Source: Thermus sp. 2.9 (GTDB lineage Bacteria; Deinococcota; Deinococci; Deinococcales; Thermaceae). Taken from it: a stretch of 64,000 bases of DNA. Location: NCBI RefSeq assembly GCF_000794385.1, contig NZ_JTJB01000039.1:1-64000 (forward strand), written 5' to 3'. The notes below the pieces were generated by a model. It searched no databases and was not told the DNA's origin. It saw only the letters and a list, made by a program, of their open reading frames with translations. Within the stretch, counting starts at the first letter, position 1. Every line of letters begins with the position of its first letter. The position numbers and the translations under genes were made by a program. Below, piece by piece: positions 1 to 64,000 of this stretch.

Positions 1-1
1 T

Positions 2-30
2 TTGACGGTAAGGCTTTTTTGCCCTACAAT
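2..30 (+). promoter_or_regulatory. Sigma-70 promoter of tRNA-Gln
   Basis: TTGACG at 2-7 and TACAAT at 25-30 are separated by exactly 17 bp, and the tRNA begins 14 bp after the -10 box. This is the most consensus-like vegetative promoter in the window, as expected for a stable RNA gene. Confidence 0.85.
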
Positions 31-43
31 CCCCCTTGGACGC

Positions 44-117
44 TGGGGCGTCGTCTAATGGCAGGACAGCGGACTTTGGATCCGCCGGTCGTGGTTCGAG
101 TCCACGCGCCCCAGCCA
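44..117 (+). tRNA. tRNA-Gln (anticodon UUG), CCA encoded
   Basis: The acceptor stem TGGGGCG (44-50) pairs with CGCCCCA (107-113), followed by discriminator G114 and an encoded CCA (115-117). The T arm is CGTGG/CCACG around TTCGAGT (90-106). The anticodon loop CTTTGGA gives UUG, glutamine. The weak U1-A72 first pair is typical of tRNA-Gln. A run of six T follows directly (120-125) and could end transcription. Confidence 0.97.
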
Positions 118-139
118 GATTTTTTCATCGCATTTTCGC

Positions 140-157
140 AGAGCTTGGGTAAACTGG
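140..157 (+). repeat. 18-bp direct repeat, copy 1 (promoter element)
   Basis: AGAGCTTGGGTAAACTGG occurs here and again at 530-547. Each copy contains TAAACT placed 6-7 nt before a GTG codon, so the repeat looks like a duplicated leaderless promoter rather than a random repeat. Confidence 0.8.
150..155 (+). promoter_or_regulatory. -10 box TAAACT, leaderless start of the receiver-like gene
   Basis: TAAACT lies exactly 6 nt before GTG at 162. There is no Shine-Dalgarno. The spacing matches many other starts in this window, supporting a leaderless transcript. Confidence 0.6.
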
Positions 158-161
158 CGCC

Positions 162-542
162 GTGGCGGCGGAGTATCCGGGGCTTCTTCTATTAAGCCGC
201 AACGAGGCGCTGCGGGCTTACGTGGAGCTGGTATTGGTGGAAACCGGTATCCCGATCCGCTACTTTGACTCCGCCAAGGAAGGCCTGTTCTGGCTTCTGG
301 ACCACACCCCGCGGGCAATCCTGCTGGACGAGGACCTGGACGTGGACCCCTTTGCCGCCGCGGTACGGATCCGCCACGTGAAGCGGCTCAAGGAGGTGCC
401 CCTGGCGGTGCTCATCTCCCCCTCGGAGCGGCTTCGTGCCACGGCGGAGGTGGTCCGGGTTTTGCCCTTGGAAAAACCCTTAAGCCGCGAGAAGCTTTTC
501 CACTTTTTGCGCCTTTCCCCCCAACAGGGAGAGCTTGGGTAA
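162..542 (+). CDS. Orphan CheY-like receiver-domain protein (atypical)
   Basis: A 126-residue protein with the size and rhythm of a single response-regulator receiver domain. It shows LLLD at D56 (candidate phospho-acceptor), a VLIS segment near residues 83-86 and LEKPL with K105 matching the conserved Lys-Pro. The acidic pair normally seen after the first strand is missing: the N terminus reads LLLLSRN. It may therefore be an unphosphorylated pseudo-receiver or protein-interaction module. The GTG start sits 6 nt after a TAAACT -10 box. No output domain or partner kinase is adjacent; the next gene is a penicillin-binding protein, so a cell-wall link is only positional. Confidence 0.7.
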   Translation: MAAEYPGLLLLSRNEALRAYVELVLVETGIPIRYFDSAKEGLFWLLDHTPRAILLDEDLDVDPFAAAVRIRHVKRLKEVPLAVLISPSERLRATAEVVRVLPLEKPLSREKLFHFLRLSPQQGELG

Positions 543-547
543 ACTGG
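530..547 (+). repeat. 18-bp direct repeat, copy 2 (promoter element)
   Basis: Second identical copy of the 140-157 sequence. It overlaps the stop codon of the receiver-like gene (540-542) and carries TAAACT at 540-545, 7 nt before GTG 553, the preferred start of the penicillin-binding protein. Confidence 0.8.
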
Positions 548-552
548 TGGGC

Positions 553-2667
553 GTGCGGCTGTTCCGCTGGCTCGTCATGGTGCTGTTGGGGCTTTTGGTG
601 GGGGGGGGCTTCGCCTTGGGCTACCTGGCCTACGCCTACACCCGCCAACTTCCCGACCTTTCCCAGTTTGAGCGCCTGCGCCTCACCGCCACCTCGGTCC
701 TTTACGCCCGGGACGGCACCCCCTTGGCCCAGATCGCCAGCGTGGAGGAAGGGCGGGCCATTCACCGGAGCCTGGTGCGGCTAAAGGATGTGTCCCCGGC
801 GGCGGTGGCGGCCATCGTCTTCTCCGAGGACCGCCGCTTTTTCCAGCACTACGGGGTGGACTTCCTGCGGCTTCTGGGAGCGCTTTATGCCATCGCCCGG
901 GGGGATTTGCAGGGGGGGAGCACCATCACCACCCAGGTGATCAAGAACACCCTCCTCAAGGAGCTGGCCCAGGCCCGTTCCCTGGAGCGGAAGTTCAAGG
1001 AATGGGCCTTGGCCTTGGAGTTGGAGCGGCGCTACACCAAGGAAGAGATCCTGGAAATGTACCTGAACGTGGTTCCCTGGGGCGGGAACGCCGTGGGGAT
1101 CAAGGGGGCGGCGGAGGCTTACTTCGGCAAGGACCCGGCCGCCTTGACCTTGGCGGAGGGGCTTTACCTGGCCTCCCTCATCCCCGCCCCCAACGCCCGC
1201 TACCAGGATCTAAAGGGGGTGCGGGAGCGGATGCGCCTCCTATTGGACCAGATGGTGGCGGAGGGGTGGGTGAGCCCTGAGGTGGCCGAGGCCGCCTGGC
1301 GGGAGCCCCTGGTGCCCAAGGGGTGGCAGGCCCGCTACGACGGGAAGGGGAACCTACTGGAGGCCCGGCTGGTGGACCCCGAGGCCCGGCTGTTGCGCCA
1401 GCTGGACTTCCGCATGGCCCCCCACTTCGTCATGGAGGTGCGGCGCTTCCTCGAGGCCCGCTTCGGAAAGGACAAAATCTACGGAGAAGGCGGACTTAAG
1501 GTTTACACCACCTTGGACCCCGCCATGCAACGGGCGGCGGAACGGGCGGCCCGGGGAGCCCGCCTGCCCGAGGGGGCGGAGCTCGCCATCGTGGGCTTGG
1601 ACCCGGAAACGGGGGAGGTCTTGGCCCTGGTGGGGGGCATCCGGCGGGAAGGGGACGAGTACAACCGGGCCACCCGGGCCCTCAGGAACCCGGGGAGCGC
1701 CGTGAAGCCCTTCGTCTACGCCACCGCCTTTGAGGAGGGCTTCACCCAGGCCAGCCTGGTCCCCGACCGCCCCCTGGAGTTCCCCGATCCCAGCCAGCCT
1801 GGGGGGGTGTGGCGGCCCAAGAACTTCTCCGGGACCTTCCTCAACCGGGAGATCAGCGTGCGCTACGCCTTGGACCTTTCCTTGAACCTTCCCGCCATTT
1901 ACACCGCCAACGCCATCGGGGTGGAGAAGGTGGCGCAAAAGCTTTCCCAGGCGGGCTTCGCCGTGCGCTACCCCACCTTGGCCATCGCCATCGGCGGGGC
2001 CTCCATCACCCCCGTGGACCTGGCCGCCGCCTACGCCTCCTTTGTGAACGGGGGGTACCGGGTGGCCCCCCTTTACGTTCTGCGGGTGGAGGACGCCGAG
2101 GGAAGGGTGCTCTACCAAGCCTCCCCGGAGCGGCGCCCCCTCTTTAGCCCCCAGGTGGCCTACCAAGGGTGGGACCTGCTAAAGGGCTACGTCTACGACC
2201 TGGGGGAGAAGGGCCTGGCCAAGGGGGCCCGCATCCCCGGGCGGGTGGTGGGGGGGAAGACAGGAACCACCAACGAGGCCAGGGACCTCTGGTTCGCCGG
2301 AGTGACCCGGGGGCTTTCCGCCGTGGTCTGGGTGGGGCGGGACGACAACAAGCCCTTGCGCATGGGGGGGCGGGAGCCTTCCAGCTCCGTGGTGAACCCC
2401 CCCATCTGGCGGGCCTTCGTGGCGGAGGCCCTAAGGGGCCGCCCGGGGGGTGACTTTCCCCCGCCTCCTGGGCTTGTGCAGGCCCAGGTGGACCTGGTTT
2501 CGGGAATGCCCTCGCAAGCGGGCGTGGCCATGTGGTTCCCCCAGGGCAAGGTCCCCCTTCCCCCGGCGGAACCGGCACCCCCCGCTTCGCCCGAGGCCAC
2601 GGGCCAGGCGGCCCCAGAAGCTTCCCCAGAAGCACCCGTGGAGGAACCCCATGGAACATCGCCCTGA
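553..2667 (+). CDS. Class A penicillin-binding protein (PBP1A family)
   Basis: Bifunctional peptidoglycan glycosyltransferase/transpeptidase anchored in the inner membrane by one N-terminal helix (about residues 5-25). Glycosyltransferase motifs EDRRFFQHYGVD and GGSTITTQ are present. The transpeptidase motifs follow in order: SAVK (SxxK, catalytic serine), SLN (SxN) and KTGTT (KTG). The C-terminal tail is Pro/Ala/Glu-rich low complexity. About 704 residues, normal for the family. I prefer GTG 553 because a TAAACT box sits 7 nt upstream; the longer frame opens at TTG 535. The 3' end overlaps the next gene by 17 bp. Confidence 0.95.
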   Translation: MRLFRWLVMVLLGLLVGGGFALGYLAYAYTRQLPDLSQFERLRLTATSVLYARDGTPLAQIASVEEGRAIHRSLVRLKDVSPAAVAAIVFSEDRRFFQHYGVDFLRLLGALYAIARGDLQGGSTITTQVIKNTLLKELAQARSLERKFKEWALALELERRYTKEEILEMYLNVVPWGGNAVGIKGAAEAYFGKDPAALTLAEGLYLASLIPAPNARYQDLKGVRERMRLLLDQMVAEGWVSPEVAEAAWREPLVPKGWQARYDGKGNLLEARLVDPEARLLRQLDFRMAPHFVMEVRRFLEARFGKDKIYGEGGLKVYTTLDPAMQRAAERAARGARLPEGAELAIVGLDPETGEVLALVGGIRREGDEYNRATRALRNPGSAVKPFVYATAFEEGFTQASLVPDRPLEFPDPSQPGGVWRPKNFSGTFLNREISVRYALDLSLNLPAIYTANAIGVEKVAQKLSQAGFAVRYPTLAIAIGGASITPVDLAAAYASFVNGGYRVAPLYVLRVEDAEGRVLYQASPERRPLFSPQVAYQGWDLLKGYVYDLGEKGLAKGARIPGRVVGGKTGTTNEARDLWFAGVTRGLSAVVWVGRDDNKPLRMGGREPSSSVVNPPIWRAFVAEALRGRPGGDFPPPPGLVQAQVDLVSGMPSQAGVAMWFPQGKVPLPPAEPAPPASPEATGQAAPEASPEAPVEEPHGTSP

Positions 2668-3391
2668 CCTAAGCCATGTGCGCATCGTCTTGGTGGAGCC
2701 CCAGGAGCCCATGAACGTGGGGGCGGTGGCCCGGGCCATGCGCAACTTCGGGCTCTCCCGGCTTTACGTGGTCAACCCTCACCCCCGGGTGGGGCCGCCT
2801 TGGGCCCGGGAGGCCTACTGGCTGGCGGTGCACGCGGAGGACGTCCTGGACCGGGCGGTGGTGGTCCCCACCTTGCCCGAGGCCTTGGCGGGGACCCAGT
2901 TCGTGGTGGCCACCACGGGCCGCCCCCGGGAGCTTTACCCCGCCCCCGTGGTCCCGGCTTGGGAGGTGCCCCGCCACGCCCTCGCCGTGGCGGGGGAGGT
3001 GGCCTTGGTCTTCGGCCGGGAGACCTTCGGCCTCACCAACGAGGAGCTAGACTTAGCCCACCTCATTGGCACCATTCCCACCGCCCCGGAGCAACCCTCC
3101 TTGAACCTGGCCCAGGCGGTGGTGGTCTTCGCCTACGAGCTTTTCAAGGCGGCCCTGGGTGGCCTCGAGGCCAGGGAGGAGCTGGCCCCGGTGGAGGCCT
3201 TGGAAGCCCTTTTCGCCGACTTGGGGCGGTACGTGCTGGAAATCGGCTTCACCGACGCCCGCCGCCACCCCTACGCCATGCGCCGCCTGCGCCGCATCCT
3301 GCACAAGGCAAGGCTTGCCCCGGGAGAGGTGCAGCTCCTGCGGGGGCTCCTCCACCAAAGCCGTTACGCGCAGGGGAAGAAGGATGGCTAG
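2651..3391 (+). CDS. SpoU/TrmJ-family RNA 2'-O-methyltransferase
   Basis: SPOUT-fold methylase of the TrmH/TrmJ group, using S-adenosylmethionine to methylate a ribose 2'-OH in tRNA or rRNA. The N terminus has the family block IVLVEPQEPMNVGAVARAMRNFG. The knot region holds VFGRETFGLTNEEL and then IPTAPEQPSLNLAQAVVV, the SAM-binding loop signature. At 246 residues it matches TrmJ (tRNA Cm32/Um32), but LasT/YfiF-like relatives cannot be excluded from sequence alone. ATG 2651 lies inside the end of the PBP gene, and the stop overlaps the next start by 8 bp, so translational coupling is likely. Confidence 0.85.
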   Translation: MEHRPDLSHVRIVLVEPQEPMNVGAVARAMRNFGLSRLYVVNPHPRVGPPWAREAYWLAVHAEDVLDRAVVVPTLPEALAGTQFVVATTGRPRELYPAPVVPAWEVPRHALAVAGEVALVFGRETFGLTNEELDLAHLIGTIPTAPEQPSLNLAQAVVVFAYELFKAALGGLEAREELAPVEALEALFADLGRYVLEIGFTDARRHPYAMRRLRRILHKARLAPGEVQLLRGLLHQSRYAQGKKDG

Positions 3392-4929
3392 CCAAAGCCT
3401 TTACCGCTTGGTCCGCCTGGCGCAGCGCCTTTTGCCGCCCCTCATCGCCTTGGTGGTGGTGGCCTTTGAGGTGGCCCTCTTGCCCTACCGCCACGTGGAC
3501 GCCTTGCTCTGGCTTCGCCTGGGGTTTTACGGCCTGGTGGGGCCCTTGGTCACCTACGCCGTGTTGGAGTGGATCGCCCAGGAGGTTTTGGAGAAGGTGC
3601 GGGCGGAAAGGGCCCTGGAGGAGGCCAACCGCAGGCTTCTGGCGGCGGGGCGGGTCTTCCGCGAGGCCCTGGAAAGCGAGAACCTGGAGGAGGCGGTGCA
3701 CCGCGTGGCCCTGGCCTTGCGGGAAACCTTGGGCTACCCGGTGGCCCTCGAGGCGGAGGGGGTGCGGGCGGGGGAGGAGTGCGGGGGGGTGAGGGTGGAG
3801 CTTCCCGGGCTAAGGGGGTACCTGGAGGCCTGCCCCCCGCCCCGGAACGGGCCTTCCTGGAGGTGCTCGCCCACGAGGTGGGGGGGGCTTTGCAGTCCGT
3901 GGTGGCGCGAAGCCGCGACCTCCTCACCCTCTTTGAGGTGGACCAGGCCCTAAAGGCCGAGGCCAACCTGGACCGCCTTCTGGAAAACCTCCTGGAGCGC
4001 ATTCGGGACTGGGCGGGGGCGGAGGGGGGCGGGGTGCTCCTTTTGGACGAGGAGGGGTTCTTGGTGCCCCGGGTGGTGCGGAACCTGTCCCTCCCCGCCC
4101 ACCCTTTCCTTCCCGAGGGCCCGTGGAAGGGGGCCTTGGAGGGCCCCGTCTTCGTGGCCCCCAAGACCCTGGCCCTGCCCCTGAAGGCCCGGGGGACGGT
4201 GGGGGTCTTGGTCCTAAAAGGGGAAGACCTTTCCCGGCGCATCCCCTTCCTTTCCTTCCTGGCCTCCCAGGTGGCCTTGGCGGTGCGGAACGCCCAAGCC
4301 TACCTGAGGGCGGAGGAGCTCGCCATCAACGAGGAGCGCACCCGCATCGCCCGGGAGATCCACGACGGCCTGGCGCAAAGCCTGGCCTTCATGGCCTTGA
4401 AGCTGGACCTGGCGGAAAGGCTTTTGGACAAGGACCGGGAGGCGGCGCTAAGGGCTTTGGCCGAGGTGAAGGACACCTTAAGGAGCCAGATCCGGGAGGT
4501 GCGCCGGAGCATCTTCGCCCTAAGGCCCATTGACCTGGAGCGCTACGGCTTCCTGGAGTCCGTGCGGCGCTACGCCCAGGCCTTCGCCGAGCAGGCGGGG
4601 TTTAGGGTCCACCTCTCCTTGCCCGAGGCGGTGGGGCTATCCCAGGCCAGTGAGCTCGTCCTCTTCCGCGTCCTGCAGGAGGCCCTCACCAACGCCGCCA
4701 AGCACGCCAAGCCCACCCGGGTGGAGGTGGTCTTGGAGCCTTTGGGGGAACGGGGGCGAGGCTTGTGGTGCGGGACAACGGCCAAGGCTTTCAAAACCCT
4801 GAGGCCCAGGGCCTGGGCGGCTTTGGCCTGACCCAAATGCGGGAGCGGGTGGAGGCCAGGGGGGGGCGTTTTTGGGTGGCCTCGGCCCCGGGGAAGGGCA
4901 CGGAGGTGGGGGCGGAGGTGCCCTACTAG
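3384..4929 (+). pseudogene. NarL-type sensor histidine kinase, two -1 frameshifts
   Basis: Read across three frames this is a complete kinase of about 515 residues: two N-terminal membrane helices, a short coiled coil, a GAF-like domain (roughly 3950-4300), a HisKA_3 dimerisation helix with the phospho-accepting His in AREIHDGLAQ (codon at 4361), and an HATPase domain with VRDNGQGF and GLGGFGLTQMRERV. Frame moves from 0 to 2 at the C6 run 3833-3838 and from 2 to 1 near the G5 run 4752-4756. Restoring one C and one G gives uninterrupted family sequence through both sites. Either both are homopolymer sequencing errors or the gene is decaying. As written, translation stops at TGA 4829-4831 even if the first shift is bypassed. 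No response regulator is adjacent. Confidence 0.85.
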
Positions 4930-4936
4930 GCGTCCT

Positions 4937-5434
4937 ATGATGGGAGGCGTGGAGCGTCCCGTGCGCGTGCTCTTTGTCTGCTTGGGCAACATCTGCCGGA
5001 GTCCTTTGGCGGAGGGGGCCTTCCGCAAGCTCCTAAGGGAGCGGGGACTCGAGGCCCACTTTGAGGTGGACTCCGCGGGCACCGGGGCCTGGCACGCGGG
5101 GGAGCCCATGGACCCCCGGGCCCGGCGGGTCTTGGAGGCGGAGGGGGCCTACTTCCCCCACGTGGCCCGGGCCATGACCCGGGAGGACGCCCTATACTAC
5201 GACCACATCCTGGTCATGGACCGCAAGAACCTGGAGGAGGTCCTGAGGCGCTTCCCCGAGGCCCGGGGCAAGGCGCGGCTCCTTTTGGACTACCTGGGCG
5301 GGGGAGAGGTGAAGGACCCCTACTACGGCGACTACCAGGACTGCCTCGAGGCCTACTGGACGGTGGAGGCCGCCTGCAAGGCCTTCCTGGAGGTCCATGG
5401 ACCCCAAAACCCTCCTCCGGCGGGCGGGGCTTGA
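4937..5434 (+). CDS. Low-molecular-weight protein tyrosine phosphatase family
   Basis: Cytoplasmic LMW-PTP fold. The P-loop CLGNICRS supplies nucleophile Cys15 and Arg21 (CX5R), and the general acid is Asp127 in VKDPYYGDY. The 165 residues match the family. Start choice is open: ATG 4937, ATG 4940 or GTG 4961 (which has GGGAGG at 4942-4947 upstream). The fructosamine-kinase gene starts inside its 3' end with a 38-bp overlap. From the family literature, LMW-PTPs can dephosphorylate sugar-phosphate adducts, and this pairing suggests a role in protein deglycation rather than, or as well as, phosphotyrosine signalling. Confidence 0.93.
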   Translation: MMGGVERPVRVLFVCLGNICRSPLAEGAFRKLLRERGLEAHFEVDSAGTGAWHAGEPMDPRARRVLEAEGAYFPHVARAMTREDALYYDHILVMDRKNLEEVLRRFPEARGKARLLLDYLGGGEVKDPYYGDYQDCLEAYWTVEAACKAFLEVHGPQNPPPAGGA

Positions 5435-6185
5435 GGTGGAGGGTACCCCCCTTCCCCTCCACGGGGGGGATATGGCCCGGGTGTGGCGGGTGGGGCCCTA
5501 CGCGGTGAAGCTGGCGGAAAACCCCCCGCTGGGCTTCTTCGCCGCGGAGGCGCGGGGGCTTAGGGAGCTCGGAAAAAGGGGGGTCAGGGTGCCCGGGGTG
5601 TTCCACGTGGCCGAGGAAGGGCTTGTGCTGGAGTACCTGCCCCCGGGCCCGGAGGACTGGGAGGGGCTTGCCGCCATGTTGGCCCACCTCCACCGAAAGC
5701 GGGAGGAGGCGTACTGGGCCGAGCCGGGCTTCCTCGGCACCTTCCCCCTGCCGGGGAGGCGGGGAGGGGACTGGACGGAGTTCTTCTACCTCCGCTGCGT
5801 GGAGCCCTTGCTCCAGGCCACCTGGGACCGCCTGGAGGGGCTTGGGCCTAGGGTGGAAGCCCTCTTCCGAAGGCCCCTGCCCACAGAGGGCCCCGCCCCC
5901 CTCCACGGGGACCTTTGGCGCGGCAACGTCCACTTCGCCCAAGGGGGGCCGGCCCTTTTGGACCCTTCCTTCTTCGTGGGGGAAAGGGGTGTGGACCTGG
6001 CCATGATGCGGCTTTTCGGCGGATTTCCCACCGCTTTTTGGCAGGCCTACCAGGCCCTTTACCCGCTGCCCGAGGAGGTGGAGCGGGCTCTCCCCCGGTA
6101 CCAGGTGTACTACCTCCTCGCCCACGTGCACTTCTTCGGCAAAGGTTATCTGGGGGCGCTATGGAAGGCGATTTCCGCCTCTTAG
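5397..6185 (+). CDS. Fructosamine/ribulosamine 3-kinase family protein
   Basis: Aminoglycoside-phosphotransferase-like kinase of the fructosamine-3-kinase family, which phosphorylates the sugar of glycated amines so that the adduct falls off. The N-lobe has AVKLAE (ATP-binding lysine) and the hinge region LVLEYLPPGP. The catalytic loop is LHGDLWRGNV, followed by the Mg-binding segment LDPSFFVGERGVDLAMM. 262 residues, a little shorter than eukaryotic FN3K. It overlaps the LMW-PTP gene upstream and the DUF4388 gene downstream (25 bp), so the three are probably co-translated. Characterised bacterial members prefer ribulosamines and erythrulosamines. Confidence 0.9.
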   Translation: MDPKTLLRRAGLEVEGTPLPLHGGDMARVWRVGPYAVKLAENPPLGFFAAEARGLRELGKRGVRVPGVFHVAEEGLVLEYLPPGPEDWEGLAAMLAHLHRKREEAYWAEPGFLGTFPLPGRRGGDWTEFFYLRCVEPLLQATWDRLEGLGPRVEALFRRPLPTEGPAPLHGDLWRGNVHFAQGGPALLDPSFFVGERGVDLAMMRLFGGFPTAFWQAYQALYPLPEEVERALPRYQVYYLLAHVHFFGKGYLGALWKAISAS

Positions 6186-6916
6186 GCCCCATTGACCTCC
6201 TGCAACTTTTGGCCCAGGGGGGCAAGACGGGCGTCTTCCTGGTGGAGGGGCCGGGCGGAGCGGGGGAGGTTTACCTGGAGCGGGGCCGCCCCGTGCACGC
6301 CGCCTTCGCGGGTAAGGCGGGCCGGGAGGCCCTTTTGGAGGTCCTGGCCCTGAAGGAGGGGCGTTTCCGCTTCCACCTGGGCGCCAAGGCCCCCCTCACC
6401 ACCCTTGCCGGCCCCTTGGAGGCGTACCTCCTCGAGGCCATCCGTTCCCTGGACGAACGGGTGGAGGTGGGCCCCTTTGACCTGGTGCGTCCCTCGGCTC
6501 GCCTGGAGGCGGTGGGGGCCACCCTGGACCCGGTGGAGCTCGCCCTCCTTCAGGACCTAGGCCGGGGGAAAAGCCCCTTGGACCTGGTGGGGAGGTGGCC
6601 CCTGGAGGAGGTGCTGAAGCGCTTGGGGCACCTGGCCCGGCTCAGGCTGGTGGAGGTGGCCCCACGGGTGCCCCGCACCGCCAAGCTCCGGGTGGCCTTG
6701 GGGAAGCGGGGGGCCCAGGTGGAGGCCCTGCTCCTCAAAGCCTGGCGGGTCCACTACGGCCCCTTCGCCCAGGTGCGGGTCAAGGGGGCAAGGGAGGTCC
6801 TCTTGCCCGTGGAAGGGGTGGAAGGGCTTGGGGTGGAGCTCAGGCTTTCCCCCGAGCTCCTCCTCTTCCACGGGCTCAAGGTGGGAGAGGAGGTCTTGGT
6901 CTGGCCCGAGGTATAG
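6161..6916 (+). CDS. DUF4388 (PATAN-like) domain protein
   Basis: 251-residue protein whose first about 100 residues read FRLLGPIDLLQLLAQGGKTGVFLVEG...GEVYLERGRPVHAAFAGKAGREALLEVLALKEGRFRFH. That is the DUF4388 pattern found in bacterial regulatory and gliding/pilus-associated proteins. The C-terminal half (about 115-250) is predicted alpha/beta with no motif I recognise. ATG 6161 overlaps the end of the kinase gene. Function is unknown; the domain is generally thought to mediate protein interaction in signalling. Confidence 0.75.
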   Translation: MEGDFRLLGPIDLLQLLAQGGKTGVFLVEGPGGAGEVYLERGRPVHAAFAGKAGREALLEVLALKEGRFRFHLGAKAPLTTLAGPLEAYLLEAIRSLDERVEVGPFDLVRPSARLEAVGATLDPVELALLQDLGRGKSPLDLVGRWPLEEVLKRLGHLARLRLVEVAPRVPRTAKLRVALGKRGAQVEALLLKAWRVHYGPFAQVRVKGAREVLLPVEGVEGLGVELRLSPELLLFHGLKVGEEVLVWPEV

Positions 6917-6917
6917 T
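6912..6917 (+). promoter_or_regulatory. -10 box TATAGT, leaderless start of psuG
   Basis: TATAGT overlaps the TAG stop (6914-6916) of the previous gene and lies 6 nt before ATG 6924. No Shine-Dalgarno is visible. Confidence 0.65.
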
Positions 6918-6923
6918 GGCCCC

Positions 6924-7769
6924 ATGCGGGAAGCTCTGGTGGCCTTGGAATCCGCCCTCCTCACCCACGGCCTGCCCTATCCCCTGAACCTAAAGGTGGC
7001 CCTGGAGCTGGAGGAGGCGGTGCGGGAGGAGGGGGCAATCCCCCGCACCATCGCCCTCTTTCGGGGTGAGGTGCGGGTGGGCTTGAAGCGGGAGGAGATG
7101 GAACTTTTGGCAAAGGGCGGGGCGGAGAAGGCGAGCCTTTGGAACCTGGCGGCCCTCTTGGCCCAAGGGAAAAGCGCCGGCACCACGGTGGCGGCCACGG
7201 TCCACCTGGCCCACCGCCACGGGATCCAGGTCTTCGCCACCGGGGGCATCGGTGGGGTGCACCCCGAGCCCCATGATGAGAGCGCCGACCTTTTGGCCCT
7301 GGCCCGCACCCCCATCCTGGTGGTGGCCGCGGGGCCCAAGGCCATCCTGGACCTTCGGGCCACCTTGGAAAGGCTGGAGACCCTGGGGGTGAGCGTGGTG
7401 GGCTACCGCACGGACCGCCTTCCCGCTTTCTTCTCTCCCGCCTCCCCCTATCCCGTGCCCGCCCGGGTGGAAAGCCCCCGGGAAGCGGCCCAGGTTTACC
7501 GGAGGGCCAAGGAGCTTGGCCTAGGGGCGGTGCTTCTGGTGAACCCGGTCTCCGAGGGCATCCCTTACGAGAAGGTGGCGGCGTGGGTGGAGGAGGCGAG
7601 CCACCAAGCGGCAAGGGAGGGCGTTTTCGGCAAGGCCCTTACCCCCTACCTCCTCCGGCGGCTTTCCGAGCTTTCCCAAGGGGAGACGGATCGGGTGAAC
7701 CGGCGCCTCCTCCTGGAAAACGCCCGGTTGGCGGCCCAGGTGGCCCGGGCGCTTGCGGCGCTAGAATAG
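6924..7769 (+). CDS. psuG: Pseudouridine-5'-phosphate glycosidase
   Basis: Catalyses reversible cleavage of pseudouridine 5'-phosphate to uracil and ribose 5-phosphate. It starts at the family N terminus ALESALLTHGLPYP, with the segment GKSAGTTVAATVHLAHRHGIQVFATGGIGGVH that includes the active-site lysine and the HxxGI...TGGIGGVH block. LVNPVSEGIPYE and GKALTPYLL near the C terminus are also characteristic. 281 residues, slightly shorter than the E. coli enzyme. The partner pseudouridine kinase psuK is not in this window. The start follows a TATAGT box by 6 nt. Confidence 0.93.
   Translation: MREALVALESALLTHGLPYPLNLKVALELEEAVREEGAIPRTIALFRGEVRVGLKREEMELLAKGGAEKASLWNLAALLAQGKSAGTTVAATVHLAHRHGIQVFATGGIGGVHPEPHDESADLLALARTPILVVAAGPKAILDLRATLERLETLGVSVVGYRTDRLPAFFSPASPYPVPARVESPREAAQVYRRAKELGLGAVLLVNPVSEGIPYEKVAAWVEEASHQAAREGVFGKALTPYLLRRLSELSQGETDRVNRRLLLENARLAAQVARALAALE
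7762..7767 (+). promoter_or_regulatory. -10 box TAGAAT, leaderless start of the RodZ-like gene
   Basis: TAGAAT is encoded by the last codons of psuG. Its final T is the first base of the psuG stop codon, and GTG 7774 follows after 6 nt. Confidence 0.6.
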
Positions 7770-7773
7770 CCTT

Positions 7774-8637
7774 GTGTGCGAGCTCGGGGAAAGGCTTAGG
7801 CGGGCGCGGGAGGAGAAGGGCCTAAGCCTTAAGGAAGCGGCGGAGCGGCTTTCCTTGAAGGTGCGGGTCCTGGAGGCCCTCGAGGCCTGCCGCTTTGAGG
7901 CGTTGCCCGAGCCAGCCTTGGCCCGGGGGTACCTGAGGCGCTACGCCCTCCTTTTGGGCTTGGACCCTGAGCCCCTCCTGGCCCTCTACCCTGCGCCTTC
8001 CCCCAAAACCTTCCCGCCCCCGCCGAAGGGGCGGGCCCGGCGGCCCTTGGGGCTTTGGCTGGCCCTATTCCTCGCCCTGCTCCTGGGCTATGGGGCCTAC
8101 TTGCTCCTCCGGCCTGAGCCCAAGCAGGTGGTGGTCCTCCCCGAGGCGCCGCCCCCTCCCGCCCCCGCCCGCTACACCCTGCGGGTGGTGAGCGAGCCCC
8201 CGGGGGCCCGGGTGTACCTGGACGGGTTTTACCTGGGCCAGACCCCCTTGGCCACCCCCCCGTTGGAGGGGGGGAGGCGGGTGTTAAAGGTGGAGCTTCC
8301 GGGCCACGCCCCTTGGGAAGAGGAAATCGTTTTGAACAAAGACCTTTCGCTGAACGTGCGGCTCACCCCCACGGAAAATCCCCTGCCCGAAGGAGCTTCC
8401 CCCTCGCCAGGGGAGGGAAAACTGGTCCTGCGGCTGGAGGGGCGGAGCTGGCTTAGGGTGACCCAGGGGGAGAAGCGGCTTTACGAGGGCATTCCCGAGG
8501 TGGGGAGCGAGCTTCGCTTTGACCTTCCCGTGGAGGTGCGGGCCGGGAACCCCGGGGGGGTGCGGGTCATCCTGGACGGGAAGGACTTGGGGCTCATGGG
8601 GGAACCGGGCAAGCCCCTTACCCGGAGCTTCCCCTAG
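7774..8637 (+). CDS. RodZ-like HTH-transmembrane-PEGA protein
   Basis: 287 residues: an N-terminal Xre/HTH_25 domain (about 4-70, LGERLRRAREEKGLSLKEAAERL), a Pro/Arg-rich linker, one membrane helix (about 92-112, LGLWLALFLALLLGYGAYLLL), a PEGA repeat (about 132-192, LRVVSEPPGARVYLDGFYLGQTPL) and a C-terminal DUF4115-like domain (about 208-285, LVLRLEGRSWLRVTQGEKRLYEG). This matches RodZ, the MreB-binding rod-shape protein, with an extra PEGA domain that may bind peptidoglycan. GTG start is 6 nt after a TAGAAT box and 4 nt after the psuG stop. No mreB is nearby, so the RodZ role is from architecture only. Confidence 0.8.
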   Translation: MCELGERLRRAREEKGLSLKEAAERLSLKVRVLEALEACRFEALPEPALARGYLRRYALLLGLDPEPLLALYPAPSPKTFPPPPKGRARRPLGLWLALFLALLLGYGAYLLLRPEPKQVVVLPEAPPPPAPARYTLRVVSEPPGARVYLDGFYLGQTPLATPPLEGGRRVLKVELPGHAPWEEEIVLNKDLSLNVRLTPTENPLPEGASPSPGEGKLVLRLEGRSWLRVTQGEKRLYEGIPEVGSELRFDLPVEVRAGNPGGVRVILDGKDLGLMGEPGKPLTRSFP

Positions 8638-8657
8638 GCGTGGCCTGGGGTCCCGGC

Positions 8658-8663
8658 TATACT
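8658..8663 (+). promoter_or_regulatory. -10 box TATACT upstream of rimO
   Basis: TATACT sits 35 nt before the rimO ATG without a clear -35 element. The leader contains the perfect 6-bp inverted repeat TTGGGG/CCCCAA (8673-8689), whose 3' arm runs into the Shine-Dalgarno AAGGAG (8688-8693). Confidence 0.5.
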
Positions 8664-8697
8664 TAGGCCTTGTTGGGGCCCTGCCCCAAGGAGCGCT

Positions 8698-10002
8698 ATG
8701 GCAAAGATCGGCTTTGTGAGCCTGGGTTGCCCCAAGGCTTTGGTGGACTCCGAGCAGATCCTCTCCCGGCTCAAAGCCTTAGGCTACGAGACGAGCCCCA
8801 CCTACGAGGAGGCTGACCTGGTCATCGTCAACACCTGCGGCTTTATCACCCCGGCGGTGGAGGAGAGCCTCGAGGCCATTGGGGAAGCCCTCAAGGAAAA
8901 CGGCCGGGTCATCGTCACGGGGTGTTTGGGGGCACGGCCCGAGGTGATCCAAAGCCGCCACCCGGAGGTTGTGGCGATCACGGGGCCAGGGGAGGTGGAG
9001 GGGGTCTTGGCGGCGGTGGCGCAGGTCCTACCCCCTTCCCGGGACCCCTTCTTGGACCTGGTGCCGCCCCAGGTGAAGCTCACCCCCAAGCACTACGCCT
9101 ACCTGAAGCTTTCCGAGGGGTGCGACCACCGCTGTAGCTTCTGCATCATCCCGAGGCTTCGGGGAAGGCTTCGCTCCCGGGACGCCGCCGAGGTCTTGGC
9201 TGAGGCGGCACGCCTGGTGGCCACGGGGACCCAGGAACTCCTCCTCATCGCCCAGGACCTTTCCGCCTACGGGGTGGACCTGGGCCACCGGGCAAGCTTT
9301 TGGGGGGACCGCCTGGTGCGGGCGGAGCTTAAGGACCTCCTCGCCCACATGGCGGAGCTTGGGGCCTGGATCCGCCTCCACTACGTCTACCCTTACCCCC
9401 ACGTGAAAGACCTCCTTCCCCTCATGGCCGAGGGGAAAGTCCTCCCTTATTTGGACGTGCCCCTGCAACACGCCTCCGAGCGCATCCTGCGCCGCATGCG
9501 CCGTCCCGGGGGGTACCAAAGCCACCTCAAGACCCTTAAGGCCTGGCGGGAGGTGGTGCCGGAACTCGCCCTCCGCTCCACCTTCATCGTGGGTTTCCCC
9601 GGGGAGACGGAGGAGGATTTTCAGATCCTTTTGGACTTTTTAGAGGAGGCGGAGCTGGACCGGGTGGGGGTCTTCCCCTACTCCCCGGTGGAAGGGGCGG
9701 AGGCCAACGCCCTGGACGGCCACGTGCCCGAAGAGGTGAAGGAGGAGAGGAAGGCGCGGCTCATGGAGCTCCAGGCCCGGGTCAGCCTGCGGAAAAACGA
9801 GCGCCTGGTGGGAAAAACGTTGGAGGTCCTGGTGGACGAGCTTCCCGAGCCAGGCCTCGCCGTGGGCCGCACCTACCGTGACTCCCCCGGCATCGACGGG
9901 GTGATGTACGTGGAGACGGACGGCACGGTGCGGGTGGGGGAGAGGATCCAGGCCCGGGTAACCCGCGCAGACACCTACGACCTTTACGGGGTCCAGGTTT
10001 AG
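8698..10002 (+). CDS. rimO: Ribosomal protein S12 methylthiotransferase
   Basis: Radical-SAM methylthiotransferase that adds a methylthio group to an aspartate of ribosomal protein S12. The N-terminal UPF0004 domain has [15 protein letters not shown], the NTCGF cysteine and [10 protein letters not shown]. The radical-SAM cluster CDHRCSFC follows, with [11 protein letters not shown] downstream, and a C-terminal TRAM domain ends the protein. 434 residues, normal. GCPKALVD distinguishes RimO from the tRNA enzyme MiaB. Shine-Dalgarno AAGGAG precedes ATG 8698. Confidence 0.95.
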
Positions 10003-10014
10003 CATAGGAGGCGT

Positions 10015-11352
10015 ATGTACATCGTCATCGCCGGGGGTGGGGAGGTGGGCGGGGAGCTCGCCCGCACCCTGGAGAAGGCCCACGAGGTGGTGGTCGTTGA
10101 CCGCAACCCCCAGGCCAAGGAGCGCCTGGCCCACCTGGACGTGAAGGTGGTGGTGGGGGGGGCCACGGACCCCGACACCCTGCGGGAGGCGGGGGTGGAT
10201 CGGGCCGACCTCTTCATCGCCAGCACGGACTCCGACGAGGTGAACCTCCTCGCTTCCCTCCTGGCCAAGGGGCTTGGGGCCAAGGAAACCCTTTGCTTCG
10301 TGGGCAAGGGGGGGTACGTGGAGGTGTTGGCCGATCCCCGTACGGCGGAAATCCTCGGCACCCGCATTGACAAGGTGCTCTGGCCCCAGCGGGCCATGGC
10401 CCGGGAGATCGTGGAGGTGATCTTGGTGCCCGGGGCGGTGGACACGGAGGTTCTGGCGGGGGGAAGGCTCCGCTTCGTGGAGTACCGGGTGAAGGAAGGG
10501 GGGCCTTATGCCCACCGCCTCTTGGCGGAGGAGGTCTGGCCCGAAGGGGTGTTGGTGGTGGGGGTGGTGCGGGACGGGGCTTTCCTGAGCTTCGCCCACC
10601 CCGATTTCCCCGAGCTGGTGCTAGAGCCCGGGGACAAACTCCTTTTCGTCACCACCTTAAAGGCTTTTCCCGAGCTCGAGGCCTGCTTCGCCACGGGCCG
10701 GGGGGTGCGGCGGGTCATGATCCTGGGCGGGGGGAATGTTGGCTTCATGGTGGCCCAGGAGCTCTTGCGCAGGCGGCTAGAGGTGGTGATCATTGAACCC
10801 AACCGGGAGCGGTGCGAGTGGCTTTCCCAAGAACTTCCCGGGGCCTTGGTGATTCAGGGAGACGGCACGGACCTGGAGCTTTTGGAGGCGGAGGGGATGC
10901 AGGAGGCGGACGCCGTGGTGGCGGTGACGGATAACGACGAAAAGAACCTCCTGGCTTCCCTCTTGGCCAAGCAGCTTGGGGTAGGTAAGGTCATCACCCG
11001 GGTTTCCCGCTCGGAAACCCGAAGGCTCTTTGAGCAGGTGGGGATTGACCTCCCCCTCACGCCGCGACAGGCGGCGGTGCGGGCGGTATTGGACTTCCTG
11101 GGACCGGAAAACGTGGAGCATGTTTCCACCATGGACGAAAACATAGAGCTTTTGGAGGTGGAGCTTCCGGAGGACTTCCAGCCCAGGGCTTTGAAGGCCT
11201 TGGCCGGGCCCCAGGTGGCCCCCGTGGCCCTGGAGCGGGACCATCGGGTGATGCTGTACCGGGAGGACCTGTTGGCCCTCCCCGGGGATCGTCTCTTTTT
11301 GGTGGCGGCCCGGGAGGTGGCGGATGAGGCCGTGGCCCGCATCGCGCGCTAG
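10015..11352 (+). CDS. trkA: Trk potassium uptake regulatory subunit TrkA
   Basis: Cytoplasmic gating subunit of the Trk K+ uptake channel. It has two tandem RCK halves, each starting with a Rossmann nucleotide-binding motif (IVIAGGGEVGGELA at residues about 3-16 and VMILGGGNVGFMVAQ at about 234-248), each followed by a TrkA_C domain. 445 residues, the length of a full duplicated TrkA. A good Shine-Dalgarno AGGAGG precedes ATG 10015. The next gene, trkH, starts 29 bp inside its 3' end. Confidence 0.95.
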   Translation: MYIVIAGGGEVGGELARTLEKAHEVVVVDRNPQAKERLAHLDVKVVVGGATDPDTLREAGVDRADLFIASTDSDEVNLLASLLAKGLGAKETLCFVGKGGYVEVLADPRTAEILGTRIDKVLWPQRAMAREIVEVILVPGAVDTEVLAGGRLRFVEYRVKEGGPYAHRLLAEEVWPEGVLVVGVVRDGAFLSFAHPDFPELVLEPGDKLLFVTTLKAFPELEACFATGRGVRRVMILGGGNVGFMVAQELLRRRLEVVIIEPNRERCEWLSQELPGALVIQGDGTDLELLEAEGMQEADAVVAVTDNDEKNLLASLLAKQLGVGKVITRVSRSETRRLFEQVGIDLPLTPRQAAVRAVLDFLGPENVEHVSTMDENIELLEVELPEDFQPRALKALAGPQVAPVALERDHRVMLYREDLLALPGDRLFLVAAREVADEAVARIAR

Positions 11353-12796
11353 ACCGGGGTTCCGCTCCAGCCTTTACCTGCTTGGCCTTACCTACCAGGG
11401 GATGGGGGTGATCCTTTTCCTCTTCGCCCTTCTGGCCCTCCTCCTGGAAGAGGACGCCCGGGGCTTCGCCTTTGGGGCCCTCCTTGGCGTGGGCTTCGGG
11501 AAGGTGCTTCAGGCCCTAGGCCACCCACAGGCACAGCCCCGGAGGGCCGAGGTCTTCGCCAGCGTGGCCCTCCTATGGATCCTGGTGCCCGTCTTGGGGG
11601 CGGTGCCCTATTGGGTTTCCGGGGGGATGGGCTACCTGGATGCCCTTTTTGAGTCGGTTTCCGGCTTCACCACCACTGGGGCCACGGTCTTGACGGATTT
11701 CGGCCGCTTTGGTCAAAGCCTCTTCCTGTGGCGAAGCCTTACCCAGTGGATGGGGGGCATCGGTATCGTGGTGCTTTTCCTCGTCATTTTTCCCCAGCTT
11801 CAGGTGGCGGGGCGGCAGGCCTTCTTCGCCGAAAGCACGGGGGTGGAAAAGGAGCGCCTGACCCCGAGGCTCCGGCACACCGCCCTGGCGGTGCTGAAGG
11901 TCTACTTGCTCCTCACGGTCCTGGCCTTCCTCGCTTACTGGGGGGCGGGCGTTCCCGTTCACGAGGCTCTGTCCAACGCCCTCACCACCATTCCAGCCGG
12001 GGGGCTCAGCCCCAACCCGCAAAGTTTCGCCGCCTACGCCCCCTTGGCCCAGTGGGCGGGGGTAGTCTTCATGTTCTTGGCAGGGGTGAACTTCCTCCTT
12101 CAGTACCGCCTCCTGTTTGGCCGGGAGGTGAGGCCCCTTTGGCGCGATGCCGAGTTTCGGGCCTATCTGGGCGTCGTCCTTCTTTTTGGGGCGCTTCTCG
12201 CCCTTTACCTCTACACGCACCACATGTACGGGCTGGAGGCAAGCCTCCGCCACGCCTTTTTCCAAGTGGTTTCCATCCTCACCACCACCGGCTTCGCCAG
12301 CGTGGACTTCGCCCAGTGGGCGGTTCCGGCCCAGGCTCTTTTGGTCTTCTTGATGTTTATCGGGGGCAGCGCCGGTTCGGGGGCGGGGGGCATTAAGGTG
12401 GTCCGGTGGCTCCTCCTTTTCGGGCTTTTGCGGCGGGAGGTTACCCGCACCCTGCACCCCCAGGCGGTCCTTCCCTTGCGCCTGGGGGAGCGGGTGGTGT
12501 CGGAGGAGGCCCTCAGGCAGGTTGCTGTTTTTGTCTTCCTCTATACCGTGCTCTTCGGCCTGGGGACCTTGGCCTTGGCCCTTTTGGAAGGGGATTTCGT
12601 GGTGGCTTTCACCGCCAGCGCCCAGGCCATCGGCAACATCGGCCCTGGTCTTGGCCCGGTGGGGCCCATGGGTTCGTACGCCGAGCTTTCCCCTTTTTCT
12701 AAGCTCGTCCTGATTTTCCAGATGTGGGCCGGGCGCATTGAGATCTTGCCCGTGGTCCTCCTTTTTAGCCCCGAGCTGTGGCGCAGACTTCGCTAG
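11324..12796 (+). CDS. trkH: Trk/Ktr-type potassium channel subunit TrkH
   Basis: Polytopic membrane protein forming the K+ pathway. The four pseudo-repeat selectivity-filter loops are visible: SVSGFTTTGATVL, ALTTIPAGGLSPN, SILTTTGFASVDF and SAQAIGNIGPGLG. 490 residues, typical of TrkH. ATG 11324 overlaps trkA; a later start near residue 10-15 is possible because the first residues are Arg/Pro-rich. Confidence 0.95.
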   Translation: MRPWPASRARPGFRSSLYLLGLTYQGMGVILFLFALLALLLEEDARGFAFGALLGVGFGKVLQALGHPQAQPRRAEVFASVALLWILVPVLGAVPYWVSGGMGYLDALFESVSGFTTTGATVLTDFGRFGQSLFLWRSLTQWMGGIGIVVLFLVIFPQLQVAGRQAFFAESTGVEKERLTPRLRHTALAVLKVYLLLTVLAFLAYWGAGVPVHEALSNALTTIPAGGLSPNPQSFAAYAPLAQWAGVVFMFLAGVNFLLQYRLLFGREVRPLWRDAEFRAYLGVVLLFGALLALYLYTHHMYGLEASLRHAFFQVVSILTTTGFASVDFAQWAVPAQALLVFLMFIGGSAGSGAGGIKVVRWLLLFGLLRREVTRTLHPQAVLPLRLGERVVSEEALRQVAVFVFLYTVLFGLGTLALALLEGDFVVAFTASAQAIGNIGPGLGPVGPMGSYAELSPFSKLVLIFQMWAGRIEILPVVLLFSPELWRRLR

Positions 12797-12806
12797 GGGT
12801 TTTGGG

Positions 12807-12812
12807 TATAAT
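12807..12812 (+). promoter_or_regulatory. -10 box TATAAT, leaderless start of the glucan phosphorylase
   Basis: A perfect TATAAT lies 8 nt before GTG 12821, so the transcript should begin at or a base or two before the start codon. No consensus -35 is present at 17 bp. Confidence 0.7.
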
Positions 12813-12820
12813 CTCCCCCC

Positions 12821-15277
12821 GTGAGAACCCTTGGCCACATCACCGCCATGCCCCTCCTACCTGGGCCCTTGCAGGGCCTAAGGGAACTGGCCTATAACCT
12901 TTGGTGGAGCTGGAATCCTGAGGCGGCGGAGCTTTTTCAAGAGATAGATCCTTTGCTGTGGAAGCGCTTCCGGGGAAATCCGGTGAAGCTCCTCTTGGAG
13001 GTGGACCCGGCCCGCCTCGAGGCCTTGGCCACCACCAGCTACCCCGCCCGGGTGGAAGCCGTGGTGGGGGCCTTGCGCCGCTACTTGGAGGAACGGGGGG
13101 CCAAGCGGGGGCCCTTGGTGGCCTACTTTTCCGCGGAGTACGGCTTCCACAGCTCCTTGCCCATCTACTCTGGGGGGCTTGGGGTCTTGGCCGGGGACCA
13201 CGTGAAGGCGGCGAGTGACCTGGGGCTGGCTTTGGTGGGGGTCGGGATCTTCTACCACGAGGGCTACTTCCACCAGCGCCTTTCCCCGGAGGGGGCACAG
13301 CTTGAGGTCTATGAACCCTTACACCCCGAAGAACTTCCCCTTCTTCCCGTCCAAGACGCCGAGGGCCGGCCCCTAAGGGTGGGGCTGGACCTGCCCGGGC
13401 GGCGGCTTCTTTTGGGGGCCTACCGGGTCCAGGTGGGGGCGGTGCCCGTCTATCTCCTCACCGCCAACCTGCCGGAAAACGCCCCCGAGGACCGGGCCAT
13501 CACCGCCCGGCTCTACGCCCCGGGCTTGGAGATGCGCCTGTTGCAGGAGATGGTCTTGGGCATCGGGGGGGTGCGGCTTCTGCGCGCCTTGGGCCTTGCC
13601 CCCCAGGTCTTCCACATGAACGAGGGGCACTCGGCCTTCTTGGGCTTGGAGCGACTTCGGGAGCTTCTTGCGGAGGGGCACTCCTTCCCCGTGGCCTTGG
13701 AGCTGGCCCGGGCTGGGGCCCTCTTCACCACCCACACCCCTGTGCCCGCGGGGCACGATGTCTTTCCCTTGGACCTCTTGGAGCGCTACCTGGGGGGCTT
13801 CCTTGAGGGCCTGGGCGTGGGGTGGGAGGCGGTGCTGGCGTTGGGCCTCGAGGAGAAGCCCTGGGGCAGGGTCTTTTCCATGTCCAACCTGGCCCTTTCC
13901 ACCAGCGCCCAGGCCAACGGCGTGTCCCGGCTTCACGGGGAGGTGTCCCGGCGCATGTTCCACCACCTTTGGCCTGGGCTTCTCCTCGAGGAGGTCCCCA
14001 TCGGCCACGTGACCAACGGCGTCCACACCTGGACCTTCCTCCATCCCCGCCTCCGCCGCCACTACGCCGAGGTCTTCGGGCCCGAGTGGCTCAAGCGCCC
14101 GGAAGACCTCTCCACCTGGAAGGTGGAAGGCCTGGGGGAGGAGTTTTGGCGCATCCACCAAGAGCTCCGGGGCGACTTGGTGCGGGAGGTGCGCCGCAGG
14201 CTTTACGAGCAGCGCCGCCGCAACGGGGAAAGCCCAAGCCGCCTGCGGGAGGCGGAGCGGGCCTTGGACCCGGAGGCCCTCACCATCGGCTTTGCCCGCC
14301 GCTTCGCCACCTATAAGCGGGCGGTCCTCCTCTTCAAGGACCCTGAAAGGCTTCTTAAGATCGTGCGGGGGCCCTACCCGGTCCAGTTCGTCTTTGCCGG
14401 CAAGGCTCATCCCAAGGACGAGCCGGGGAAGGCCTACCTGCAGGAGCTGGTGGCCCGGATTCGGGAACTGGGCCTCGAGGACCGCATGGTGGTCCTGGAG
14501 GACTACGATATGTACCTGGCCCGCGTCTTGGTCCACGGCTCGGATGTCTGGCTCAATACCCCCCGCCGCCCCATGGAGGCTTCGGGAACGAGCGGCATGA
14601 AAGCGGCTTTGAACGGCGCCCTGAACCTGAGCGTGCTGGACGGCTGGTGGGCCGAGGCCTACAACGGCAAAAACGGCTTCGCCATCGGGGATGAGCGCAT
14701 CTACGAGAGCGAGGAGGCCCAGGACATGGCGGACGCCCAGGCCCTGTACGACGTGTTGGAGTCCGAGGTTCTCCCCCTCTTTTACGCCGTGGGCTCCGAG
14801 GGCTACTCCTCCGGCTGGCTTTCCATGGTCCACGAGAGCCTGCGCACCGTGGGGTCCCGCTTTAGCGCCGCCCGCATGGTGGGGGAGTACGAGGCCCTCT
14901 ACCAGACGGGAGAGGCTTGGTCCGAGCGGGCTAGGGCCCAGGGGGAGCTTCTTAGGGCCTTTCACGAAGCCCTCCCCGCCTTCTTTGCCTTAAGCCTCAA
15001 GGTGGAGGTGCCGGGGGACCTCACCCTAAACGGCACCCCCATGCGGGTGCGGGCCTGGGTGGAAGGGGAGGTGCCCGAGGCCCTGCGGCCCTTTGTGGCC
15101 GTGGAGCTCGTGGTGCGCCGGGCGGATGGCGCCCTCGGGGTGGTGCCCCTGGAGCCAGAAGGGGATGGCTATAGCCTGGCCTACCGCCCCCCTCGGCCCG
15201 GAAGCTACGCCTACGGGGTGCGCCTTGCCCTAAGGCATCCCATCACCGGCCGGGTGGGGTGGGTGCGCTGGGCCTAG
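12821..15277 (+). CDS. glgP: Alpha-glucan phosphorylase (GT35, short bacterial/archaeal type)
   Basis: Phosphorolytically releases glucose 1-phosphate from glycogen or maltodextrin. N-terminal LAYNLWWSWNPEA (DUF3417-type domain), then the catalytic domain with YFSAEYGFHSSLPIYSGGLGVLAGDH, FHMNEGHSAF, TTHTPVPAGHD, GFARRFATYKRA and the PLP-binding block EASGTSGMKAALNGALNLS. A C-terminal beta domain (about 720-818) ends the protein. 818 residues. The form is the Thermus/Pyrococcus-type phosphorylase, not the larger E. coli MalP type. No glycogen genes are adjacent; the gene is monocistronic with a leaderless GTG start. Confidence 0.93.
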   Translation: MRTLGHITAMPLLPGPLQGLRELAYNLWWSWNPEAAELFQEIDPLLWKRFRGNPVKLLLEVDPARLEALATTSYPARVEAVVGALRRYLEERGAKRGPLVAYFSAEYGFHSSLPIYSGGLGVLAGDHVKAASDLGLALVGVGIFYHEGYFHQRLSPEGAQLEVYEPLHPEELPLLPVQDAEGRPLRVGLDLPGRRLLLGAYRVQVGAVPVYLLTANLPENAPEDRAITARLYAPGLEMRLLQEMVLGIGGVRLLRALGLAPQVFHMNEGHSAFLGLERLRELLAEGHSFPVALELARAGALFTTHTPVPAGHDVFPLDLLERYLGGFLEGLGVGWEAVLALGLEEKPWGRVFSMSNLALSTSAQANGVSRLHGEVSRRMFHHLWPGLLLEEVPIGHVTNGVHTWTFLHPRLRRHYAEVFGPEWLKRPEDLSTWKVEGLGEEFWRIHQELRGDLVREVRRRLYEQRRRNGESPSRLREAERALDPEALTIGFARRFATYKRAVLLFKDPERLLKIVRGPYPVQFVFAGKAHPKDEPGKAYLQELVARIRELGLEDRMVVLEDYDMYLARVLVHGSDVWLNTPRRPMEASGTSGMKAALNGALNLSVLDGWWAEAYNGKNGFAIGDERIYESEEAQDMADAQALYDVLESEVLPLFYAVGSEGYSSGWLSMVHESLRTVGSRFSAARMVGEYEALYQTGEAWSERARAQGELLRAFHEALPAFFALSLKVEVPGDLTLNGTPMRVRAWVEGEVPEALRPFVAVELVVRRADGALGVVPLEPEGDGYSLAYRPPRPGSYAYGVRLALRHPITGRVGWVRWA

Positions 15278-15300
15278 GCTTGCCCCGGGCAAAGGGGCGT

Positions 15301-15306
15301 TATAAT
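15301..15306 (+). promoter_or_regulatory. -10 box TATAAT of the amino-acid ABC operon
   Basis: TATAAT lies 27 nt before ATG 15334. A TTGCCC at 15280-15285 is 15 bp upstream, a weak -35. The leader carries AAGGGGGT (15321-15328) as the ribosome-binding site. Confidence 0.6.
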
Positions 15307-15333
15307 CTTGCGGTGTACGCAAGGGGGTATGAC

Positions 15334-16098
15334 ATGAAAAAGCTACTTGTCTTGGTAGGGCTTTTGGCGCTTTCCCTGGGGCTTGCCCAGGTGCGGAGCA
15401 TGGACCAGATCAGGCGCTCCGGGGAGATCCGCATCGGGACGGAGGGGGCCTTCCCCCCCTTCAACTACTTTGATGAGAAAAACCAGCTCACCGGCTTTGA
15501 GATTGACCTGGGCAACGCCATCGCCAAGAAGCTTGGCCTGAAGCCGGTCTGGATCACCCAGGCCTTTGATAGCCTCCTGATCCAGCTCAACCAGGGCCGG
15601 TTTGACTTCGTCATCGCCTCCCACGGCATCACCGAGGAAAGGGCCAAGGCGGTGGACTTCACCAACCCCCACTACTGCACGGGTGGGGTGATCGTGAGCA
15701 AGAAGGGGGGACCCAAAACGGCCAAGGACCTCCAGGGCAAGGTGGTGGGCGTGCAGATCGGCACCACCTATATGGAGGCGGCGCAGAAGATCCCCGGGAT
15801 CAAGCAGGTGCGCACCTACCAGAAGGACCCGGATGCCCTGCAAGACCTCCTGGCGGGCCGCTTGGACGCCTGGATCACCGACCGCTTCGTGGCCAAGGAG
15901 GCCATCAAGGAGCGCAAACTGGAGAACACCCTCCAGCTGGGCGAGCTCGTCTTCCAGGAAAAGGTGGCCATGGCGGTGGCCAAGGGCAACAAGAGCGTCC
16001 TGGACGCCTTAAACGGGGCCCTGGCCGAGCTGATGAAAGACGGCACCTACGCCCAAATCTCCAAGAAGTGGTTTGGGGAGGACGTGCGCTGCCGGTAG
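15334..16098 (+). CDS. Amino-acid ABC transporter substrate-binding protein (family 3)
   Basis: Periplasmic solute-binding protein for a polar amino acid. A signal peptide (MKKLLVLVGLLALSLGLAQ) is followed by the family-3 pattern GEIRIGTEGAFPPFNYFDEKNQLTGFEIDLGNAIAKKLG, then FDFVIASHGITEERAKAVDFTNPHY. The substrate cannot be deduced. 254 residues. ATG 15334 is chosen for its Shine-Dalgarno and signal peptide; the frame opens upstream at 15259. A terminator-like hairpin separates it from its permease. Confidence 0.92.
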   Translation: MKKLLVLVGLLALSLGLAQVRSMDQIRRSGEIRIGTEGAFPPFNYFDEKNQLTGFEIDLGNAIAKKLGLKPVWITQAFDSLLIQLNQGRFDFVIASHGITEERAKAVDFTNPHYCTGGVIVSKKGGPKTAKDLQGKVVGVQIGTTYMEAAQKIPGIKQVRTYQKDPDALQDLLAGRLDAWITDRFVAKEAIKERKLENTLQLGELVFQEKVAMAVAKGNKSVLDALNGALAELMKDGTYAQISKKWFGEDVRCR

Positions 16099-16110
16099 CC
16101 CTTTTTTGAC

Positions 16111-16138
16111 CCAAGGGCCCTTGGCCCTTGGGGTTTTC
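16111..16138 (+). terminator. Intercistronic terminator/attenuator hairpin
   Basis: CCAAGGGCC (16111-16119) and GGCCCTTGG (16123-16131) form a perfect 9-bp stem with loop CTT, followed by GGTTTTCTT. It lies between the binding-protein and permease genes, where partial termination would make the binding protein more abundant than the membrane subunit. Confidence 0.7.
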
Positions 16139-16146
16139 TTCTGCCC

Positions 16147-16935
16147 ATGCCCCTTTGGCTTCGCTTCCTCTTGCTGCTGGTCCTCCTCTTGGGGGGCTAC
16201 TTCCTCTTCTTCGCCCTGTTGGGGTTTGCCCTGGAGCGCTACTTCCTCCTCACGGGCTTCGGCCCGGAGCGGGCGGCCTCCGCCAGCCAGGCCATGGCCC
16301 TGGGGGCGGAGATCACGTTAAAGCTCACCTTAATCTCGGGGCTTGCGGGCCTCATCATCGGCGTCTTTGCCGGGATGTTTCGGCTTTCCTCCCGGGCTTG
16401 GGTGCGGCTTCCCGCCACCTTTTACATCTGGGTAACCCGGGGTACCCCCCTCTTGGTGCAGATCCTCTTTGCCTATAACGCTCTGCCCCTTTTGCTCCAG
16501 CCCCTCTGGCCCGAGGCCCAGCAGGCCCTGACCCCTTACTGGGCAGCCTTCATCGCCCTTTCCTTCAACGTGGGGGCCTACAACGCCGAGGTGGTGCGGG
16601 CGGGGATCCAGGCCATTCCCAAGGGGCAGTGGGAGGCGGCCTGGTCCTTAGGGCTCTCCCCGGCGGACACCATGCGCTTCGTGGTCCTGCCCCAGGCCCT
16701 GCGCATCGTGGTGCCTCCTTTGGTGAATAACGTGGTGGCCCTCCTTAAGGATTCCTCCTTGGCCAGCGCCATAGCCCTCACCGAGCTCGCCCTTTCCGGG
16801 CAACGGATCATCTCCGCCACCTTCCGCCCGGTGGAGGTGTACTTGGCGGTGGCGGCCATTTACCTCCTCCTCACCACGGTGCTCACCGCCTTTACCAACC
16901 GCTTAGAAACGCGCTTGAAGGTGCCGGGGCGCTAG
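16147..16935 (+). CDS. Amino-acid ABC transporter permease (HisM/GlnP type)
   Basis: Inner-membrane permease with an N-terminal helix, about five further segments and the BPD signature containing the EAA loop EAAWSLGLSPADTMRFVVLPQALRIVVPPL. The GAYNAEVVRAGIQAIPKGQ stretch just before it is the polar-amino-acid subfamily signature. 262 residues. It follows the family-3 binding protein. The matching ATPase is not next but 3 kb downstream, after the TRAP genes. Confidence 0.93.
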   Translation: MPLWLRFLLLLVLLLGGYFLFFALLGFALERYFLLTGFGPERAASASQAMALGAEITLKLTLISGLAGLIIGVFAGMFRLSSRAWVRLPATFYIWVTRGTPLLVQILFAYNALPLLLQPLWPEAQQALTPYWAAFIALSFNVGAYNAEVVRAGIQAIPKGQWEAAWSLGLSPADTMRFVVLPQALRIVVPPLVNNVVALLKDSSLASAIALTELALSGQRIISATFRPVEVYLAVAAIYLLLTTVLTAFTNRLETRLKVPGR

Positions 16936-16938
16936 GGG

Positions 16939-16967
16939 TTGTCCCCATTTGGGGCCCCCGGTATACT
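16939..16967 (+). promoter_or_regulatory. Promoter of the TRAP-TAXI operon
   Basis: TTGTCC (16939-16944) and TATACT (16962-16967) are 17 bp apart. The strong Shine-Dalgarno AAGGAGGTG (16978-16986) and ATG 16992 follow. The TRAP genes therefore have their own conventional leadered promoter inside the ABC transporter cluster. Confidence 0.75.
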
Positions 16968-16991
16968 GCCTTCGGTTAAGGAGGTGTAAAG

Positions 16992-17942
16992 ATGCGGCTA
17001 AAACGCTATCTGCTTGCAGGGTTCGCCCTCTTGGGGCTAGGCTTCGCCCAGGAGTTCATCACCATCGGGTCTGGTTCCACCACCGGCGTCTACTTCCCCG
17101 TGGCCACGGGCATGGCCAAGCTGGTGAACGATGCCAACGTGGGGATCAGGGCCAACGCCCGCTCCACCGGGGGGAGTGTGGCCAACATCAACGCCATCGC
17201 CGCCGGGGAGTTTGAGATGGCCTTGGCCCAAAACGACATCGCCTACTACGCCTACCAGGGCTGCTGCATCCCCGCCTTTGAGGGCAAGCCGGTGAAGAGC
17301 ATTCGGGCCCTGGCCGCCCTCTACCCCGAGGTGATCCACATCGTGGCCCGGGCCGACGCCGGGATCCGCACCGTGGCCGACCTCAAGGGCAAGCGGGTGG
17401 TGGTGGGGGATGTGGGCTCCGGCACGGAGCAAAACGCCAGGCAGATCCTCGAGGCCTACGGCCTCCGCTTTGAGGACCTGGGCCAGGCCATTCGGGTGAG
17501 CGCCACCCAGGGCATCCAGCTCATGCAGGACAAGCGGGCGGACGCCCTCTTCTACACCGTGGGCCTGGGGGCGAGCGCCATCCAGCAGCTGGCCCTCACC
17601 ACCCCCATCACCCTGGTGGCGGTGGATTTGGGCAAGGTGCAGGCCATCGCCAAAAAGTACCCCTTCTACGTGGGCTTTAACATCCCCGGCGGCACCTACA
17701 AGGGCGTGGACGTCACCACCCCCACGGTGGCGGTCCAGGCCATGCTCATCGCCTCGGAAAAGCTTTCCCCCGACGCCGTGTACAAGTTCATGAAGGCGGT
17801 CTTCGGCAACCAGGAGGCCTTCAAGAAGATCCACCCCAACCTGGAGCGCTTCTTTAGCCTGCAAAGGGCGATGAAGGGGCTTCCCATCCCCTTGCACCCT
17901 GGGGCGGAGCGCTTCTACAAGGAACTAGGGGTCTTGAAGTAG
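16992..17942 (+). CDS. TAXI-family TRAP transporter solute-binding protein
   Basis: Periplasmic receptor of a tripartite ATP-independent (ion-gradient driven) transporter. Signal peptide MRLKRYLLAGFALLGLGFAQ, then the TAXI signature FITIGSGSTTGVYFPVATGMAKLVN. RSTGGSVANINAIAAGEFEMALAQND and VGDVGSGTEQNARQIL are typical. From memory, a T. thermophilus member of this family binds glutamate/glutamine; the ligand here is inferred, not shown. 316 residues. A strong terminator-like hairpin lies between this gene and its permease. Confidence 0.92.
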   Translation: MRLKRYLLAGFALLGLGFAQEFITIGSGSTTGVYFPVATGMAKLVNDANVGIRANARSTGGSVANINAIAAGEFEMALAQNDIAYYAYQGCCIPAFEGKPVKSIRALAALYPEVIHIVARADAGIRTVADLKGKRVVVGDVGSGTEQNARQILEAYGLRFEDLGQAIRVSATQGIQLMQDKRADALFYTVGLGASAIQQLALTTPITLVAVDLGKVQAIAKKYPFYVGFNIPGGTYKGVDVTTPTVAVQAMLIASEKLSPDAVYKFMKAVFGNQEAFKKIHPNLERFFSLQRAMKGLPIPLHPGAERFYKELGVLK

Positions 17943-17959
17943 GCGGAAAGCGTTGGCCA

Positions 17960-17983
17960 GGGGCCCCGCCCGGGGCCCCTTTT
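17960..17983 (+). terminator. Intercistronic terminator in the TRAP operon
   Basis: GGGGCCCCG (17960-17968) pairs with CGGGGCCCC (17971-17979) and is followed directly by TTTT. It lies between the TRAP receptor and its permease, the same arrangement as the hairpin at 16111. Confidence 0.75.
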
Positions 17984-18005
17984 CCCTGGCGGTGAAGGAG
18001 GAAGG

Positions 18006-19954
18006 ATGACGGACGCCAACCTTTTGGTGGAGGAAAGCGAGCTTGGGGGAAGGCGCCCTAAGGGGGTGGGGCGGTTCCTCCTTTTGGGTTTGGGGGTGGC
18101 CTGGAGCCTCTTCCAGCTTTGGGCCACGGAGGTGGGCACCCTGGACCCTTTTCGGCTCAGGGCGGTCCACCTGGCCTTCGCCTTGGCCTTGGCCTTCCTG
18201 GCCTACCCGGGAAGGCGGGGGCCTAAGGAAAGCATTCCCCTTTTGGACTGGGCCTTGGCCCTTCTGGGCGTGGTGGGGGCTTTGTACGTGGTGGTGGACT
18301 ACTACGGCATCACCCAGCTTCGGGGGGGCATCCCGAGCGAAAGGGACGTGGCCTTCGGCACCCTCACCCTCCTCGTCCTCTTCCTCGCCGCCTGGCGGGT
18401 GGTGGGGCCCGCCCTGCCCCTCATCGCCTCGGTCTTCGTCCTCTACGCCCTCACGGGCCCCAAGGGGCTTCTTCCCTTTAGCCTGCCCTCCTGGCTCCAG
18501 CTCCACGCCGGAAGCCAGTGGAGCCAGCTTGTGGGCCAGCTCTACACCACCGCCGAGGGCATCTGGGGGGTGCCTTTGGGGGTTTCCGCCACCTTCGTCT
18601 TCCTCTTCGTCCTCTTTGGCGCATTGCTGGACAAAGCGGGGGCGGGCCGATTCCTCATCCAACTGGCCTATGCCCTCCTAGGGACCTACCGTGGAGGGCC
18701 TGCCAAGGCGGCGGTGGTGGCCAGCGCCCTTCACGGCATGGTGTCCGGTTCGTCCGTGTCTAACGTGGTGACGGTGGGGAGCCTCACCATCCCCCTCATG
18801 AAACGGGTGGGGTATCCCCCCGAGACTGCGGGGGCCATAGAGGTGGCCTCGGGTTCCAACGGCCAGCTGATGCCCCCGGTTATGGGGGCGGCGGCCTTCA
18901 TCATGGCTGAGTTCCTGCAGATCCCCTATGGCGATCTCATCGTGATGGCCGCTTTGCCCGCCATCTTGGCGTACGCCACCTTGTTTGTGGTGGTCCACCT
19001 CGAGGCCCTCCGCATGGGCCTAAAGGGAGTACCCCGCCACGAGCTGCCTCCGGTGGGCCCCGTGTTGCGCTCGGGCTTCCACTACCTAATCCCTCTAGGT
19101 TATCTCATCTACGCCCTCGTCATAGCCCACCTGACCCCGGAGCGGGCGGCCCTGAACACGGTGGGTCTGTTGATCGGCCTCATCCTGCTTCAGGAAGCCT
19201 ACTGGGCCTTTCGCCAAGGGCGGGGCCTAGGGGCTGGTCTGGTCCGGGGAGTCTGGCTGGTGGTGGAGGGGCTGGAAGCCGCCGCCCGCAACATGGTGGG
19301 TATCGCTCTGGCCACGGCCACCGCCGGAGTGATTGTGGGCATCGTCACCATGACCGGCATTGGCTTCGGCCTCACGGACATCGTGGAGCGCTTTTCCGGG
19401 GGGAACCTCATCTTGGTCCTCGTTCTGGCCCAGCTCACGAGCCTCCTTTTGGGCATGGGCCTTCCCACCACCGCCAACTACATCGTCATGGCCTCCTTGG
19501 TGGTTCCCGTGGTGCTTAATCTGGCCGAGAAAGCGGGCTATGCGGTGCCTCCGGTGGCCGCGCACCTCTTTGTGTTTTACTTCGGCATCATGGCCGATTC
19601 CACCCCTCCCGTGGCGCTGGCGGCCTATGCGGCCAGCGCCATCGCCAAGTCGGATTTCTGGAAAACGGGGATCCAGGGCTTTATCTACGAGATGCGCACG
19701 GCATTTTTGGCCTACATGTTCTTCTTTAACCCCAAGCTGCTGTTGATTGGGGTGAGCGGGTGGCTCGAGGGCTTAGAGGTGGCCCTCAGCGGCTTTGCGG
19801 GCATGGTGGCCTTCGCTGCCGCCACCCTTGGCTTTTTGCATAAACCCATGGGCTGGCTCGCCCGCTTGGTCCTGTTGCTGGCGGCGCTGAGCCTGGTGAC
19901 TCCCGGTATACAGACCGACCTCCTGGGCGGGGTTCTCCTCTTGGGGGTATATCT

Positions 19955-19979
<25 letters not shown>
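18006..19979 (+). CDS. TRAP transporter permease, fused DctQM type (4TM-12TM)
   Basis: 657-residue polytopic protein. The N-terminal about 180 residues hold the small DctQ-like helices. The rest is the DctM-type ion-coupled translocase, with [19 protein letters not shown] and [28 protein letters not shown], the hallmarks of TAXI-TRAP fused permeases. [56 protein letters not shown]-type repeats mark the scaffold. It forms one transporter with the TAXI receptor upstream. The last part of the gene is slightly less GC-rich than its neighbours. The ABC ATPase gene starts inside its 3' end. Confidence 0.93.
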
Positions 19980-20710
<731 letters not shown>

Positions 20711-20713
20711 ACC

Positions 20714-21127
20714 GTGGACCCCTTCTTCCAGGCACTAAGGGCCTTGGCCGACCCCAAGGCTCCCTACCCTCATCGCCGGAGGGGGCTTCGCCTTTACGCC
20801 CTTTCCCTTTTGGGCCTACAGGGGCTTTTCCTCTTCCTTCTCGCTCCCCTGGTGCCCAGGGCTGGGCACCCTTCCCTTTGGCCCTTGGCCTTCCTGGGCG
20901 GGGGTTGGCTCCTTTGGCTCGGGACGCAAGCCCTAAAGGAGGAAACCCTCCTTGCCCCCTTGGTGGCGGCGGGGCTTGGGGCTTCCCTGGCCTTTTTCCT
21001 CGGGGTTATGGGGCTTCTCCTTTGGCCCTTTGGCCTCGCCCTTTTCCCCTTGGGCCTTTTGGGGTTCACCCTTCTCCTCAGGCGGGCCGAGGCGGCCTTG
21101 GGGCGAGGAGGTGGGGGAGGTCCTTGA
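20714..21127 (+). CDS. Small hypothetical membrane protein
   Basis: 137 residues, GTG start 3 nt after the ATPase stop. After a positively charged N terminus there are about four hydrophobic segments (near 30-48, 55-72, 80-100, 102-122) and an Arg- then Gly-rich tail. I recognise no family. Its reading frame overlaps the 3' end of the convergent patatin-like gene by 50 bp. Probably co-transcribed with the ABC ATPase. Confidence 0.55.
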   Translation: MDPFFQALRALADPKAPYPHRRRGLRLYALSLLGLQGLFLFLLAPLVPRAGHPSLWPLAFLGGGWLLWLGTQALKEETLLAPLVAAGLGASLAFFLGVMGLLLWPFGLALFPLGLLGFTLLLRRAEAALGRGGGGGP

Positions 21128-21929
21128 GGCGCAGGCGAGACAGGGCCTGGATTTCCCGAAGCTTTTCCTGGGCGCGCTTCTGCCCGAGAGTGTAGACCAG
21201 GGGAAGCTTTTCGTGGTCAAAGGTGTCTATGGGGAAGGGGGGGTCTAGGGAGAGGACCAGGTCCGCCCCCTGCAGGGCCAGCTCCTTAAGCCGCCTGCGG
21301 CTCGCTTCGCCCGCCAGGAGGACGGCCTCGAGGGCCGTCTTGGGCGGCTCATTGGGCGGGGGGTTGGACACGTCCACCGCCACCACCTTGGGAAAAAGGG
21401 CCTTGGCTGCCCGCACGGGCACCTTTTCCGCCACGTCCCCGTCCACCAACAGCCTCCCTTCCCAGGCCACCGGGGGGAAGAGCCCGGGAATGGCGGCGCT
21501 GGCCAACACCGCCTTCCACGCCGGGCCTTGCCGGAGGACCACCGCCTCCCCCGTGAGGAGGTCCGCCGCCTGGATGGCCAGGGGGATGGGGCTGTCCTCG
21601 AGCCTGGCCTCGCCAAAGAGGCGCTTCAGGCCCTCGGCCACCTTGGCGGTGTCCGCCAGGGCCTGCCGCCTAAGGGCGGAGAAGAGGCGGGCGAGGAGGC
21701 GGAGGTTTCCCGCACGCCTCAGGTTCGCTACCTCCTCGTCAAAGACCGCCTGGTGCACCTTCCAGGGGTCCTTATGGCCGAAGGCCCAGGCGCAGGCGGC
21801 CAGGGCCCCGGCGGAGCTTCCCGCCAGGCCCCGGATTGGGATGCCCGCCTCCTCCAAGACCCAAAGCACCCCCAGGTGGGCGTACCCCCGCACGCCCCCT
21901 CCCCCCAAGGCCAAGGCCACGCCCCTCAT
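21078..21929 (-). CDS. Patatin-like phospholipase (RssA/YchK type)
   Basis: 283-residue cytoplasmic serine acyl hydrolase. The oxyanion loop ALGGGGVRGYAHLGVL comes first, then the nucleophile elbow GSSAG (catalytic serine) and VDGDVAEKVPV with the catalytic aspartate of the Ser-Asp dyad. ATG 21929 is preceded by TATCCT at 6 nt, a leaderless arrangement that is divergent from and overlapping with the trpC -10 box. Substrate unknown; the family includes lysophospholipases. Confidence 0.88.
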   Translation of the reverse strand: MRGVALALGGGGVRGYAHLGVLWVLEEAGIPIRGLAGSSAGALAACAWAFGHKDPWKVHQAVFDEEVANLRRAGNLRLLARLFSALRRQALADTAKVAEGLKRLFGEARLEDSPIPLAIQAADLLTGEAVVLRQGPAWKAVLASAAIPGLFPPVAWEGRLLVDGDVAEKVPVRAAKALFPKVVAVDVSNPPPNEPPKTALEAVLLAGEASRRRLKELALQGADLVLSLDPPFPIDTFDHEKLPLVYTLGQKRAQEKLREIQALSRLRLKDLPHLLAPRPPRPA

Positions 21930-21935
21930 GGCCCC

Positions 21936-21945
21936 AGGATAAAAT
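21936..21945. promoter_or_regulatory. Overlapping divergent -10 boxes (patatin-like gene / trpC)
   Basis: Forward TAAAAT (21940-21945) lies 6 nt before trpC ATG 21952. Reverse TATCCT (21941-21936) lies 6 nt before the patatin-like ATG 21929. The two hexamers share two base pairs, so polymerase occupancy should be mutually exclusive. Confidence 0.65.
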
Positions 21946-21951
21946 GTCCCC

Positions 21952-22716
21952 ATGCGGCCCGACCTTTCCCGGGTGCCGGGGGTGCTGGGGGAGATCGCCC
22001 GGAAGCGGGCCCAAGAGGTGGCCCCGTACCCCCTGCCCGCTCCCCCGCCCGTGCCTTCCTTCAGGAAGGCCCTCCTCCTTCCTGGCCTTTCCCTCATCGC
22101 CGAGGTGAAGAAGCAAAGCCCCTCCGAAGGGGCTATCCGGCAGGTGGATCCCGTGGAGGCGGCCCAGGCCTACGCCCGTGGGGGGGCGCGGGCCCTTAGC
22201 GTCCTCACCGAGCCCCACCACTTTGGAGGGAGCTTGGAGGACCTTTGGCGGGTGCGGAAGGGGGTAGCCCTCCCGGTTTTGCGCAAGGACTTCGTGGTGG
22301 ACCCCTTCATGCTGGAGGAGGCCCGGGCCTTTGGGGCGAGCGCCGCCCTTCTCATCGTGGCGGTGCTGGGGGAGCTCACGGGGGCTTACCTGGAAAGGGC
22401 GAGGGCGTTGGGCTTGGACGCCCTGGTGGAGGTGCACACGGAAAGGGAGCTGGAACTGGCCCTCGAGGCCGGGGCGGAAATCCTCGGCATCAACAACCGC
22501 GACCTCGCCACCTTGCGCATAGACCTCTCCACCGCTCCTCGCTTGGGCCGCCTGGCCCGGGACCGGGGCTTTTCCGGGGTGTTGGTGGCGGAGTCGGGCT
22601 ATGGCCGACGGGAGGAACTCAAGGCCTTGGAAGGGCTTTTTGACGCCGTCCTCATCGGCACGAGCCTCATGCGCAACCCTGACTTGGAGGGGGCGGTGCG
22701 GGAGCTTGTAGGATAG
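21952..22716 (+). CDS. trpC: Indole-3-glycerol phosphate synthase
   Basis: Tryptophan biosynthesis enzyme closing CdRP to indole-3-glycerol phosphate on a TIM barrel. Catalytic blocks [12 protein letters not shown] (first lysine), [32 protein letters not shown] (second lysine), [26 protein letters not shown] and VAESGYG are intact. 254 residues, single-domain. Adjacent hisA encodes another TIM-barrel enzyme acting on a related CdRP-like intermediate; no other trp genes are present. Leaderless ATG. Confidence 0.96.
22709..22714 (+). promoter_or_regulatory. -10 box TAGGAT, leaderless start of hisA
   Basis: TAGGAT is formed by the last codons of trpC; its final T is the first base of the trpC stop. 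ATG 22721 follows after 6 nt. Confidence 0.6.
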
Positions 22717-22720
22717 CCCC

Positions 22721-23425
22721 ATGCTGGTCATCCCCGCGGTGGACCTCAAGGGGGGCAAGGCGGTGCGGCTCTACGAGGGGCGTCCCGAGGCGGAAACCGC
22801 CTACGGAGACCCGGTGGCGGCGGCGCTCCGCTGGCAGGAAGAGGGGGCGAGGCTTTTGCACCTGGTGGACCTGGACCGGGCCCTGGGCACCGGGGATAAC
22901 CGGGAGGCCCTTTCCCGCATCGCCGAGGCGCTTTTCGTCCCCTTCCAGGTGGGCGGGGGGATCCGCTCCCTGGAGAGCCTACAGGAGGTCCTCTCCCTGG
23001 GGGCGAGCCGGGGGGTGGTGGGCACGGTGGCGGCGAAGGACCCTGCCCTTCTGGAGACGATGTTGGCCCAAGCGGGCCCAGAGCGGCTTGCCGTGGCCCT
23101 GGACGCCCGGGGGCTTAGCGTGGTGGTTTCCGGCTGGCAGGAGGCCACGCCCCTTTCTGCCCTAGACCTCCTTCGGACCTGGGAGGCCATGGGTGTCCGC
23201 TGGGTCATCTACACCGACGTGCGCCGGGACGGGACGTTGAAGGGATTGGACCTGGAGGTGGTGGCCCGGGTGCGTGAGGCTTGGCCCCACACCCTCATCG
23301 CCGGGGGGGGGATTGCGGGGCCGGAGGACCTTCTCGCCCTTAAGCGCCTTGGCGTGGAAGGGGCCTTGGTGGGGAAGGCCCTTTACGAGGGTAGGATACG
23401 GCTCAAGGACTTCGCCGTATCCTAG
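22721..23425 (+). CDS. hisA: ProFAR isomerase (histidine biosynthesis)
   Basis: TIM-barrel isomerase of histidine biosynthesis. N-terminal MLVIPAVDLKGGKAVRLYEG carries the catalytic aspartate. VDLDRALGTGDN and FQVGGGIRS belong to the first phosphate-binding half-barrel. YTDVRRDGTLKG (second catalytic Asp) and LIAGGGIAGPEDL complete the second half. 234 residues, normal. Four nt separate it from the trpC stop. Neighbouring his genes are absent, so the pathway is dispersed in this genome. Confidence 0.96.
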   Translation: MLVIPAVDLKGGKAVRLYEGRPEAETAYGDPVAAALRWQEEGARLLHLVDLDRALGTGDNREALSRIAEALFVPFQVGGGIRSLESLQEVLSLGASRGVVGTVAAKDPALLETMLAQAGPERLAVALDARGLSVVVSGWQEATPLSALDLLRTWEAMGVRWVIYTDVRRDGTLKGLDLEVVARVREAWPHTLIAGGGIAGPEDLLALKRLGVEGALVGKALYEGRIRLKDFAVS

Positions 23426-23431
23426 GGGGGT

Positions 23432-23746
23432 ATGAAGCTCGTCCACTGGACCTTTCTCCTGGTGAGCCTCGGGGTGGCGGGGGCGGGGCTTTACCTCTAC
23501 CTCACCTACCCCTTCTTGGAGGTGCCCACCCCCTGGGGGCCGTGGCCCCTTTACCTGGTCCTTCCCGCCGTCTACGCCTTGGGCTTTTTGGTGGGGGGGC
23601 TTTACGCCCTGGCCCTTTGGCTTGCCGGCATGGGGGGGCGGCGGGCCCTTCTCCGGGAGGTGCGGCGGCTCCAGGGGGAGGTGAACGCCCTAAAACGGGA
23701 GCGGATTGAGGAGATCCCCCGCATCCCCGACCGGGAAGAGCCATGA
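23432..23746 (+). CDS. LapA-like small membrane protein
   Basis: 104 residues with two hydrophobic helices (about 6-24 and 40-66) followed by a charged coiled-coil tail (RRALLREVRRLQGEVNALKRERIEE). This layout resembles the lipopolysaccharide assembly protein A domain (LapA/YciS). The start is preceded by AGGGGGGT (also a TATCCT 8 nt upstream). It overlaps recJ by 4 bp. Thermus lacks classical LPS, so any envelope role is open. Confidence 0.6.
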   Translation: MKLVHWTFLLVSLGVAGAGLYLYLTYPFLEVPTPWGPWPLYLVLPAVYALGFLVGGLYALALWLAGMGGRRALLREVRRLQGEVNALKRERIEEIPRIPDREEP

Positions 23747-25740
23747 GGGAAAGGGTCCGCTGGCGCCTCCTCCCCCTGCCTTCCGTGCCGGAGTGGCTTG
23801 GCCTCATGCAGGGCTTCGGGGTGGGGCCCGAGGCGGCCTTGGCCTACTGGCACCGGGGGGTTAGGCGGCGGGAGGACCTGAAGCCCCCCCTTACCCGGCT
23901 ACCCCTGAAGGGCCTGGAGGAGGCGGCGGATCTCCTCGCCCGGGCCATTCGGGAGGGGAAGCGCATCCGCGTCCACGGAGACTACGACGCCGACGGCCTC
24001 ACGGGCACCGCCATTTTGGTGCGGGGGCTTCGGGCGCTGGGGGCCGAGGTCCACCCCTTCATTCCCCACCGCCTGGAGGAGGGTTATGGCGTCCTCATGG
24101 ACCGCATCCCCGAGCACTTGGAGGCGGCGGATGTCTTCGTAACGGTGGACTGCGGCATCACCAACCACGCCGAGCTTAGGGAGCTGGTGGAAAGCGGGTT
24201 GGAGGTCCTGGTCACCGACCACCACACCCCCAAGGAAACCCCGCCCCCGGGCCTGGTGGTCCACCCCGCCTACACCCCCGGGCTTGGGGAACACCCCACG
24301 GGGGCGGGGGTGGCCTTCCTGCTCCTTTGGGCCCTCCACGAACGCCTGGGGCTAGGGCCGCCCCTGGACTACGCCGATTTGGCGGCGGTGGGCACCATCG
24401 CCGACGTGGCTCCCCTTTGGGGCTGGAACCGGGCCTTGGTGCGCGAGGGGCTCGCCCGCATCCCCGCCTCGCCCTGGGTGGGCCTTAGGCTCCTGGCCGA
24501 GGCGGTGGGCTACACGGGCAAGGCGGTGGAGGTGGCCTTCCGCATCGCCCCCCGCATCAACGCCGCAAGCCGCCTGGGGGAGGCGGAGAAAGCCCTAAGC
24601 CTCCTCCTCACCGACAGCGAAGCCGAGGCCCGGGCCTTGGTGGAGGAGCTAAACCGCCTTAACGCCCGTCGCCAGGCCATAGAGGAGGAGATGCTAAGGA
24701 GGCTTCTCCCCCAGGCCGACCCGGAGGCCAAGGCCATCGTCCTTCAGGATCCCGAGGGCCACCCCGGGGTGATGGGCATCGTGGCGAGCCGGATCCTCGA
24801 GGCCACCTTGCGCCCCGTTTTCTTGGTGGCCCAGGGGAAGGGCACGGTGCGGAGCCTTCCCCCCATCAGCGCCGTGGGGGCGCTTACGGAGGCAGAGGAC
24901 CTCCTTTTGCGCTTTGGGGGCCACAAGGAGGCGGCGGGCTTTGCCCTGGACGAGGCCCGCTTCCCCGAGTTCCAAAGGCGGATAGAGGCCTACGCCGCCC
25001 GCTTCCCCGACCCCGTGCAGGAGGTGCCCCTTCTGGGCCCCCTTCCCCCCGCCTCACGCCTGGCGGAGCTTTACCGGGCCTTACAGGATCTGGAGCCCTT
25101 CGGCGCCGGGAACCCCGAGCCCCTCTTTTTGCTTGCGGGAAGCCCCGAGGAGGTGCGGACCATGGGGGAGGGCAGGCACCTGGCTTTCCGGCTCCAAGGG
25201 GTGCGGGTGGTGGCCTGGCGTGTGGGGGATAAAGAGGTGCCAAACCCCCTGGAGGCGGCGGTCCTCCTCACGGAAAACCGCTTCAACGGCACCGTGAGCT
25301 ATGAGGCCCAAGCCCTGGACTTCCGGGTGCCCGGGGAGCTTCTTGGCCAGGGGGAGCCCTTCGCCCACCCCCTTGCCCTGGGGGAGGCCTTGGCCCGGGC
25401 CCGGATGGGGGAGGGGGTCTACATCCCGGAAGGGAACCGGGAGGGGCTTGCCTACGCCAAGGCCAAGGGCTTTGCCCTCCTGCCCCCGGAGGAGGCTTCC
25501 CTTTGGCTCGGCCTCCCCCCCTACCCCGTGGTCCGACGGGTGGACGTGGCCTTGGGGAGCGAGGCCAAGCGGCGCCTGGCCATACCCCCCGCCTTGGACA
25601 CCCCGGAGGAGGCCCTGAAGGCCCACATCGCCCGGCGGCTCCTCTTCGCCTACGAGCGGCGGCACCCGGCCCTCTTCAGCGAGGCGTTATTGGCGTACTG
25701 GGAGGTAAGCCGTGTACAAGCAACCGCGGGAAGCCCATGA
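23743..25740 (+). CDS. recJ: Single-stranded-DNA 5'-3' exonuclease RecJ
   Basis: DHH-superfamily nuclease for recombination and mismatch repair. Metal-binding motifs appear in order: HGDYDADGLTGTA, VDCGITNHAE, VTDHHTP (DHH) and GTIADVAPL. The DHHA1 domain has FGGHKEAAGF, and an OB-fold and C-terminal extension follow. About 665 residues, as remembered for T. thermophilus RecJ. ATG 23743 overlaps the previous stop (ATGA). The following gene starts within its 3' end. Confidence 0.96.
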   Translation: MRERVRWRLLPLPSVPEWLGLMQGFGVGPEAALAYWHRGVRRREDLKPPLTRLPLKGLEEAADLLARAIREGKRIRVHGDYDADGLTGTAILVRGLRALGAEVHPFIPHRLEEGYGVLMDRIPEHLEAADVFVTVDCGITNHAELRELVESGLEVLVTDHHTPKETPPPGLVVHPAYTPGLGEHPTGAGVAFLLLWALHERLGLGPPLDYADLAAVGTIADVAPLWGWNRALVREGLARIPASPWVGLRLLAEAVGYTGKAVEVAFRIAPRINAASRLGEAEKALSLLLTDSEAEARALVEELNRLNARRQAIEEEMLRRLLPQADPEAKAIVLQDPEGHPGVMGIVASRILEATLRPVFLVAQGKGTVRSLPPISAVGALTEAEDLLLRFGGHKEAAGFALDEARFPEFQRRIEAYAARFPDPVQEVPLLGPLPPASRLAELYRALQDLEPFGAGNPEPLFLLAGSPEEVRTMGEGRHLAFRLQGVRVVAWRVGDKEVPNPLEAAVLLTENRFNGTVSYEAQALDFRVPGELLGQGEPFAHPLALGEALARARMGEGVYIPEGNREGLAYAKAKGFALLPPEEASLWLGLPPYPVVRRVDVALGSEAKRRLAIPPALDTPEEALKAHIARRLLFAYERRHPALFSEALLAYWEVSRVQATAGSP

Positions 25741-26275
25741 GGCCCGGATCTATACCCAGGCCTACCGGGTCTATGGGATGATCTACTTGGTGCCGGGCTC
25801 GGGCACCGCAGACCTTTTGAACCAGGAAAAGGTCTACCTGCCCGTGACCGGGGCCCTCCTCTATACCCCGGGGTACCTTCACCCACCCGAGGCCAAGGAC
25901 CTGAAGGCGAGCACGAGCTTTTTGGCCTTAAGAAAGGAGCGCATCCAGTGGGTGGTGGGGGGCAAGGCGGCGGAGCCCCGCACGAGCCCGGCGCTTTTGG
26001 AAAGGCTGTCCCTGGCTTTTCTTTTTGGAGAATACCTCTTGGCGGGGGCGCTTTTGGTACCCCGGGGGGTGCGGCTTTCCGACCACCTCTCCCAGGCCAA
26101 ACCCTTCCAGACCCTCCTGGAAGCCCGCCTATACATCCTCCGCCCCGAGCGCCCCATCGTGGAGCTGGAGACGGTGGAGCGCTTTCCCTTCGTCACCCTC
26201 AACCTCCGCCTGGCGGAGGCGGTGGCCGAGGCCCCGGGCGAGGCCCACGACCCCCGCCTCACCCTATTTGGCTGA
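25712..26275 (+). CDS. Conserved hypothetical protein
   Basis: 187 residues from GTG 25712, overlapping the recJ end by 29 bp. Mixed alpha/beta composition, no signal peptide or membrane helix, and no motif I can assign (notable stretches: GKVYLPVTGALLYTPGYLHPPEA-like central region and RPIVELETVERFPFVTLNLRLAEAV near the C terminus). Its 3' end overlaps the convergent valS end by 17 bp. Function unknown. Confidence 0.65.
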   Translation: MYKQPREAHEARIYTQAYRVYGMIYLVPGSGTADLLNQEKVYLPVTGALLYTPGYLHPPEAKDLKASTSFLALRKERIQWVVGGKAAEPRTSPALLERLSLAFLFGEYLLAGALLVPRGVRLSDHLSQAKPFQTLLEARLYILRPERPIVELETVERFPFVTLNLRLAEAVAEAPGEAHDPRLTLFG

Positions 26276-28850
26276 GGGCTTCGCGGATCCTTTCCGCTTG
26301 CTCCAGGTTTTCCTTGAGCCTGGCCTCCTCCGCCGCCACCACTTCCTTGGGGGCCTTTTCCCGGAAGCCGGGGGCGGAGAGCTTCCTTTGGCTCTTTTCC
26401 GCCAGCTCTAGGAGGTCTTTTAGCCGCTTTTCCTGCCGGCGCCGCCACTCCTCCACATCCAGAAGCCCCTCCAAGGGCATCCGGGCGGTGACCTTGGACA
26501 AGGCCTTGACCAAGGCTTTTTCCGGCTTTTCCTCAAGGAGCTCGGCCCGGGCTAAAAAGCGGAAGGCCTCGAGGTTTTCCCGCACGGGTGCCACTTCCCC
26601 CTCCAGGTAGACCCGCACCTCCTGCCCCGGGGGAAGCCCGGCCTCGGCCCGTAGGGCCCGCACCGCCGTCACCGCCTGCTTTAGCGCTTCAAAGGCGTCC
26701 TCCGCCTCCTTGTCCTCCTTGCCCTGGGCCTCGGGCCAGGCCTCGAGGGCCAGCTCCTCCTTGCCCGTGAGGGCCTGGTGGAGCTCGCTGGTGAGGAAGG
26801 GCATCATGGGGTGGAGGAGTTTGAGGAGGGTGGCGAGGGCCTCCTCCAGGGTTCTTAAGGTGTGGGCGTTCCCGGCCTTGAGGGCGGGCTTGGCCGCCTC
26901 CAGGTACCAGTCGCAGAACTCGCTCCAGACCAGCTCGTAGATTTCCCGTGCCGCCTGGGCCAGGTCCAAGGCCTCGTAGAGGGCGGTGATCTCCCGTACT
27001 CCCCGGTCCAGGCGGCTTCGCATCCAGCGGTCCGCTAGGGTTGGGGTGTCCGTCTTTGGCTGGAAGCCTTTCCGGGAAAGGAGGACGAAGCGGGCGGCGT
27101 TGTAAAGCTTGTTGGCAAAGTTGCGGGCCATCTCCAGCCAGCGGAGGTCCAGCCGGATGTCCTGCCCCCCGGTGGCCAGGTAGGTGAGGGCGAAGCGAAG
27201 GGCGTCGGCCCCATAGCGCTCCACCATTTCCAAGGGGTCAATCACGTTCCCCTTGGACTTGGACATCTTCTGGCCCTTCTCGTCCAAGACCAGGCCGTGG
27301 AGGAGCACGGTCTTAAAGGGCCTTTCCCCCATGAAGTGGTAACCGGAGACCTCCATGCGGGAAACCCAGAGGAAGAGGATGTCATACCCCGAGACCAGGA
27401 CGTCCCCGGGATAGAAGGCCTTGAGGTCCTCGGTCTCCTCGGGCCAGCCCAGGGTGGAAAGAGGCCAAAGTGCCGAGGAAAACCAGGTGTCAAAGACGTC
27501 CTCGTCCCGTTTGAGCCTCGGGCTTCCGCAGGCCTCGCAGAGGGTGGGGTCTTCCAGGTAGCGCTCGGGGCGCGGGACGTTGATGGCCCCGCAGTCCTCG
27601 CAGTACCAGGCGGGGATCTGGTGGCCCCACCAAAGCTGGCGGGAGATGTTCCAGTCCTTGACGTTCCTGAGCCAGTCCAGGTTGACCTTCTTCCAGCGCT
27701 CGGGCACGAAGGCGATATCCCCCCGCTCCAGGCCCCTTATGACCTTTTCCGCCAAGGGCTTCATGGAAAGCCACCACTGGGGGAAGATGGCGTACTCAAT
27801 GGGGGTGCCGCAACGGGAGCAGGTGGCGAGGCTTATGGTGTACTCCTCCTCCTTGACCAGGTGCCCCGCCTCGCGGAAGAGTTCCACCGCCTTCCTGCGG
27901 GCTTCAAAGCGGTCCAGGCCCCTGAGGGCTTCGGGCACCCTTTCCCCTTCCATCCTCCCCTCCAGGTTGATGACGGAGACCGCTTCAAGCCCGTGCCGCT
28001 CCCCGATCTCGTAGTCCAGGGGGTCGTGGGCCGGGGTCACCTTGAGGGCGCCGGTGCCGAATTCCCTTTCCACGGCGTTATCGGCCACGATGGGGATCCA
28101 GATGTCCGTGAGGGGGATGCGGGCCCGCCGGCCGATCAGGCCTTGGTAGCGCTCGTCTTCGGGGTGGACGGCGATGGCCTGATCGGCGAAGACCGTTTCC
28201 GGGCGCACGGTGGCGATTTCTATATAGCCGCCCCCTTCCACCTCGTAGCGCAGGGTGTAGAGCCTTCCCGGGGTGGGCTCGGTTTCCACCTCCAGGTCGG
28301 AGAGGGTGGTCTCGCACCGGGGGCACCAGTTCACGAGCCGGGGGGCGCGGTAGGCCAGGCCCTCATGGTAGTAGCGGGAAAAAGCGTAGCGCACCGCCTT
28401 GGAGCGCTTCTCGTCCATGGTGAAGGCTTCCCGGCTCCAGTCGGCGCTGGCCCCAAGGCGCTTAAGCTGCTTGAGGATGGTCCCCCCCGACGCCTCCTTC
28501 CACTGCCACACCCGCTGTAAGAAGGCCTCCCGGCCCAGGTCGTGCCGGGTCTTGCCCTCCTTGAGGAGGAGGCGCTCCACCACCACCTGGGTGGCGATGC
28601 CGGCGTGGTCGGTGCCGGGGAGCCATACCGCCTCATAGCCCTGCATGCGCTTGTAGCGGATGAGGGCGTCCTGGAGGGAGTTGTCCAGGGCGTGGCCCAT
28701 GTGCAAGGAGCCCGTGACGTTGGGGGGCGGCATGAAGATGACGAAGGGGGGTTTGCCGCTTTTGGGGTTGGCCACGAAGGGGTTTTTTGCCCACCTCTCC
28801 GCCCACTTGGGTTCCACCGCTTTGGGATCGTAGGCCTTGGGTAGGTCCAT
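26259..28850 (-). CDS. valS: Valyl-tRNA synthetase
   Basis: Class I aminoacyl-tRNA synthetase with CP1 editing domain. The HIGH motif appears as PNVTGSLHMGHAL and the KMSKS motif as KMSKSKGNVIDP. Zinc-binding Cys clusters are CPRCETTLSDL, CSRCGTPIEYA and CEDCGAI...CEACGS. A C-terminal coiled-coil tRNA-binding arm ends ERIREALSQIG. 863 residues from ATG 28850 (MDLPKAYDPK), close to the 862 I recall for T. thermophilus. An upstream ATG at 28859 (MDSMDL) is possible; TAAAGT at 28866-28861 would start transcription just before 28850. Confidence 0.97.
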   Translation of the reverse strand: MDLPKAYDPKAVEPKWAERWAKNPFVANPKSGKPPFVIFMPPPNVTGSLHMGHALDNSLQDALIRYKRMQGYEAVWLPGTDHAGIATQVVVERLLLKEGKTRHDLGREAFLQRVWQWKEASGGTILKQLKRLGASADWSREAFTMDEKRSKAVRYAFSRYYHEGLAYRAPRLVNWCPRCETTLSDLEVETEPTPGRLYTLRYEVEGGGYIEIATVRPETVFADQAIAVHPEDERYQGLIGRRARIPLTDIWIPIVADNAVEREFGTGALKVTPAHDPLDYEIGERHGLEAVSVINLEGRMEGERVPEALRGLDRFEARRKAVELFREAGHLVKEEEYTISLATCSRCGTPIEYAIFPQWWLSMKPLAEKVIRGLERGDIAFVPERWKKVNLDWLRNVKDWNISRQLWWGHQIPAWYCEDCGAINVPRPERYLEDPTLCEACGSPRLKRDEDVFDTWFSSALWPLSTLGWPEETEDLKAFYPGDVLVSGYDILFLWVSRMEVSGYHFMGERPFKTVLLHGLVLDEKGQKMSKSKGNVIDPLEMVERYGADALRFALTYLATGGQDIRLDLRWLEMARNFANKLYNAARFVLLSRKGFQPKTDTPTLADRWMRSRLDRGVREITALYEALDLAQAAREIYELVWSEFCDWYLEAAKPALKAGNAHTLRTLEEALATLLKLLHPMMPFLTSELHQALTGKEELALEAWPEAQGKEDKEAEDAFEALKQAVTAVRALRAEAGLPPGQEVRVYLEGEVAPVRENLEAFRFLARAELLEEKPEKALVKALSKVTARMPLEGLLDVEEWRRRQEKRLKDLLELAEKSQRKLSAPGFREKAPKEVVAAEEARLKENLEQAERIREALSQIG

Positions 28851-28899
28851 GCTATCCATCACTTTACCCGGGCGGGCTAGGGGAAGGCCAGGGCGGGGC

Positions 28900-29487
28900 T
28901 TAGGGGAGGGCGTAGAGGTAGTAGCGCCCGTTTTCCAGGTGGAAGAAGGCCTCCTCGTAGGCCAGGCCCTCAATGGGGGTTTCGGGGGGGATGGGGAGGA
29001 AAACCCCTCCCACCCGGATGCCCTCCGGGAGGACTTCCAGGCTTCCTTGGGCCACCTCCCGGCTTTCCGCCTCCGGGTCGTTGAGGGGGGTGTGGAGGAG
29101 GCGCACGGGTACCCCCTTTAGGCTAAAGAGCACGTTGCTCGGGTCGTGGAAGGGGGCCCGGTGGAGAAGGCGCTCCTCCACCTCCGCCACCTCCCCCAAG
29201 AGGGCGTAGCGGTCTAGGGGTAGGAGGGCTTTGCCGCTTTGGAGGAGGGCGAGAAAGCGGTGGCGGTCCTCCTCCGAGAGGAGGATGGGGGCCCGGTGGG
29301 AGCCCACCCTTGGGTCCTGGTCCAGGCGCCCCTTGAGGAGTTCCTGAGCCGCCTTTAGGGCCTCTTCCCGCGTGGGGTAGAGGCTATAGGGGTTCACCTT
29401 GAAGAGGAGTTCATACCCCTTGGGCCCTTGGATGAGCCAGGCCAAGTGGAGCTCAAAGAAGCGGCGTTTTTGCCAAGCGGGGTGCAT
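28900..29487 (-). CDS. Conserved hypothetical protein
   Basis: 195 residues, no signal peptide or membrane segments. N-terminal RRFFELHLAWLIQGPKGYELLFKVNPYSLYPTREEALKAAQELLKG has a beta-then-helix pattern; the C-terminal half is beta-rich (VFLPIPPETPIEGLAYEEAFFHLENGRYYLYAL). Not recognised. ATG 29487 lies 7 nt after a reverse-strand TATACT box, divergent from mrp. Confidence 0.65.
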   Translation of the reverse strand: MHPAWQKRRFFELHLAWLIQGPKGYELLFKVNPYSLYPTREEALKAAQELLKGRLDQDPRVGSHRAPILLSEEDRHRFLALLQSGKALLPLDRYALLGEVAEVEERLLHRAPFHDPSNVLFSLKGVPVRLLHTPLNDPEAESREVAQGSLEVLPEGIRVGGVFLPIPPETPIEGLAYEEAFFHLENGRYYLYALP

Positions 29488-29494
29488 AAGGAGG

Positions 29495-29550
29495 AGTATA
29501 CGCCCTCATTGTGCCTTCGCTCCTTGCCCAAAGCTATCGCCGGGTATACT
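29495..29550. promoter_or_regulatory. Divergent promoters between hypothetical gene and mrp
   Basis: Reverse TATACT at 29500-29495 is 7 nt from the minus-strand ATG 29487. Forward TATACT at 29545-29550 is 11 nt from mrp ATG 29562. Both would give leaderless or few-nt leaders. Confidence 0.6.
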
Positions 29551-29561
29551 CTAGGCCCGGT

Positions 29562-30614
29562 ATGGCGCTATCCGAAGAGCGGGTCCTCGAGGCCCTGCGC
29601 ACGGTGATGGACCCCGAGCTGGGGAAGGACCTGGTGTCCTTGGGCATGGTGGGGGAGGTGCGGCTAGAGGGCAAAAGGCTGGAGGTCCTGGTGAACCTCA
29701 CCACCCCCGCCTGTCCCCTGAAGGGGCAGATTGAGGCGGACATCCAAAGGGCCCTCCTCCCCTTGGGCCTCGAGGAGGTGCGGGTCCGCTTCGGCGGGGG
29801 GGTGCGCCCCCCGGAAAAATACCCCATCCCCGGGGTGAAGCACGTGGTGGCGGTGGCCTCGGGCAAGGGTGGGGTGGGGAAGAGCACCGTGGCCGCCAAC
29901 CTGGCCCTGGCCCTCCGCCAAGAAGGGGCGCAGGTGGGGCTTTTGGACGCCGACCTCTACGGGCCGAGCCAGGCCAAGATGTTCGGCCTGGAGGGGCAAA
30001 AGCTCAAGGTGGACCAAAACCGCAGGATCCTCCCCCTGGAGGCCCACGGCATCAAGGTCCTCTCCATGGCCAACATCGTCCCCCCGGGCCAGGCCATGAT
30101 CTGGCGAGGGCCCATCCTCCACGGCACCCTGAAGCAGTTTTTGGAGGAGGTGAACTGGGGGGAGCTGGACTATTTGGTGGTGGACCTGCCCCCGGGCACG
30201 GGGGACGTGCAGCTTAGCCTGGCCCAGCTCACCCAGGTTTCCGGCGGGGTCATCGTCACCACGCCCCAGGAGGTGGCCCTCATAGACGCCGAGCGGGCGG
30301 CGGACATGTTTAAGAAGGTGCAGGTGCCCATCCTGGGGGTGGTGGAGAACATGAGCGCCTTCCTCTGCCCCCACTGCGGGAAGCCCACCCCCATCTTCGG
30401 CGAGGGGGGCGGAAGGCGGCTCGCCGAGAGGCTTAAGGCCCGCTTCCTGGGGGAGATCCCCCTCACCCTTCCCTTGCGGGAAAGCGGGGACCAGGGGATG
30501 CCCGTGGTGGTCAAGGACCCGGAGGGCCTCGAGGCCCAGGCCTTCCGCCGGGCGGCCCGGGAGCTCGCCGCCAGTTTGAGCGTTCAGACCTTCATCGCCT
30601 TGCCCATGGCCTGA
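29562..30614 (+). CDS. Mrp/ApbC/NBP35-type Fe-S cluster carrier ATPase
   Basis: P-loop ATPase that carries or delivers 4Fe-4S clusters. An N-terminal MIP18/DUF59 domain (about 1-85, with TTPACPLKGQIEADI) is fused to the ParA/MinD-like domain. The deviant Walker A is GKGGVGKST, DADLYGPSQ and VDLPPGTGD are the switch regions, and CPHCGKPTPIFGEGGG carries the cluster-binding CxxC. 350 residues. It is followed with 1 nt spacing by a regulator with a C-terminal cysteine cluster, a coherent Fe-S homeostasis pair. Confidence 0.93.
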   Translation: MALSEERVLEALRTVMDPELGKDLVSLGMVGEVRLEGKRLEVLVNLTTPACPLKGQIEADIQRALLPLGLEEVRVRFGGGVRPPEKYPIPGVKHVVAVASGKGGVGKSTVAANLALALRQEGAQVGLLDADLYGPSQAKMFGLEGQKLKVDQNRRILPLEAHGIKVLSMANIVPPGQAMIWRGPILHGTLKQFLEEVNWGELDYLVVDLPPGTGDVQLSLAQLTQVSGGVIVTTPQEVALIDAERAADMFKKVQVPILGVVENMSAFLCPHCGKPTPIFGEGGGRRLAERLKARFLGEIPLTLPLRESGDQGMPVVVKDPEGLEAQAFRRAARELAASLSVQTFIALPMA

Positions 30615-30615
30615 C

Positions 30616-31212
30616 ATGGCCCTTCTTGTGGAAGGCACCAAGGAACGGGTTTTGGACCTCCTCAGGGTCAAGCCCCGCACGGCCAAGGAGGTGGCGGAGG
30701 CCTTGGGGATCAGCCAGGTGGCGGCCCGCAAGCACCTGGAGGACCTGGAGGCCCGGGGGCTGGTGCGCTCGGAGGTGCGCCGCTGCCCGGGGCGGGGCCG
30801 TCCCTACCGCCTTTACCAGGCCCAGGACGAGGGGGCGCCCTACGCCGCCCTTTGCGGGGATGTGCTGAGGGGCCTCGAGGGGGCCTTGGGGAAGGAGGGG
30901 GTGGTGCGGCTCCTTTTGGAAAGGAACCGGCGGCTCCTCGCCCCCCTGAACCTCGAGGGCCTTCCCCTGCGGGAGCGCTTGGAGCGCTTGGCGGCCTTTC
31001 TCAAGACCCAGGGCTACGAGGCGGAGGTGGTGGAGGAGGGGGGAAGGCTTTACCTCTGCCAGCGCCGATGTCCCAAGCTCGCCCTTTCCCGGGAGCACGA
31101 GGCCCTTTGCCAAAGCGAGCTCTTGGCCTACCAGGAGCTTTTGGGCCTCCCCATCCACCGGGAGGAACGGCTGGCCGAGGGGGGAAGCTGCTGCCGCTAC
31201 CGCGTAGAATGA
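30616..31212 (+). CDS. SufR-like winged-helix regulator with Cys cluster
   Basis: 198 residues. The N-terminal winged helix (about 8-60, TKERVLDLLRVKPRTAKEVAEALGISQVAARKHLEDLEARGLV) resembles ArsR/SufR regulators. RRCPGRGRPYRLYQ is the wing. The C-terminal half has Cys in CQRRC, a third Cys twelve residues on, and a final CC (GGSCCRYR), a layout expected to bind an iron-sulfur cluster. It starts 1 nt after the mrp stop (TGACATG). Likely senses Fe-S or redox status; target genes are not visible here. Confidence 0.72.
   Translation: MALLVEGTKERVLDLLRVKPRTAKEVAEALGISQVAARKHLEDLEARGLVRSEVRRCPGRGRPYRLYQAQDEGAPYAALCGDVLRGLEGALGKEGVVRLLLERNRRLLAPLNLEGLPLRERLERLAAFLKTQGYEAEVVEEGGRLYLCQRRCPKLALSREHEALCQSELLAYQELLGLPIHREERLAEGGSCCRYRVE
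31205..31210 (+). promoter_or_regulatory. -10 box TAGAAT, leaderless start of prmA
   Basis: TAGAAT ends on the first base of the regulator's TGA stop and is 6 nt before GTG 31217, the same geometry as at 7762 and 22709. Confidence 0.6.
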
Positions 31213-31216
31213 CGGG

Positions 31217-31981
31217 GTGTGGGTCTACCGCCTAAAGGGCACGCCCTGGGAACTGGACGCCCTCATCCCCGAGCTCTTTGACCGGGGGGCGCGGGGGCTT
31301 TGGGAACGGGAAGGGGAGGTCCTGGCCTACTTCCCCGCGCCCGTGGACCTGCCCCACGGGGGGGTCTGGGAGGAGGTGCCGGACGAGGACTGGCTTCAGG
31401 CCTGGCGGCGCGATCTGAAGCCCGCCTTGGCCCCGCCCTTCGTGGTCCTGGCCCCTTGGCACCGTTGGGAGGGAGGGGAGATCCCCCTGGTCATTGAGCC
31501 CGGCATGGCCTTCGGCACCGGGCACCACGAGACCACCCGCCTGGCCCTCATGGCCTTGGCCCGCCACCTCGCCCCTGGGGAGAGGGTGCTGGACCTGGGC
31601 ACGGGAAGCGGCATCCTGGCCATCGCCGCCGCCAAGCTGGGGGCGGAGGCCTTGGGGGTGGACATAGACCCCACCGTCTTGCCCCAGGCGGAGGAAAACG
31701 CCCGCAGGAATGGGGTTTCCGTCCGCTTTCTGGAAGGAAGCCTGGAGGAGGCGCTTCCCTATGGCCCCTTTGACCTTTTGGTGGCGAACCTCTTCGCCGA
31801 GCTCCACCAAGCCCTCGCCCCCCGCTACCGGGAGGCCTTGGCCCCCGGGGGGAGGCTTCTCCTCACGGGGATCCTGAAGGAAAAGGCCCCCTTGGTGCGG
31901 GAGGTCCTTCGGGAGGCGGGCCTTCTCCCCTTAGAGGAGGCGGAGGAGGGGGAGTGGGTCCTCCTCGCCCACCGGAGGTAG
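31217..31981 (+). CDS. prmA: Ribosomal protein L11 methyltransferase
   Basis: SAM-dependent trimethylase of ribosomal protein L11. The N-terminal substrate-recognition domain (about 1-60) is followed by EPGMAFGTGHHETTRLAL, the Rossmann motif VLDLGTGSGILAIAAAKLG, GVDIDPTVLPQAEENARRNG and the catalytic-site segment LLVANLFAE. 254 residues, the length I recall for the T. thermophilus enzyme. GTG start is leaderless. Its stop lies 3 nt before rsmE. Confidence 0.95.
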   Translation: MWVYRLKGTPWELDALIPELFDRGARGLWEREGEVLAYFPAPVDLPHGGVWEEVPDEDWLQAWRRDLKPALAPPFVVLAPWHRWEGGEIPLVIEPGMAFGTGHHETTRLALMALARHLAPGERVLDLGTGSGILAIAAAKLGAEALGVDIDPTVLPQAEENARRNGVSVRFLEGSLEEALPYGPFDLLVANLFAELHQALAPRYREALAPGGRLLLTGILKEKAPLVREVLREAGLLPLEEAEEGEWVLLAHRR

Positions 31982-31984
31982 CCC

Positions 31985-32671
31985 ATGCGCCCCCACCGCG
32001 CCTATAGCCCCGGCCTCACCGGCGTCCTTTCCCTTCGGGAAAGCCGCCACCTCCTGGAGGTGCTCAGGGCCCGAGTGGGGGATCGCTTCACCGTGTTTGA
32101 CGCCGAGCGGGAAGCCTTGGCCGAGGTGGTGGACCTGGGCCCCCCGGTGCGCTACCGCATCCTGGAGGAGCGCCGCCCCGAGCGGGAGGTGGGGGTGGAG
32201 GTGGTCCTCTACATGGCCCTCCTTAAGGGGGATAAGTTGGCCGAGGTGGTGCGCATGGCCACGGAGCTTGGCGCCACCCGCATCCAACCCCTCGTCACCC
32301 GGCACAGCGTGCCCAAGGAGATGGGGGAGGGGAAGCTTAAGCGCCTCCAGGCCATCGCCGTGGAGGCGGCCAAGCAGTCGGGAAGGCTCAAGGTGCCCGA
32401 GGTCCTCCCCCCCATTCCCCTGAAGGCGGTGCCGGAGGTGCCCCAAGGCCTCGTGGCCCACGTGGGGGCAAGCCGCCTGGTGCGGGGGGTCTTGGACCTG
32501 GAAAAGCCCCTGGCCCTGGCCGTGGGGCCGGAGGGGGGCTTCGCCGAGGAGGAGGTGGAGCTTTTGCAGGAGCGGGGCTTTACCCCCGTCACCCTGGGGC
32601 GGAGGATCCTCCGGGCGGAAACCGCCGCCCTCGCCCTCCTCGCCCTGTGCACCGCGGGGGAGGGAAGATGA
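31985..32671 (+). CDS. rsmE: 16S rRNA m3U1498 methyltransferase
   Basis: SPOUT-class methylase with an N-terminal PUA-like domain (HLLEVLRARVGDRFTVFD) and the knot domain: ALLKGDKLAEVVRMATELGATRIQPLVTRHSVPK, AVEAAKQSGRLKVPEV, AVGPEGGFAEEEVELL and LGRRILRAETAALALLAL. 228 residues. Shine-Dalgarno GGAGG overlaps the prmA stop. Its last codons overlap the start of the lipoprotein gene. Confidence 0.95.
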   Translation: MRPHRAYSPGLTGVLSLRESRHLLEVLRARVGDRFTVFDAEREALAEVVDLGPPVRYRILEERRPEREVGVEVVLYMALLKGDKLAEVVRMATELGATRIQPLVTRHSVPKEMGEGKLKRLQAIAVEAAKQSGRLKVPEVLPPIPLKAVPEVPQGLVAHVGASRLVRGVLDLEKPLALAVGPEGGFAEEEVELLQERGFTPVTLGRRILRAETAALALLALCTAGEGR

Positions 32672-33054
32672 GGGGCCTCCTTCTCCTCCTCCTTTTCCTT
32701 TCCGCCTGCCGCTACACCTTCCTTCCCCTGGATCCCGGCAAGCCCGCCCCGCCCGAGCGGCCCTTCGTGGTGGCGAGGCTCGTCCCTGGGGAAGGTGAGG
32801 CGAGGCTTTCCCTGAGGGTGGAGCGGCTTCCCCGAGCTGGCTACCTCCACCTCAAGTGGTACCGGGAGGAGCGCTTAATCCTGGAGCGGGCGCTTTTCCT
32901 GGAGAACCTTGGGGCATATGAGGCCCGTTTTCCCCTCCAGGAGGGGTACCACCGCCTGGTGGGGATTTTTGAGGGGGCGGTGCTCTTCCAGTTGGACCTG
33001 GGAACCCCCCGTCTACCGGACCCCGATGAGGTAGAGGACCAGGGGAACGGTTAG
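32668..33054 (+). CDS. Small predicted lipoprotein
   Basis: 128 residues with a signal-peptidase-II lipobox (MRGLLLLLLFLSAC, Cys14), so probably membrane-anchored outside the cytoplasm. The rest is beta-rich (RLSLRVERLPRAGYLHLKWYREERLILERA). No family recognised. ATG 32668 overlaps the rsmE stop; the frame is also open from 32647. The 3' end overlaps the convergent transporter gene by 42 bp. Confidence 0.65.
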   Translation: MRGLLLLLLFLSACRYTFLPLDPGKPAPPERPFVVARLVPGEGEARLSLRVERLPRAGYLHLKWYREERLILERALFLENLGAYEARFPLQEGYHRLVGIFEGAVLFQLDLGTPRLPDPDEVEDQGNG

Positions 33055-33906
33055 GAAGGCGAAGAAGGTGGAAACCACCACGCTCCTGGCCACCCGGAGG
33101 GCGTCTCCCCCGAACTCCCGGGTCATGAGGAAGGCGTTCACCGCCACCGGGGTGGCGGACTGGAGGACCAGGACCTGGTGCTCTAGCCGGGGAAGCCCTA
33201 AGGCGAGGCCCACCCCGTAGGCCAGGAGGGGGGCGAGGAGGAGCCTAAGGGCGCTGGCGGTGGCCTCAAAGGCGCCCACCTGGAAGCGGGTCTGGCCCAT
33301 CTGCATCCCCAGGGTGAGGAGGAGGACGGGGATGGCCGCTTGGCCCATGAGCCGCACCCCCTCGTCCAGGCGGAAGGGGAGGGCGATCCCCAGGGCCTTT
33401 AGGAGAAGGCCCAGGAAAAGCGCGTAGAAGAGGGGAAGGCGCAGGGTGAGGCGAAGCCCTTCCCGAAGCCCCCCACCCCGGATGAAGGCGGGACCGAGCC
33501 CGAACATGACCGCGCTGGAGAGGATGAAGTAGACCACGGCCCGCCTAAGGCCCTCCTCTCCCAGGGCGAAGTAGGTGAGGGAAAGGCCCATGTTCCCCGA
33601 GTTGGGGAAGAGGCTGCAGACCAAAAGCCCCTTGGCGGCTTGGGGGGAGAGGCCCAAAAGCCTCCCCGCCCCTTGGATGGCGAGGAAAAGGAGGGCGTAG
33701 GTGAGGGTGAAGCCCAAGGCGAGCCCCCAAAGCCCTTCCCGGGTGTACTCCGCCCGGTACATGGCGTCAAAGATGAGGGCGGGGACCAGGAGGTAGAGGG
33801 TGAGGCGGCTTAGGGTGGAGAGGTCCATGGGCACGCGCCGCCCCAGGAGGTAGCCGGAAAGGACCACCAGGGCCACCGGGACCACGGTGTTGAGGAGGGC
33901 CTGCAT
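33013..33906 (-). CDS. AEC-family (auxin efflux carrier-like) transporter
   Basis: 297-residue inner-membrane protein with about ten hydrophobic segments in two five-helix halves. Typical AEC features: N-terminal VVPVALVVLSGYLLGRR, CSLFPNSGNMGLSLTYFALGEEG at the end of the first half, and LQSATPVAVNAFLMTREFGGD in the second. Bacterial members export dicarboxylates or small organic acids, but the substrate is not predictable. ATG 33906 follows a reverse-strand TAAAAT by 7 nt. Confidence 0.85.
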   Translation of the reverse strand: MQALLNTVVPVALVVLSGYLLGRRVPMDLSTLSRLTLYLLVPALIFDAMYRAEYTREGLWGLALGFTLTYALLFLAIQGAGRLLGLSPQAAKGLLVCSLFPNSGNMGLSLTYFALGEEGLRRAVVYFILSSAVMFGLGPAFIRGGGLREGLRLTLRLPLFYALFLGLLLKALGIALPFRLDEGVRLMGQAAIPVLLLTLGMQMGQTRFQVGAFEATASALRLLLAPLLAYGVGLALGLPRLEHQVLVLQSATPVAVNAFLMTREFGGDALRVARSVVVSTFFAFLTVPLVLYLIGVR

Positions 33907-33912
33907 GTGGGG

Positions 33913-33919
33913 CATTTTA
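33913..33919. promoter_or_regulatory. Shared AT-rich core of two divergent leaderless promoters
   Basis: Reverse TAAAAT (33919-33914) is 7 nt from ATG 33906. The same base pairs read forward as CATTTT (33913-33918), 6 nt from ATG 33925. The forward box is a poorer match, so the minus-strand gene probably has the stronger promoter. Confidence 0.5.
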
Positions 33920-33924
33920 GGGCT

Positions 33925-34746
33925 ATGCCGAGCTACCGGGAACTGGCGGAGGCCATCCGGCGGGTGCTCCTGGAGGGAGGGGTGGCGCCGAAGCGCCAGG
34001 TTCTGCCCCTTCCCACGGGGCAGTTTTTGGTGATGCCCGCGGCGGACCATGAGGTGGCGGTGTGCAAGCTGGTGGTGGTGGAGCCGGAAAGGACGCCCAT
34101 GGTGCAGGCGGAGGTGTGGGCGAGGCGCCTCGCCACGGGGGAGGTCTTCCACCTTCCTGGGGAGGAGCTCACGCAAAGGCGCACCGCCGCCCTTTCCCTC
34201 CTCGCCGCCACCCTTCTTGCCCCGAGGCGGGAGGGGGCCTTGCTGGTGGTGGGGCCGGGGGCCCAGGGCCTGGCCCACCTCGAGGCCTTTGCCGAGGCCT
34301 TCCCCCTCACCCGGGTCCTGGTGCGGGGAAGGGGGCGGGAGCGGGTGTTGGCCTTTTTGGCGAAGGCGCGGGAGCTGGGGCTAGAGGCCGCCGAGTGGAC
34401 GGGGGAAGAGGTCCCCGAGGACGTGGCCTTCCTGGTCACCGCCACCCCAAGCCCCACCCCCGTCCTGCCCCCTAAGGTGCCCGATGGGGTATTCCTGGCG
34501 GCGGTGGGAAGCTACCGCCCGGAGATGCGGGAGGTGCCGGAGGCCCTCTTGGCCCAAGCCGCCCTCTACTGCGACACGGAGGACGCCCTCTTGGAGGCGG
34601 GGGAGCTCCAAGGGGTCGCCCGCCCCGTCATCCCCTTGCGGGAGGCCCTCTTGGGCCGGCGGGGGGAGGGGCGCTTCGTCCTCTTCAAGAGCGTGGGGCA
34701 CGCCCTCTTTGACCTGGCGGCGGCCAAGGCCTACCTAGGCCTATAG
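33925..34746 (+). CDS. Ornithine cyclodeaminase/mu-crystallin family protein
   Basis: NAD(P)-binding protein of 273 residues. A first domain has LPTGQFLVMPAADHEVAVCKLVVV, then the Rossmann motif LLVVGPGAQGLAHLEAFAEAFPLTRVLVRGRG and VAFLVTATPSPTPVLPPKVPDGVFLAAVGSYRPEMREVP. FKSVGHALFDLAAAKAYL at the C terminus is the family's conserved GxAxxDLAAA block. Relatives include ornithine cyclodeaminase, alanine dehydrogenase and pyrroline/piperideine-2-carboxylate reductases. The exact reaction is undetermined; loss of a few N-terminal residues relative to ornithine cyclodeaminase favours a reductase. Confidence 0.82.
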   Translation: MPSYRELAEAIRRVLLEGGVAPKRQVLPLPTGQFLVMPAADHEVAVCKLVVVEPERTPMVQAEVWARRLATGEVFHLPGEELTQRRTAALSLLAATLLAPRREGALLVVGPGAQGLAHLEAFAEAFPLTRVLVRGRGRERVLAFLAKARELGLEAAEWTGEEVPEDVAFLVTATPSPTPVLPPKVPDGVFLAAVGSYRPEMREVPEALLAQAALYCDTEDALLEAGELQGVARPVIPLREALLGRRGEGRFVLFKSVGHALFDLAAAKAYLGL

Positions 34747-35649
34747 CCGGACCACGATCTTCCCCGTGTGGCTCCGGTCCAAAAGGGCTTGGAAGGCGGC
34801 TTCCGCTTCCGCAAAGGGGAATACCCTGCCTACCACGGGCTTGAGCTCCTTCCCAAGCCGGGGGAGGAGGAAGCCCAAGGCCTCCTCCACGAGGGGCCTT
34901 TCTCCCATGAGGGGGGCGAGCCAGAAGCCCACCACGGCGAGGTTCTTGCGCATGAGCCTGAGGGGAGGGATGGGGACCACTTCTCCTTCCGCCGCCCCGA
35001 TGTAGACCAGGCGCCCCTTGGGCTTGAGGAGGGTGAGGCTTTCCTCTATGGCCTTGCCCCGCACCTCCAGAACGAGGTCCACCCCGCCCAGGGCCTTCAC
35101 CCTTTCGGGTAGCTCCTCGTAGGGGGCGGTGAGGTCCGCCCCAAGGCGTTCGGGGAGGGCGAGTTTTTCCGGCCTCGAGGCCGCCGCCACCACCTTAAGC
35201 CCTAGGGCCTTGGCCACCTGCACCGCCGCCGTGCCCAAGGCCCCCGCCGCCGCCTGGACCAAGACGCTTTCCCCCGGCCTCGCCCCCGCCCGCCTCAGGG
35301 CCAGGTAGGCGGTGAGGAAGGAAACAGGGTAGGCCGCGGCCTCCTCCGGGGATAGCCCCTCGGGGACAGGCAAAAGGGCCGCTTCCGGCACCGCTACCCG
35401 CTCCGCCAGGCCCCCTTGGCCGATGAGGGCGGCGTAGCGCCGCTCGCCCACCCGCCCCACCACCTCCATCCCCGGGATGAAGGGCGGGTGGAGCCGGGCG
35501 AGGTAGGCCCCAAGCCGCAGGAGGTGGTCGGCGAAGTTAAGGCCCACCGCCTCCACCTGGAGAACCACCTCCCCTGGCCCCGGCGTGGGGTCTTCCACCG
35601 CTTTGAGCGTCAAGGGGCCCCCGAACTTCTCCTGCACCCAGGCTTGCAT
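34741..35649 (-). CDS. Quinone oxidoreductase-like MDR dehydrogenase
   Basis: 302-residue zinc-independent medium-chain dehydrogenase. GroES-like N-terminal domain (GPGEVVLQVEAVGLNFADHLLRLG), cofactor domain with VLVQAAAGALGTAAVQVAKALG (the quinone-oxidoreductase variant of the NADPH motif) and C-terminal FPFAEAEAAFQALLDRSHTGKIVVRL. No zinc-site Cys. Its stop is read from the same CTATAG hexamer as the convergent gene's stop. ATG 35649 lies 6 nt after a reverse TAGACT box. Confidence 0.92.
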   Translation of the reverse strand: MQAWVQEKFGGPLTLKAVEDPTPGPGEVVLQVEAVGLNFADHLLRLGAYLARLHPPFIPGMEVVGRVGERRYAALIGQGGLAERVAVPEAALLPVPEGLSPEEAAAYPVSFLTAYLALRRAGARPGESVLVQAAAGALGTAAVQVAKALGLKVVAAASRPEKLALPERLGADLTAPYEELPERVKALGGVDLVLEVRGKAIEESLTLLKPKGRLVYIGAAEGEVVPIPPLRLMRKNLAVVGFWLAPLMGERPLVEEALGFLLPRLGKELKPVVGRVFPFAEAEAAFQALLDRSHTGKIVVRL

Positions 35650-35655
35650 GGGACC

Positions 35656-35661
35656 AGTCTA
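35656..35661 (-). promoter_or_regulatory. -10 box TAGACT, leaderless start of the quinone oxidoreductase
   Basis: Reverse-strand TAGACT, then 6 nt, then ATG 35649. It lies in the 15-bp gap after the sugar permease gene, giving the oxidoreductase its own start site downstream of the sugar operon. Confidence 0.6.
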
Positions 35662-35664
35662 CGC

Positions 35665-36471
35665 CTAACCCTTCACGGACCCCGCCAAAAGCCCCCGGAG
35701 GAAGTAGCGGCCCAGGAAGATGTACACCAAAAGCGTGGGCAAGGCGGCCAGGACTGCCCCCGCCATGGGCAGGTTCCACTTCACCGCCTCCCCCCCGGCG
35801 AGCTGCGCCAAGGCCACGGTGATGGGCTGGCTTTCCGGCCGGGTCAGGGTCACGGCGAAGAGGAACTCGTTCCAGATCTGCGTGAACTGCCAGATGGCCA
35901 CCACCACGAAGGCGGGGGCGGAGAGGGGCAGGATCACGTGGCGGAACACCCCGAAGAAGCCGGCCCCGTCAATCCGGGCCGCCTCCACCAGCTCGTCGGG
36001 GATTTCACTGTAGTAGTTCTTAAAGATCAGGGTGATGATGGGGATGCCGTAGATCACGTGCACCAGGATGAGGCCGAAAAGCGTCCCGTAAAGCCCGATG
36101 GCCTTCACGAACTGGAAGAGGGGGATGAGGATGCTCTGGTAGGGGATGAACATCCCAAAGAGCATCAGGGCGAAGAGGAGGTTGGACCCAGGGAAGGGCC
36201 ACTTGGCCAGGACGTAGCCGTTTAAGGCCCCCACCAGGGCGGAAAGCAGGGTGGCGGAGACGGCCAGGACCATGGAGTTTTGGAACTTGGGGCGGAAGGC
36301 TTCCCAGGCGATGCGGAAGCTTTCCCAGTAGACGGGGTCCGGCCAGTGCCAGACGGTGTCCAGGGTGATCTTGGCGGGTTCTTTCAGGGCGGTGAGGATG
36401 ACCAGGTAGACGGGAAGGAGGAAAAACCCAGCCATGAGGAGGAGAAAGGCGTAGAGGATAACCCGGCCCAT
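35665..36471 (-). CDS. Sugar ABC transporter permease (MalG/GlcG type)
   Basis: 268-residue inner-membrane permease with six predicted helices and the EAA loop [30 protein letters not shown]-terminal [30 protein letters not shown] is typical of the CUT1 family. It starts at the stop of the MalF-type gene (shared base 36471), so the two are tightly coupled. Together with the binding protein it forms a glucose/mannose-type importer; the ATPase is elsewhere. Confidence 0.93.
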
Positions 36472-37580
36472 CAGCGCCGCACCTCCTTCCGGAGCTGGCT
36501 TGCCAGGTAGGGGATCACCACCACCGCCACCAAGAGGAGAAGGAGGATGCCGATGGTCGCGCCCTTGGCGAACTGGTTGCCGCGGAAGGCCAGGAGGTAC
36601 ATGTAGATGGCGGGCACGTCTGTGGGGGCGTAGTCTAGGCCGGCCATGGCGAAGATCAGGTCAAAGATCTTCAAGGCGATGTGCCCCAGGACGATCATGG
36701 CGGAAAGGGTGATGGGGGCGAGGAGGGGCAGGATCACGTAGCGGTAGGTCTGCCAGGGGTTGGCCCCGTCCACCTTGGCGGCCTCTAAAACCTCCACGGG
36801 GATCCCCCTAAGCCCCGCCAGGTAGAGGGCCATGGTGTACCCCGACATCTGCCACATGGCCGCCAGGATCACCCCCACCAGGGCCAGGCTGAAGCCGTGG
36901 GGCTCGGGGTAGGGAAGAAGGTGCACGCCCCGTCCCAAGGTCAAGGCCCAAAGGAGAAGCGCGCCGCCCGAAAGGAGGGCGAAGAAGCGCCGCTTCCTTT
37001 CCCCTTCCCGGTGGGCCCGGTAGGCCACGTAAAGGAGTACGAGGCCCACCACAAGGGCGGTGTAGAAGGGAAGTTGGTTCCAGTCAAAGACCAAGACCTG
37101 CTCCCTTGTGGTGAGCCAGGGGAAGGACAAGGGGGGTAGGCCAAGGAGGGTGGGCAGGACGTTCACCCCGCCTTGGGGCTGGAGCAGCCAGCGCCAGATG
37201 GTCCCCGTGACCACGAAGGAGAGGGCCATGGGAAAGAGGAAGACCGTGCGGAAAAAGCCTTCCCCTTTGGGGCTTTGGTCCAGGGCCACCGCCAGGAGGA
37301 GGCCAAGGCCCAGGCTTCCCGCCATGAAGAAGAGGGTGAAGAAGATGAGGTTCACCACGCTTTGGCGGAAGCGCACGTCCACAAAGCCGGTGAAGAGCTC
37401 CTGGTAGTTGGCGAGGCCCACGAAGTGGAGGGTGGGCTCCTCGGCCAGGGCCTGGGCGGGGTTCTTGCCCCAATCACTCAGGGAGACGTAGAGGTTTTGC
37501 CCGATGAAGCCGTAGACGAAGATGCCCACCGCCACCAAGGAGGGGAGAAGTACCAAAAATGCCGCGATGCGGTCGCGCAT
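36471..37580 (-). CDS. Sugar ABC transporter permease (MalF/GlcF type)
   Basis: 369 residues with about eight membrane segments, an extra soluble/periplasmic insertion (about 140-220) as in MalF-type subunits, and the EAA loop [28 protein letters not shown]. It lies 55 bp after the binding-protein gene, with a terminator-like hairpin in the gap, and is contiguous with the second permease. Confidence 0.93.
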
Positions 37581-37592
37581 GTTTCCTCGGGG

Positions 37593-37624
37593 AAAACCCC
37601 GTGGGGGACGAAGCCCCCACGGGG
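37593..37624 (-). terminator. Intercistronic terminator in the sugar ABC operon
   Basis: On the minus strand CCCCGTGGGGG and CCCCCACGGGG form a perfect 11-bp stem (37624-37614 with 37607-37597) with loop CTTCGT, followed by TTTT. It lies directly downstream of the sugar-binding-protein gene and upstream of the permeases. Confidence 0.8.
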
Positions 37625-37634
37625 AGTAGGACCC

Positions 37635-38870
37635 TTAGCGGCCGAGACCCACCTGGTCGGCGATGGCCTGGGCGGCGTTGGCCGCCGCCTTCGGGCTCTT
37701 GGTCTGGAGGAAGATCTCCATCACCGTGCCGAACTGGCTCATGAAGCTTTCCGGCGCCACGGCCCCGTGGACCAAGGAGCCCACGATGCGGTTGGACTTC
37801 CAGTCGCGCATGGCCGCTTGGCCGTAGGCGTTGTACTTGGCGGGGTCGGAGTCCAGGCGGGCGGCGATGGAGCCCTTGAGGGGGTTGAAGGTGTCCTGCC
37901 CTTCCTTAGACCCCACCAGCCGGAGCCAGTTGAGGGCGTTCTGGCGGTTTTTGGCCCCCTTGGGCAGGCCGAAGGAGTCGGAGAGCATCATGAACACCCC
38001 TTGGGTGCCCGGGGAGGGGGCCCAGGCGAAGTCGGTGCCGGGCTTAAGCTTCAGGGTAGTGGTCATGTAGCCAGCGGCCCAGTCACCCATGATGTTGAAG
38101 GCGGCTTGGCCCTGGACAACCCGGTCCACCGCCTGCTGCCAGGAAAGCCCGGCGGCGTCCTTGTTGGCGCAGTCCAGGACCTTGCCAAAGGTTTCCCAGA
38201 CCGCCACCGCCTTGGGGTCGGTGAACTTCAGCTTGCCGTTCCAGAGGTTATTCCAGCCGTCCGCCCCCAGCATGGCCAGGGCCACGCTTTCCCAAAGGTG
38301 CTGCTGCGTCCAGTTCTCGCCCAGGGCCAAGGGGGCTTGGAGGCCCTTCCGCTTGAGGGTCTCGCAGGTGGCGAGGAACTCGGCCCAGGTCTTGGGCGGG
38401 TTCACCCCCCATTCCCTGAGCTTCGCCGGGATGTACCACATGACGTTGGAGCGGTGAATGTTCACCGGCACACTCCAGATGCCCCCCTTGTGGGAAATGA
38501 GGTCAATGAGCCCCTTGGGGAAGGCCTGGAGCCACCCCTCCTGGCGGAAGAGGGGGGTGAGGTCTTCCATGCGGTTGGCCACCACCCAGGTGCCGATGAG
38601 CTCCATGCCGGCGTGGACCTGGAAAGTGTCGGGGGGGTCACCCCCCAGCATCCGGGTCTTGAGCACCGCCTTGGCGTTCACCCCGGCCCCCCCGGTCACC
38701 GTGGCGTTGATGACCTCCACCCCCGGATACTTCTGCTTGTAGAGCCGGATGAGGGCCTCGAGGGCCGGGCCCTCGTCCCCCGCCCACCAGGAGAAGATCT
38801 CCAGCTTGCCCGTTTGGGCCAGGGCGCTAAGCCCCAAGGCCACGCCGAGTACCAAAAGCCATTTCCTCAT
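37635..38870 (-). CDS. Glucose/galactose-type sugar-binding protein
   Basis: Periplasmic CUT1-type solute-binding protein. Signal peptide [19 protein letters not shown], then [28 protein letters not shown]. The sequence strongly resembles the structurally characterised T. thermophilus glucose/galactose-binding protein as I remember it (for example [40 protein letters not shown]). About 411 residues. ATG 38870 has the Shine-Dalgarno GGAGGTAGGT. Its first 44 bp overlap the end of the ROK gene. Known Thermus sugar systems share a MalK-type ATPase encoded elsewhere, consistent with none here. Confidence 0.95.
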
Positions 38871-40020
38871 ACCTACCTCCATTGCGACGTGGGCTTTCCG
38901 CCCACAGGCCGCCGAGCTCAAAGAAGCGCGCCAGGAAGAGGCTCGCCCCGCCCACCGCCGCCGCCAGGTGCCCGTAGGAGGAGGGTTGCACGGAAAGCGC
39001 GCGGTGGGTTTCCAAAAAGGCGTGGTCCGCCAGGGCCTGGCGCAGGGGAGCTTCCAGGAAGGAAAAGAGCTCCGCCGCTTTTCCCCCCACCACCACCCGG
39101 GCGGGGTCGTAGGCCACGGCCAGGTTGGCCAAAAACCGGCCCAGGGCGCTCCCTAGGTGGGCCAAGGCGACTCGGGCCACGGGGTGGCCTGCCTGGGCTT
39201 GGGCCAAGAGGGCCTCGAGGTCCTCCACCTCTCCTCCCAAGGCTCGGTGGTGCTGCAGTAGGGCTCCAAGGCCGAGCTCGGTTTCCAGGCACCCTTTGCG
39301 CCCGCAGGCGCAGGGGGCTTCCCCGGAGCCGAGCCAGTGGCCCACTTCCCCCGCCGCCCCACTCGCCCCCCGGAGGAGGCGCCCATCCGACACCACCCCC
39401 ACCCCAAGGCCCGTGCTTAGGACCAGGTAGGCCAGGTTCTCCTCCCCGTGGAAGAAGACCTCGGAGAGGGCGGAGGCCTTGGCGTCGTTCTCCGCCAAGG
39501 TGGGCAGGGGGAAGGAGGCCAGAAAAGGGCTTAGATCCAGATCCCGCCAGGCCAGGTTGGGGGCGTAGAGGAGCCTGTTTCCCACCACCACGCCGGGCAG
39601 GGTGAAGCCGAGGCCCAGGGCTCCTTGGGCCTCGGGCAGGGTTTCTCGCAGAAGCCGGGCGAAGCGCTCCTCCGGCCCCGCCTCCTTGGCGTGGGCCCAC
39701 TCCTTGGCCCAAAGGACCTCGCCCCGCCAGTCCAGGGCCAGAAGCACGGTACCTTCCACGCCGATTTCCGCCCCCAGGGCGAAGCGGGCCCCAGGGCGGA
39801 GGTGCAAAAGGGTTCCCGGTCGTCCTAAGGGTGGGGAGGTAAAGGCCCCTTCTTCCAGGAGGCCTTCTTGCAGGAGCTCGTCCACCAGGCGGCTCACGGC
39901 GCTTTTCGCAAGACCCGTGAGCCGGGACAGGTCAGCACGGGTGAGGGGACCCCGCCTCAGGTGGCCCAAGATGGCCCGGCGGTTGAGCCTGCGGATTTCC
40001 TGCGTGTCCCCCTTGCGCAC
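38827..40020 (-). CDS. ROK-family sugar-responsive transcriptional repressor
   Basis: 397 residues: winged helix (about 8-60, [41 protein letters not shown]) fused to a ROK domain. The ATP/sugar-binding signature [34 protein letters not shown] and the zinc-binding block [10 protein letters not shown] are present. GTG 40020 start. It is first in the minus-strand sugar ABC operon and overlaps the binding-protein gene by 44 bp, so it most likely autoregulates and controls uptake of the sugar it senses. An inverted repeat lies at its promoter. Confidence 0.9.
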
Positions 40021-40032
40021 CCCTGTCCCCCT

Positions 40033-40053
40033 TTAGTTCGTTCTCGGGACTAA
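40033..40053. promoter_or_regulatory. Candidate ROK operator
   Basis: TTAGT at 40033-40037 and ACTAA at 40049-40053 form an inverted repeat centred at 40043, with one further symmetric pair inside. It overlaps the expected transcription start of the ROK gene, a plausible autoregulatory site. Short half-sites make this tentative. Confidence 0.4.
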
Positions 40054-40081
40054 GTAAACCACCCTCCCCGTGTTCCGTCAA
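40053..40081 (-). promoter_or_regulatory. Promoter of the ROK/sugar ABC operon
   Basis: On the minus strand TTGACG (40081-40076) and TTTACT (40058-40053) are 17 bp apart; transcription should start near 40046, 26 nt before the GTG. Confidence 0.65.
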
Positions 40082-40085
40082 GTCC

Positions 40086-40114
40086 TTGTCAGCAAGGGCG
40101 AAGTGCCTTAGCCT
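40086..40114 (+). promoter_or_regulatory. Promoter of the B12 operon
   Basis: TTGTCA (40086-40091) and TAGCCT (40109-40114) are 17 bp apart, placing the start near 40121, about 30 nt before the riboswitch. It is back to back with the ROK promoter, with only 4 bp between the two -35 boxes. Confidence 0.65.
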
Positions 40115-40153
40115 AAGGGCAAGGCCCGCTAGGGCCCCAAAGCCAGGTCCGTT

Positions 40154-40287
40154 GCCCTGGTGCCTGGGCGCGTAGTCCAGGCTTAAAGTGGGGAAGTCCG
40201 GTGCAAGTCCGGCGCTGTCCCGCAACGGTAACCGGCCACGCTACGAGCTTTTCTTCGCAGGCCGGAAGCCCGAATACCTGCCAGGGC
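40154..40287 (+). promoter_or_regulatory. Cobalamin riboswitch (aptamer)
   Basis: The closing helix P1 pairs GCCCTGG (40154-40160) with CCAGGGC (40281-40287). Inside are AGTCCGGTGCAAGTCCGGC, the B12 box (40206-40231, containing GCTGTCCCGCAACGGTAA) and the terminal CGAATACCTG. These are the most conserved landmarks of adenosyl/methylcobalamin riboswitches. The downstream operon encodes a B12-type ABC importer, which fits. The whole 40021-40441 interval is otherwise non-coding leader and promoters. Confidence 0.95.
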
Positions 40288-40288
40288 C

Positions 40289-40311
40289 GCCCGCCCTTCC
40301 CCAGGGCGGGC
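40289..40311 (+). other. Hairpin A of the riboswitch expression platform
   Basis: GCCCGCCCT (40289-40297) pairs perfectly with AGGGCGGGC (40303-40311), loop TCCCC. It begins one base after P1. There is no following U run, so it is not a classical terminator. Confidence 0.7.
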
Positions 40312-40356
40312 ACCTCACGCGGATGGGGGAGCGTTGGGGGCTTCTTTAGCTTTTCA

Positions 40357-40382
40357 CGCCCCTGCCGCTTCTGGCAGGGGCG
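40357..40382 (+). other. Hairpin B of the riboswitch expression platform
   Basis: CGCCCCTGCC (40357-40366) pairs perfectly with GGCAGGGGCG (40373-40382), a 10-bp stem with loop GCTTCT. It ends four bases before the anti-Shine-Dalgarno strand. Confidence 0.7.
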
Positions 40383-40386
40383 TTGC

Positions 40387-40440
40387 CCTACCTCCCCCGG
40401 GCCCGGCGCACCTGGCCCTAGCGGCCTGAAGGGAGGTAGG
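40387..40440 (+). promoter_or_regulatory. Shine-Dalgarno sequestering helix
   Basis: CCTACCTCCC (40387-40396) is the exact reverse complement of GGGAGGTAGG (40431-40440), the ribosome-binding site one base before ATG 40442. Pairing would bury the whole Shine-Dalgarno in a 10-bp stem, implying translational control by the riboswitch. Confidence 0.75.
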
Positions 40441-40441
40441 C

Positions 40442-41296
40442 ATGAAGAAGCTTTGGGCGTTTTTCTCGGTTCTCCTGGCCTTGGCCTTCGCTTTTCCCGT
40501 CACCCTCACGGACGACCTGGGGCGCCAGGTCACGCTAAAAGCCCCGCCTAAGCGCATTGTTTCCATGTTGCCCTCGGTGACGGAAACGGTTTGCGCCCTT
40601 GGGGCCTGCGACCGCCTGGTGGCCACGGACGACTACTCCGACTGGCCGGAAAGCGTCAAGAAGCTTCCCAAGGCCGGGGGGCTTTACAACCCCAACCCCG
40701 AGCTCATCGTCTCTTTGAAGCCCGACTTGGTCCTGGTTTCCCGCTACGGGAAGCTATATGAAACCCTGGAACGGGCGGGGCTCACCGTGTTCGTGGTGCG
40801 CACGGAAACCTACGAGGATATCTTCAAAACGGTGCGCACCGTGGCGCAGCTTTTGGGGCTTTCCGCCCAAGGGGAAAGGCTTGTGGCCCAGATCCAGAGG
40901 GAGGTCTACCAGGAGGAGGCCCGAGCGGCCAAGGCCAAGGGGAGGCCCCGGGTCTACTACGAGATTGACCCCACCCCATACACCGTGGGGCCGGAGAGCT
41001 TCATCGGGGTCCTCATCCAGAAGGCTAGGGGGGTGAACATTGTCCCCAAGGAGCTTGGGCTTTTCCCCAAGATCGCCCCCGAGTTCGTGGTGGAGAAAAA
41101 CCCCGAGGTGATCGTGGCCACCTACCCGAACGCCCGGGAAACCATCCAGAGCCGGCCGGGCTGGAGCCGGGTGAGGGCGGTGCAGACGGGGAGGATCTGC
41201 GTGTACACAGGGGGGGAGGACAACCTCCTCTCCCGCCCCGGTCCCCGGGTGGCCCAAGGGCTTAGGCTCCTGGTGGACTGCTTCCACGGGCGCTAG
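40442..41296 (+). CDS. B12-type ABC transporter substrate-binding protein (BtuF-like)
   Basis: Class III periplasmic binding protein for cobalamin or a related corrinoid. Signal peptide MKKLWAFFSVLLALAFAFP, then VTLTDDLGRQVTLKAPPKRIVSMLPSVTETVCALGACDRLVATDDYSDWP, the BtuF/FhuD fold signature. 284 residues. The riboswitch immediately upstream makes B12 the most likely ligand. First gene of a four-gene operon; next start 3 nt after its stop. Confidence 0.93.
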   Translation: MKKLWAFFSVLLALAFAFPVTLTDDLGRQVTLKAPPKRIVSMLPSVTETVCALGACDRLVATDDYSDWPESVKKLPKAGGLYNPNPELIVSLKPDLVLVSRYGKLYETLERAGLTVFVVRTETYEDIFKTVRTVAQLLGLSAQGERLVAQIQREVYQEEARAAKAKGRPRVYYEIDPTPYTVGPESFIGVLIQKARGVNIVPKELGLFPKIAPEFVVEKNPEVIVATYPNARETIQSRPGWSRVRAVQTGRICVYTGGEDNLLSRPGPRVAQGLRLLVDCFHGR

Positions 41297-41299
41297 GCC

Positions 41300-42328
41300 A
41301 TGACCTTGTCCCTGCCCCTCGCCCTCAAGCGGAGCCTCGTCTTCGCCTGGCTCCTCGCCCTTTTGTCCATAGCCCTGGTCCTGGGGCTCGCCCTGGGGGC
41401 GGTGGCGGTGCCCCCCGGGGACGTGGTGCGGGCCCTTTTGGGCCTCCAGGAAAACCCCATCATCACCGAGCTTCGCCTGCCCAGGGTCCTCGGGGGGATG
41501 CTGGTGGGGGCGGCCTTGGGGGTGGCGGGGGCCGCCTTCCAGGGCCTATTCCGCAACCCCTTGGCCGATCCCTACCTCATGGGGGCCGCCTCGGGGGCGG
41601 CCTTCGGCGTGACCCTTTTGGCGGTTCTTCTGGGGGGGCTTTCCCCCGCCTTCGCCCAGCACGCCGTCTTCCAGGGCCTTCCCCTTTCCGCTACCCTCTT
41701 TGGCTTCCTGGGGGCCCTTTTCGCCACCTTGCTCACCCTGGTCCTGGCCGGGGGGGTGGCGCGGACCGGGGAGCTGGTCCTGGCGGGGGTGGTGGTGGGA
41801 AGCGTCCTCACGGGGCTGACCACCTACCTGATGCTCCAGGACGCCGACCGGGTCCGGGCGGTCTTCGCCTACACCCTGGGGAACCTGGCCTTTTTGGGCT
41901 GGCCGGGGGTGAGGGCCTTGGCCGTTTTCCTCCTCCTCGCCTTGCCGCCCCTTCTCCTCCTGGGCCGGGTGCTCAATGCGCTGCAACTGGGGGAGGAGGT
42001 GGCGCGGAGCCTGGGGCTTCCCCTGAATGGGCTAAAGCTTCTCCTTTTGGCCGCGGCGAGCCTCCTCACCGCCGCCAGCGTGGCCCAGGCGGGGATCATC
42101 GGCTTCGTGGGGCTCGTCACCCCTCACGCCCTGAGGCGGCTTTTGGGGGAAGACTACCGCCTGCTCCTTCCGGCGAGCGCCCTGGGCGGGGCCGCCCTCC
42201 TGGCCCTGGCCGACCTCCTCGCCCGCACCCTCACCCGGCCGGCGGAGCTACCCGTGGGGGTGGTGACCACGCTCCTCGGGGGGCCCTTCTTCCTCTACCT
42301 CCTTTGGAGGCGGCGTGGACGGGCTTGA
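41300..42328 (+). CDS. B12-type ABC transporter permease (BtuC/FecCD family)
   Basis: 342 residues, about ten hydrophobic helices. FecCD signatures: LRLPRVLGGMLVGAALGVAGAAFQGLFRNPLADPYLMGAASGAAFGV and GIIGFVGLVTPHALRRLLGEDYRLLLPASALGGAALLALAD. Partner of the BtuF-like and BtuD-like proteins. The ATPase gene begins inside its last 14 bp. Confidence 0.94.
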   Translation: MTLSLPLALKRSLVFAWLLALLSIALVLGLALGAVAVPPGDVVRALLGLQENPIITELRLPRVLGGMLVGAALGVAGAAFQGLFRNPLADPYLMGAASGAAFGVTLLAVLLGGLSPAFAQHAVFQGLPLSATLFGFLGALFATLLTLVLAGGVARTGELVLAGVVVGSVLTGLTTYLMLQDADRVRAVFAYTLGNLAFLGWPGVRALAVFLLLALPPLLLLGRVLNALQLGEEVARSLGLPLNGLKLLLLAAASLLTAASVAQAGIIGFVGLVTPHALRRLLGEDYRLLLPASALGGAALLALADLLARTLTRPAELPVGVVTTLLGGPFFLYLLWRRRGRA

Positions 42329-43067
42329 GGCGAGGGGAGTGGCGGGGCCTTTCGCCCTAAAGGGGGTGGACCTCAGGGTGCGCCCGGGGGAATGGGTGGC
42401 CCTCCTCGGGCCCAACGGCTCCGGCAAGACCACCCTTCTTAGGGTGATGGCGGGGCTCCTTAAGCCCAAGCGGGGGGCGGTGTACCTGGAGGGGAAGCCT
42501 CTTGAGGCCTATGGGAGCTACGCCCGGGGCCGCCTCCTCGCCTACCTGCCCCAAGGGGGGCCTTACCCCGAGGGGCTTTTGGTGGAGGAGGTGGTGCGCC
42601 TGGGGCGGCTTCCCTACCTGGGGTTATGGGGCAGGGAAGGGGAGGCGGACCTCGAGGCGGTGGCCTGGGCCCTGGAGGCGGCGGGGGCGGCCCACCTAAA
42701 GGGGCGGCTCCTCGGCACCCTCTCCGGGGGGGAGCGGCAAAGGGTCCTCCTGGCCCGCGCCCTGGCGGCGAGGCCTCGCTACCTCCTCCTGGACGAGCCC
42801 ACCACCTATTTGGACCTGGAGCACCAAGGGGAGGTGGTGGCCCTCCTTAGGGCCCTGGTGGCGCGGGGTGTGGGGGTGCTTTCGGTCCTCCACGATCCCA
42901 ACCAGGCGGCCCTGGCTCACCGGGTGGCGGTGTTGCGGGAGGGGCGGCTTGTGGCGGAGGGGGCGCCCTGGGCGGTGCTGACAGAGCCCCTCCTCCGGGG
43001 GCTCTACGGGCGCCGGGTGCGGGTGGCCCTCCTGGAGGGGAGGCCCCATGTCTACCTGGACGGATAG
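42315..43067 (+). CDS. B12-type ABC transporter ATP-binding protein (BtuD-like)
   Basis: 250 residues. Walker A GPNGSGKTT, Q-loop AYLPQGGPYPEGLLVEEVV, signature LSGGERQRVLLARALAARPRYLLLDEPTTYLDLEHQ including Walker B, and H-loop VLHDPNQAALAHRV. These are the iron-chelate/B12 subfamily patterns. GTG start. The next gene starts 20 bp before its stop. Confidence 0.94.
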   Translation: MDGLEARGVAGPFALKGVDLRVRPGEWVALLGPNGSGKTTLLRVMAGLLKPKRGAVYLEGKPLEAYGSYARGRLLAYLPQGGPYPEGLLVEEVVRLGRLPYLGLWGREGEADLEAVAWALEAAGAAHLKGRLLGTLSGGERQRVLLARALAARPRYLLLDEPTTYLDLEHQGEVVALLRALVARGVGVLSVLHDPNQAALAHRVAVLREGRLVAEGAPWAVLTEPLLRGLYGRRVRVALLEGRPHVYLDG

Positions 43068-43380
43068 GGCCCGGCTCTACGTGCGGGGCCGGGCGCTCCT
43101 TCTAGACCTGGGCAAGGAAACCCCTTTTTACACGGAAAGCGGCCCCAGGCGGGCCCGCTACCTCCTGGTGGGCCGGCTTTCCCCCCCGGAGTGGCTTCGC
43201 CTTGGCCTTCCCCGCGAGGGGGTGCTCCACTACCCCCTTCCCGTGGACCCCTTCACCTTTGAGTGGGAGGGGGAAACCCTCCTTCTGCCGGGGCTACGGG
43301 TGTACTTGGGCGGGCCGCCGCCCTTCGTGGAAACGCCCTTTTTCGCCTGGCGCTTGACGGAGGAGGGGGCAAAGGGGTAG
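43048..43380 (+). CDS. Unknown small protein, last gene of the B12 operon
   Basis: 110 residues, ATG within the ATPase gene (20-bp overlap), so almost certainly co-translated. No signal peptide or membrane helix; beta-rich with ARLYVRGRALLLDLGKETPFYTESGPRRARYLLVGRLSPPEWLRLGLPREGVLHYPLPVDPFTFEWEGETLLLPGLRVYLGGPPPFVETPF-type alternation of short strands and glycines. I recognise no family. The riboswitch context suggests a role in corrinoid handling, which is inference only. Confidence 0.65.
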   Translation: MSTWTDRARLYVRGRALLLDLGKETPFYTESGPRRARYLLVGRLSPPEWLRLGLPREGVLHYPLPVDPFTFEWEGETLLLPGLRVYLGGPPPFVETPFFAWRLTEEGAKG

Positions 43381-43388
43381 GGTGGCCT

Positions 43389-43405
43389 TACCGACCGTTC
43401 GGTCG
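43389..43405. promoter_or_regulatory. PfmR/TetR-type operator upstream of the SDR gene
   Basis: Half-sites CGACCG (43392-43397) and CGGTCG (43400-43405) form a perfect inverted repeat around TT. The sequence TACCGACCGTTCGGTC (43389-43404) matches, position for position, the consensus TACCGACCGNTNGGTN that I recall for the T. thermophilus TetR-family repressor PfmR. It lies 15 bp before the GTG start. Confidence 0.65.
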
Positions 43406-43419
43406 TGGGGAGGTGCGCC

Positions 43420-44157
43420 GTGCGGCTCAAGGATAAGGTGGTCCTGATTACCGGGGCGGCCCACGGGATCGGCCGGGCCACCCTGGAGCTCTTCGCCCGG
43501 GAGGGGGCGCGGCTCGTGGCCTGCGACATAGAGGAAGGCCCCTTGGCGGAGGCCGCCTCGGCCACGGGGGCCATGCCCCTCGTCATGGACGTGGCGGACC
43601 CCGCCTCCGTGGCGCGGGGCTTCCAGGAGGCCCAGGCCCGGTTTGGCCGGCTGGACGGGGTGGTGCACTACGCCGGCATCACCCGGGACAACTTCCACTG
43701 GAAGATGCCCCTGGAGGACTGGGAGCTGGTTCTTAGGGTCAACCTCACGGGGAGCTTCCTGGTGGCCAAGGCGGCCAGCGAGGCCATGCGGGAGCGGAAC
43801 CCGGGGAGCATTGTGCTCACGGCGAGCCGGGTGTACCTGGGGAACCTGGGGCAGGCGAACTATGCGGCGTCCAAGGCCGGGGTGGTGGGGCTCACCCGGA
43901 CCTTGGCCTTGGAGCTTGGGCGGTACGGGATCCGGGTGAACGCCCTGGCGCCGGGGTTTATTGAGACGCGGATGACGGCCAAGGTGCCGGAGAAGGTGCG
44001 GGAGAAGGCCATTGCGGCCACGCCCTTGGGCCGGGCGGGAAGCCCCATGGAGGTGGCCTATGCCGCGCTTTTCCTGGTTTCTGACGAGTCCAGCTTCATC
44101 ACCGGTCAGGTGCTTTTCGTGGACGGGGGGCGGACCATCGGGGCCGCGCCCGCCTAG
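43420..44157 (+). CDS. Short-chain dehydrogenase/reductase (FabG-like)
   Basis: 245-residue classical SDR: TGAAHGIGRATLELFAREGARLVACDIEE (cofactor motif; Asp after the second strand suggests NAD(H)), NNAG-equivalent VVHYAGI, catalytic Ser in IVLTASRVYLG, YxxxK as YAASK and C-terminal FITGQVLFVDGG. GTG 43420 is chosen because GGGGAGG lies 6 nt upstream, giving MRLKDKVVLITGAAHG as in the T. thermophilus homologue I remember. The PfmR-like operator suggests a role in fatty acid or aromatic catabolism. Confidence 0.9.
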   Translation: MRLKDKVVLITGAAHGIGRATLELFAREGARLVACDIEEGPLAEAASATGAMPLVMDVADPASVARGFQEAQARFGRLDGVVHYAGITRDNFHWKMPLEDWELVLRVNLTGSFLVAKAASEAMRERNPGSIVLTASRVYLGNLGQANYAASKAGVVGLTRTLALELGRYGIRVNALAPGFIETRMTAKVPEKVREKAIAATPLGRAGSPMEVAYAALFLVSDESSFITGQVLFVDGGRTIGAAPA

Positions 44158-44164
44158 CCCGGGG

Positions 44165-44209
44165 TAGGCTTGGGGCATGCCCGAGGGGGTGGTGAGGCAT
44201 GGACTTTAG
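44165..44209 (+). other. Possible leaderless 10-codon minicistron before the serine hydrolase
   Basis: TAGGCT (44165-44170), then 6 nt, then ATG 44177 opens a 10-codon frame ending at TAG 44207-44209. It overlaps the hydrolase start ATG 44199 in another frame. GTGAGG just before 44199 could re-initiate ribosomes. Without it, the hydrolase start would have a 22-nt leader. Confidence 0.4.
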
Positions 44210-45368
44210 TGGACTGGACCGGCTTTTCCGCCAACTGGCGGAGGAGGGCTTCCTGCCGGGGGCGGTGGTCTTGGTGGCCCGGGAGGGGGAGGTAATCTTC
44301 CAGGGGGTCTATGGCTATCTGGACCCGGAAAAGCGCCTCCCCATGAGGGAGGACGCCCTTTTCCGGGTCTACTCCATGACCAAGCCCTGGGTTTCCGCCC
44401 TGGCCCTAAGCCTGGTGGAGGAAGGGGTCTTGAGCCTTATGGACCCGGTGGAGAAGTACCTGCCCGAGCTGGGGGCCTTGTGGGTGGGGAGGGAGGTGGG
44501 GGCAGAGGTGCGGGAAGAGCCCCTTAGGGCTCCCCTCACCGTTTATGAGCTTTTGCGCCACACCGCTGGCTTCACCTACGGGGTCTTCTTCGCCTCTGCG
44601 GTAAAGCGGCTTTACCTCGAGGCCGGCGTGGACCGCTTTGACCTAAGCCGGGAGGCGTTTTTGAAGCGGCTTGCTGCCTTGCCCCTCCGCTTCCAACCGG
44701 GGGAGGCTTTTGAGTACGGGCTTTCCACGGACGTGCTGGGGCACCTTTTGGAAGCGGCTACGGGGAAGAGCCTAAAGGACCTCCTGAAAGCGCGGGTCTT
44801 TGCCCCTTTGGGCATGCGGGACTCGGGCTTTCAGGCCCAAGACCCCGCCCGCCTGGCCCAGCCCTTTCCCCAGGACCCAGAGACGGGTCGGCGCATCGCC
44901 CTCATCCCCGTGGAGGCCCCGCCGCCCCGCTACGCCGGGGGGATGGGCGGGGTGAGCACCGCTTCCGATTACCTGCGGTTCCTCGAGGCCCTGCGCACCG
45001 GGAAGGGCCTCCTCCACCCGCGCCTAGCTCGGCTCATGACCGAGGACCACCTGGGCCCCCTCTACGCCGAGGGCTTGAAGCGGGGCCCCGAGTACCTCCC
45101 GGGCCCCGGGTACGGGTTTGGCCTGGGGGTGGCGGTGCGTTTGAGCGGGGCGGGGTTTTCCCCGGGGAGCCCGGGGGAGTTTAACTGGGCAGGGTTTGGC
45201 GGCACCTACTTCTTCGTGGACCCCGCCTTGGGCTTAAGCGCCCTTTACCTGAGCCAGGCCCCCAATCTGCTTTCCGTCCTGGAGCCTGCAAGGGCCCTCC
45301 ACTCCCGGCTTGGCGCTAGGCTCCAGCACGCCTTCCGCACACAGGTTTACCGGGCTTTCACGGCCTAA
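44199..45368 (+). CDS. Serine hydrolase of the beta-lactamase/esterase (class C) family
   Basis: 389 residues with the class-C/EstB fold: SMTK (SxxK, nucleophile serine), YGLST in the YxN position, LLRHTAGFTYG, and a C-terminal FGFGLGV...FNWAGFGGTYFFVDP block standing in for the HxG/KTG motif. No signal peptide, so probably a cytoplasmic esterase or amidase rather than a true beta-lactamase. Stop overlaps the convergent regulator's stop by 4 bp. Confidence 0.88.
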   Translation: MDFSGLDRLFRQLAEEGFLPGAVVLVAREGEVIFQGVYGYLDPEKRLPMREDALFRVYSMTKPWVSALALSLVEEGVLSLMDPVEKYLPELGALWVGREVGAEVREEPLRAPLTVYELLRHTAGFTYGVFFASAVKRLYLEAGVDRFDLSREAFLKRLAALPLRFQPGEAFEYGLSTDVLGHLLEAATGKSLKDLLKARVFAPLGMRDSGFQAQDPARLAQPFPQDPETGRRIALIPVEAPPPRYAGGMGGVSTASDYLRFLEALRTGKGLLHPRLARLMTEDHLGPLYAEGLKRGPEYLPGPGYGFGLGVAVRLSGAGFSPGSPGEFNWAGFGGTYFFVDPALGLSALYLSQAPNLLSVLEPARALHSRLGARLQHAFRTQVYRAFTA

Positions 45369-46021
45369 GGAACTGCTACTCCCACCGCCCTGGCCAGTTC
45401 CGGAGGGAGCAGGAAGACCTGGCCTCCCACTTCTATCCGCACGTTTCCCGCCCGCTCTAGTACCCGGAGGTGGGCTCCCGGGGTAAGCCCTAGACGGCCA
45501 AGCAGGTTTAGGGTACCCGGGTCCTGGGCCAGGGCCCGCACCACCTTTGCTTCGCCCAAAGGTGCCTCGGACAAGGGTAGGGCGGGAACCTCGGGCAAAG
45601 CCAGTTCCTTGGTGGGGATGGGGTCCCCATGGGGGTCAAAGGGGGGATGGCCAAGGAGCTCGGCGATCTTTTCCTCCAGGGTCTCGCTGATCACGTGTTC
45701 CAGCCGCTCCGCCTCTTCGTGGACTTCCTCCCAGCCAAAGCCCAGGGCCTGGTGCAGGTAGGCCTCGAGGAGCCGGTGGTGGCGCAGGACCTCGAGGGCT
45801 ATCTTCCGTCCCGCAAGGGTCAGGCTAGCGCCCTGGTAAGGCCGGTGATCCACAAGACCAAGGAGCGCCAGCTTCTTTAGCATTTCGGTTGCCGAGGGGG
45901 GGCGAACGCCCATGCGGTTTGCGAGGACTTGAGTAGAAACGGGTCCTTGGCCCTCAAGCTCTAAGAGCAGGAGGTTCTTCAGGTAATCCTCCTGGGCTTC
46001 GGAAAGGGGAGGTCGTGGCAT
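45365..46021 (-). CDS. DtxR/MntR-family metal-dependent regulator
   Basis: 218 residues. N-terminal winged helix (LSEAQEDYLKNLLLLELEGQGPVSTQVLANRMGVRPPSATEMLKKLALLGLVDH), metal-binding and dimerisation domain with LRHHRLLEAYLHQALGFGWEEVHEEAERLEHVISETLEEKI and HPPFDPHGDPIP, then a C-terminal FeoA/SH3-like domain. All typical of iron- or manganese-sensing repressors. ATG 46021; a reverse TATACT at 46053-46048 could be its -10 box. Targets not visible nearby. Confidence 0.92.
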   Translation of the reverse strand: MPRPPLSEAQEDYLKNLLLLELEGQGPVSTQVLANRMGVRPPSATEMLKKLALLGLVDHRPYQGASLTLAGRKIALEVLRHHRLLEAYLHQALGFGWEEVHEEAERLEHVISETLEEKIAELLGHPPFDPHGDPIPTKELALPEVPALPLSEAPLGEAKVVRALAQDPGTLNLLGRLGLTPGAHLRVLERAGNVRIEVGGQVFLLPPELARAVGVAVP

Positions 46022-46110
46022 AGGGTCCAGGCTGCTCAGCCAGGCTCAGTATAGCTCAAGGGAGCATGGAAAGGTGCGACCGCTTTCGTTACCAAGCCTT
46101 CGCTTTTTGG

Positions 46111-46128
46111 TATACCTTCGTGTGCTAC
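46111..46128. repeat. Left terminal inverted repeat of the IS
   Basis: Perfect complement of 47017-47034. Confidence 0.9.
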
Positions 46129-46129
46129 C

Positions 46130-47023
46130 TCATAGCTCCACCCCGGCCATCCTGAGAAGCACCCGGCTACGTATGAGGTTGTGAACAAGCAGGATGAGGT
46201 TCACCCGGGCCACCAGCCCCCAGTAGGACCGGGCCTCTATCCGATGAAGCCCCAAAGACCGCACCATCACGCTGAAGCGGGTCTCTATCCAGTTCCGTAC
46301 CCTTCCCATCCACCCTCTCCACCCCGTCTCCACCACCCTTCCTCCCCTGACCCGATAGGGTGGTGTCTTGACTCCCTGGACCCAACGAAAGCCCCGGTCC
46401 CCGAGGACCGCGGGCAGACCGTCCAGCAGGTCCCTCCCCCAGGTCTCCCGGGCATTACCGGGGAGAATGGCCCAACGAAAGAAGAGACCCCGCTCGTTCA
46501 TCACTGGCATGAGGACGTAGCCCGCGAAAGCCCCCAGAGGTCCTACCCCCATCGCGGCCTCGGGAAGAGAGAGGCCGTGGATGCGGTGGCCGTGGGCCAG
46601 GGGGATAGGCTTGAGGTCCACCACCTGCAGGAGGCCTTGTCCCCCAGAGAGCCTCATGGCCAGGTGAGCCAACAACCCCTGGGCCTTCTGAAGGACCCGG
46701 TAGAAGCGGGAGAGGTGGGGGAGGGAGGGGAAGTAGGCCTTGAGGGTGGTCTTGGCGGCCAAGTAGCCTTTGGCGAGGTCTTGGCCTTGCAAAAGGAGAA
46801 AGATGGCGAGGGTTAGGAGCTCGGCCAGGGTAGCCTTCTGGTGCTTTTGCTTTGGGGGGAGCTTGAAGTCCTGAGCTTGCAAGGCCTTGAGTTCGTCATC
46901 CACCCAAATGTAGGTAGCCACCCAGAAGGGTTTCCGCGTCAAGATAGTAAAGGGGGTGCTCACGATCTTGCTGCATAGCACCCCCTCTTTTTTCACATCC
47001 CGAGGGTCCAGATCAAGTAGCAC
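46130..47023 (-). CDS. IS982-family-like DDE transposase
   Basis: Up to 297 residues, apparently intact. Landmarks: an N-terminal WVDDELKALQAQ region, LLQVVDLKPIPLAHGHRIHG (first catalytic Asp region), GLFFRWAILPGNARETWGRDLLDGLP, VLGDRGF (second Asp) and RNWIETRFSVMVRSLGLHRIEARSYWGLVARVNLILLVHNLI (catalytic Glu and the IS982-like C terminus). The 5' end is uncertain: the frame opens at GTG 47023 inside the right inverted repeat, and the true start is probably later, shortly before WVDDEL. It ends almost at the left inverted repeat, normal for a compact IS. Confidence 0.85.
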   Translation of the reverse strand: MLLDLDPRDVKKEGVLCSKIVSTPFTILTRKPFWVATYIWVDDELKALQAQDFKLPPKQKHQKATLAELLTLAIFLLLQGQDLAKGYLAAKTTLKAYFPSLPHLSRFYRVLQKAQGLLAHLAMRLSGGQGLLQVVDLKPIPLAHGHRIHGLSLPEAAMGVGPLGAFAGYVLMPVMNERGLFFRWAILPGNARETWGRDLLDGLPAVLGDRGFRWVQGVKTPPYRVRGGRVVETGWRGWMGRVRNWIETRFSVMVRSLGLHRIEARSYWGLVARVNLILLVHNLIRSRVLLRMAGVEL

Positions 47024-47034
47024 ACGAAGGTATA
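47017..47034. repeat. Right terminal inverted repeat of the IS
   Basis: Perfect complement of 46111-46128. Its outer end supplies the first four bases of TATATT (47031-47036), a potential -10 box for the GGDEF gene. Confidence 0.9.
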
Positions 47035-47049
47035 TTGAAAGCCAAGTCT

Positions 47050-47166
47050 ATGGACTCTACTTTTCGCTTTCTTTACGCTTTAAGTTGGATAGGCCTTATT
47101 GGTGGCTTGATGGTTCGGTTCATCACCCTCCCCCCGAGGGGGTGAGAGCTGGCTGGCTATGTAGCG
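47050..47166 (+). other. 5' remnant of the GGDEF gene cut off by an in-frame TGA
   Basis: ATG 47050 opens a frame encoding a hydrophobic segment (FRFLYALSWIGLIGGLMVRF) in the same frame as the GGDEF ORF. It is interrupted only by TGA at 47143-47145, after which ELAGYVAVGAVFAYAYA continues. A single TGG to TGA change would explain this. The intact gene would have had one or two more membrane helices. Confidence 0.55.
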
Positions 47167-48030
47167 GTGGGGGCTGTGTTTGCTTACGCATACGCTCAGG
47201 GGCCTAGGCGGGCTCCCCGGTATTTAGTTCATGGGGCGGGGCTTTATTTTCTATTGGAGATCGCCCGCTCCTTAAACCGGGATGTGGAAGGTTGGCAATT
47301 CCTCCTGCTTGGCTCTTGGATCCCAGCCATTTACGTGTTGGCCGCCTTTGCCCATCCGGTAGCGGCTGCCTGGCGTTATTCCCTTATCTGGACGCTTCTG
47401 TTATATGGCCTGGTGGCTTGGGGATTGGAGCGCCGCGAGGGAAGCGCTATTTTGGCCTATGTGGCCACCGCCCTTTTAGGGCAGCTTACGGTGGCTTCCC
47501 TCATCATCTTGTTGGCCCGCTTTCGTGAGATGTATGGGCAAACGCGCTTTTGGAGGGAACAGGCTCTCACATGTACGCTTACGGGTCTACCCAACAGGCG
47601 GGCTTTTGAGCTTGCCCTTTCCCGGGAGATTTCCAGGACGGAGCGGTACGGAACGCCCTTTAGCCTGGTTCTTGTAGACTTGGACCACTTCAAGAAAATT
47701 AACGATACTTTAGGCCACGATTATGGGGATGAGCTTCTGCGTCGGGTGGCCCGGTTGCTTGTGGATCAGGTGCGTCGGGAGGATATGGTGGCCCGGTGGG
47801 GTGGGGAGGAATTCGCCCTCTTGTTGCCTTCCACACGGGCGGAGGACGCGCAGCGTTTGGCGGAGCGGCTTCGGCAAGCGATAGAGGCCCAAAGCCTAGG
47901 TGTGACCGCAAGTTTTGGCGTGGCTGAATACATGTTTGGGGAAGAGGAGGAAAGCCTTTTTCGTAGGGCGGACCAGGCTCTTTACCGGGCTAAGAACCTG
48001 GGAAGAAACCGGGTGGAGGTGGCCGAGTAA
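47167..48030 (+). CDS. Membrane diguanylate cyclase (GGEEF), possibly N-terminally truncated
   Basis: 287 residues from GTG 47167. Several hydrophobic helices (about 20-130) lead into a GGDEF domain: LTGLPNRRAFE, DLDHFKKINDTLGHDYGDELLRRVA, the active-site motif WGGEEFAL and the inhibitory I-site RRED five residues before it. The enzyme should make cyclic di-GMP from two GTP. Shine-Dalgarno is poor. The upstream in-frame TGA and adjacent IS suggest the gene has been damaged or its promoter rewired. Base composition is clearly lower in GC than its neighbours, hinting at transfer or relaxed selection. Confidence 0.82.
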   Translation: MGAVFAYAYAQGPRRAPRYLVHGAGLYFLLEIARSLNRDVEGWQFLLLGSWIPAIYVLAAFAHPVAAAWRYSLIWTLLLYGLVAWGLERREGSAILAYVATALLGQLTVASLIILLARFREMYGQTRFWREQALTCTLTGLPNRRAFELALSREISRTERYGTPFSLVLVDLDHFKKINDTLGHDYGDELLRRVARLLVDQVRREDMVARWGGEEFALLLPSTRAEDAQRLAERLRQAIEAQSLGVTASFGVAEYMFGEEEESLFRRADQALYRAKNLGRNRVEVAE

Positions 48031-48044
48031 GGGAGGGGTTTGGG

Positions 48045-49631
48045 ATGGATCTCGCCTATTACCCTTACCCTTCCCGGCGGCACGTGGTCCTGGGCCGCCG
48101 CGGGGCGGTGGCCACGAGCCAACCTTTGGCGGCCCTGGCGGGGATGGAGATGCTCCTCAAGGGGGGAAGCGCCGTGGACGCCGCCATCGCCATGGCCGCC
48201 TGCCTCACGGTGGTGGAGCCCACCTCCAACGGCCTTGGGGGGGACCTCTTCGCCCAGGTCTGGGACGGGAAGCTCCACGGCCTAAACGCCTCGGGCAAAA
48301 GCCCCTTAGCCCTCACCCCCGAGCGCCTGCCCGAGGGAAGGATGCCCGAAAGGGGCTGGCTTCCGGTGACGGTGCCCGGGGCGGTTTCGGGCTGGCGGGC
48401 CCTGCACGAGCGGTGGGGTAGGCTCCCCTTCCCCGAGGTTTTAGCTCCCGCCATCCGCTACGCGGAGGAGGGCTTCCCCGTGGGGCCGGAGACGGGGAGG
48501 GCCTGGAAGCGGGCGGAAGGGATCTACCTGCCCCTTACGGGCCCGGAGTTCGCCGCCTTCAAGGAGGTCTTCTTTCCCGGGGGCCGGGCGCCGCGGGCGG
48601 GGGAGGTGTGGCGGAGCCCCCTCCACGCCAAGACCCTGAGGGAGATCGCCGATTCCTACGGGGAAAGCCTCTACCGGGGGGCCTTGGCGGAGGCGCTGGC
48701 CCGCTTCAGCGCCGACACGGGGGGCCTCCTCACCCTGGAGGACCTGAGGACCCATACCCCGGAATGGGTGGTGCCCCTTTCCCTGGACTACAGGGGCCTC
48801 ACGGTGCACGAGCTTCCCCCCAACGGCCAAGGGGTGGCGGCGCTTCTGGCCCTGGCCATCCTGGAGGGGTTTGAGCTGAGGCCGGAGGACCCCTTTAGCT
48901 ACCACCTGCAGGTGGAGGCCATGCGCCTCGCCCTGGCGGACGCCTTCCGCTTCGTGGCCGACCCCCGGTATCTGGAGCTAGACCCTAAGGCCCTCTTGTC
49001 CCCGGCCTACGCCGCGGAAAGGCGTCGGCTTATTGGAGAAAGGGCTTTGCCCAGGGTGCTTCCCGGGTTCAGGCCCGCGGGGACGGTGTACCTGGCGGCG
49101 GCGGATGGGGAAGTGATGGTCTCCCTCATCCAGTCCAACTACCAGGGCTTCGGCTCCGGGGTCCTGGTGCCGGGGACGGGGATCGCCCTGCAGAACCGGG
49201 GCTTAGGCTTTTCCCTGGAGGAGGGACACCCCAACCGGGTGGGGCCGGGGAAAAGGCCCTACCACACCATCATCCCAGGCTTCCTCACCCGGGAGGGCAG
49301 GCCCCTTGGGCCCTTTGGGGTGATGGGGGGGTTCATGCAACCACAGGGGCACGTGCAGGTGGTGGTGGCCTTGGCGGACTTCGGCCTGAACCCCCAGGCG
49401 GCCTTGGACCGGCCCCGTTGGCAGGTGGTGCCGGGGGACGGGGGGGACGAGGTGCTCTTGGAGCCGGGCATACCCCAGGCCACGGCCCTCTTCCTCAAGG
49501 ACCTGGGGCACCGGGTGCGCTACGAGGCGGAGTACGGGCTGTTTGGCCGGGGCCAGGTGGTCCTGAGGGAGGGGGAAGCCCTGGTGGCCGCCAGCGACCC
49601 TCGGGCCGAGGGACTTGCCCTGGCCCTTTAG
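48045..49631 (+). CDS. YwrD-like gamma-glutamyltransferase family protein
   Basis: 528 residues, Ntn-hydrolase proenzyme that self-cleaves to expose a catalytic threonine, here in AGTVYLAAADGEVMVSLIQSNYQGFGSG. Large-subunit features GAVATSQPLAALAGMEMLLKGGSAVDAAIA and EPTSNGLGGDLFA are present; GGFMQPQGHVQVVVALADFGLNPQAALDRPRW is the small-subunit hallmark. No signal peptide, so cytoplasmic, as in the YwrD group whose substrate is uncertain (glutathione or other gamma-glutamyl compounds). Shine-Dalgarno GGGAGGGG precedes ATG 48045, 14 nt after the GGDEF stop. Confidence 0.92.
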   Translation: MDLAYYPYPSRRHVVLGRRGAVATSQPLAALAGMEMLLKGGSAVDAAIAMAACLTVVEPTSNGLGGDLFAQVWDGKLHGLNASGKSPLALTPERLPEGRMPERGWLPVTVPGAVSGWRALHERWGRLPFPEVLAPAIRYAEEGFPVGPETGRAWKRAEGIYLPLTGPEFAAFKEVFFPGGRAPRAGEVWRSPLHAKTLREIADSYGESLYRGALAEALARFSADTGGLLTLEDLRTHTPEWVVPLSLDYRGLTVHELPPNGQGVAALLALAILEGFELRPEDPFSYHLQVEAMRLALADAFRFVADPRYLELDPKALLSPAYAAERRRLIGERALPRVLPGFRPAGTVYLAAADGEVMVSLIQSNYQGFGSGVLVPGTGIALQNRGLGFSLEEGHPNRVGPGKRPYHTIIPGFLTREGRPLGPFGVMGGFMQPQGHVQVVVALADFGLNPQAALDRPRWQVVPGDGGDEVLLEPGIPQATALFLKDLGHRVRYEAEYGLFGRGQVVLREGEALVAASDPRAEGLALAL

Positions 49632-49636
49632 CGTGG

Positions 49637-49662
49637 TATTCTTGCCCCGGGGCCTTGGCCCC
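49637..49662 (+). promoter_or_regulatory. Promoter and 5'-terminal hairpin of the nucleoside ABC operon
   Basis: TATTCT (49637-49642) would start transcription near 49649, exactly where GGGGC-CTTG-GCCCC (49649-49662) begins. The mRNA would open with a stem-loop, then TTCC and ATG 49667, with no Shine-Dalgarno. Confidence 0.45.
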
Positions 49663-49666
49663 TTCC

Positions 49667-51136
49667 ATGTTGCGGCTAGAAAACATCACCAAGCGCTTTG
49701 GACCGGTGGTGGCCAACCGGGGCATCACCCTCGAGGTGGGCCGGGGGGAGGTCCTCGCCCTCCTGGGGGAAAACGGGGCGGGGAAAACCACCTTGGTGAG
49801 CATCCTCTACGGCCTCTACGCCCCCGACGAGGGGCGGATCCTCTTGGAGGGGAAGGAGGTGCGCATCCCTTCCCCCAAGGCGGCCCAGCGGCTCGGCATC
49901 GCCCTGGTGCCCCAGCACCCCGAGCTCATTGACGCCCACACCGTGGCGGAAAACCTGGCCTTGGGGTTGGACCTCCCCCCCGTCTTCGCCCGGCGCGCCC
50001 TTTTGGCGCGGCTTGGGGCCCTCCTTCAGGACCATCCCTTGGGGGTGGACCTCGAGGCCAAGGTGGAGCGGCTTTCCGCCGGGGAGAAGCAGCGGGTGGA
50101 GCTCCTCAGGGCCCTCCTAAACCGCCCCCGGGTCCTGATCCTGGACGAGCCCACCAGCGTCCTCACCCCCAAGGAGGCGGAGGGGCTTTTCCAGGAGATC
50201 GCCCGGCTTAAGCGGGAGGGCCTGGCGGTGATCTTCATCAGCCACAAGCTGGAGGAGGTGCTGGCCCTCGCCGACCGCATCGCCGTGCTCCGGGCGGGGG
50301 AGAAGGTGGGGGAGCTTTCGCGGGCGGAGGCGGACAAGGAACGCCTGGTGCGCCTCATGGTGGGCCGGAGCCCAAGCCCCCCGCCCAAGGCCCCGCCGCC
50401 CCGGGAGGAGGTGGTCTTGGAGGTGGAAAACCTCCTGGTGCCCCGGCATGGCTTCCCCGTCCAGGGCGTGTCCTTTTGCCTGCGGGCGGGGGAGGTGTTG
50501 GGTGTTGCCGGGGTGGCAGGAAGTGGGCAGAAGGAGCTACTGGAAGCCCTGGCGGGGCTTAGGCCCTACCGGGGGAAGGTGCGCTTCCTGGGCCAGACCT
50601 TGCCCAAGGAACCGGCCCGGGTCTTCTCCTTGGGGGTGGCCCACATTCCCGAGGAGCGGTCCATGGGGGTGGTGGGGGGGATGAGCGTGGCGGAGAACCT
50701 GGCCCTGCGCACCTACCCCGCCTACGCCCGCCTTGGCCTTTTGGATTACCGCGCCATGGAAAAGGAGGCGGAAGCCCTCATGGCCGCCTATGCCGTCAAA
50801 GCCCCTTCCCCCAGGACCCCCGTGCGGTTCCTCTCTGGGGGCAACGTGCAGAAGGTGATCCTGGCCCGGGAGCTAAAGGGCGGGCCCCGGCTGATCCTCG
50901 CCATGCACCCCACCTACGGGGTGGACGTGGGGGCGGCGGAGGAGGTGCACGGGCGGCTTTTGGACCTGGCCCGGCAAGGGGCCGCCATCCTCCTGGTGAG
51001 CGAGGACCTGGACGAGATCCTGGCCCTTTCCCACCAGGTGGCGGCCTTGTACCACGGCAGGCTCGTGGGGCCCATCCCCCGGGAGGTGGCGGACCGGGAG
51101 CGGCTGGGGCGGATGATGGCGGAGGGGCGGGCATGA
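49667..51136 (+). CDS. BMP-type nucleoside ABC transporter ATP-binding protein
   Basis: 489 residues, two fused ABC domains like RbsA/NupO. The first domain has GENGAGKTT, LSAGEKQRVELLRALLNRPRVLILDEPTSVLTPKE and IFISHKLEEVL. The second has VAGVAGSGQKELLEAL (degenerate Walker A), IPEERSMGVVGGMSVAENLAL and LSGGNVQKVILARELK with the usual altered Walker B (LAMHPTYGVDVGA). It feeds the two permeases and BMP-family receptor downstream. Start ATG 49667; the frame is open much further upstream but has no homology there. Confidence 0.93.
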   Translation: MLRLENITKRFGPVVANRGITLEVGRGEVLALLGENGAGKTTLVSILYGLYAPDEGRILLEGKEVRIPSPKAAQRLGIALVPQHPELIDAHTVAENLALGLDLPPVFARRALLARLGALLQDHPLGVDLEAKVERLSAGEKQRVELLRALLNRPRVLILDEPTSVLTPKEAEGLFQEIARLKREGLAVIFISHKLEEVLALADRIAVLRAGEKVGELSRAEADKERLVRLMVGRSPSPPPKAPPPREEVVLEVENLLVPRHGFPVQGVSFCLRAGEVLGVAGVAGSGQKELLEALAGLRPYRGKVRFLGQTLPKEPARVFSLGVAHIPEERSMGVVGGMSVAENLALRTYPAYARLGLLDYRAMEKEAEALMAAYAVKAPSPRTPVRFLSGGNVQKVILARELKGGPRLILAMHPTYGVDVGAAEEVHGRLLDLARQGAAILLVSEDLDEILALSHQVAALYHGRLVGPIPREVADRERLGRMMAEGRA

Positions 51137-52182
51137 GGCTGGAGTTGGACCCCGCCCCCAGCCCCACCAAGGTGGCCTTGAGCTATGGGGCCTTTTTGCT
51201 CCTGGCCCTCTTCCTCTTGGGTTTTCTTTTCCTGGCCTATGGAGTCTCCCCCCTTAGGGCCTACGGCCTCCTTCTCTCCCCCCTCTTGGACCCCTTGGGC
51301 CTGGCCGAGGTGGCCCGGCGGGCCATTCCCCTCCTCCTCATCGGGGCGGGCTTGAGCTTGGCCTTCCGCGTGGGGTTTTTCAACATTGGGGCCGAGGGGC
51401 AGCTCCTCATGGGGGCGGTGGGGGCGGCTTACGTGGCGCTCTTCCTCCCCCCTGGGCCTTACACCCTTCTCCTCATGTTCCTCCTCGGGGGGGCTTTGGG
51501 GGCCTTGTGGGCGGGGTTTGCCGCCTGGCTTAGGGTGCGCTTTGGGGCGAGCGAGATCCTCACCACCCTCATGCAGAACTACCTGGCCTACTACCTGGTG
51601 GTCTATTTGGTGGCGGGGCCGTGGAAGGGGCAGTTCGTCTTCGGCTTCCTTTACACCGACCGCTTCCCCGAGGTGGCCCGGCTTCCCCGGCTGGGGGACA
51701 CCTTGGTTCACTGGCCCACCCTGCTTTTGGGGGTGGGGGCGGCCCTGCTTCTCCACCTCCTCCTCTTCCGCACACCTTGGGGCTTCTCGCTGAGGGTGCT
51801 TGGGGAAAATCCCCAGGCGGCCCGCTACCTGGGGCTCAAGGAGGGGAGGCTTACCCTCCTCGTGGCCTTGGCCTCGGGGTTCCTGGCCGGGTTTGCCGGG
51901 GTGGGGGAGGTGGCGGGGATCCACGGGAGGCTTCTGGAGCCCGCCCAGATCTCCTTGGGCTACGGCTTCACCGCCATTTTGGTGGCCTGGCTTGCCCGGG
52001 GAAGGCCTGGGCTTACCCTCCTCACGGCCCCCCTCCTCGGGCTCATCCTGGCGGGGGGGGATGCCTTGAAGCTCGCCTTCTCCATGCCCTTTAGAGTGGT
52101 GGACGTGGTGGCGGGGCTTTTGCTTTTGGCCTTGATCGGGGCGGAGGCGGCGAGCCGCCACCGCCTCATTTGGAGGCGGTGA
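51133..52182 (+). CDS. Nucleoside ABC transporter permease 1
   Basis: 349-residue BPD_transp_2 family permease (RbsC/NupP type), about nine membrane helices. RAIPLLLIGAGLSLAFRVGFFNIGAEGQLLMGAVGAAYVAL and VRFGASEILTTLMQNYLAYYLVVYL are characteristic, and RVLGENPQAARYLGLKEGRL marks the conserved cytoplasmic loop. ATG 51133 overlaps the ATPase stop (ATGA). Confidence 0.93.
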   Translation: MRLELDPAPSPTKVALSYGAFLLLALFLLGFLFLAYGVSPLRAYGLLLSPLLDPLGLAEVARRAIPLLLIGAGLSLAFRVGFFNIGAEGQLLMGAVGAAYVALFLPPGPYTLLLMFLLGGALGALWAGFAAWLRVRFGASEILTTLMQNYLAYYLVVYLVAGPWKGQFVFGFLYTDRFPEVARLPRLGDTLVHWPTLLLGVGAALLLHLLLFRTPWGFSLRVLGENPQAARYLGLKEGRLTLLVALASGFLAGFAGVGEVAGIHGRLLEPAQISLGYGFTAILVAWLARGRPGLTLLTAPLLGLILAGGDALKLAFSMPFRVVDVVAGLLLLALIGAEAASRHRLIWRR

Positions 52183-53015
52183 TGGAAGAGGCCTTGGTGC
52201 GCGCGGTGCTTTTCGGTACCCCCATCCTCCTCGCCGCTTTGGGGGCGCTCCTCGCTGAGCGGAGCGGGGTGGTGAACCTGGGGGTGGAGGGGATCATGGC
52301 CCTTTCGGCCCTGGCCGCCTTCGCCGTGGCCTTGGATGTGGGGCCCTTCTTGGGGGTGGTGGCCGGGGTGGGGGCGGGCGTGGCTTTGGCCCTCTTCTTG
52401 GGGCTCTTTGCCATTACCTTGAGGGCCAATCCCTTCGTGGCGGGGCTGGCGGTGGCCGCCTTGGGGCTTGGGGCCTCGGGAATGCTGGGGAAGCGCTACG
52501 AAGGGGTGCCCTTGCAGAAGGTTCTTCCCGAGGCGCCCTTGGCCCTTTTGGCCCTTCTTTTGGCCCTCGTGCTTCACCTCCTCCTCTACCGGAGCCGGTT
52601 TGGCCTTTACCTGAGGAGCGTGGGAGAGAACCCCAAGGCGGCGGACCTTTTTGGGGTGAACGTGGAGGGGGTGCGCTACCTGGCCCTGGGGCTTGGGGGC
52701 GGGCTCATCGGTTTGGGCGGGGCTTACCTCTCCTTGGCCTACCGTCCCTCCTGGACGGATGGGATGACCGCGGGGCTCGGCTGGGTGGCCATCGCCCTGG
52801 TGATCCTGGCCGCCTGGGAGCCCTTGCGGGCGGTTTGTGGCGCCTACCTTTTTGGCCTCCTCTTCTTCCTGCAGTTTCGGCTTCAGGGCAGTGTACCTAT
52901 ACCGTCCGAGGCCTTTGCCGCCATGCCCTACCTTCTGGTTATCCTGGTCCTGGCCCTCTCGGGCCGGTCCCGGGCCCCCAAGGCCCTGGGCCAGCCCTTC
53001 GAGCGGGGGAGGTGA
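52182..53015 (+). CDS. Nucleoside ABC transporter permease 2
   Basis: 277 residues, BPD_transp_2 family (NupQ type). GTPILLAALGALLAERSGVVNLGVEGIMALSALAAFAVAL and RSVGENPKAADLFGVNVEGVRYLALGLGGGLIGLGGAYLSLAY are the family blocks. Its ATG overlaps the previous stop (TGATG). Forms the heterodimeric channel with permease 1. Confidence 0.93.
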   Translation: MEEALVRAVLFGTPILLAALGALLAERSGVVNLGVEGIMALSALAAFAVALDVGPFLGVVAGVGAGVALALFLGLFAITLRANPFVAGLAVAALGLGASGMLGKRYEGVPLQKVLPEAPLALLALLLALVLHLLLYRSRFGLYLRSVGENPKAADLFGVNVEGVRYLALGLGGGLIGLGGAYLSLAYRPSWTDGMTAGLGWVAIALVILAAWEPLRAVCGAYLFGLLFFLQFRLQGSVPIPSEAFAAMPYLLVILVLALSGRSRAPKALGQPFERGR

Positions 53016-53018
53016 AGG

Positions 53019-54158
53019 ATGCGAAAACTGGTTTGGCTCTTGGCCCTGCTTCTCGGGACGGGCCTGGCGCAAGGGGAGAAGCTAAAGGCTTGTTTCATCT
53101 ACGTGGGTCCAGTGGGGGACGCTGGCTGGACCTACGCCCACGACGTGGGGCGGAAGAAGGCGGAGGCGGCGCTTCCCTGGCTGGAAACCCGCTACGTGGA
53201 AAGCGTCCCCGAGGCCCAGGCCTTGCCGGTGATAGACCGCTTCGTGAAGGAGGGGTGCAAGGTCATCTTCGCCACCAGCTTTGGCTACATGGAGGCGGTC
53301 CTCGAGGCGGCCAAGAAGTACCCGGACGTGATCTTCGCCCACGCCACGGGGTTCAAGCGGGCCCCCAACGTGGCCACCTACATGGCGGACTTCTACCAGG
53401 TTTACTACCTTAACGGCCTCGCCGCCGGGGCCCTCACCCGGTCGGGCAAAGTAGGCTACGTGGCCGCCTTCCCCATCCCCGAGGTGAAGCGGCACATCAA
53501 CGCCTTCGCCCTGGGGGTGCGGGCGGTGAACCCCAAGGCCCAGGTCCTGGTGCGCTGGATCAACGCCTGGTACGACCCGGCCAAGGCCCGGGAGGCCACG
53601 GAGGCCCTTCTCGCCCAAGGGGCGGACGTCTTCGCCTTCACCGAGGACACCCCCACGGTGATCCAGACCGCCGCCAAGAAGGGGGCCTACTCCTTCGGCC
53701 ACTACACCCCCATGCTCAAGTTCGCCCCCGACCACGTGGTTTCCGGCCAGATCGTCCACTGGGACGTGATCTACATTGATTTCCTCAAGAAGGTCAAGGA
53801 AGGCGTCTACACCCCGAAGAACCTGCAGAACGTGGACTATTTCTGGCTCCTGCAGCACAAGGCGGTGGAGATGGGGGCGGACTACGGCGTGCCCATCAAC
53901 CCCAAGCACGTCCCCCTCCTGCAGAGAGCCCGGATGCGGGTGGCGGGGAAGGAGGTGCCGGTGTACGAGCGCATCATGGCCCTTCTTCAGGACATGTCCA
54001 GCCCCAAGCCCACCTTTGATCCCTTCACCGGGTCCATCCGGGACCGCAAGGGGGTGGTGCGCATCCCCGCCGGGCGCAAGGCCACCTTGCAGGAACTCCT
54101 CACCATGGAGTGGGCGGCGCCTGGGGTGGTGGGGGACTGGCCCGGGGAACCCAAGTAG
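53019..54158 (+). CDS. BMP-family substrate-binding protein (nucleoside ABC)
   Basis: 379 residues. Signal peptide MRKLVWLLALLLGTGLAQG, no lipobox Cys at the cleavage site, then KACFIYVGPVGDAGWTYAHDVGRKKAEAALP and VIFATSFGYMEAVLEAAKKYPDVIFAHATGF. The BMP/PnrA fold binds purine nucleosides in characterised relatives. It is the last gene of the operon, 3 nt after permease 2, unlike the other importers here where the receptor comes first. An inverted repeat follows the stop. Confidence 0.93.
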   Translation: MRKLVWLLALLLGTGLAQGEKLKACFIYVGPVGDAGWTYAHDVGRKKAEAALPWLETRYVESVPEAQALPVIDRFVKEGCKVIFATSFGYMEAVLEAAKKYPDVIFAHATGFKRAPNVATYMADFYQVYYLNGLAAGALTRSGKVGYVAAFPIPEVKRHINAFALGVRAVNPKAQVLVRWINAWYDPAKAREATEALLAQGADVFAFTEDTPTVIQTAAKKGAYSFGHYTPMLKFAPDHVVSGQIVHWDVIYIDFLKKVKEGVYTPKNLQNVDYFWLLQHKAVEMGADYGVPINPKHVPLLQRARMRVAGKEVPVYERIMALLQDMSSPKPTFDPFTGSIRDRKGVVRIPAGRKATLQELLTMEWAAPGVVGDWPGEPK

Positions 54159-54171
54159 GGAAGTCCTTTGG

Positions 54172-54196
54172 GGGGCCGGGCCTTGGGCCCGGCCCC
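54172..54196. terminator. Bidirectional terminator-like inverted repeat
   Basis: GGGGCCGGGCC (54172-54182) and GGCCCGGCCCC (54186-54196) form a perfect 11-bp stem with loop TTG between two convergent genes. No strong U run flanks it on the plus strand. Confidence 0.6.
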
Positions 54197-54200
54197 TTGG

Positions 54201-55499
54201 CTACAGGCTTTGGAAGACCGCTTCCAGGATCTCCAGCCCCAAAGCCGCCTCCTTCTCCGTGAGGGTGAGGGGCGGGGCGATGCGGAGGGCGGAGGGGCCG
54301 GCGGGGAGGAGGAGGAGGCCCTTTTGGAAGGCCCGCTCCACCGCCTTGTCCCGGAGGTCGGGCCGCTCCTCCTCGGGGCTTCCGAAGTCCACCCCGATCA
54401 TGAGGCCCCTCCCCCGCACGTCCCCCAGGAAGGGGAAGCGCCTTTGCATCTTCCTTAGCTCCTCCAGGAGGTAGGCCCCCACCCGGGCGGCGTTTTCCAT
54501 GAGGCCCCCTTCCAAAAGGTCCAGGGTGGCGTGGGCCGCCGCCGCCGCCACCGCCTGCCCGCCGAAGGTGGTGCCGTGGGCCCCGGGGCGCCAGCTTCCG
54601 AGCTCCTCCCGGAAGAGGAGGGCGCTCAAGGGGTAGCCCGAGGCCAGCCCCTTGGCCAGGACGTAGACGTCCGCCTCTATCCCCTCGTGCTCCAGGGCGA
54701 AGAAAAGCCCCGTGCGTCCCGCCCCCGACTGCACCTCGTCCGCCACCAGGAGGATGCCGTGGCGCTCCAGGAGGTCCTTAAGCTTGGGGAGGAAGCCTTT
54801 GGGGGGAAGCACATACCCCCCTTCCCCCTGGATGGGTTCCAGGAAGAAGGCGGCCACCTCCTCGGGGGGCAGGGTGGTGCGGAAAAGGTGCTCCAGGTGG
54901 TCTAAGACGGCCTCCCCCACCTCCTCGGGCCGGGCGCCCAGAGGGGGGCGGAAGGGGTTGGGGAAGGGTACGTGCACCACGCCGGGCAACAGGGGGGAAA
55001 ACCCCTTGCGGTAGGCGCTTTTGCTGGCGGTGAGGGAAAGGGCCCCAAGGCTCCTCCCGTGGAAGGCCCCGGTGAAGGCCAGGAGGTAGGGGCGGCCCGT
55101 GTGGTGGCGCACCAGCTTGATGGCGGCCTCAATCCCCTCGGTGCCGGAGTTGCCGAAGAAGACCCTGTACCTTCCTCCAAGCCGCTTTACCAGGCGCTCC
55201 GCCAGGGAGAGGGTGGGCTCGTGGGTGAAGTCGGAGAAGCAGACGTGGGCGAAGCGCTCCGCCTGGGACCGCACCGCCTCGAGGACCTTGGGGTGGGCGT
55301 AGCCCGTGGTGTTCACGGCGATGCCCGCCATGAAGTCCAAAAAAACGTTCCCGTCCACGTCCTCCAGGAAGACGCCTTGCCCCCGGGCGGGGACGAAGGG
55401 GTAGGGGCGGATGTAGGAAGGGGAGAGCACCCGCTCGGCCCGCTCGGTGAGCGCTTGCGCCATGGGTCCGGGAAGGGGTGTCTTTACCTTGGGTTTCAT
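54201..55499 (-). CDS. Class III PLP aminotransferase (4-aminobutyrate/ornithine type)
   Basis: 432 residues, fold-type I. GVFLEDVDGNVFLDFMAGIAVNTTGYAHPKV, FFGNSGTEGIEAAIKLVRHHTGR, AFHGRSLGALSLTASK, EPIQGEGG, VADEVQSGAGRTG and the PLP lysine in YVLAKGLASGYPLSALLF are all intact. The HVCFSDFTHEP region suggests a 4-aminobutyrate, ornithine or lysine-type substrate; the precise one is not determinable. ATG 55499 lies 8 nt after a reverse TAGACT; the open frame begins at TTG 55517. Confidence 0.9.
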   Translation of the reverse strand: MKPKVKTPLPGPMAQALTERAERVLSPSYIRPYPFVPARGQGVFLEDVDGNVFLDFMAGIAVNTTGYAHPKVLEAVRSQAERFAHVCFSDFTHEPTLSLAERLVKRLGGRYRVFFGNSGTEGIEAAIKLVRHHTGRPYLLAFTGAFHGRSLGALSLTASKSAYRKGFSPLLPGVVHVPFPNPFRPPLGARPEEVGEAVLDHLEHLFRTTLPPEEVAAFFLEPIQGEGGYVLPPKGFLPKLKDLLERHGILLVADEVQSGAGRTGLFFALEHEGIEADVYVLAKGLASGYPLSALLFREELGSWRPGAHGTTFGGQAVAAAAAHATLDLLEGGLMENAARVGAYLLEELRKMQRRFPFLGDVRGRGLMIGVDFGSPEEERPDLRDKAVERAFQKGLLLLPAGPSALRIAPPLTLTEKEAALGLEILEAVFQSL

Positions 55500-55507
55500 A
55501 CGTGGCC

Positions 55508-55513
55508 AGTCTA
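55508..55513 (-). promoter_or_regulatory. -10 box TAGACT, leaderless start of the aminotransferase
   Basis: Reverse TAGACT 8 nt before ATG 55499; no Shine-Dalgarno. Confidence 0.5.
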
Positions 55514-55564
55514 CCAAGGGCGGGACGAGCGTCCCACCGGCGCTTTATGCGCTCCGGCGCAAGG

Positions 55565-56119
55565 CTATACCGAAAGGAGGCCCCGGGCCACCAGGTGGGG
55601 CCGGGCGTAGAAGAGGGTGAGGGCGGTGGCGGCGTCCTCCACCTCCCCCGCCTCCAGGAGGGCGTAGAGTTCCGGCAAGGGGAGTTCCACGGCTTCCAGG
55701 AGCTCGCCGTCCTCGAGGCTCGGGGCCGCCACCACCTCCGCCCCCAGGGCCAAGAAGGGGTGGAAGACCACGGCGGTGAAGGAGGGTTGGGGGTGGAAGG
55801 GGGGCAGGGGGATGACCTCCTTGGCCCTCGCCCCCACCTCCTCCAAAAGCTCCCGCCGCGCCGCCTCCTCCGGGGTTTCCCCGACGTCCACCTTGCCCGC
55901 GGGCACCTCCAGGAGGAACTTCCCCGTGGGGTGGCGGTACTGCCGGACGAGGAGGGCGGTGGTCCGGGCGGTGACGGGGAGGACGAAGCTCGCCGCCACC
56001 GGCCCCGGGCGGTAGATGTAGGTGAGCTCCTTGCCCGTGTGGGTCCTGAGGCGTTCCCGCACCAGGCGCACGGGCTCGGAGAGGATCTCTTCCAGGGAAA
56101 GCCGCTTCCAGGGGCTCAT
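55565..56119 (-). CDS. Nudix hydrolase, ADP-ribose pyrophosphatase type
   Basis: 184 residues. The Nudix box GKVDVGETPEEAARRELLEEVGA is complete (GX5EX7REUXEEXGU). VLLVRQYRHPTGKFLLEVPAG upstream and HPQPSFTAVVFHPFLA downstream (proline about 16 residues after the box) mark the ADP-ribose pyrophosphatase group, converting ADP-ribose to AMP and ribose 5-phosphate. Its ATG overlaps the stop of the YqeY gene. Confidence 0.92.
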   Translation of the reverse strand: MSPWKRLSLEEILSEPVRLVRERLRTHTGKELTYIYRPGPVAASFVLPVTARTTALLVRQYRHPTGKFLLEVPAGKVDVGETPEEAARRELLEEVGARAKEVIPLPPFHPQPSFTAVVFHPFLALGAEVVAAPSLEDGELLEAVELPLPELYALLEAGEVEDAATALTLFYARPHLVARGLLSV

Positions 56120-56502
56120 GAGGTCAAGCGCTCAATCACCCGCCGCACCTTCTCCCCGGGGGCCCGGGGCCCCAGGGCCTTGGTCACCACCCCGATGGCG
56201 GCCAGGGGGGTCTTGAACTGGGAAAGGTCCAGGTTTTCCCGGATCCAGGCCTCTATCTCCTCCTCGCTCATCTCCTTAGGCAGAAAGCGGTCCAAGAACT
56301 CCGCCTCAAAGGCGTTTCCCTGCTCCAAGGCGATCTCCTTGAGGGCCTTGAGGACCTTCACCGCCTCGGTGTCGGGGAGGGGCTTGCCGTCCCCCTTGCG
56401 GTCCAGCTCCGCCTTCACCACCCGGGCGAAGTCCAGGGTCTTCTGGTCCCGGGCCTTCATGGCCTCCTTGATGGTTTCCTTGATGGCCTCGTAGATCGTC
56501 AT
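56116..56502 (-). CDS. YqeY/GatB-like domain protein
   Basis: 128 residues, all-helical. AMKARDQKTLDFARVVKAELDRK, EAEFLDRFLPKEMSEEEIEAWI and AAIGVVTKALGPRAPGEKVRRVIERL match the YqeY family, whose C-terminal helices resemble the tRNA-binding tail of GatB. Exact role unknown. ATG 56502 lies 7 nt after reverse TAGAGT; first gene of a two-gene unit with the Nudix hydrolase (4-bp overlap). Confidence 0.9.
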   Translation of the reverse strand: MTIYEAIKETIKEAMKARDQKTLDFARVVKAELDRKGDGKPLPDTEAVKVLKALKEIALEQGNAFEAEFLDRFLPKEMSEEEIEAWIRENLDLSQFKTPLAAIGVVTKALGPRAPGEKVRRVIERLTS

Positions 56503-56509
56503 CCTTACC

Positions 56510-56515
56510 ACTCTA
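56510..56515 (-). promoter_or_regulatory. -10 box TAGAGT, leaderless start of the YqeY gene
   Basis: Reverse TAGAGT 7 nt before ATG 56502. Confidence 0.5.
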
Positions 56516-56527
56516 ACGGAAAGGTGG

Positions 56528-57016
56528 CTAGACGGCGAGCCGCACCTCGAGGCCCACCCCCAAAGCCCTGGCCGCCCGCCTCAGGCTTTCCAGGCTGTGG
56601 CCGAAGTAAAAGGGGTCCAGGAGGCGGTGGACCGCCGAAGGGGAGGTGCCCATGCGCCGGGCAAGCTCCCGTTGGGAAAGACCCCGGACCTTTAGGGCCC
56701 GCCAGAGTTCTAGGCTTACGGGGTTCACGGGGGCGGGCTCCAGAAAGACCACCTCGGGTTGGTGCAGCTCGGCCAAGCCTTCTGGATCCGCCCTTTCGGA
56801 AGGCGCGGGGAGAGGCTTGCCCGCTTCCTCAAGCTCCAAAAGGGCCAAGGCCAGCCCCCGCGCCAGGCTATCCATGGCCCCCGCCCGGCTCGCCTTCCCC
56901 CAGGCGAACACCGGGAGATCCAAGGCATAGCCGGCGTAGGTTTTCCCTTCAGGGTCCACCTCTAGGACTACTGGGTAGCGGTAAGGCCACTTCTTTACCA
57001 AGACGTCTTTTCCCAT
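56528..57016 (-). CDS. HicB-type antitoxin with C-terminal Xre HTH
   Basis: 162 residues. N-terminal HicB partial RNase-H-like fold (YPVVLEVDPEGKTYAGYALDLPVFAWGKASRAGAMDSLARGLALALLELEEAGKPLPAPS) followed by an Xre helix-turn-helix (about 100-160, LWRALKVRGLSQRELARRMGTSPSAVHRLLDP). Such proteins neutralise the mRNA-cleaving toxin HicA and repress their own operon. Here the toxin gene just upstream is only a broken remnant, so this is an orphan antitoxin or a domesticated regulator. Confidence 0.85.
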   Translation of the reverse strand: MGKDVLVKKWPYRYPVVLEVDPEGKTYAGYALDLPVFAWGKASRAGAMDSLARGLALALLELEEAGKPLPAPSERADPEGLAELHQPEVVFLEPAPVNPVSLELWRALKVRGLSQRELARRMGTSPSAVHRLLDPFYFGHSLESLRRAARALGVGLEVRLAV

Positions 57017-57064
57017 GGCTTTGCCTATCGGGGTGGGGAAAGATCCCCCACCCCCTCCCTTTCC

Positions 57065-57230
57065 CTAACGGAACATCTCTTCTGGAATTCCCGCTTGCTT
57101 CAAGATCCTCGTTGAAGGTGCCCACGGGCGGGGGATCGTTGCCGGGGTCCAGGACCACGATCCGGCCGTCGGGGTGTTTCCAGACCTCGTGGTCTCCCTT
57201 CCCGCGCCGAGGCTAAGGGGAAAAGCCCAT
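57065..57230 (-). pseudogene. Decayed hicA toxin remnant
   Basis: Reading the minus strand from ATG 57230, KGDHEVWKHPDGRIVVLDPG and PPPVGTF match the middle of HicA (GxHxxWxHPDG). An in-frame TAG lies at 57215-57213 before it. A one-base insertion around 57107-57108 then shifts the end, which continues in another frame as ILKQAGIPEEMFR and a stop at 57067-57065. The N-terminal third is not recognisable. Position directly upstream of hicB is the normal HicA place. This remnant and the 120-bp purH leader fill the 57017-57353 gap. Confidence 0.7.
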
Positions 57231-57340
57231 TTGCCTAAGTATCCTCCGCCCGCAGGGGTTGGACCCGGGGGCCAGGTTAGATGTTAGCAAAAATGCGAAC
57301 GCCCCTCAAGGTGTCCTGGGGGAGGCCCACCGTCCGGGAG

Positions 57341-57346
57341 TACAAT
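57341..57346 (+). promoter_or_regulatory. -10 box TACAAT, leaderless start of purH
   Basis: TACAAT 7 nt before ATG 57354; no Shine-Dalgarno, no good -35 at 17 bp. Confidence 0.6.
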
Positions 57347-57353
57347 CCCTTCC

Positions 57354-58844
57354 ATGTGGGCGCTCCTTTCCGTTTCGGATAAGCGGGGGATCGTGGACTT
57401 CGCCCGGGGGCTTTTGGACCTGGGCTTCCGCCTTCTCGCCACGGGGGGGACGTACCGGGCCCTAAGGGAAGCCTCCTTGCCCGTCACCTACATTTCGGAC
57501 TTCACCGGCTTCCCCGAGATCCTGGAGGGCCGGGTGAAGACCCTCCACCCCAAGGTGCACGCCGCCCTCCTGGCCCGACCCGACCAGGAGGAGGAGCTTA
57601 GGGCCTTGGGCTTGGAGCGGATCGGCGTGGTGGCGGTGAACCTCTACCCCTTCCGGGAGGCGGTGGCCCGGGGGGCCTCCTACGAGGAAGCTTTGGAGCA
57701 GGTGGATATCGGCGGCCCCGCCATGCTCCGGGCCGCGGCCAAGAACCACCTGGCGGTGCTTCCCGTGTGCGACCCCGAGGACTACCCCCGGGTCCTCGAG
57801 GCGCTAAGGGAGGGGCCAAGCCCGGAGTTCCGCCGGGCCCTGGCCCGTAAAGCCTTCGCCCACACCGCCGCCTACGACGCCGCCATCGCCGAGTGGCTTT
57901 CCGGGGAGAAGTTCCCCGAGGACAAGTTCTTGGTCCTAAGGCGGGTTTCCCCCTTGCGCTACGGGGAGAACCCCCACCAGGAGGCCGTCCTCTACCGGGT
58001 GGCGGGGGAGGAGGGCCCCCTCCTTGCCGCCCGGGTCCTCCAGGGCAAGGCCATGAGCTTCAACAACTACCTGGACGCCGAGGCCGCCTGGAACCTGGTT
58101 TCGGAGTTCACCGAGCCCGCGTGCGTGGCGGTGAAGCACCAGAACCCCTGCGGGGTGGCCCTGGGGGAAACCCCCTTGGAAGCCTACCGGAGGGCCTACC
58201 AGGCGGACCCTGTTTCCATCTTCGGGGGCATCGTGGCCTTGAACCGCTATGTGGACGAGGAGACCGCCTCGGCCATGGCCGAGGTCTTTTTGGAGGTGGT
58301 CCTGGCCCCGGGCTACAGCGAGGAGGCCTTAAGGGTCTTCGCCAGGAAGAAGAACCTGCGCCTTCTCGAGGTCCCGGCCCTAGCCCAAGGCCCCTACCTG
58401 GACGTACGGCGCATCCGGGGCGGGGTGCTCCTTCAAGATGCCGACACCCTTGACCCCATCGCCCCCCAGGTGGTGACCAAGCGGGCTCCCACGGAGGCGG
58501 AGTGGCGCGACCTCCTCTTCGCCTGGAAGGTGGTGAAGCACGTGCGCTCCAACGCCATCGTGGTGGCCAAAGGAGGGATGACCCTGGGCATCGGGGTGGG
58601 GCAGACGAACCGGTACGCCGCCGCCAAGCACGCCCTAAAGACCGCCAAGGAGGGGGCGCGGGGGGCGGTCTTGGCCTCCGACGCCTTCTTCCCCTTTGAC
58701 GACGTGGTGCGCCTGGCGGCGGACTTCGGCATCGCCGCCATCATCCAGCCGGGGGGGAGCGTGCGGGACCAGGACTCCATCCAGGCGGCGGACGAGGCGG
58801 GCATGGCCATGGTCTTCACCGGGGTGCGCCACTTCCGCCACTAG
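57354..58844 (+). CDS. purH: Bifunctional AICAR transformylase/IMP cyclohydrolase
   Basis: Last two steps of purine synthesis. N-terminal cyclohydrolase (MGS-like) domain: [53 protein letters not shown] and [19 protein letters not shown]-terminal transformylase: [24 protein letters not shown] (catalytic Lys-His), [22 protein letters not shown] and SDAFFPFDD. 496 residues, normal. The stop overlaps the convergent desaturase stop within CTAG. Confidence 0.97.
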
Positions 58845-59875
58845 AGGGAAAGCCTGCCCCGAACGGCCCTGAGCCGCCGGTGGGCCTCCTTGAAGCCCAC
58901 GAGCTTGCGGCTTTCCTCGTCGTGGAGGTGCATGTCGGCGAAAGCGATCTGGAAGGCGTCCTTGAGGGTCACGGTGGGGGCCACCTTCACCAGGTCCACC
59001 TCCTCCTGCACCTTGGGGAGGTGGTAGTTGGGGATCTTGGGAGCCAGGTGGTGGATGTGGTGGAAGCCGATGTTCCCGGTGAGCCACTGGAGGACCTTGG
59101 GAAGCTTTAAGTAGGTGCTTCCCTCCATGGCGGCCTTGAGGTGTTCCCAGCGGGGGTCGTGCTCCCAGTAGGCGTCTTCAAACTGGTGCTGCACGTAAAA
59201 GAGGAAGATGCCCACCATCCCCGCCAGGTACTGGATGGGGAGGTAGACGAAGAGGAGGGTCTTAAGGCCAAAAAGGAGGCCGATGCCCACGAGCAAAAGG
59301 ACCAGGGCCAGGTTGGTGAGGGCCACGCTGTGGCGCACCGAGGGGCGCTCAGACCCGTAGCCCAGGGGCAGGCGGTAGGAGAGCATGAAGACGTAGATGG
59401 GCCCCAGGAAGAACATGACAAAGGGGTTGCGGTAAAGGCGGTAGGCGAGGCGCTGCCGAGGGGTGGCCTGCAGGTACTCTTCCAGGGTCATGGTGTAGAT
59501 GTCCCCCACGCCCCTTTTGTCCAGGTTGCCGCTGGTGGCGTGGTGCCGGGCGTGGGAAAGCTGCCAGTGGTGGTAGGGCACCAGGGTGAGCACCCCGGCG
59601 AAAAAGCCCAGGGCGTCGTTCATCCACTTCTTGGGGAAGAAGGAGCCGTGCCCGGCGTCGTGCTGCAGGATGAAAAGCCGCACCAGGAATAGCGCCGCCA
59701 CGAGGTCCAAGGCCAAGGCGAGGAGCAAGGAAACGGAAAGGGCCTTGTGGGCGAGGTAAAAGAGGGCGAGGAGGGGCAGGAGGGTATCCGCCACCTGGCG
59801 CAGGCTTCGCAGGGTGTTGGGCTTGGTGTAGGGCTTGATGAGGGGGATCCAGTCTTTGGGTTCTACCTTATGCAT
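58841..59875 (-). CDS. Membrane fatty acid desaturase
   Basis: 344 residues with hydrophobic helices and the three histidine boxes of the diiron desaturase/hydroxylase family: HDAGHGSF, HARHH and HIHHL, with HQFEDAYWE preceding the last. Introduces double bonds into acyl chains or oxidises a related lipid; a carotenoid substrate cannot be excluded. ATG 59875 has an AGAGGAG Shine-Dalgarno, and the longer frame from 59917 lacks homology. Confidence 0.88.
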   Translation of the reverse strand: MHKVEPKDWIPLIKPYTKPNTLRSLRQVADTLLPLLALFYLAHKALSVSLLLALALDLVAALFLVRLFILQHDAGHGSFFPKKWMNDALGFFAGVLTLVPYHHWQLSHARHHATSGNLDKRGVGDIYTMTLEEYLQATPRQRLAYRLYRNPFVMFFLGPIYVFMLSYRLPLGYGSERPSVRHSVALTNLALVLLLVGIGLLFGLKTLLFVYLPIQYLAGMVGIFLFYVQHQFEDAYWEHDPRWEHLKAAMEGSTYLKLPKVLQWLTGNIGFHHIHHLAPKIPNYHLPKVQEEVDLVKVAPTVTLKDAFQIAFADMHLHDEESRKLVGFKEAHRRLRAVRGRLSL

Positions 59876-59935
59876 AGGCGCTCCTCTTTCGGGGAGTGCC
59901 TTACCGTACTTCAGCAAAAGATGAGAGGGGTGAGG

Positions 59936-60394
59936 CTACCTGGGCCTTAGGCGTTCTTCCGAGTCCAGGAGGAGGGTTACGGGCCCGTCGTTCACCAGGT
60001 GCACCCGCATGTGGGCCCCGTACACCCCGGTTTCCACGTGGACCCCTTGAGCCAGGAAGGCTTCTATGGCATCTTCGTAAAGCCGCTTGCCCACATCGGG
60101 AGGGGCCGCCTGGACGAAGGAGGGGCGGTTGCCCTTGCGGGTGTCGCCGTAAAGGGTGAACTGGCTCACCAGAAGGACCTCGCCCCCCACCTCCTTGAGG
60201 GAGAGGTTCATCTTGTCTTCGGCGTCGGGGAAGATCCTAAGGTTTACGATCTTCCGGGCCAGGTAGTGGGCGTCCTCTGGGGCGTCCTTCTGGCCCACCC
60301 CCAAAAGGACGAGGAGCCCTAGACCGATCCTTCCCACCACCTCGCCCTCCACCTCCACGAAGGCCTCGCTCACCCGTTGCACCACCGCCCGCAC
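59936..60394 (-). CDS. dtd: D-aminoacyl-tRNA deacylase
   Basis: 152 residues. [52 protein letters not shown] (active-site SQFTL) and VNDGPVT (cross-subunit Gly-cisPro motif region) are diagnostic of DTD, which removes D-amino acids mischarged onto tRNA. GTG start 60394. Third gene of a minus-strand unit after two DegV genes. Confidence 0.95.
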
Positions 60395-60398
60395 GCCC

Positions 60399-61250
60399 TC
60401 ACCTCCTTGGCCCGGCGAAAAGGGCCACGGTCCCGGGCCCGGCGTGGACGCTCACCGCCGCACCGGCGAAGAGGGTGGCTTGGACTTCCACCCCTTCCGC
60501 CTTCACCGCCTGCAGGAGGGCCTTTGCCCCTTCGGGGTTCGCCACGTGGGCCACGTGGGCCAAGGCCCCTTCGGGGAAGTCGCGGCGGAAGAGCTCGGCG
60601 ATCTTCTTCAGGCCCTCGGCGAAGCCCCGCACCCTGGGGCCGGGGAGGACCTCCCCCCGCCGGACCTCGAGGACCGGCAAAATCCGAAGCAGGCTCCCCA
60701 CCAGATGCTTGAGCCCGGAAATCCGCCCCGAGCGGTGCAGGTGGGTGAGGGTTTTGGGAAGGACGTAGCCGAAGACCCGCTCCCGGTAGGGGGCGAGGGC
60801 ATGCTCCAGGCGCTCCCAAGGGGTGCCGGAGGCGAGGAGGCGCCTCGCCTCCTGCAACACCAAAAGAAGCCCGCCGTTCAGCGACCCCGAGTCCAGGACC
60901 TTCACCCGCCCCCCGAAGGCCTGGGCCACGCTTTGGGCGGTGGCCACGGTACCGGAAAGCTTCCCGGAAACGTGGACGGAAACCACCCGCTCGTGGGTCT
61001 TTAAAAGCTTCTCGTAGGTGGCCTTCAGGTCCTCGGGGGCCACTTGGCTCGTGGTGAGGCGCTCCCCCTCTTCCAAGAGGCGCACCACCTCCTCGGGGGT
61101 GATTTCCCATAGGTCGCGGAAAGCCCGGTCTTTCCAGATCACCTGCTGGGGCACCAGGTGGATGCCCTGGGCCTCCGCTTCCTTGGGGGAAAGCCCCAAG
61201 GTGGAGTCGGCCACGAAGGCCACGCTAGAGGCTGTAGGCGTAGAAGCCAT
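60399..61250 (-). CDS. DegV-family fatty-acid-binding protein (copy 1)
   Basis: 283 residues. [69 protein letters not shown] and the [14 protein letters not shown] segment match DegV (FakB-like) proteins, which hold a fatty acid for phosphorylation by FakA. No FakA-like kinase is nearby. The first residues overlap the other DegV gene by 26 bp; GTG 61223 ([10 protein letters not shown]) is an alternative start. Confidence 0.9.
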
Positions 61251-62067
61251 AGGTGCCCGGCCCCGTGTGGCTGGCGATCACTGCCCCAAGCTCGCTCACC
61301 AGGGCCTCTTCCACGGGAAGGCCCGAGGCGAGGACCATTGCCTTTAGCTCCCGCACCGCCTGTTCCTCGGCGCTGTAGAGGAAGAAGGCCCGGATCCGCT
61401 TCCGCCCCTCGCCCCAGGCGCGGAAGTCCTTCACGATCTCCTCCCGCGCCTTCCTTTCCCCCCTGGCCCGGCCCACCGCCTCCACCCGTCCCTCCTTGAG
61501 GGTTAGGATGGGCTTGATGCCCAAAAGGGTGCCCAAAAGGGCCTGGGCCCCACCGATGCGCCCGCCCCGGCGCAAAAACTCCAAGGTGGCCACGCTGAAG
61601 CGCACGAAGTGGTCCTGGCGGATGCGCTTGAGCTCTTCCAAGACTTCGGAGAGCGCCTGGCCTTGGGCCAGGAGCTCGTGGGCCCGGAGGACCATCATGC
61701 CGATGCCCAAGGAGGCGGCCTGGGAGTCAAAGACCGTGACCCGGCCCGGGAACTCCTGGGCGGCGAGCTCCGCCGACTGCACCGTGCCGGAGAGCTTGCT
61801 GGAGATGTGCACGGAAAGCACGTGATCCGCTTCCTGCAAAGCCTCCCCATAGGCTTTCATGAAGTCCTCGGGGGAAGGTTGGCTGGTGGTGGGGAAGGCG
61901 GTCCCCTCCCGCACCTTCTGGAAGACCTCCTCGGGGGTGATCTCCTCCCAGTCGCGGTAGACCCGTCCTCCCAGATGGACGTAGAGGGGCACCACCCGGA
62001 TGCCCAGGCGCTCCCGCAGGGGCTTGGGCAGATCGGCGGTGGAGTCCGTCACCAAGGCTACCTTCAT
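61225..62067 (-). CDS. DegV-family fatty-acid-binding protein (copy 2)
   Basis: 280 residues with a canonical start MKVALVTDSTADLP, PLYVHLGGRVYRDWEEITPEEVFQKVREG, FPTTSQPSPEDFMKAY, LSVHISSKLSGTVQSAELAA, VFDSQAASLGIGMMVLRA and TLEFLRRGGRIGGAQALLGTLLGIKPIL. It keeps the consensus ligand loops better than copy 1. Shine-Dalgarno AAGGAGG before ATG 62067. The pair probably arose by an old duplication; sequences are well diverged. Confidence 0.92.
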   Translation of the reverse strand: MKVALVTDSTADLPKPLRERLGIRVVPLYVHLGGRVYRDWEEITPEEVFQKVREGTAFPTTSQPSPEDFMKAYGEALQEADHVLSVHISSKLSGTVQSAELAAQEFPGRVTVFDSQAASLGIGMMVLRAHELLAQGQALSEVLEELKRIRQDHFVRFSVATLEFLRRGGRIGGAQALLGTLLGIKPILTLKEGRVEAVGRARGERKAREEIVKDFRAWGEGRKRIRAFFLYSAEEQAVRELKAMVLASGLPVEEALVSELGAVIASHTGPGTYGFYAYSL

Positions 62068-62126
62068 CAACGCCTCCTTGTTGTCCGGCCCAGGATACCA
62101 CAAGGCGGTGTAGTGTAGCGGAGAAG

Positions 62127-62155
62127 TTGCTCCAAGGCGGGGTTTTTGCTAGGGT
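62127..62155 (+). promoter_or_regulatory. Promoter of serA
   Basis: TTGCTC (62127-62132) and TAGGGT (62150-62155) are 17 bp apart. ATG 62165 follows 9 nt after the -10 box, giving a leaderless or near-leaderless mRNA. It is divergent from the DegV operon. Confidence 0.55.
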
Positions 62156-62164
62156 CAAGGGTAT

Positions 62165-63733
62165 ATGTGGCGGGTGCTGGTGTCCGATGATATGCGGCTT
62201 GGGGACGTGAAGTACCCGGGGGTCCTGGTGGACTACCGCCCCGGCATCGCTCGGGAGGAGCTTCTGGAGGTGATCCCGGCTTACGACGCCCTCATCACCC
62301 GAAGCCGGACCCAGGTGGACGCCGAGCTCTTAGGAAGAGGCAAGCGGCTCAAGGTGGTGGGCCGGGGCGGGGTGGGGGTGGACAACGTGGACCTGGAGGC
62401 GGCAAGCCGGCTCGGCATCCTGGTGGTGAACGTGCCCGAGGCCAACACCCGCTCCGCCGCCGAGCTCGCCTTCGGCCTCCTTCTCGCCGCCGCCCGGGGC
62501 ATCGCCCTTTCCGACCGCAAGATCCGGCTGGGGGAGTGGGACCGCAAGTTTTTGGGGCTAGAGCTTAAGGGCAAGACCTTGGGCATCGTGGGCCTCGGGC
62601 GCATCGGCGGCCAGGTGGCCCGCTTCGCCAAGGGCTTTGAGATGCGGGTTTTGGCCTACGACCCCTATATCCCCCGGACCCGGGCGGAAAGCCTAGGGGT
62701 GGAACTCATGGAGCATCTGGAGGACCTCCTTCGCCAAAGCCACTTCCTCACGGTCCACACCCCCCTCACGGAGGAAACCCGGGGGATGATCGGAAGGCGG
62801 GAGCTCTACCTCCTGCCCCGGGGGGCGGTGGTGGTGAACGCCGCCCGGGGCGGCATCGTGGACGAGAAGGCGCTTTTGGAGGTTCTGGAGGAAGGTCACC
62901 TCTTCGCCGCAGGCCTGGACGTCTTTAGCCAGGAGCCGCCGCCTAAGGACCATCCCCTCCTCCACCACCCCAAGGTGGTCCTCACCGCCCACCTGGGGGC
63001 GAACACCTTGGAGGCCCAGGAGCGGGTAGGGGAGGCCATTTTGGAGCGGGTGGTGCGGACCCTCGAGGGGGATCTCTCCTACGCCCTGAACACCGGCTTT
63101 GACCCCGAGGCCCTGGCGGCCCTCCGGGGTTTCTTGCCCTTGGGCGAGGCTTTGGGGAAGCTCCTCGCCCAGATTACCAAGGGTCGCCCCCAGGCTTTGG
63201 AGGTGAGCTTCCTCGGCCAGTTTGACAAGGATCCCGAGCCCATCGCCAGCGCCGTGGCCAAGGGGCTTTTGGCCCGGGTATTGGGCGAGGGATCGGTGAA
63301 CCTGGTCTCCGCCCGGCCCCTCCTCAAGGACCGGGGCATTGGCCTCGTGACCCGCCGCTCCGAGGAGGCTGGGGAGTACGCCCGCCTGGTGGAGGTGCGC
63401 CTCACCACGGACCAGGAGGAGCGCCGGGCCCGGGGGGTGGTGATGGGGGGGAAGCCCCGGCTGGTGGGGATAGACGACTACGCCCTGGAGGTGGTGCCGG
63501 AAGGGTACCTGCTGGTGTGCGTGAACTACGACCGGCCTGGGGTGGTGGGCCAGGTGGGGACCCTCTTGGGCGAGGCGGGGGTAAACATCGCCGGGATGCA
63601 GCTTGGCCGCGACGTGCCGGGGGGAAGGGCGCTCTTCGTCCTGGCCGTGGACCAGAAGCCCACGCCTGAGGTGCTGGAGGCCTTGCGGGCATTGCCCGTG
63701 TTGGAGCGGGTGGACCTGGCGGAGATGGGGTGA
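62165..63733 (+). CDS. serA: D-3-phosphoglycerate dehydrogenase
   Basis: First step of serine biosynthesis, oxidising 3-phosphoglycerate with NAD. Substrate half: YDALITRSRTQVDAELL; cofactor half: GKTLGIVGLGRIGGQVARFAKGFEMRVLAYDPY, with the catalytic Arg/Glu/His region VVNAARGGIVDEKALLEVLEEG...AGLDVF and VVLTAHLGANTLEAQERVG. A C-terminal intervening (ASB) domain and ACT domain (YLLVCVNYDRPGVVGQVGTLLGEAGVNIAGMQLGR) follow. 522 residues, the long type. Start ATG 62165; GTG 62174 is an alternative. Confidence 0.95.
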   Translation: MWRVLVSDDMRLGDVKYPGVLVDYRPGIAREELLEVIPAYDALITRSRTQVDAELLGRGKRLKVVGRGGVGVDNVDLEAASRLGILVVNVPEANTRSAAELAFGLLLAAARGIALSDRKIRLGEWDRKFLGLELKGKTLGIVGLGRIGGQVARFAKGFEMRVLAYDPYIPRTRAESLGVELMEHLEDLLRQSHFLTVHTPLTEETRGMIGRRELYLLPRGAVVVNAARGGIVDEKALLEVLEEGHLFAAGLDVFSQEPPPKDHPLLHHPKVVLTAHLGANTLEAQERVGEAILERVVRTLEGDLSYALNTGFDPEALAALRGFLPLGEALGKLLAQITKGRPQALEVSFLGQFDKDPEPIASAVAKGLLARVLGEGSVNLVSARPLLKDRGIGLVTRRSEEAGEYARLVEVRLTTDQEERRARGVVMGGKPRLVGIDDYALEVVPEGYLLVCVNYDRPGVVGQVGTLLGEAGVNIAGMQLGRDVPGGRALFVLAVDQKPTPEVLEALRALPVLERVDLAEMG

Positions 63734-63742
63734 ACCGCAAGA

Positions 63743-64000
63743 GTGTGGCGGATATTTTGGTCACAAGTCGCAGGAATCGTGAAGCCCGTCACGTATGAGC
63801 ACGGGACAGGTGAGGTTCTCGGAAAGGGGGTGCGGGCCGCCTATGCCCTCGCCCCGTACCTGGCGGGGGGAGGGGGCGGGATTTCTCTGGAAAGGCTCTA
63901 CCTGGCGGCGGAGGAAGGGGAGTGGGGCTTGGTGCTGGGGCGCTTTCCCTTGACCTTGGGAGAAGGGCGGCTTTTCCCCTACACCTGGAACACCCTGGGC
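63743..64000 (+). CDS. Partial gene running off the window edge
   Basis: An open frame continues from GTG 63743 (or GTG 63779, giving VKPVTYEHGTGEVLGKGV) to the end of the sequence without a stop, with good coding character: RAAYALAPYLAGGGGGISLERLYLAAEEGEWGLVLGRFPLTLGEGRLFPYTWNTLG. It begins about 10 nt after the serA stop, so co-transcription is likely. Not recognised. Stop codon lies outside the window. Confidence 0.55.
   Translation, partial: MWRIFWSQVAGIVKPVTYEHGTGEVLGKGVRAAYALAPYLAGGGGGISLERLYLAAEEGEWGLVLGRFPLTLGEGRLFPYTWNTLG

Follow-up and report, generated by a model that had tools for sequence, protein, structure and literature searches.

The leader of the btuF-btuC-btuD-like operon of Thermus sp. 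2.9 is likely to be an RF00174-type cobalamin riboswitch that turns the operon OFF at the level of translation, by means of a P13 switch and a mask over the Shine-Dalgarno (SD) sequence, and it has an outer clamp that encloses the aptamer. The aptamer and the SD mask are of a known kind, and the clamp is apparently a new, undescribed part. Positions refer to the window, that is, the whole stretch of 64,000 nucleotides that was analysed. The elements of the leader and the operon are as follows.

40086-40114 (+), predicted promoter TTGTCA-17-TAGCCT, based on recurrence of the motif in relatives; expected transcript start near 40121.
40123-40136 (+), 5'-terminal hairpin GGCCC-GCTA-GGGCC; a C-run/G-run hairpin is present in 60/60 leaders.
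40126-40136 (+), segment b of the clamp 5' strand, CCGCTAGGGCC, an 11-bp complement of 40414-40424 that overlaps the 5' hairpin.
40141-40299 (+), RF00174 cobalamin aptamer, 67.1 bits against a gathering score of 31.5 (covariance model).
40142-40148 (+), segment a of the clamp 5' strand, GCCAGGT, which pairs with 40410-40416 and covaries across genera.
40218-40222 (+), L5 loop UCCCG, in agreement with the published L5 kissing-loop consensus UCCCG (PMC10653944).
40289-40311 (+), hairpin 1, GCCCGCCCT-TCCCC-AGGGCGGGC, 9 bp, exact; a spacer between the aptamer and P13.
40313-40328 (+), P13, CCTCA/TGGGG, 5 bp, with L13 CGCGGA (40318-40323).
40325-40331 (+), switching strand GGGGGAG (anti-anti-SD), common to P13 and to a helix with CTCCCCC (40392-40398) that appears in unconstrained folding and RNAalifold.
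40357-40382 (+), hairpin 2, CGCCCCTGCC-GCTTCT-GGCAGGGGCG, 10 bp, exact.
40387-40396 (+), anti-SD CCTACCTCCC, the exact complement of the SD.
40410-40424 (+), clamp 3' strand between anti-SD and SD, composed of ACCTGGC (40410-40416) and GGCCCTAGCGG (40414-40424), which have GGC in common.
40431-40440 (+), Shine-Dalgarno sequence GGGAGGTAGG, with the ATG at 40442.
40442-41296 (+), the regulated gene, encoding a btuF-like B12/corrinoid binding protein (PF01497, E 6.6e-32; NCBIfam BtuF-like, under cut-off).
41300-42328 (+), btuC-like permease (FecCD, E 9.6e-86; top NCBIfam match BtuC, under cut-off).
42315-43067 (+), btuD-like ATPase (ABC_tran, E 2.8e-31).

The initial annotation had placed a cobalamin aptamer at 40154-40287, and the clear RF00174 match at this position confirmed the assignment. 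The Thermus sp. 2.9 genome contains four RF00174 matches, and at least one was found in 27/27 of the Thermus genomes searched; Rfam matches to anti-hemB and HOXB13-AS1 were far under the cut-off and were regarded as chance. Both the B12 box, AGCCCGAAT(A/G)CCTGCC, and TGTCCCGC were kept across all of the Thermus orthologs. The latter, which lies in the L5 region, was unvaried in 26 Thermus leaders and in 13 leaders from a second family of the order (f4), which we take to be Marinithermaceae. The riboswitch stands 5' of a B12 transport operon, as is expected of RF00174, and the leader would be expected to bind and respond to cobalamin. Between the btuD-like gene and an SDR gene there is a small ORF of 110 aa (43048-43380, +) with no Pfam or NCBIfam match.

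Most of the 60 btuF leaders have the motif TTGNC(N)-17/18-TA(N)3T, followed 7-13 nt downstream by the 5' hairpin, and on this basis the promoter may lie at 40086-40114 and the transcript may start near 40121; a stricter sigma-70 scan returned no site. The intergenic region is common to the predicted riboswitch promoter and a divergent ROK-family regulator (Mlc/NagC-like with an HTH; 38827-40020, -), which adjoins a sugar ABC transporter and so is probably unrelated to B12. A crude check, in which gene starts are uncertain, detected an SD-like motif in 10 of the 24 presumed first-of-operon genes of the window, a result that agrees with, but is too weak to prove, the statement of the initial annotation that most genes here are leaderless.

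As had been claimed in the initial annotation, the SD is faced by an exact 10-bp mask, in which the anti-SD is fully complementary to the SD. An exact 10-mer complement of the SD arose in 6/5,000 dinucleotide shuffles of 40141-40430; chance is therefore an unlikely explanation, but because the leader is GC-rich such a match is less rare than it appears. The best-helix shuffle test gave a weak value of 0.14 for the window, due to a scanned SD region that was two bases short and to the GC-rich leader, and the significance of the mask is carried by the exact 10-mer test and by conservation. Lack of conservation had been named beforehand as the result that would count against the mask; the pairing was kept in 26/26 of the aligned orthologous Thermus btuF leaders, with the identical 10 bp in 20, one G-U pair in five and 8/10 pairs in one, so that 25 are full-length with at most one G-U. 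The anti-SD was unvaried in Thermus except in L015, where a single C to T change produces a wobble pair, while the SD variants were GGGAGGTGGG in four leaders, in which a G-U pair remains, and AGGAGGTCGG in L027, in which 8/10 pairs remain. The mask was also present in L042, and in the 13 leaders of the second family it took the form of an 8-bp helix of CCACCTCC with GGAGGTGG, in which the third pair is C-G for U-A, a compensatory change. Conserved pairing was thus found in 40 leaders in total, with the U-A to C-G compensation at position 3, and on this comparative evidence the anti-SD:SD pairing is established. Since the second family has the mask with this compensatory change, the mask is older than Thermus. 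Translational gating through an SD-masking helix, as proposed in the initial annotation, was supported by the Thermus conservation and the compensatory pair.

The masking half of the switch had been correctly described; what had been missed was P13/L13, the pairing of GGGGGAG with CTCCCCC, the 5' hairpin, the outer clamp and the terminators of the relatives. In every Thermus leader CACCTCACGCGGATGGGGG lies directly 3' of hairpin 1, and P13, L13 and the rest of the switching strand span 40311-40331. The fifth, closing pair of P13 is A-U in Thermus and U-A in the second family, in L042 and in the Meiothermus-type leaders, our label for genera g2-g4 of the same family as Thermus. A further subset has another GC-rich stem as P13, with double changes (CG to UA, UA to GC). 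L13 matches L5 imperfectly, over 4 bp (CGG and A with UCC(C)G) and with a single bulged C, and the two loops vary together only loosely across genera; it resembles the bulged kissing loop reported for A. halodurans cobT (PMC10653944).

The switching strand GGGGGAG is complementary to CTCCCCC, which lies within and beyond the anti-SD, and RNAalifold paired the switching strand with the anti-SD (col 220-225 with 291-296). In the unconstrained partition function of the window leader at 37 C the two states were evenly matched, with P(anti-SD:SD) at 0.48 and GGGGAG:CTCCCC at 0.47. P13 was then forced, to imitate the kissing state with ligand bound, using a 6-bp core and RNA ends slightly different from those of the unconstrained fold (hence a starting value of 0.52 and not 0.48). 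For the window species P(anti-SD:SD) then reached 1.0 at 37 C, up from 0.52, and 0.99 at 65 C, up from 0.77. Across Thermus the mean rose from 0.29 to 0.58 at 37 C, and only part of the leaders flipped; in the nested models of the strong-clamp leaders L005, L007 and L009 the clamp still won with P13 forced. The fold models and RNAalifold suggest that GGGGGAG:CTCCCCC is an alternative pairing that can free the SD in the cell.

In the proposed mechanism, a transcript that is predicted to start near 40121 would fold the 5' hairpin and the aptamer. With cobalamin bound, the L5 UCCCG loop would kiss L13, as judged by homology, and stabilise P13; P13 would then hold GGGGGAG, leaving the anti-SD free to form its 10-bp pairing with the SD and so to block ribosomes, which is the OFF state. 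In the absence of cobalamin, P13 would open and GGGGGAG would take the CTCCCCC of the anti-SD, as in the modelled alternative fold, exposing the SD in the ON state. The outer clamp may make the leader its own domain, which would keep the SD free when the switch is ON; in Thermus it would compete with the SD mask. Since forced P13 flipped only part of the Thermus leaders, the OFF state would have to be a pseudoknot, or the folding kinetic.

This predicted logic agrees with that of published class-I B12 switches. The same exchange of anti-anti-SD, anti-SD and SD occurs in the RF00174 translational OFF switches of E. coli btuB and M. tuberculosis metE, which also resemble the window leader in the aptamer, the UCCCG L5, P13/L13 and a B12-related target; the M. 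tuberculosis metE version of this three-strand logic (TIR, alphaTIR and alpha-alphaTIR) has mutational support (PMC11260477). The window leader differs from both in the addition of the outer clamp, from 5' of the aptamer to 5' of the SD, and in a P13 strand that in Thermus is common to the terminator-type platform of sister genera. In the Priestia megaterium metE corrinoid riboswitch, where the logic works as an antiterminator and also has mutational support, the 3' side of P13 likewise captures a downstream C-rich strand without corrinoid (PMC10653944); that switch is transcriptional, whereas in the window the captured strand is the anti-SD and there is no terminator.

Both of the perfect GC-rich hairpins reported in the initial annotation at 40289-40311 and 40357-40382 were found to be exact, and its statement that no U-tract terminator is present also held, since a search of the window for a GC hairpin followed by a U-tract found none. 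Hairpin 1 is a P12-like spacer, and a hairpin at its position covaries in Thermus and other Thermaceae. Hairpin 2 is probably a decayed intrinsic terminator. In the btuF leaders of Meiothermus type the same P13 switching strand, here GGGGGAGTTTCGGGGA, lies opposite TCCTCACTCCC, part of an intrinsic terminator that ends in about seven T; in the second family a terminator-like hairpin lies 5' of the SD mask, with a T-run in some leaders (L083, L084), and hairpin 2 of Thermus occupies the same place as this hairpin. Decay from a terminator, and the direction of that change, are suggested by these alignments.

The switch could instead act mainly on transcription; hairpin 2 would then terminate transcripts in Thermus as well, and the SD mask would be secondary. 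The hairpins and T-runs of the Meiothermus-type leaders fit this reading, as do the 3-5 T that follow hairpin 2 in 20/26 of the Thermus orthologs, and platforms that combine a terminator with RBS masking are known for this riboswitch class from Barrick and Breaker 2007 (PMC2258182). We consider it improbable, since in the window species hairpin 2 is followed by CGTTG, with only two T (as in five other Thermus), the terminator search found nothing, and no strand is evident that could open the 10-bp hairpin. The dual platforms are alike in that a single leader may be subject to both a terminator and RBS masking; in those cases the RBS lies inside the terminator hairpin, whereas in the second family the terminator-like hairpin and the SD mask are separate and in series.

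The outer clamp joins a segment just 5' of the aptamer, after the 5' hairpin, to a segment just 5' of the SD. A helix of at least 7 bp was present in 60/60 btuF leaders from two families, with 31 helix sequence types, and its 3' strand was always located immediately 5' of the SD, at 11-31 nt upstream of the start codon. In the relatives the paired strands were CAACCCGGTC/GACCGGGTTG (L037), GCTTGGCA/TGCCAAGC (L033), GCTCGGCC/GGCCGAGC (L057), CAGCTCGAGC/GCTCGAGCTG (L061) and CGCGAGGCCGCC/GGCGGCCTCGCG (L087). Within Thermus, segment b was kept with G-U pairs or one altered end, and the clamp of L025, GCCAAGGTCCCG/CGGGGCTTTGGC, carries a paired insertion relative to other Thermus. Pairing of segment b (40126-40136 with 40414-40424) competes with the 5' hairpin, the stem of which itself covaries in the non-Thermus Thermaceae (alignment col 22-33: GC, CG, AU).

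Because GC content and wrongly chosen segments at some loci distort a cross-species duplex test without permutation, a permutation test with a sliding-window control was used. The clamp helix scored 12.84 with its own partner and 9.36 across species (z 9.5), and 0/5,000 permutations among the 31 types reached the own-partner score; own complementarity also exceeded the permutations within the second family alone and within the other Thermaceae alone. In the sliding-window control only the clamp segment stood out (z 9.9); the highest value among unrelated windows was 4.3. RNAalifold recovered the clamp unprompted in 20 non-Thermus Thermaceae leaders, in which 95 percent of cells paired and 23 cells were doubly changed, compared to 6.9 in shuffles; when the clamp was slid by one column pairing fell to 43-58 percent. 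The clamp did not appear when RNAalifold was run on the second family alone, where the 3' end was misaligned and the anti-SD mispaired with the leader. Most of the covariation of the clamp and the anti-SD comes from the relatives, because both are nearly invariant within Thermus. Covariation in two families, a comparative criterion, thus establishes the outer clamp as an RNA helix.

It is highly improbable that the conserved inverted segments form an operator in the DNA, bound by a transcription factor, and not an RNA helix: GGCCCGCTAGGGCC is nearly palindromic and is located at the promoter, but 31 helix sequences covary as RNA complements some 300 nt apart and the signal is confined to those segments. 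A search of the open-access literature, with subscription journals outside its scope, yielded no account of either the clamp or these B12 leaders. In one Meiothermus-type leader, L048, a genus-type clamp is accompanied by a segment before the btuF start, CCTAGCG, that is complementary to the leader's own 5' hairpin, as in Thermus; this leader is possibly an intermediate.

To model removal of the clamp its pairs were softly penalised, since hard constraints leave the bases concerned with no pairing at all (ddG near 50 kcal/mol). At 65 C the penalty reduced SD accessibility from 0.52 to 0.17 in Thermus, from 0.67 to 0.32 in other Thermaceae and from 0.61 to 0.26 in the second family; in these nested models accessibility was higher with the clamp in 54/60 leaders and lower in none. 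Pseudoknots, tertiary contacts and ligand are outside the scope of the fold models, in which, by construction, the clamp of Thermus excludes the mask. The models suggest that the clamp is either an ON-state insulator or part of an OFF-state pseudoknot. Insulation, in which the clamp would close the GC-rich leader on itself with the SD left outside, is the simplest reading, because the accessibility effect also holds in leaders without an anti-SD. We tentatively propose, as a reading that may well not hold, that the clamp is a separate ligand-coupled element that sets SD availability in both families, whether the switch is transcriptional or translational, and that the platform has changed between a terminator and an SD mask while the clamp and the P13 strand stayed fixed.

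The loop of the SD mask contains the clamp 3' strand in Thermus and the second family, so that clamp and mask either compete or form a pseudoknot. A constitutive clamp that pairs with the 24-34 nt mask loop could lock the mask in the OFF state, and so repress rather than insulate. The clamp 3' strand has linkers on both sides within the anti-SD/SD loop, where a 6-11 bp helix could fit, and the nested model of several Thermus reaches OFF only if clamp and mask coexist. Since several Thermus stay ON in that model with P13 forced, a pseudoknot or a kinetic switch is favoured for those species. As a general account, however, coexistence of clamp and mask is rather unlikely: the full clamp (11 bp plus 7 bp) together with the 10-bp mask would strain the linkers, and the Meiothermus-type leaders, mostly without an anti-SD, still keep the clamp just 5' of the SD, so that conservation of the clamp does not need the mask.

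The clamp and the 5' hairpin might also serve mRNA stability, the paired extreme 5' end guarding against 5'-end-dependent decay and the proximity to the SD being incidental. The 5' hairpin starts near the predicted transcription start in all leaders, and a conserved hairpin (P0) likewise precedes the aptamer at the very 5' end of M. tuberculosis metE (PMC11260477), although the Thermus hairpin shares bases with one strand of the long-range clamp. A role in stability alone gives no reason for the 3' strand always to lie just 5' of the SD, and this explanation is considered unlikely.

Two further groups of RF00174 matches were seen. One is a cobalamin riboswitch that precedes a nickel/cobalt-permease-like gene in Thermus and a sister genus (L002, L031, L032, L043 and L062-L069; in this genome G000:C7:21499-21661), with GCCTC/GAGGC masking around an unvaried CTGCCCCCGAGCAGGGG hairpin. 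The masked SD serves an upstream ORF of 20-22 codons, the stop of which overlaps the permease start as NTGA in 12/12 leaders, and this riboswitch looks like one that gates a coupled uORF, an arrangement that was compared with M. tuberculosis ppe2 (PMC11260477). The other group (L003, L004, L030, L044, L070-L081 and L099) matches RF00174 weakly, at about 33-43 bits. Its core, CCCCGTAGCCCTCGAGGCAAGGGTGAAGGTGGTGATGCCTGTGGGACC(C/T)TAG, is strongly conserved and in most members contains a five-codon ORF, MPVGP; the group is mostly located upstream of an acyl-CoA thioesterase-like ORF, unexpected as a B12 target.

The outer clamp is absent from the Rfam model and from aptamer-only constructs, and most in vitro work would lose one or both of its two strands. 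If the reading of the btuF leaders is right, one orthologous riboswitch would provide a natural series, from a terminator in the Meiothermus-type leaders, through a terminator-like hairpin plus SD mask in the second family, to the SD mask of Thermus. The switching strand would be constant across this series, and the interconversion of transcriptional and translational platforms would then be directly testable.
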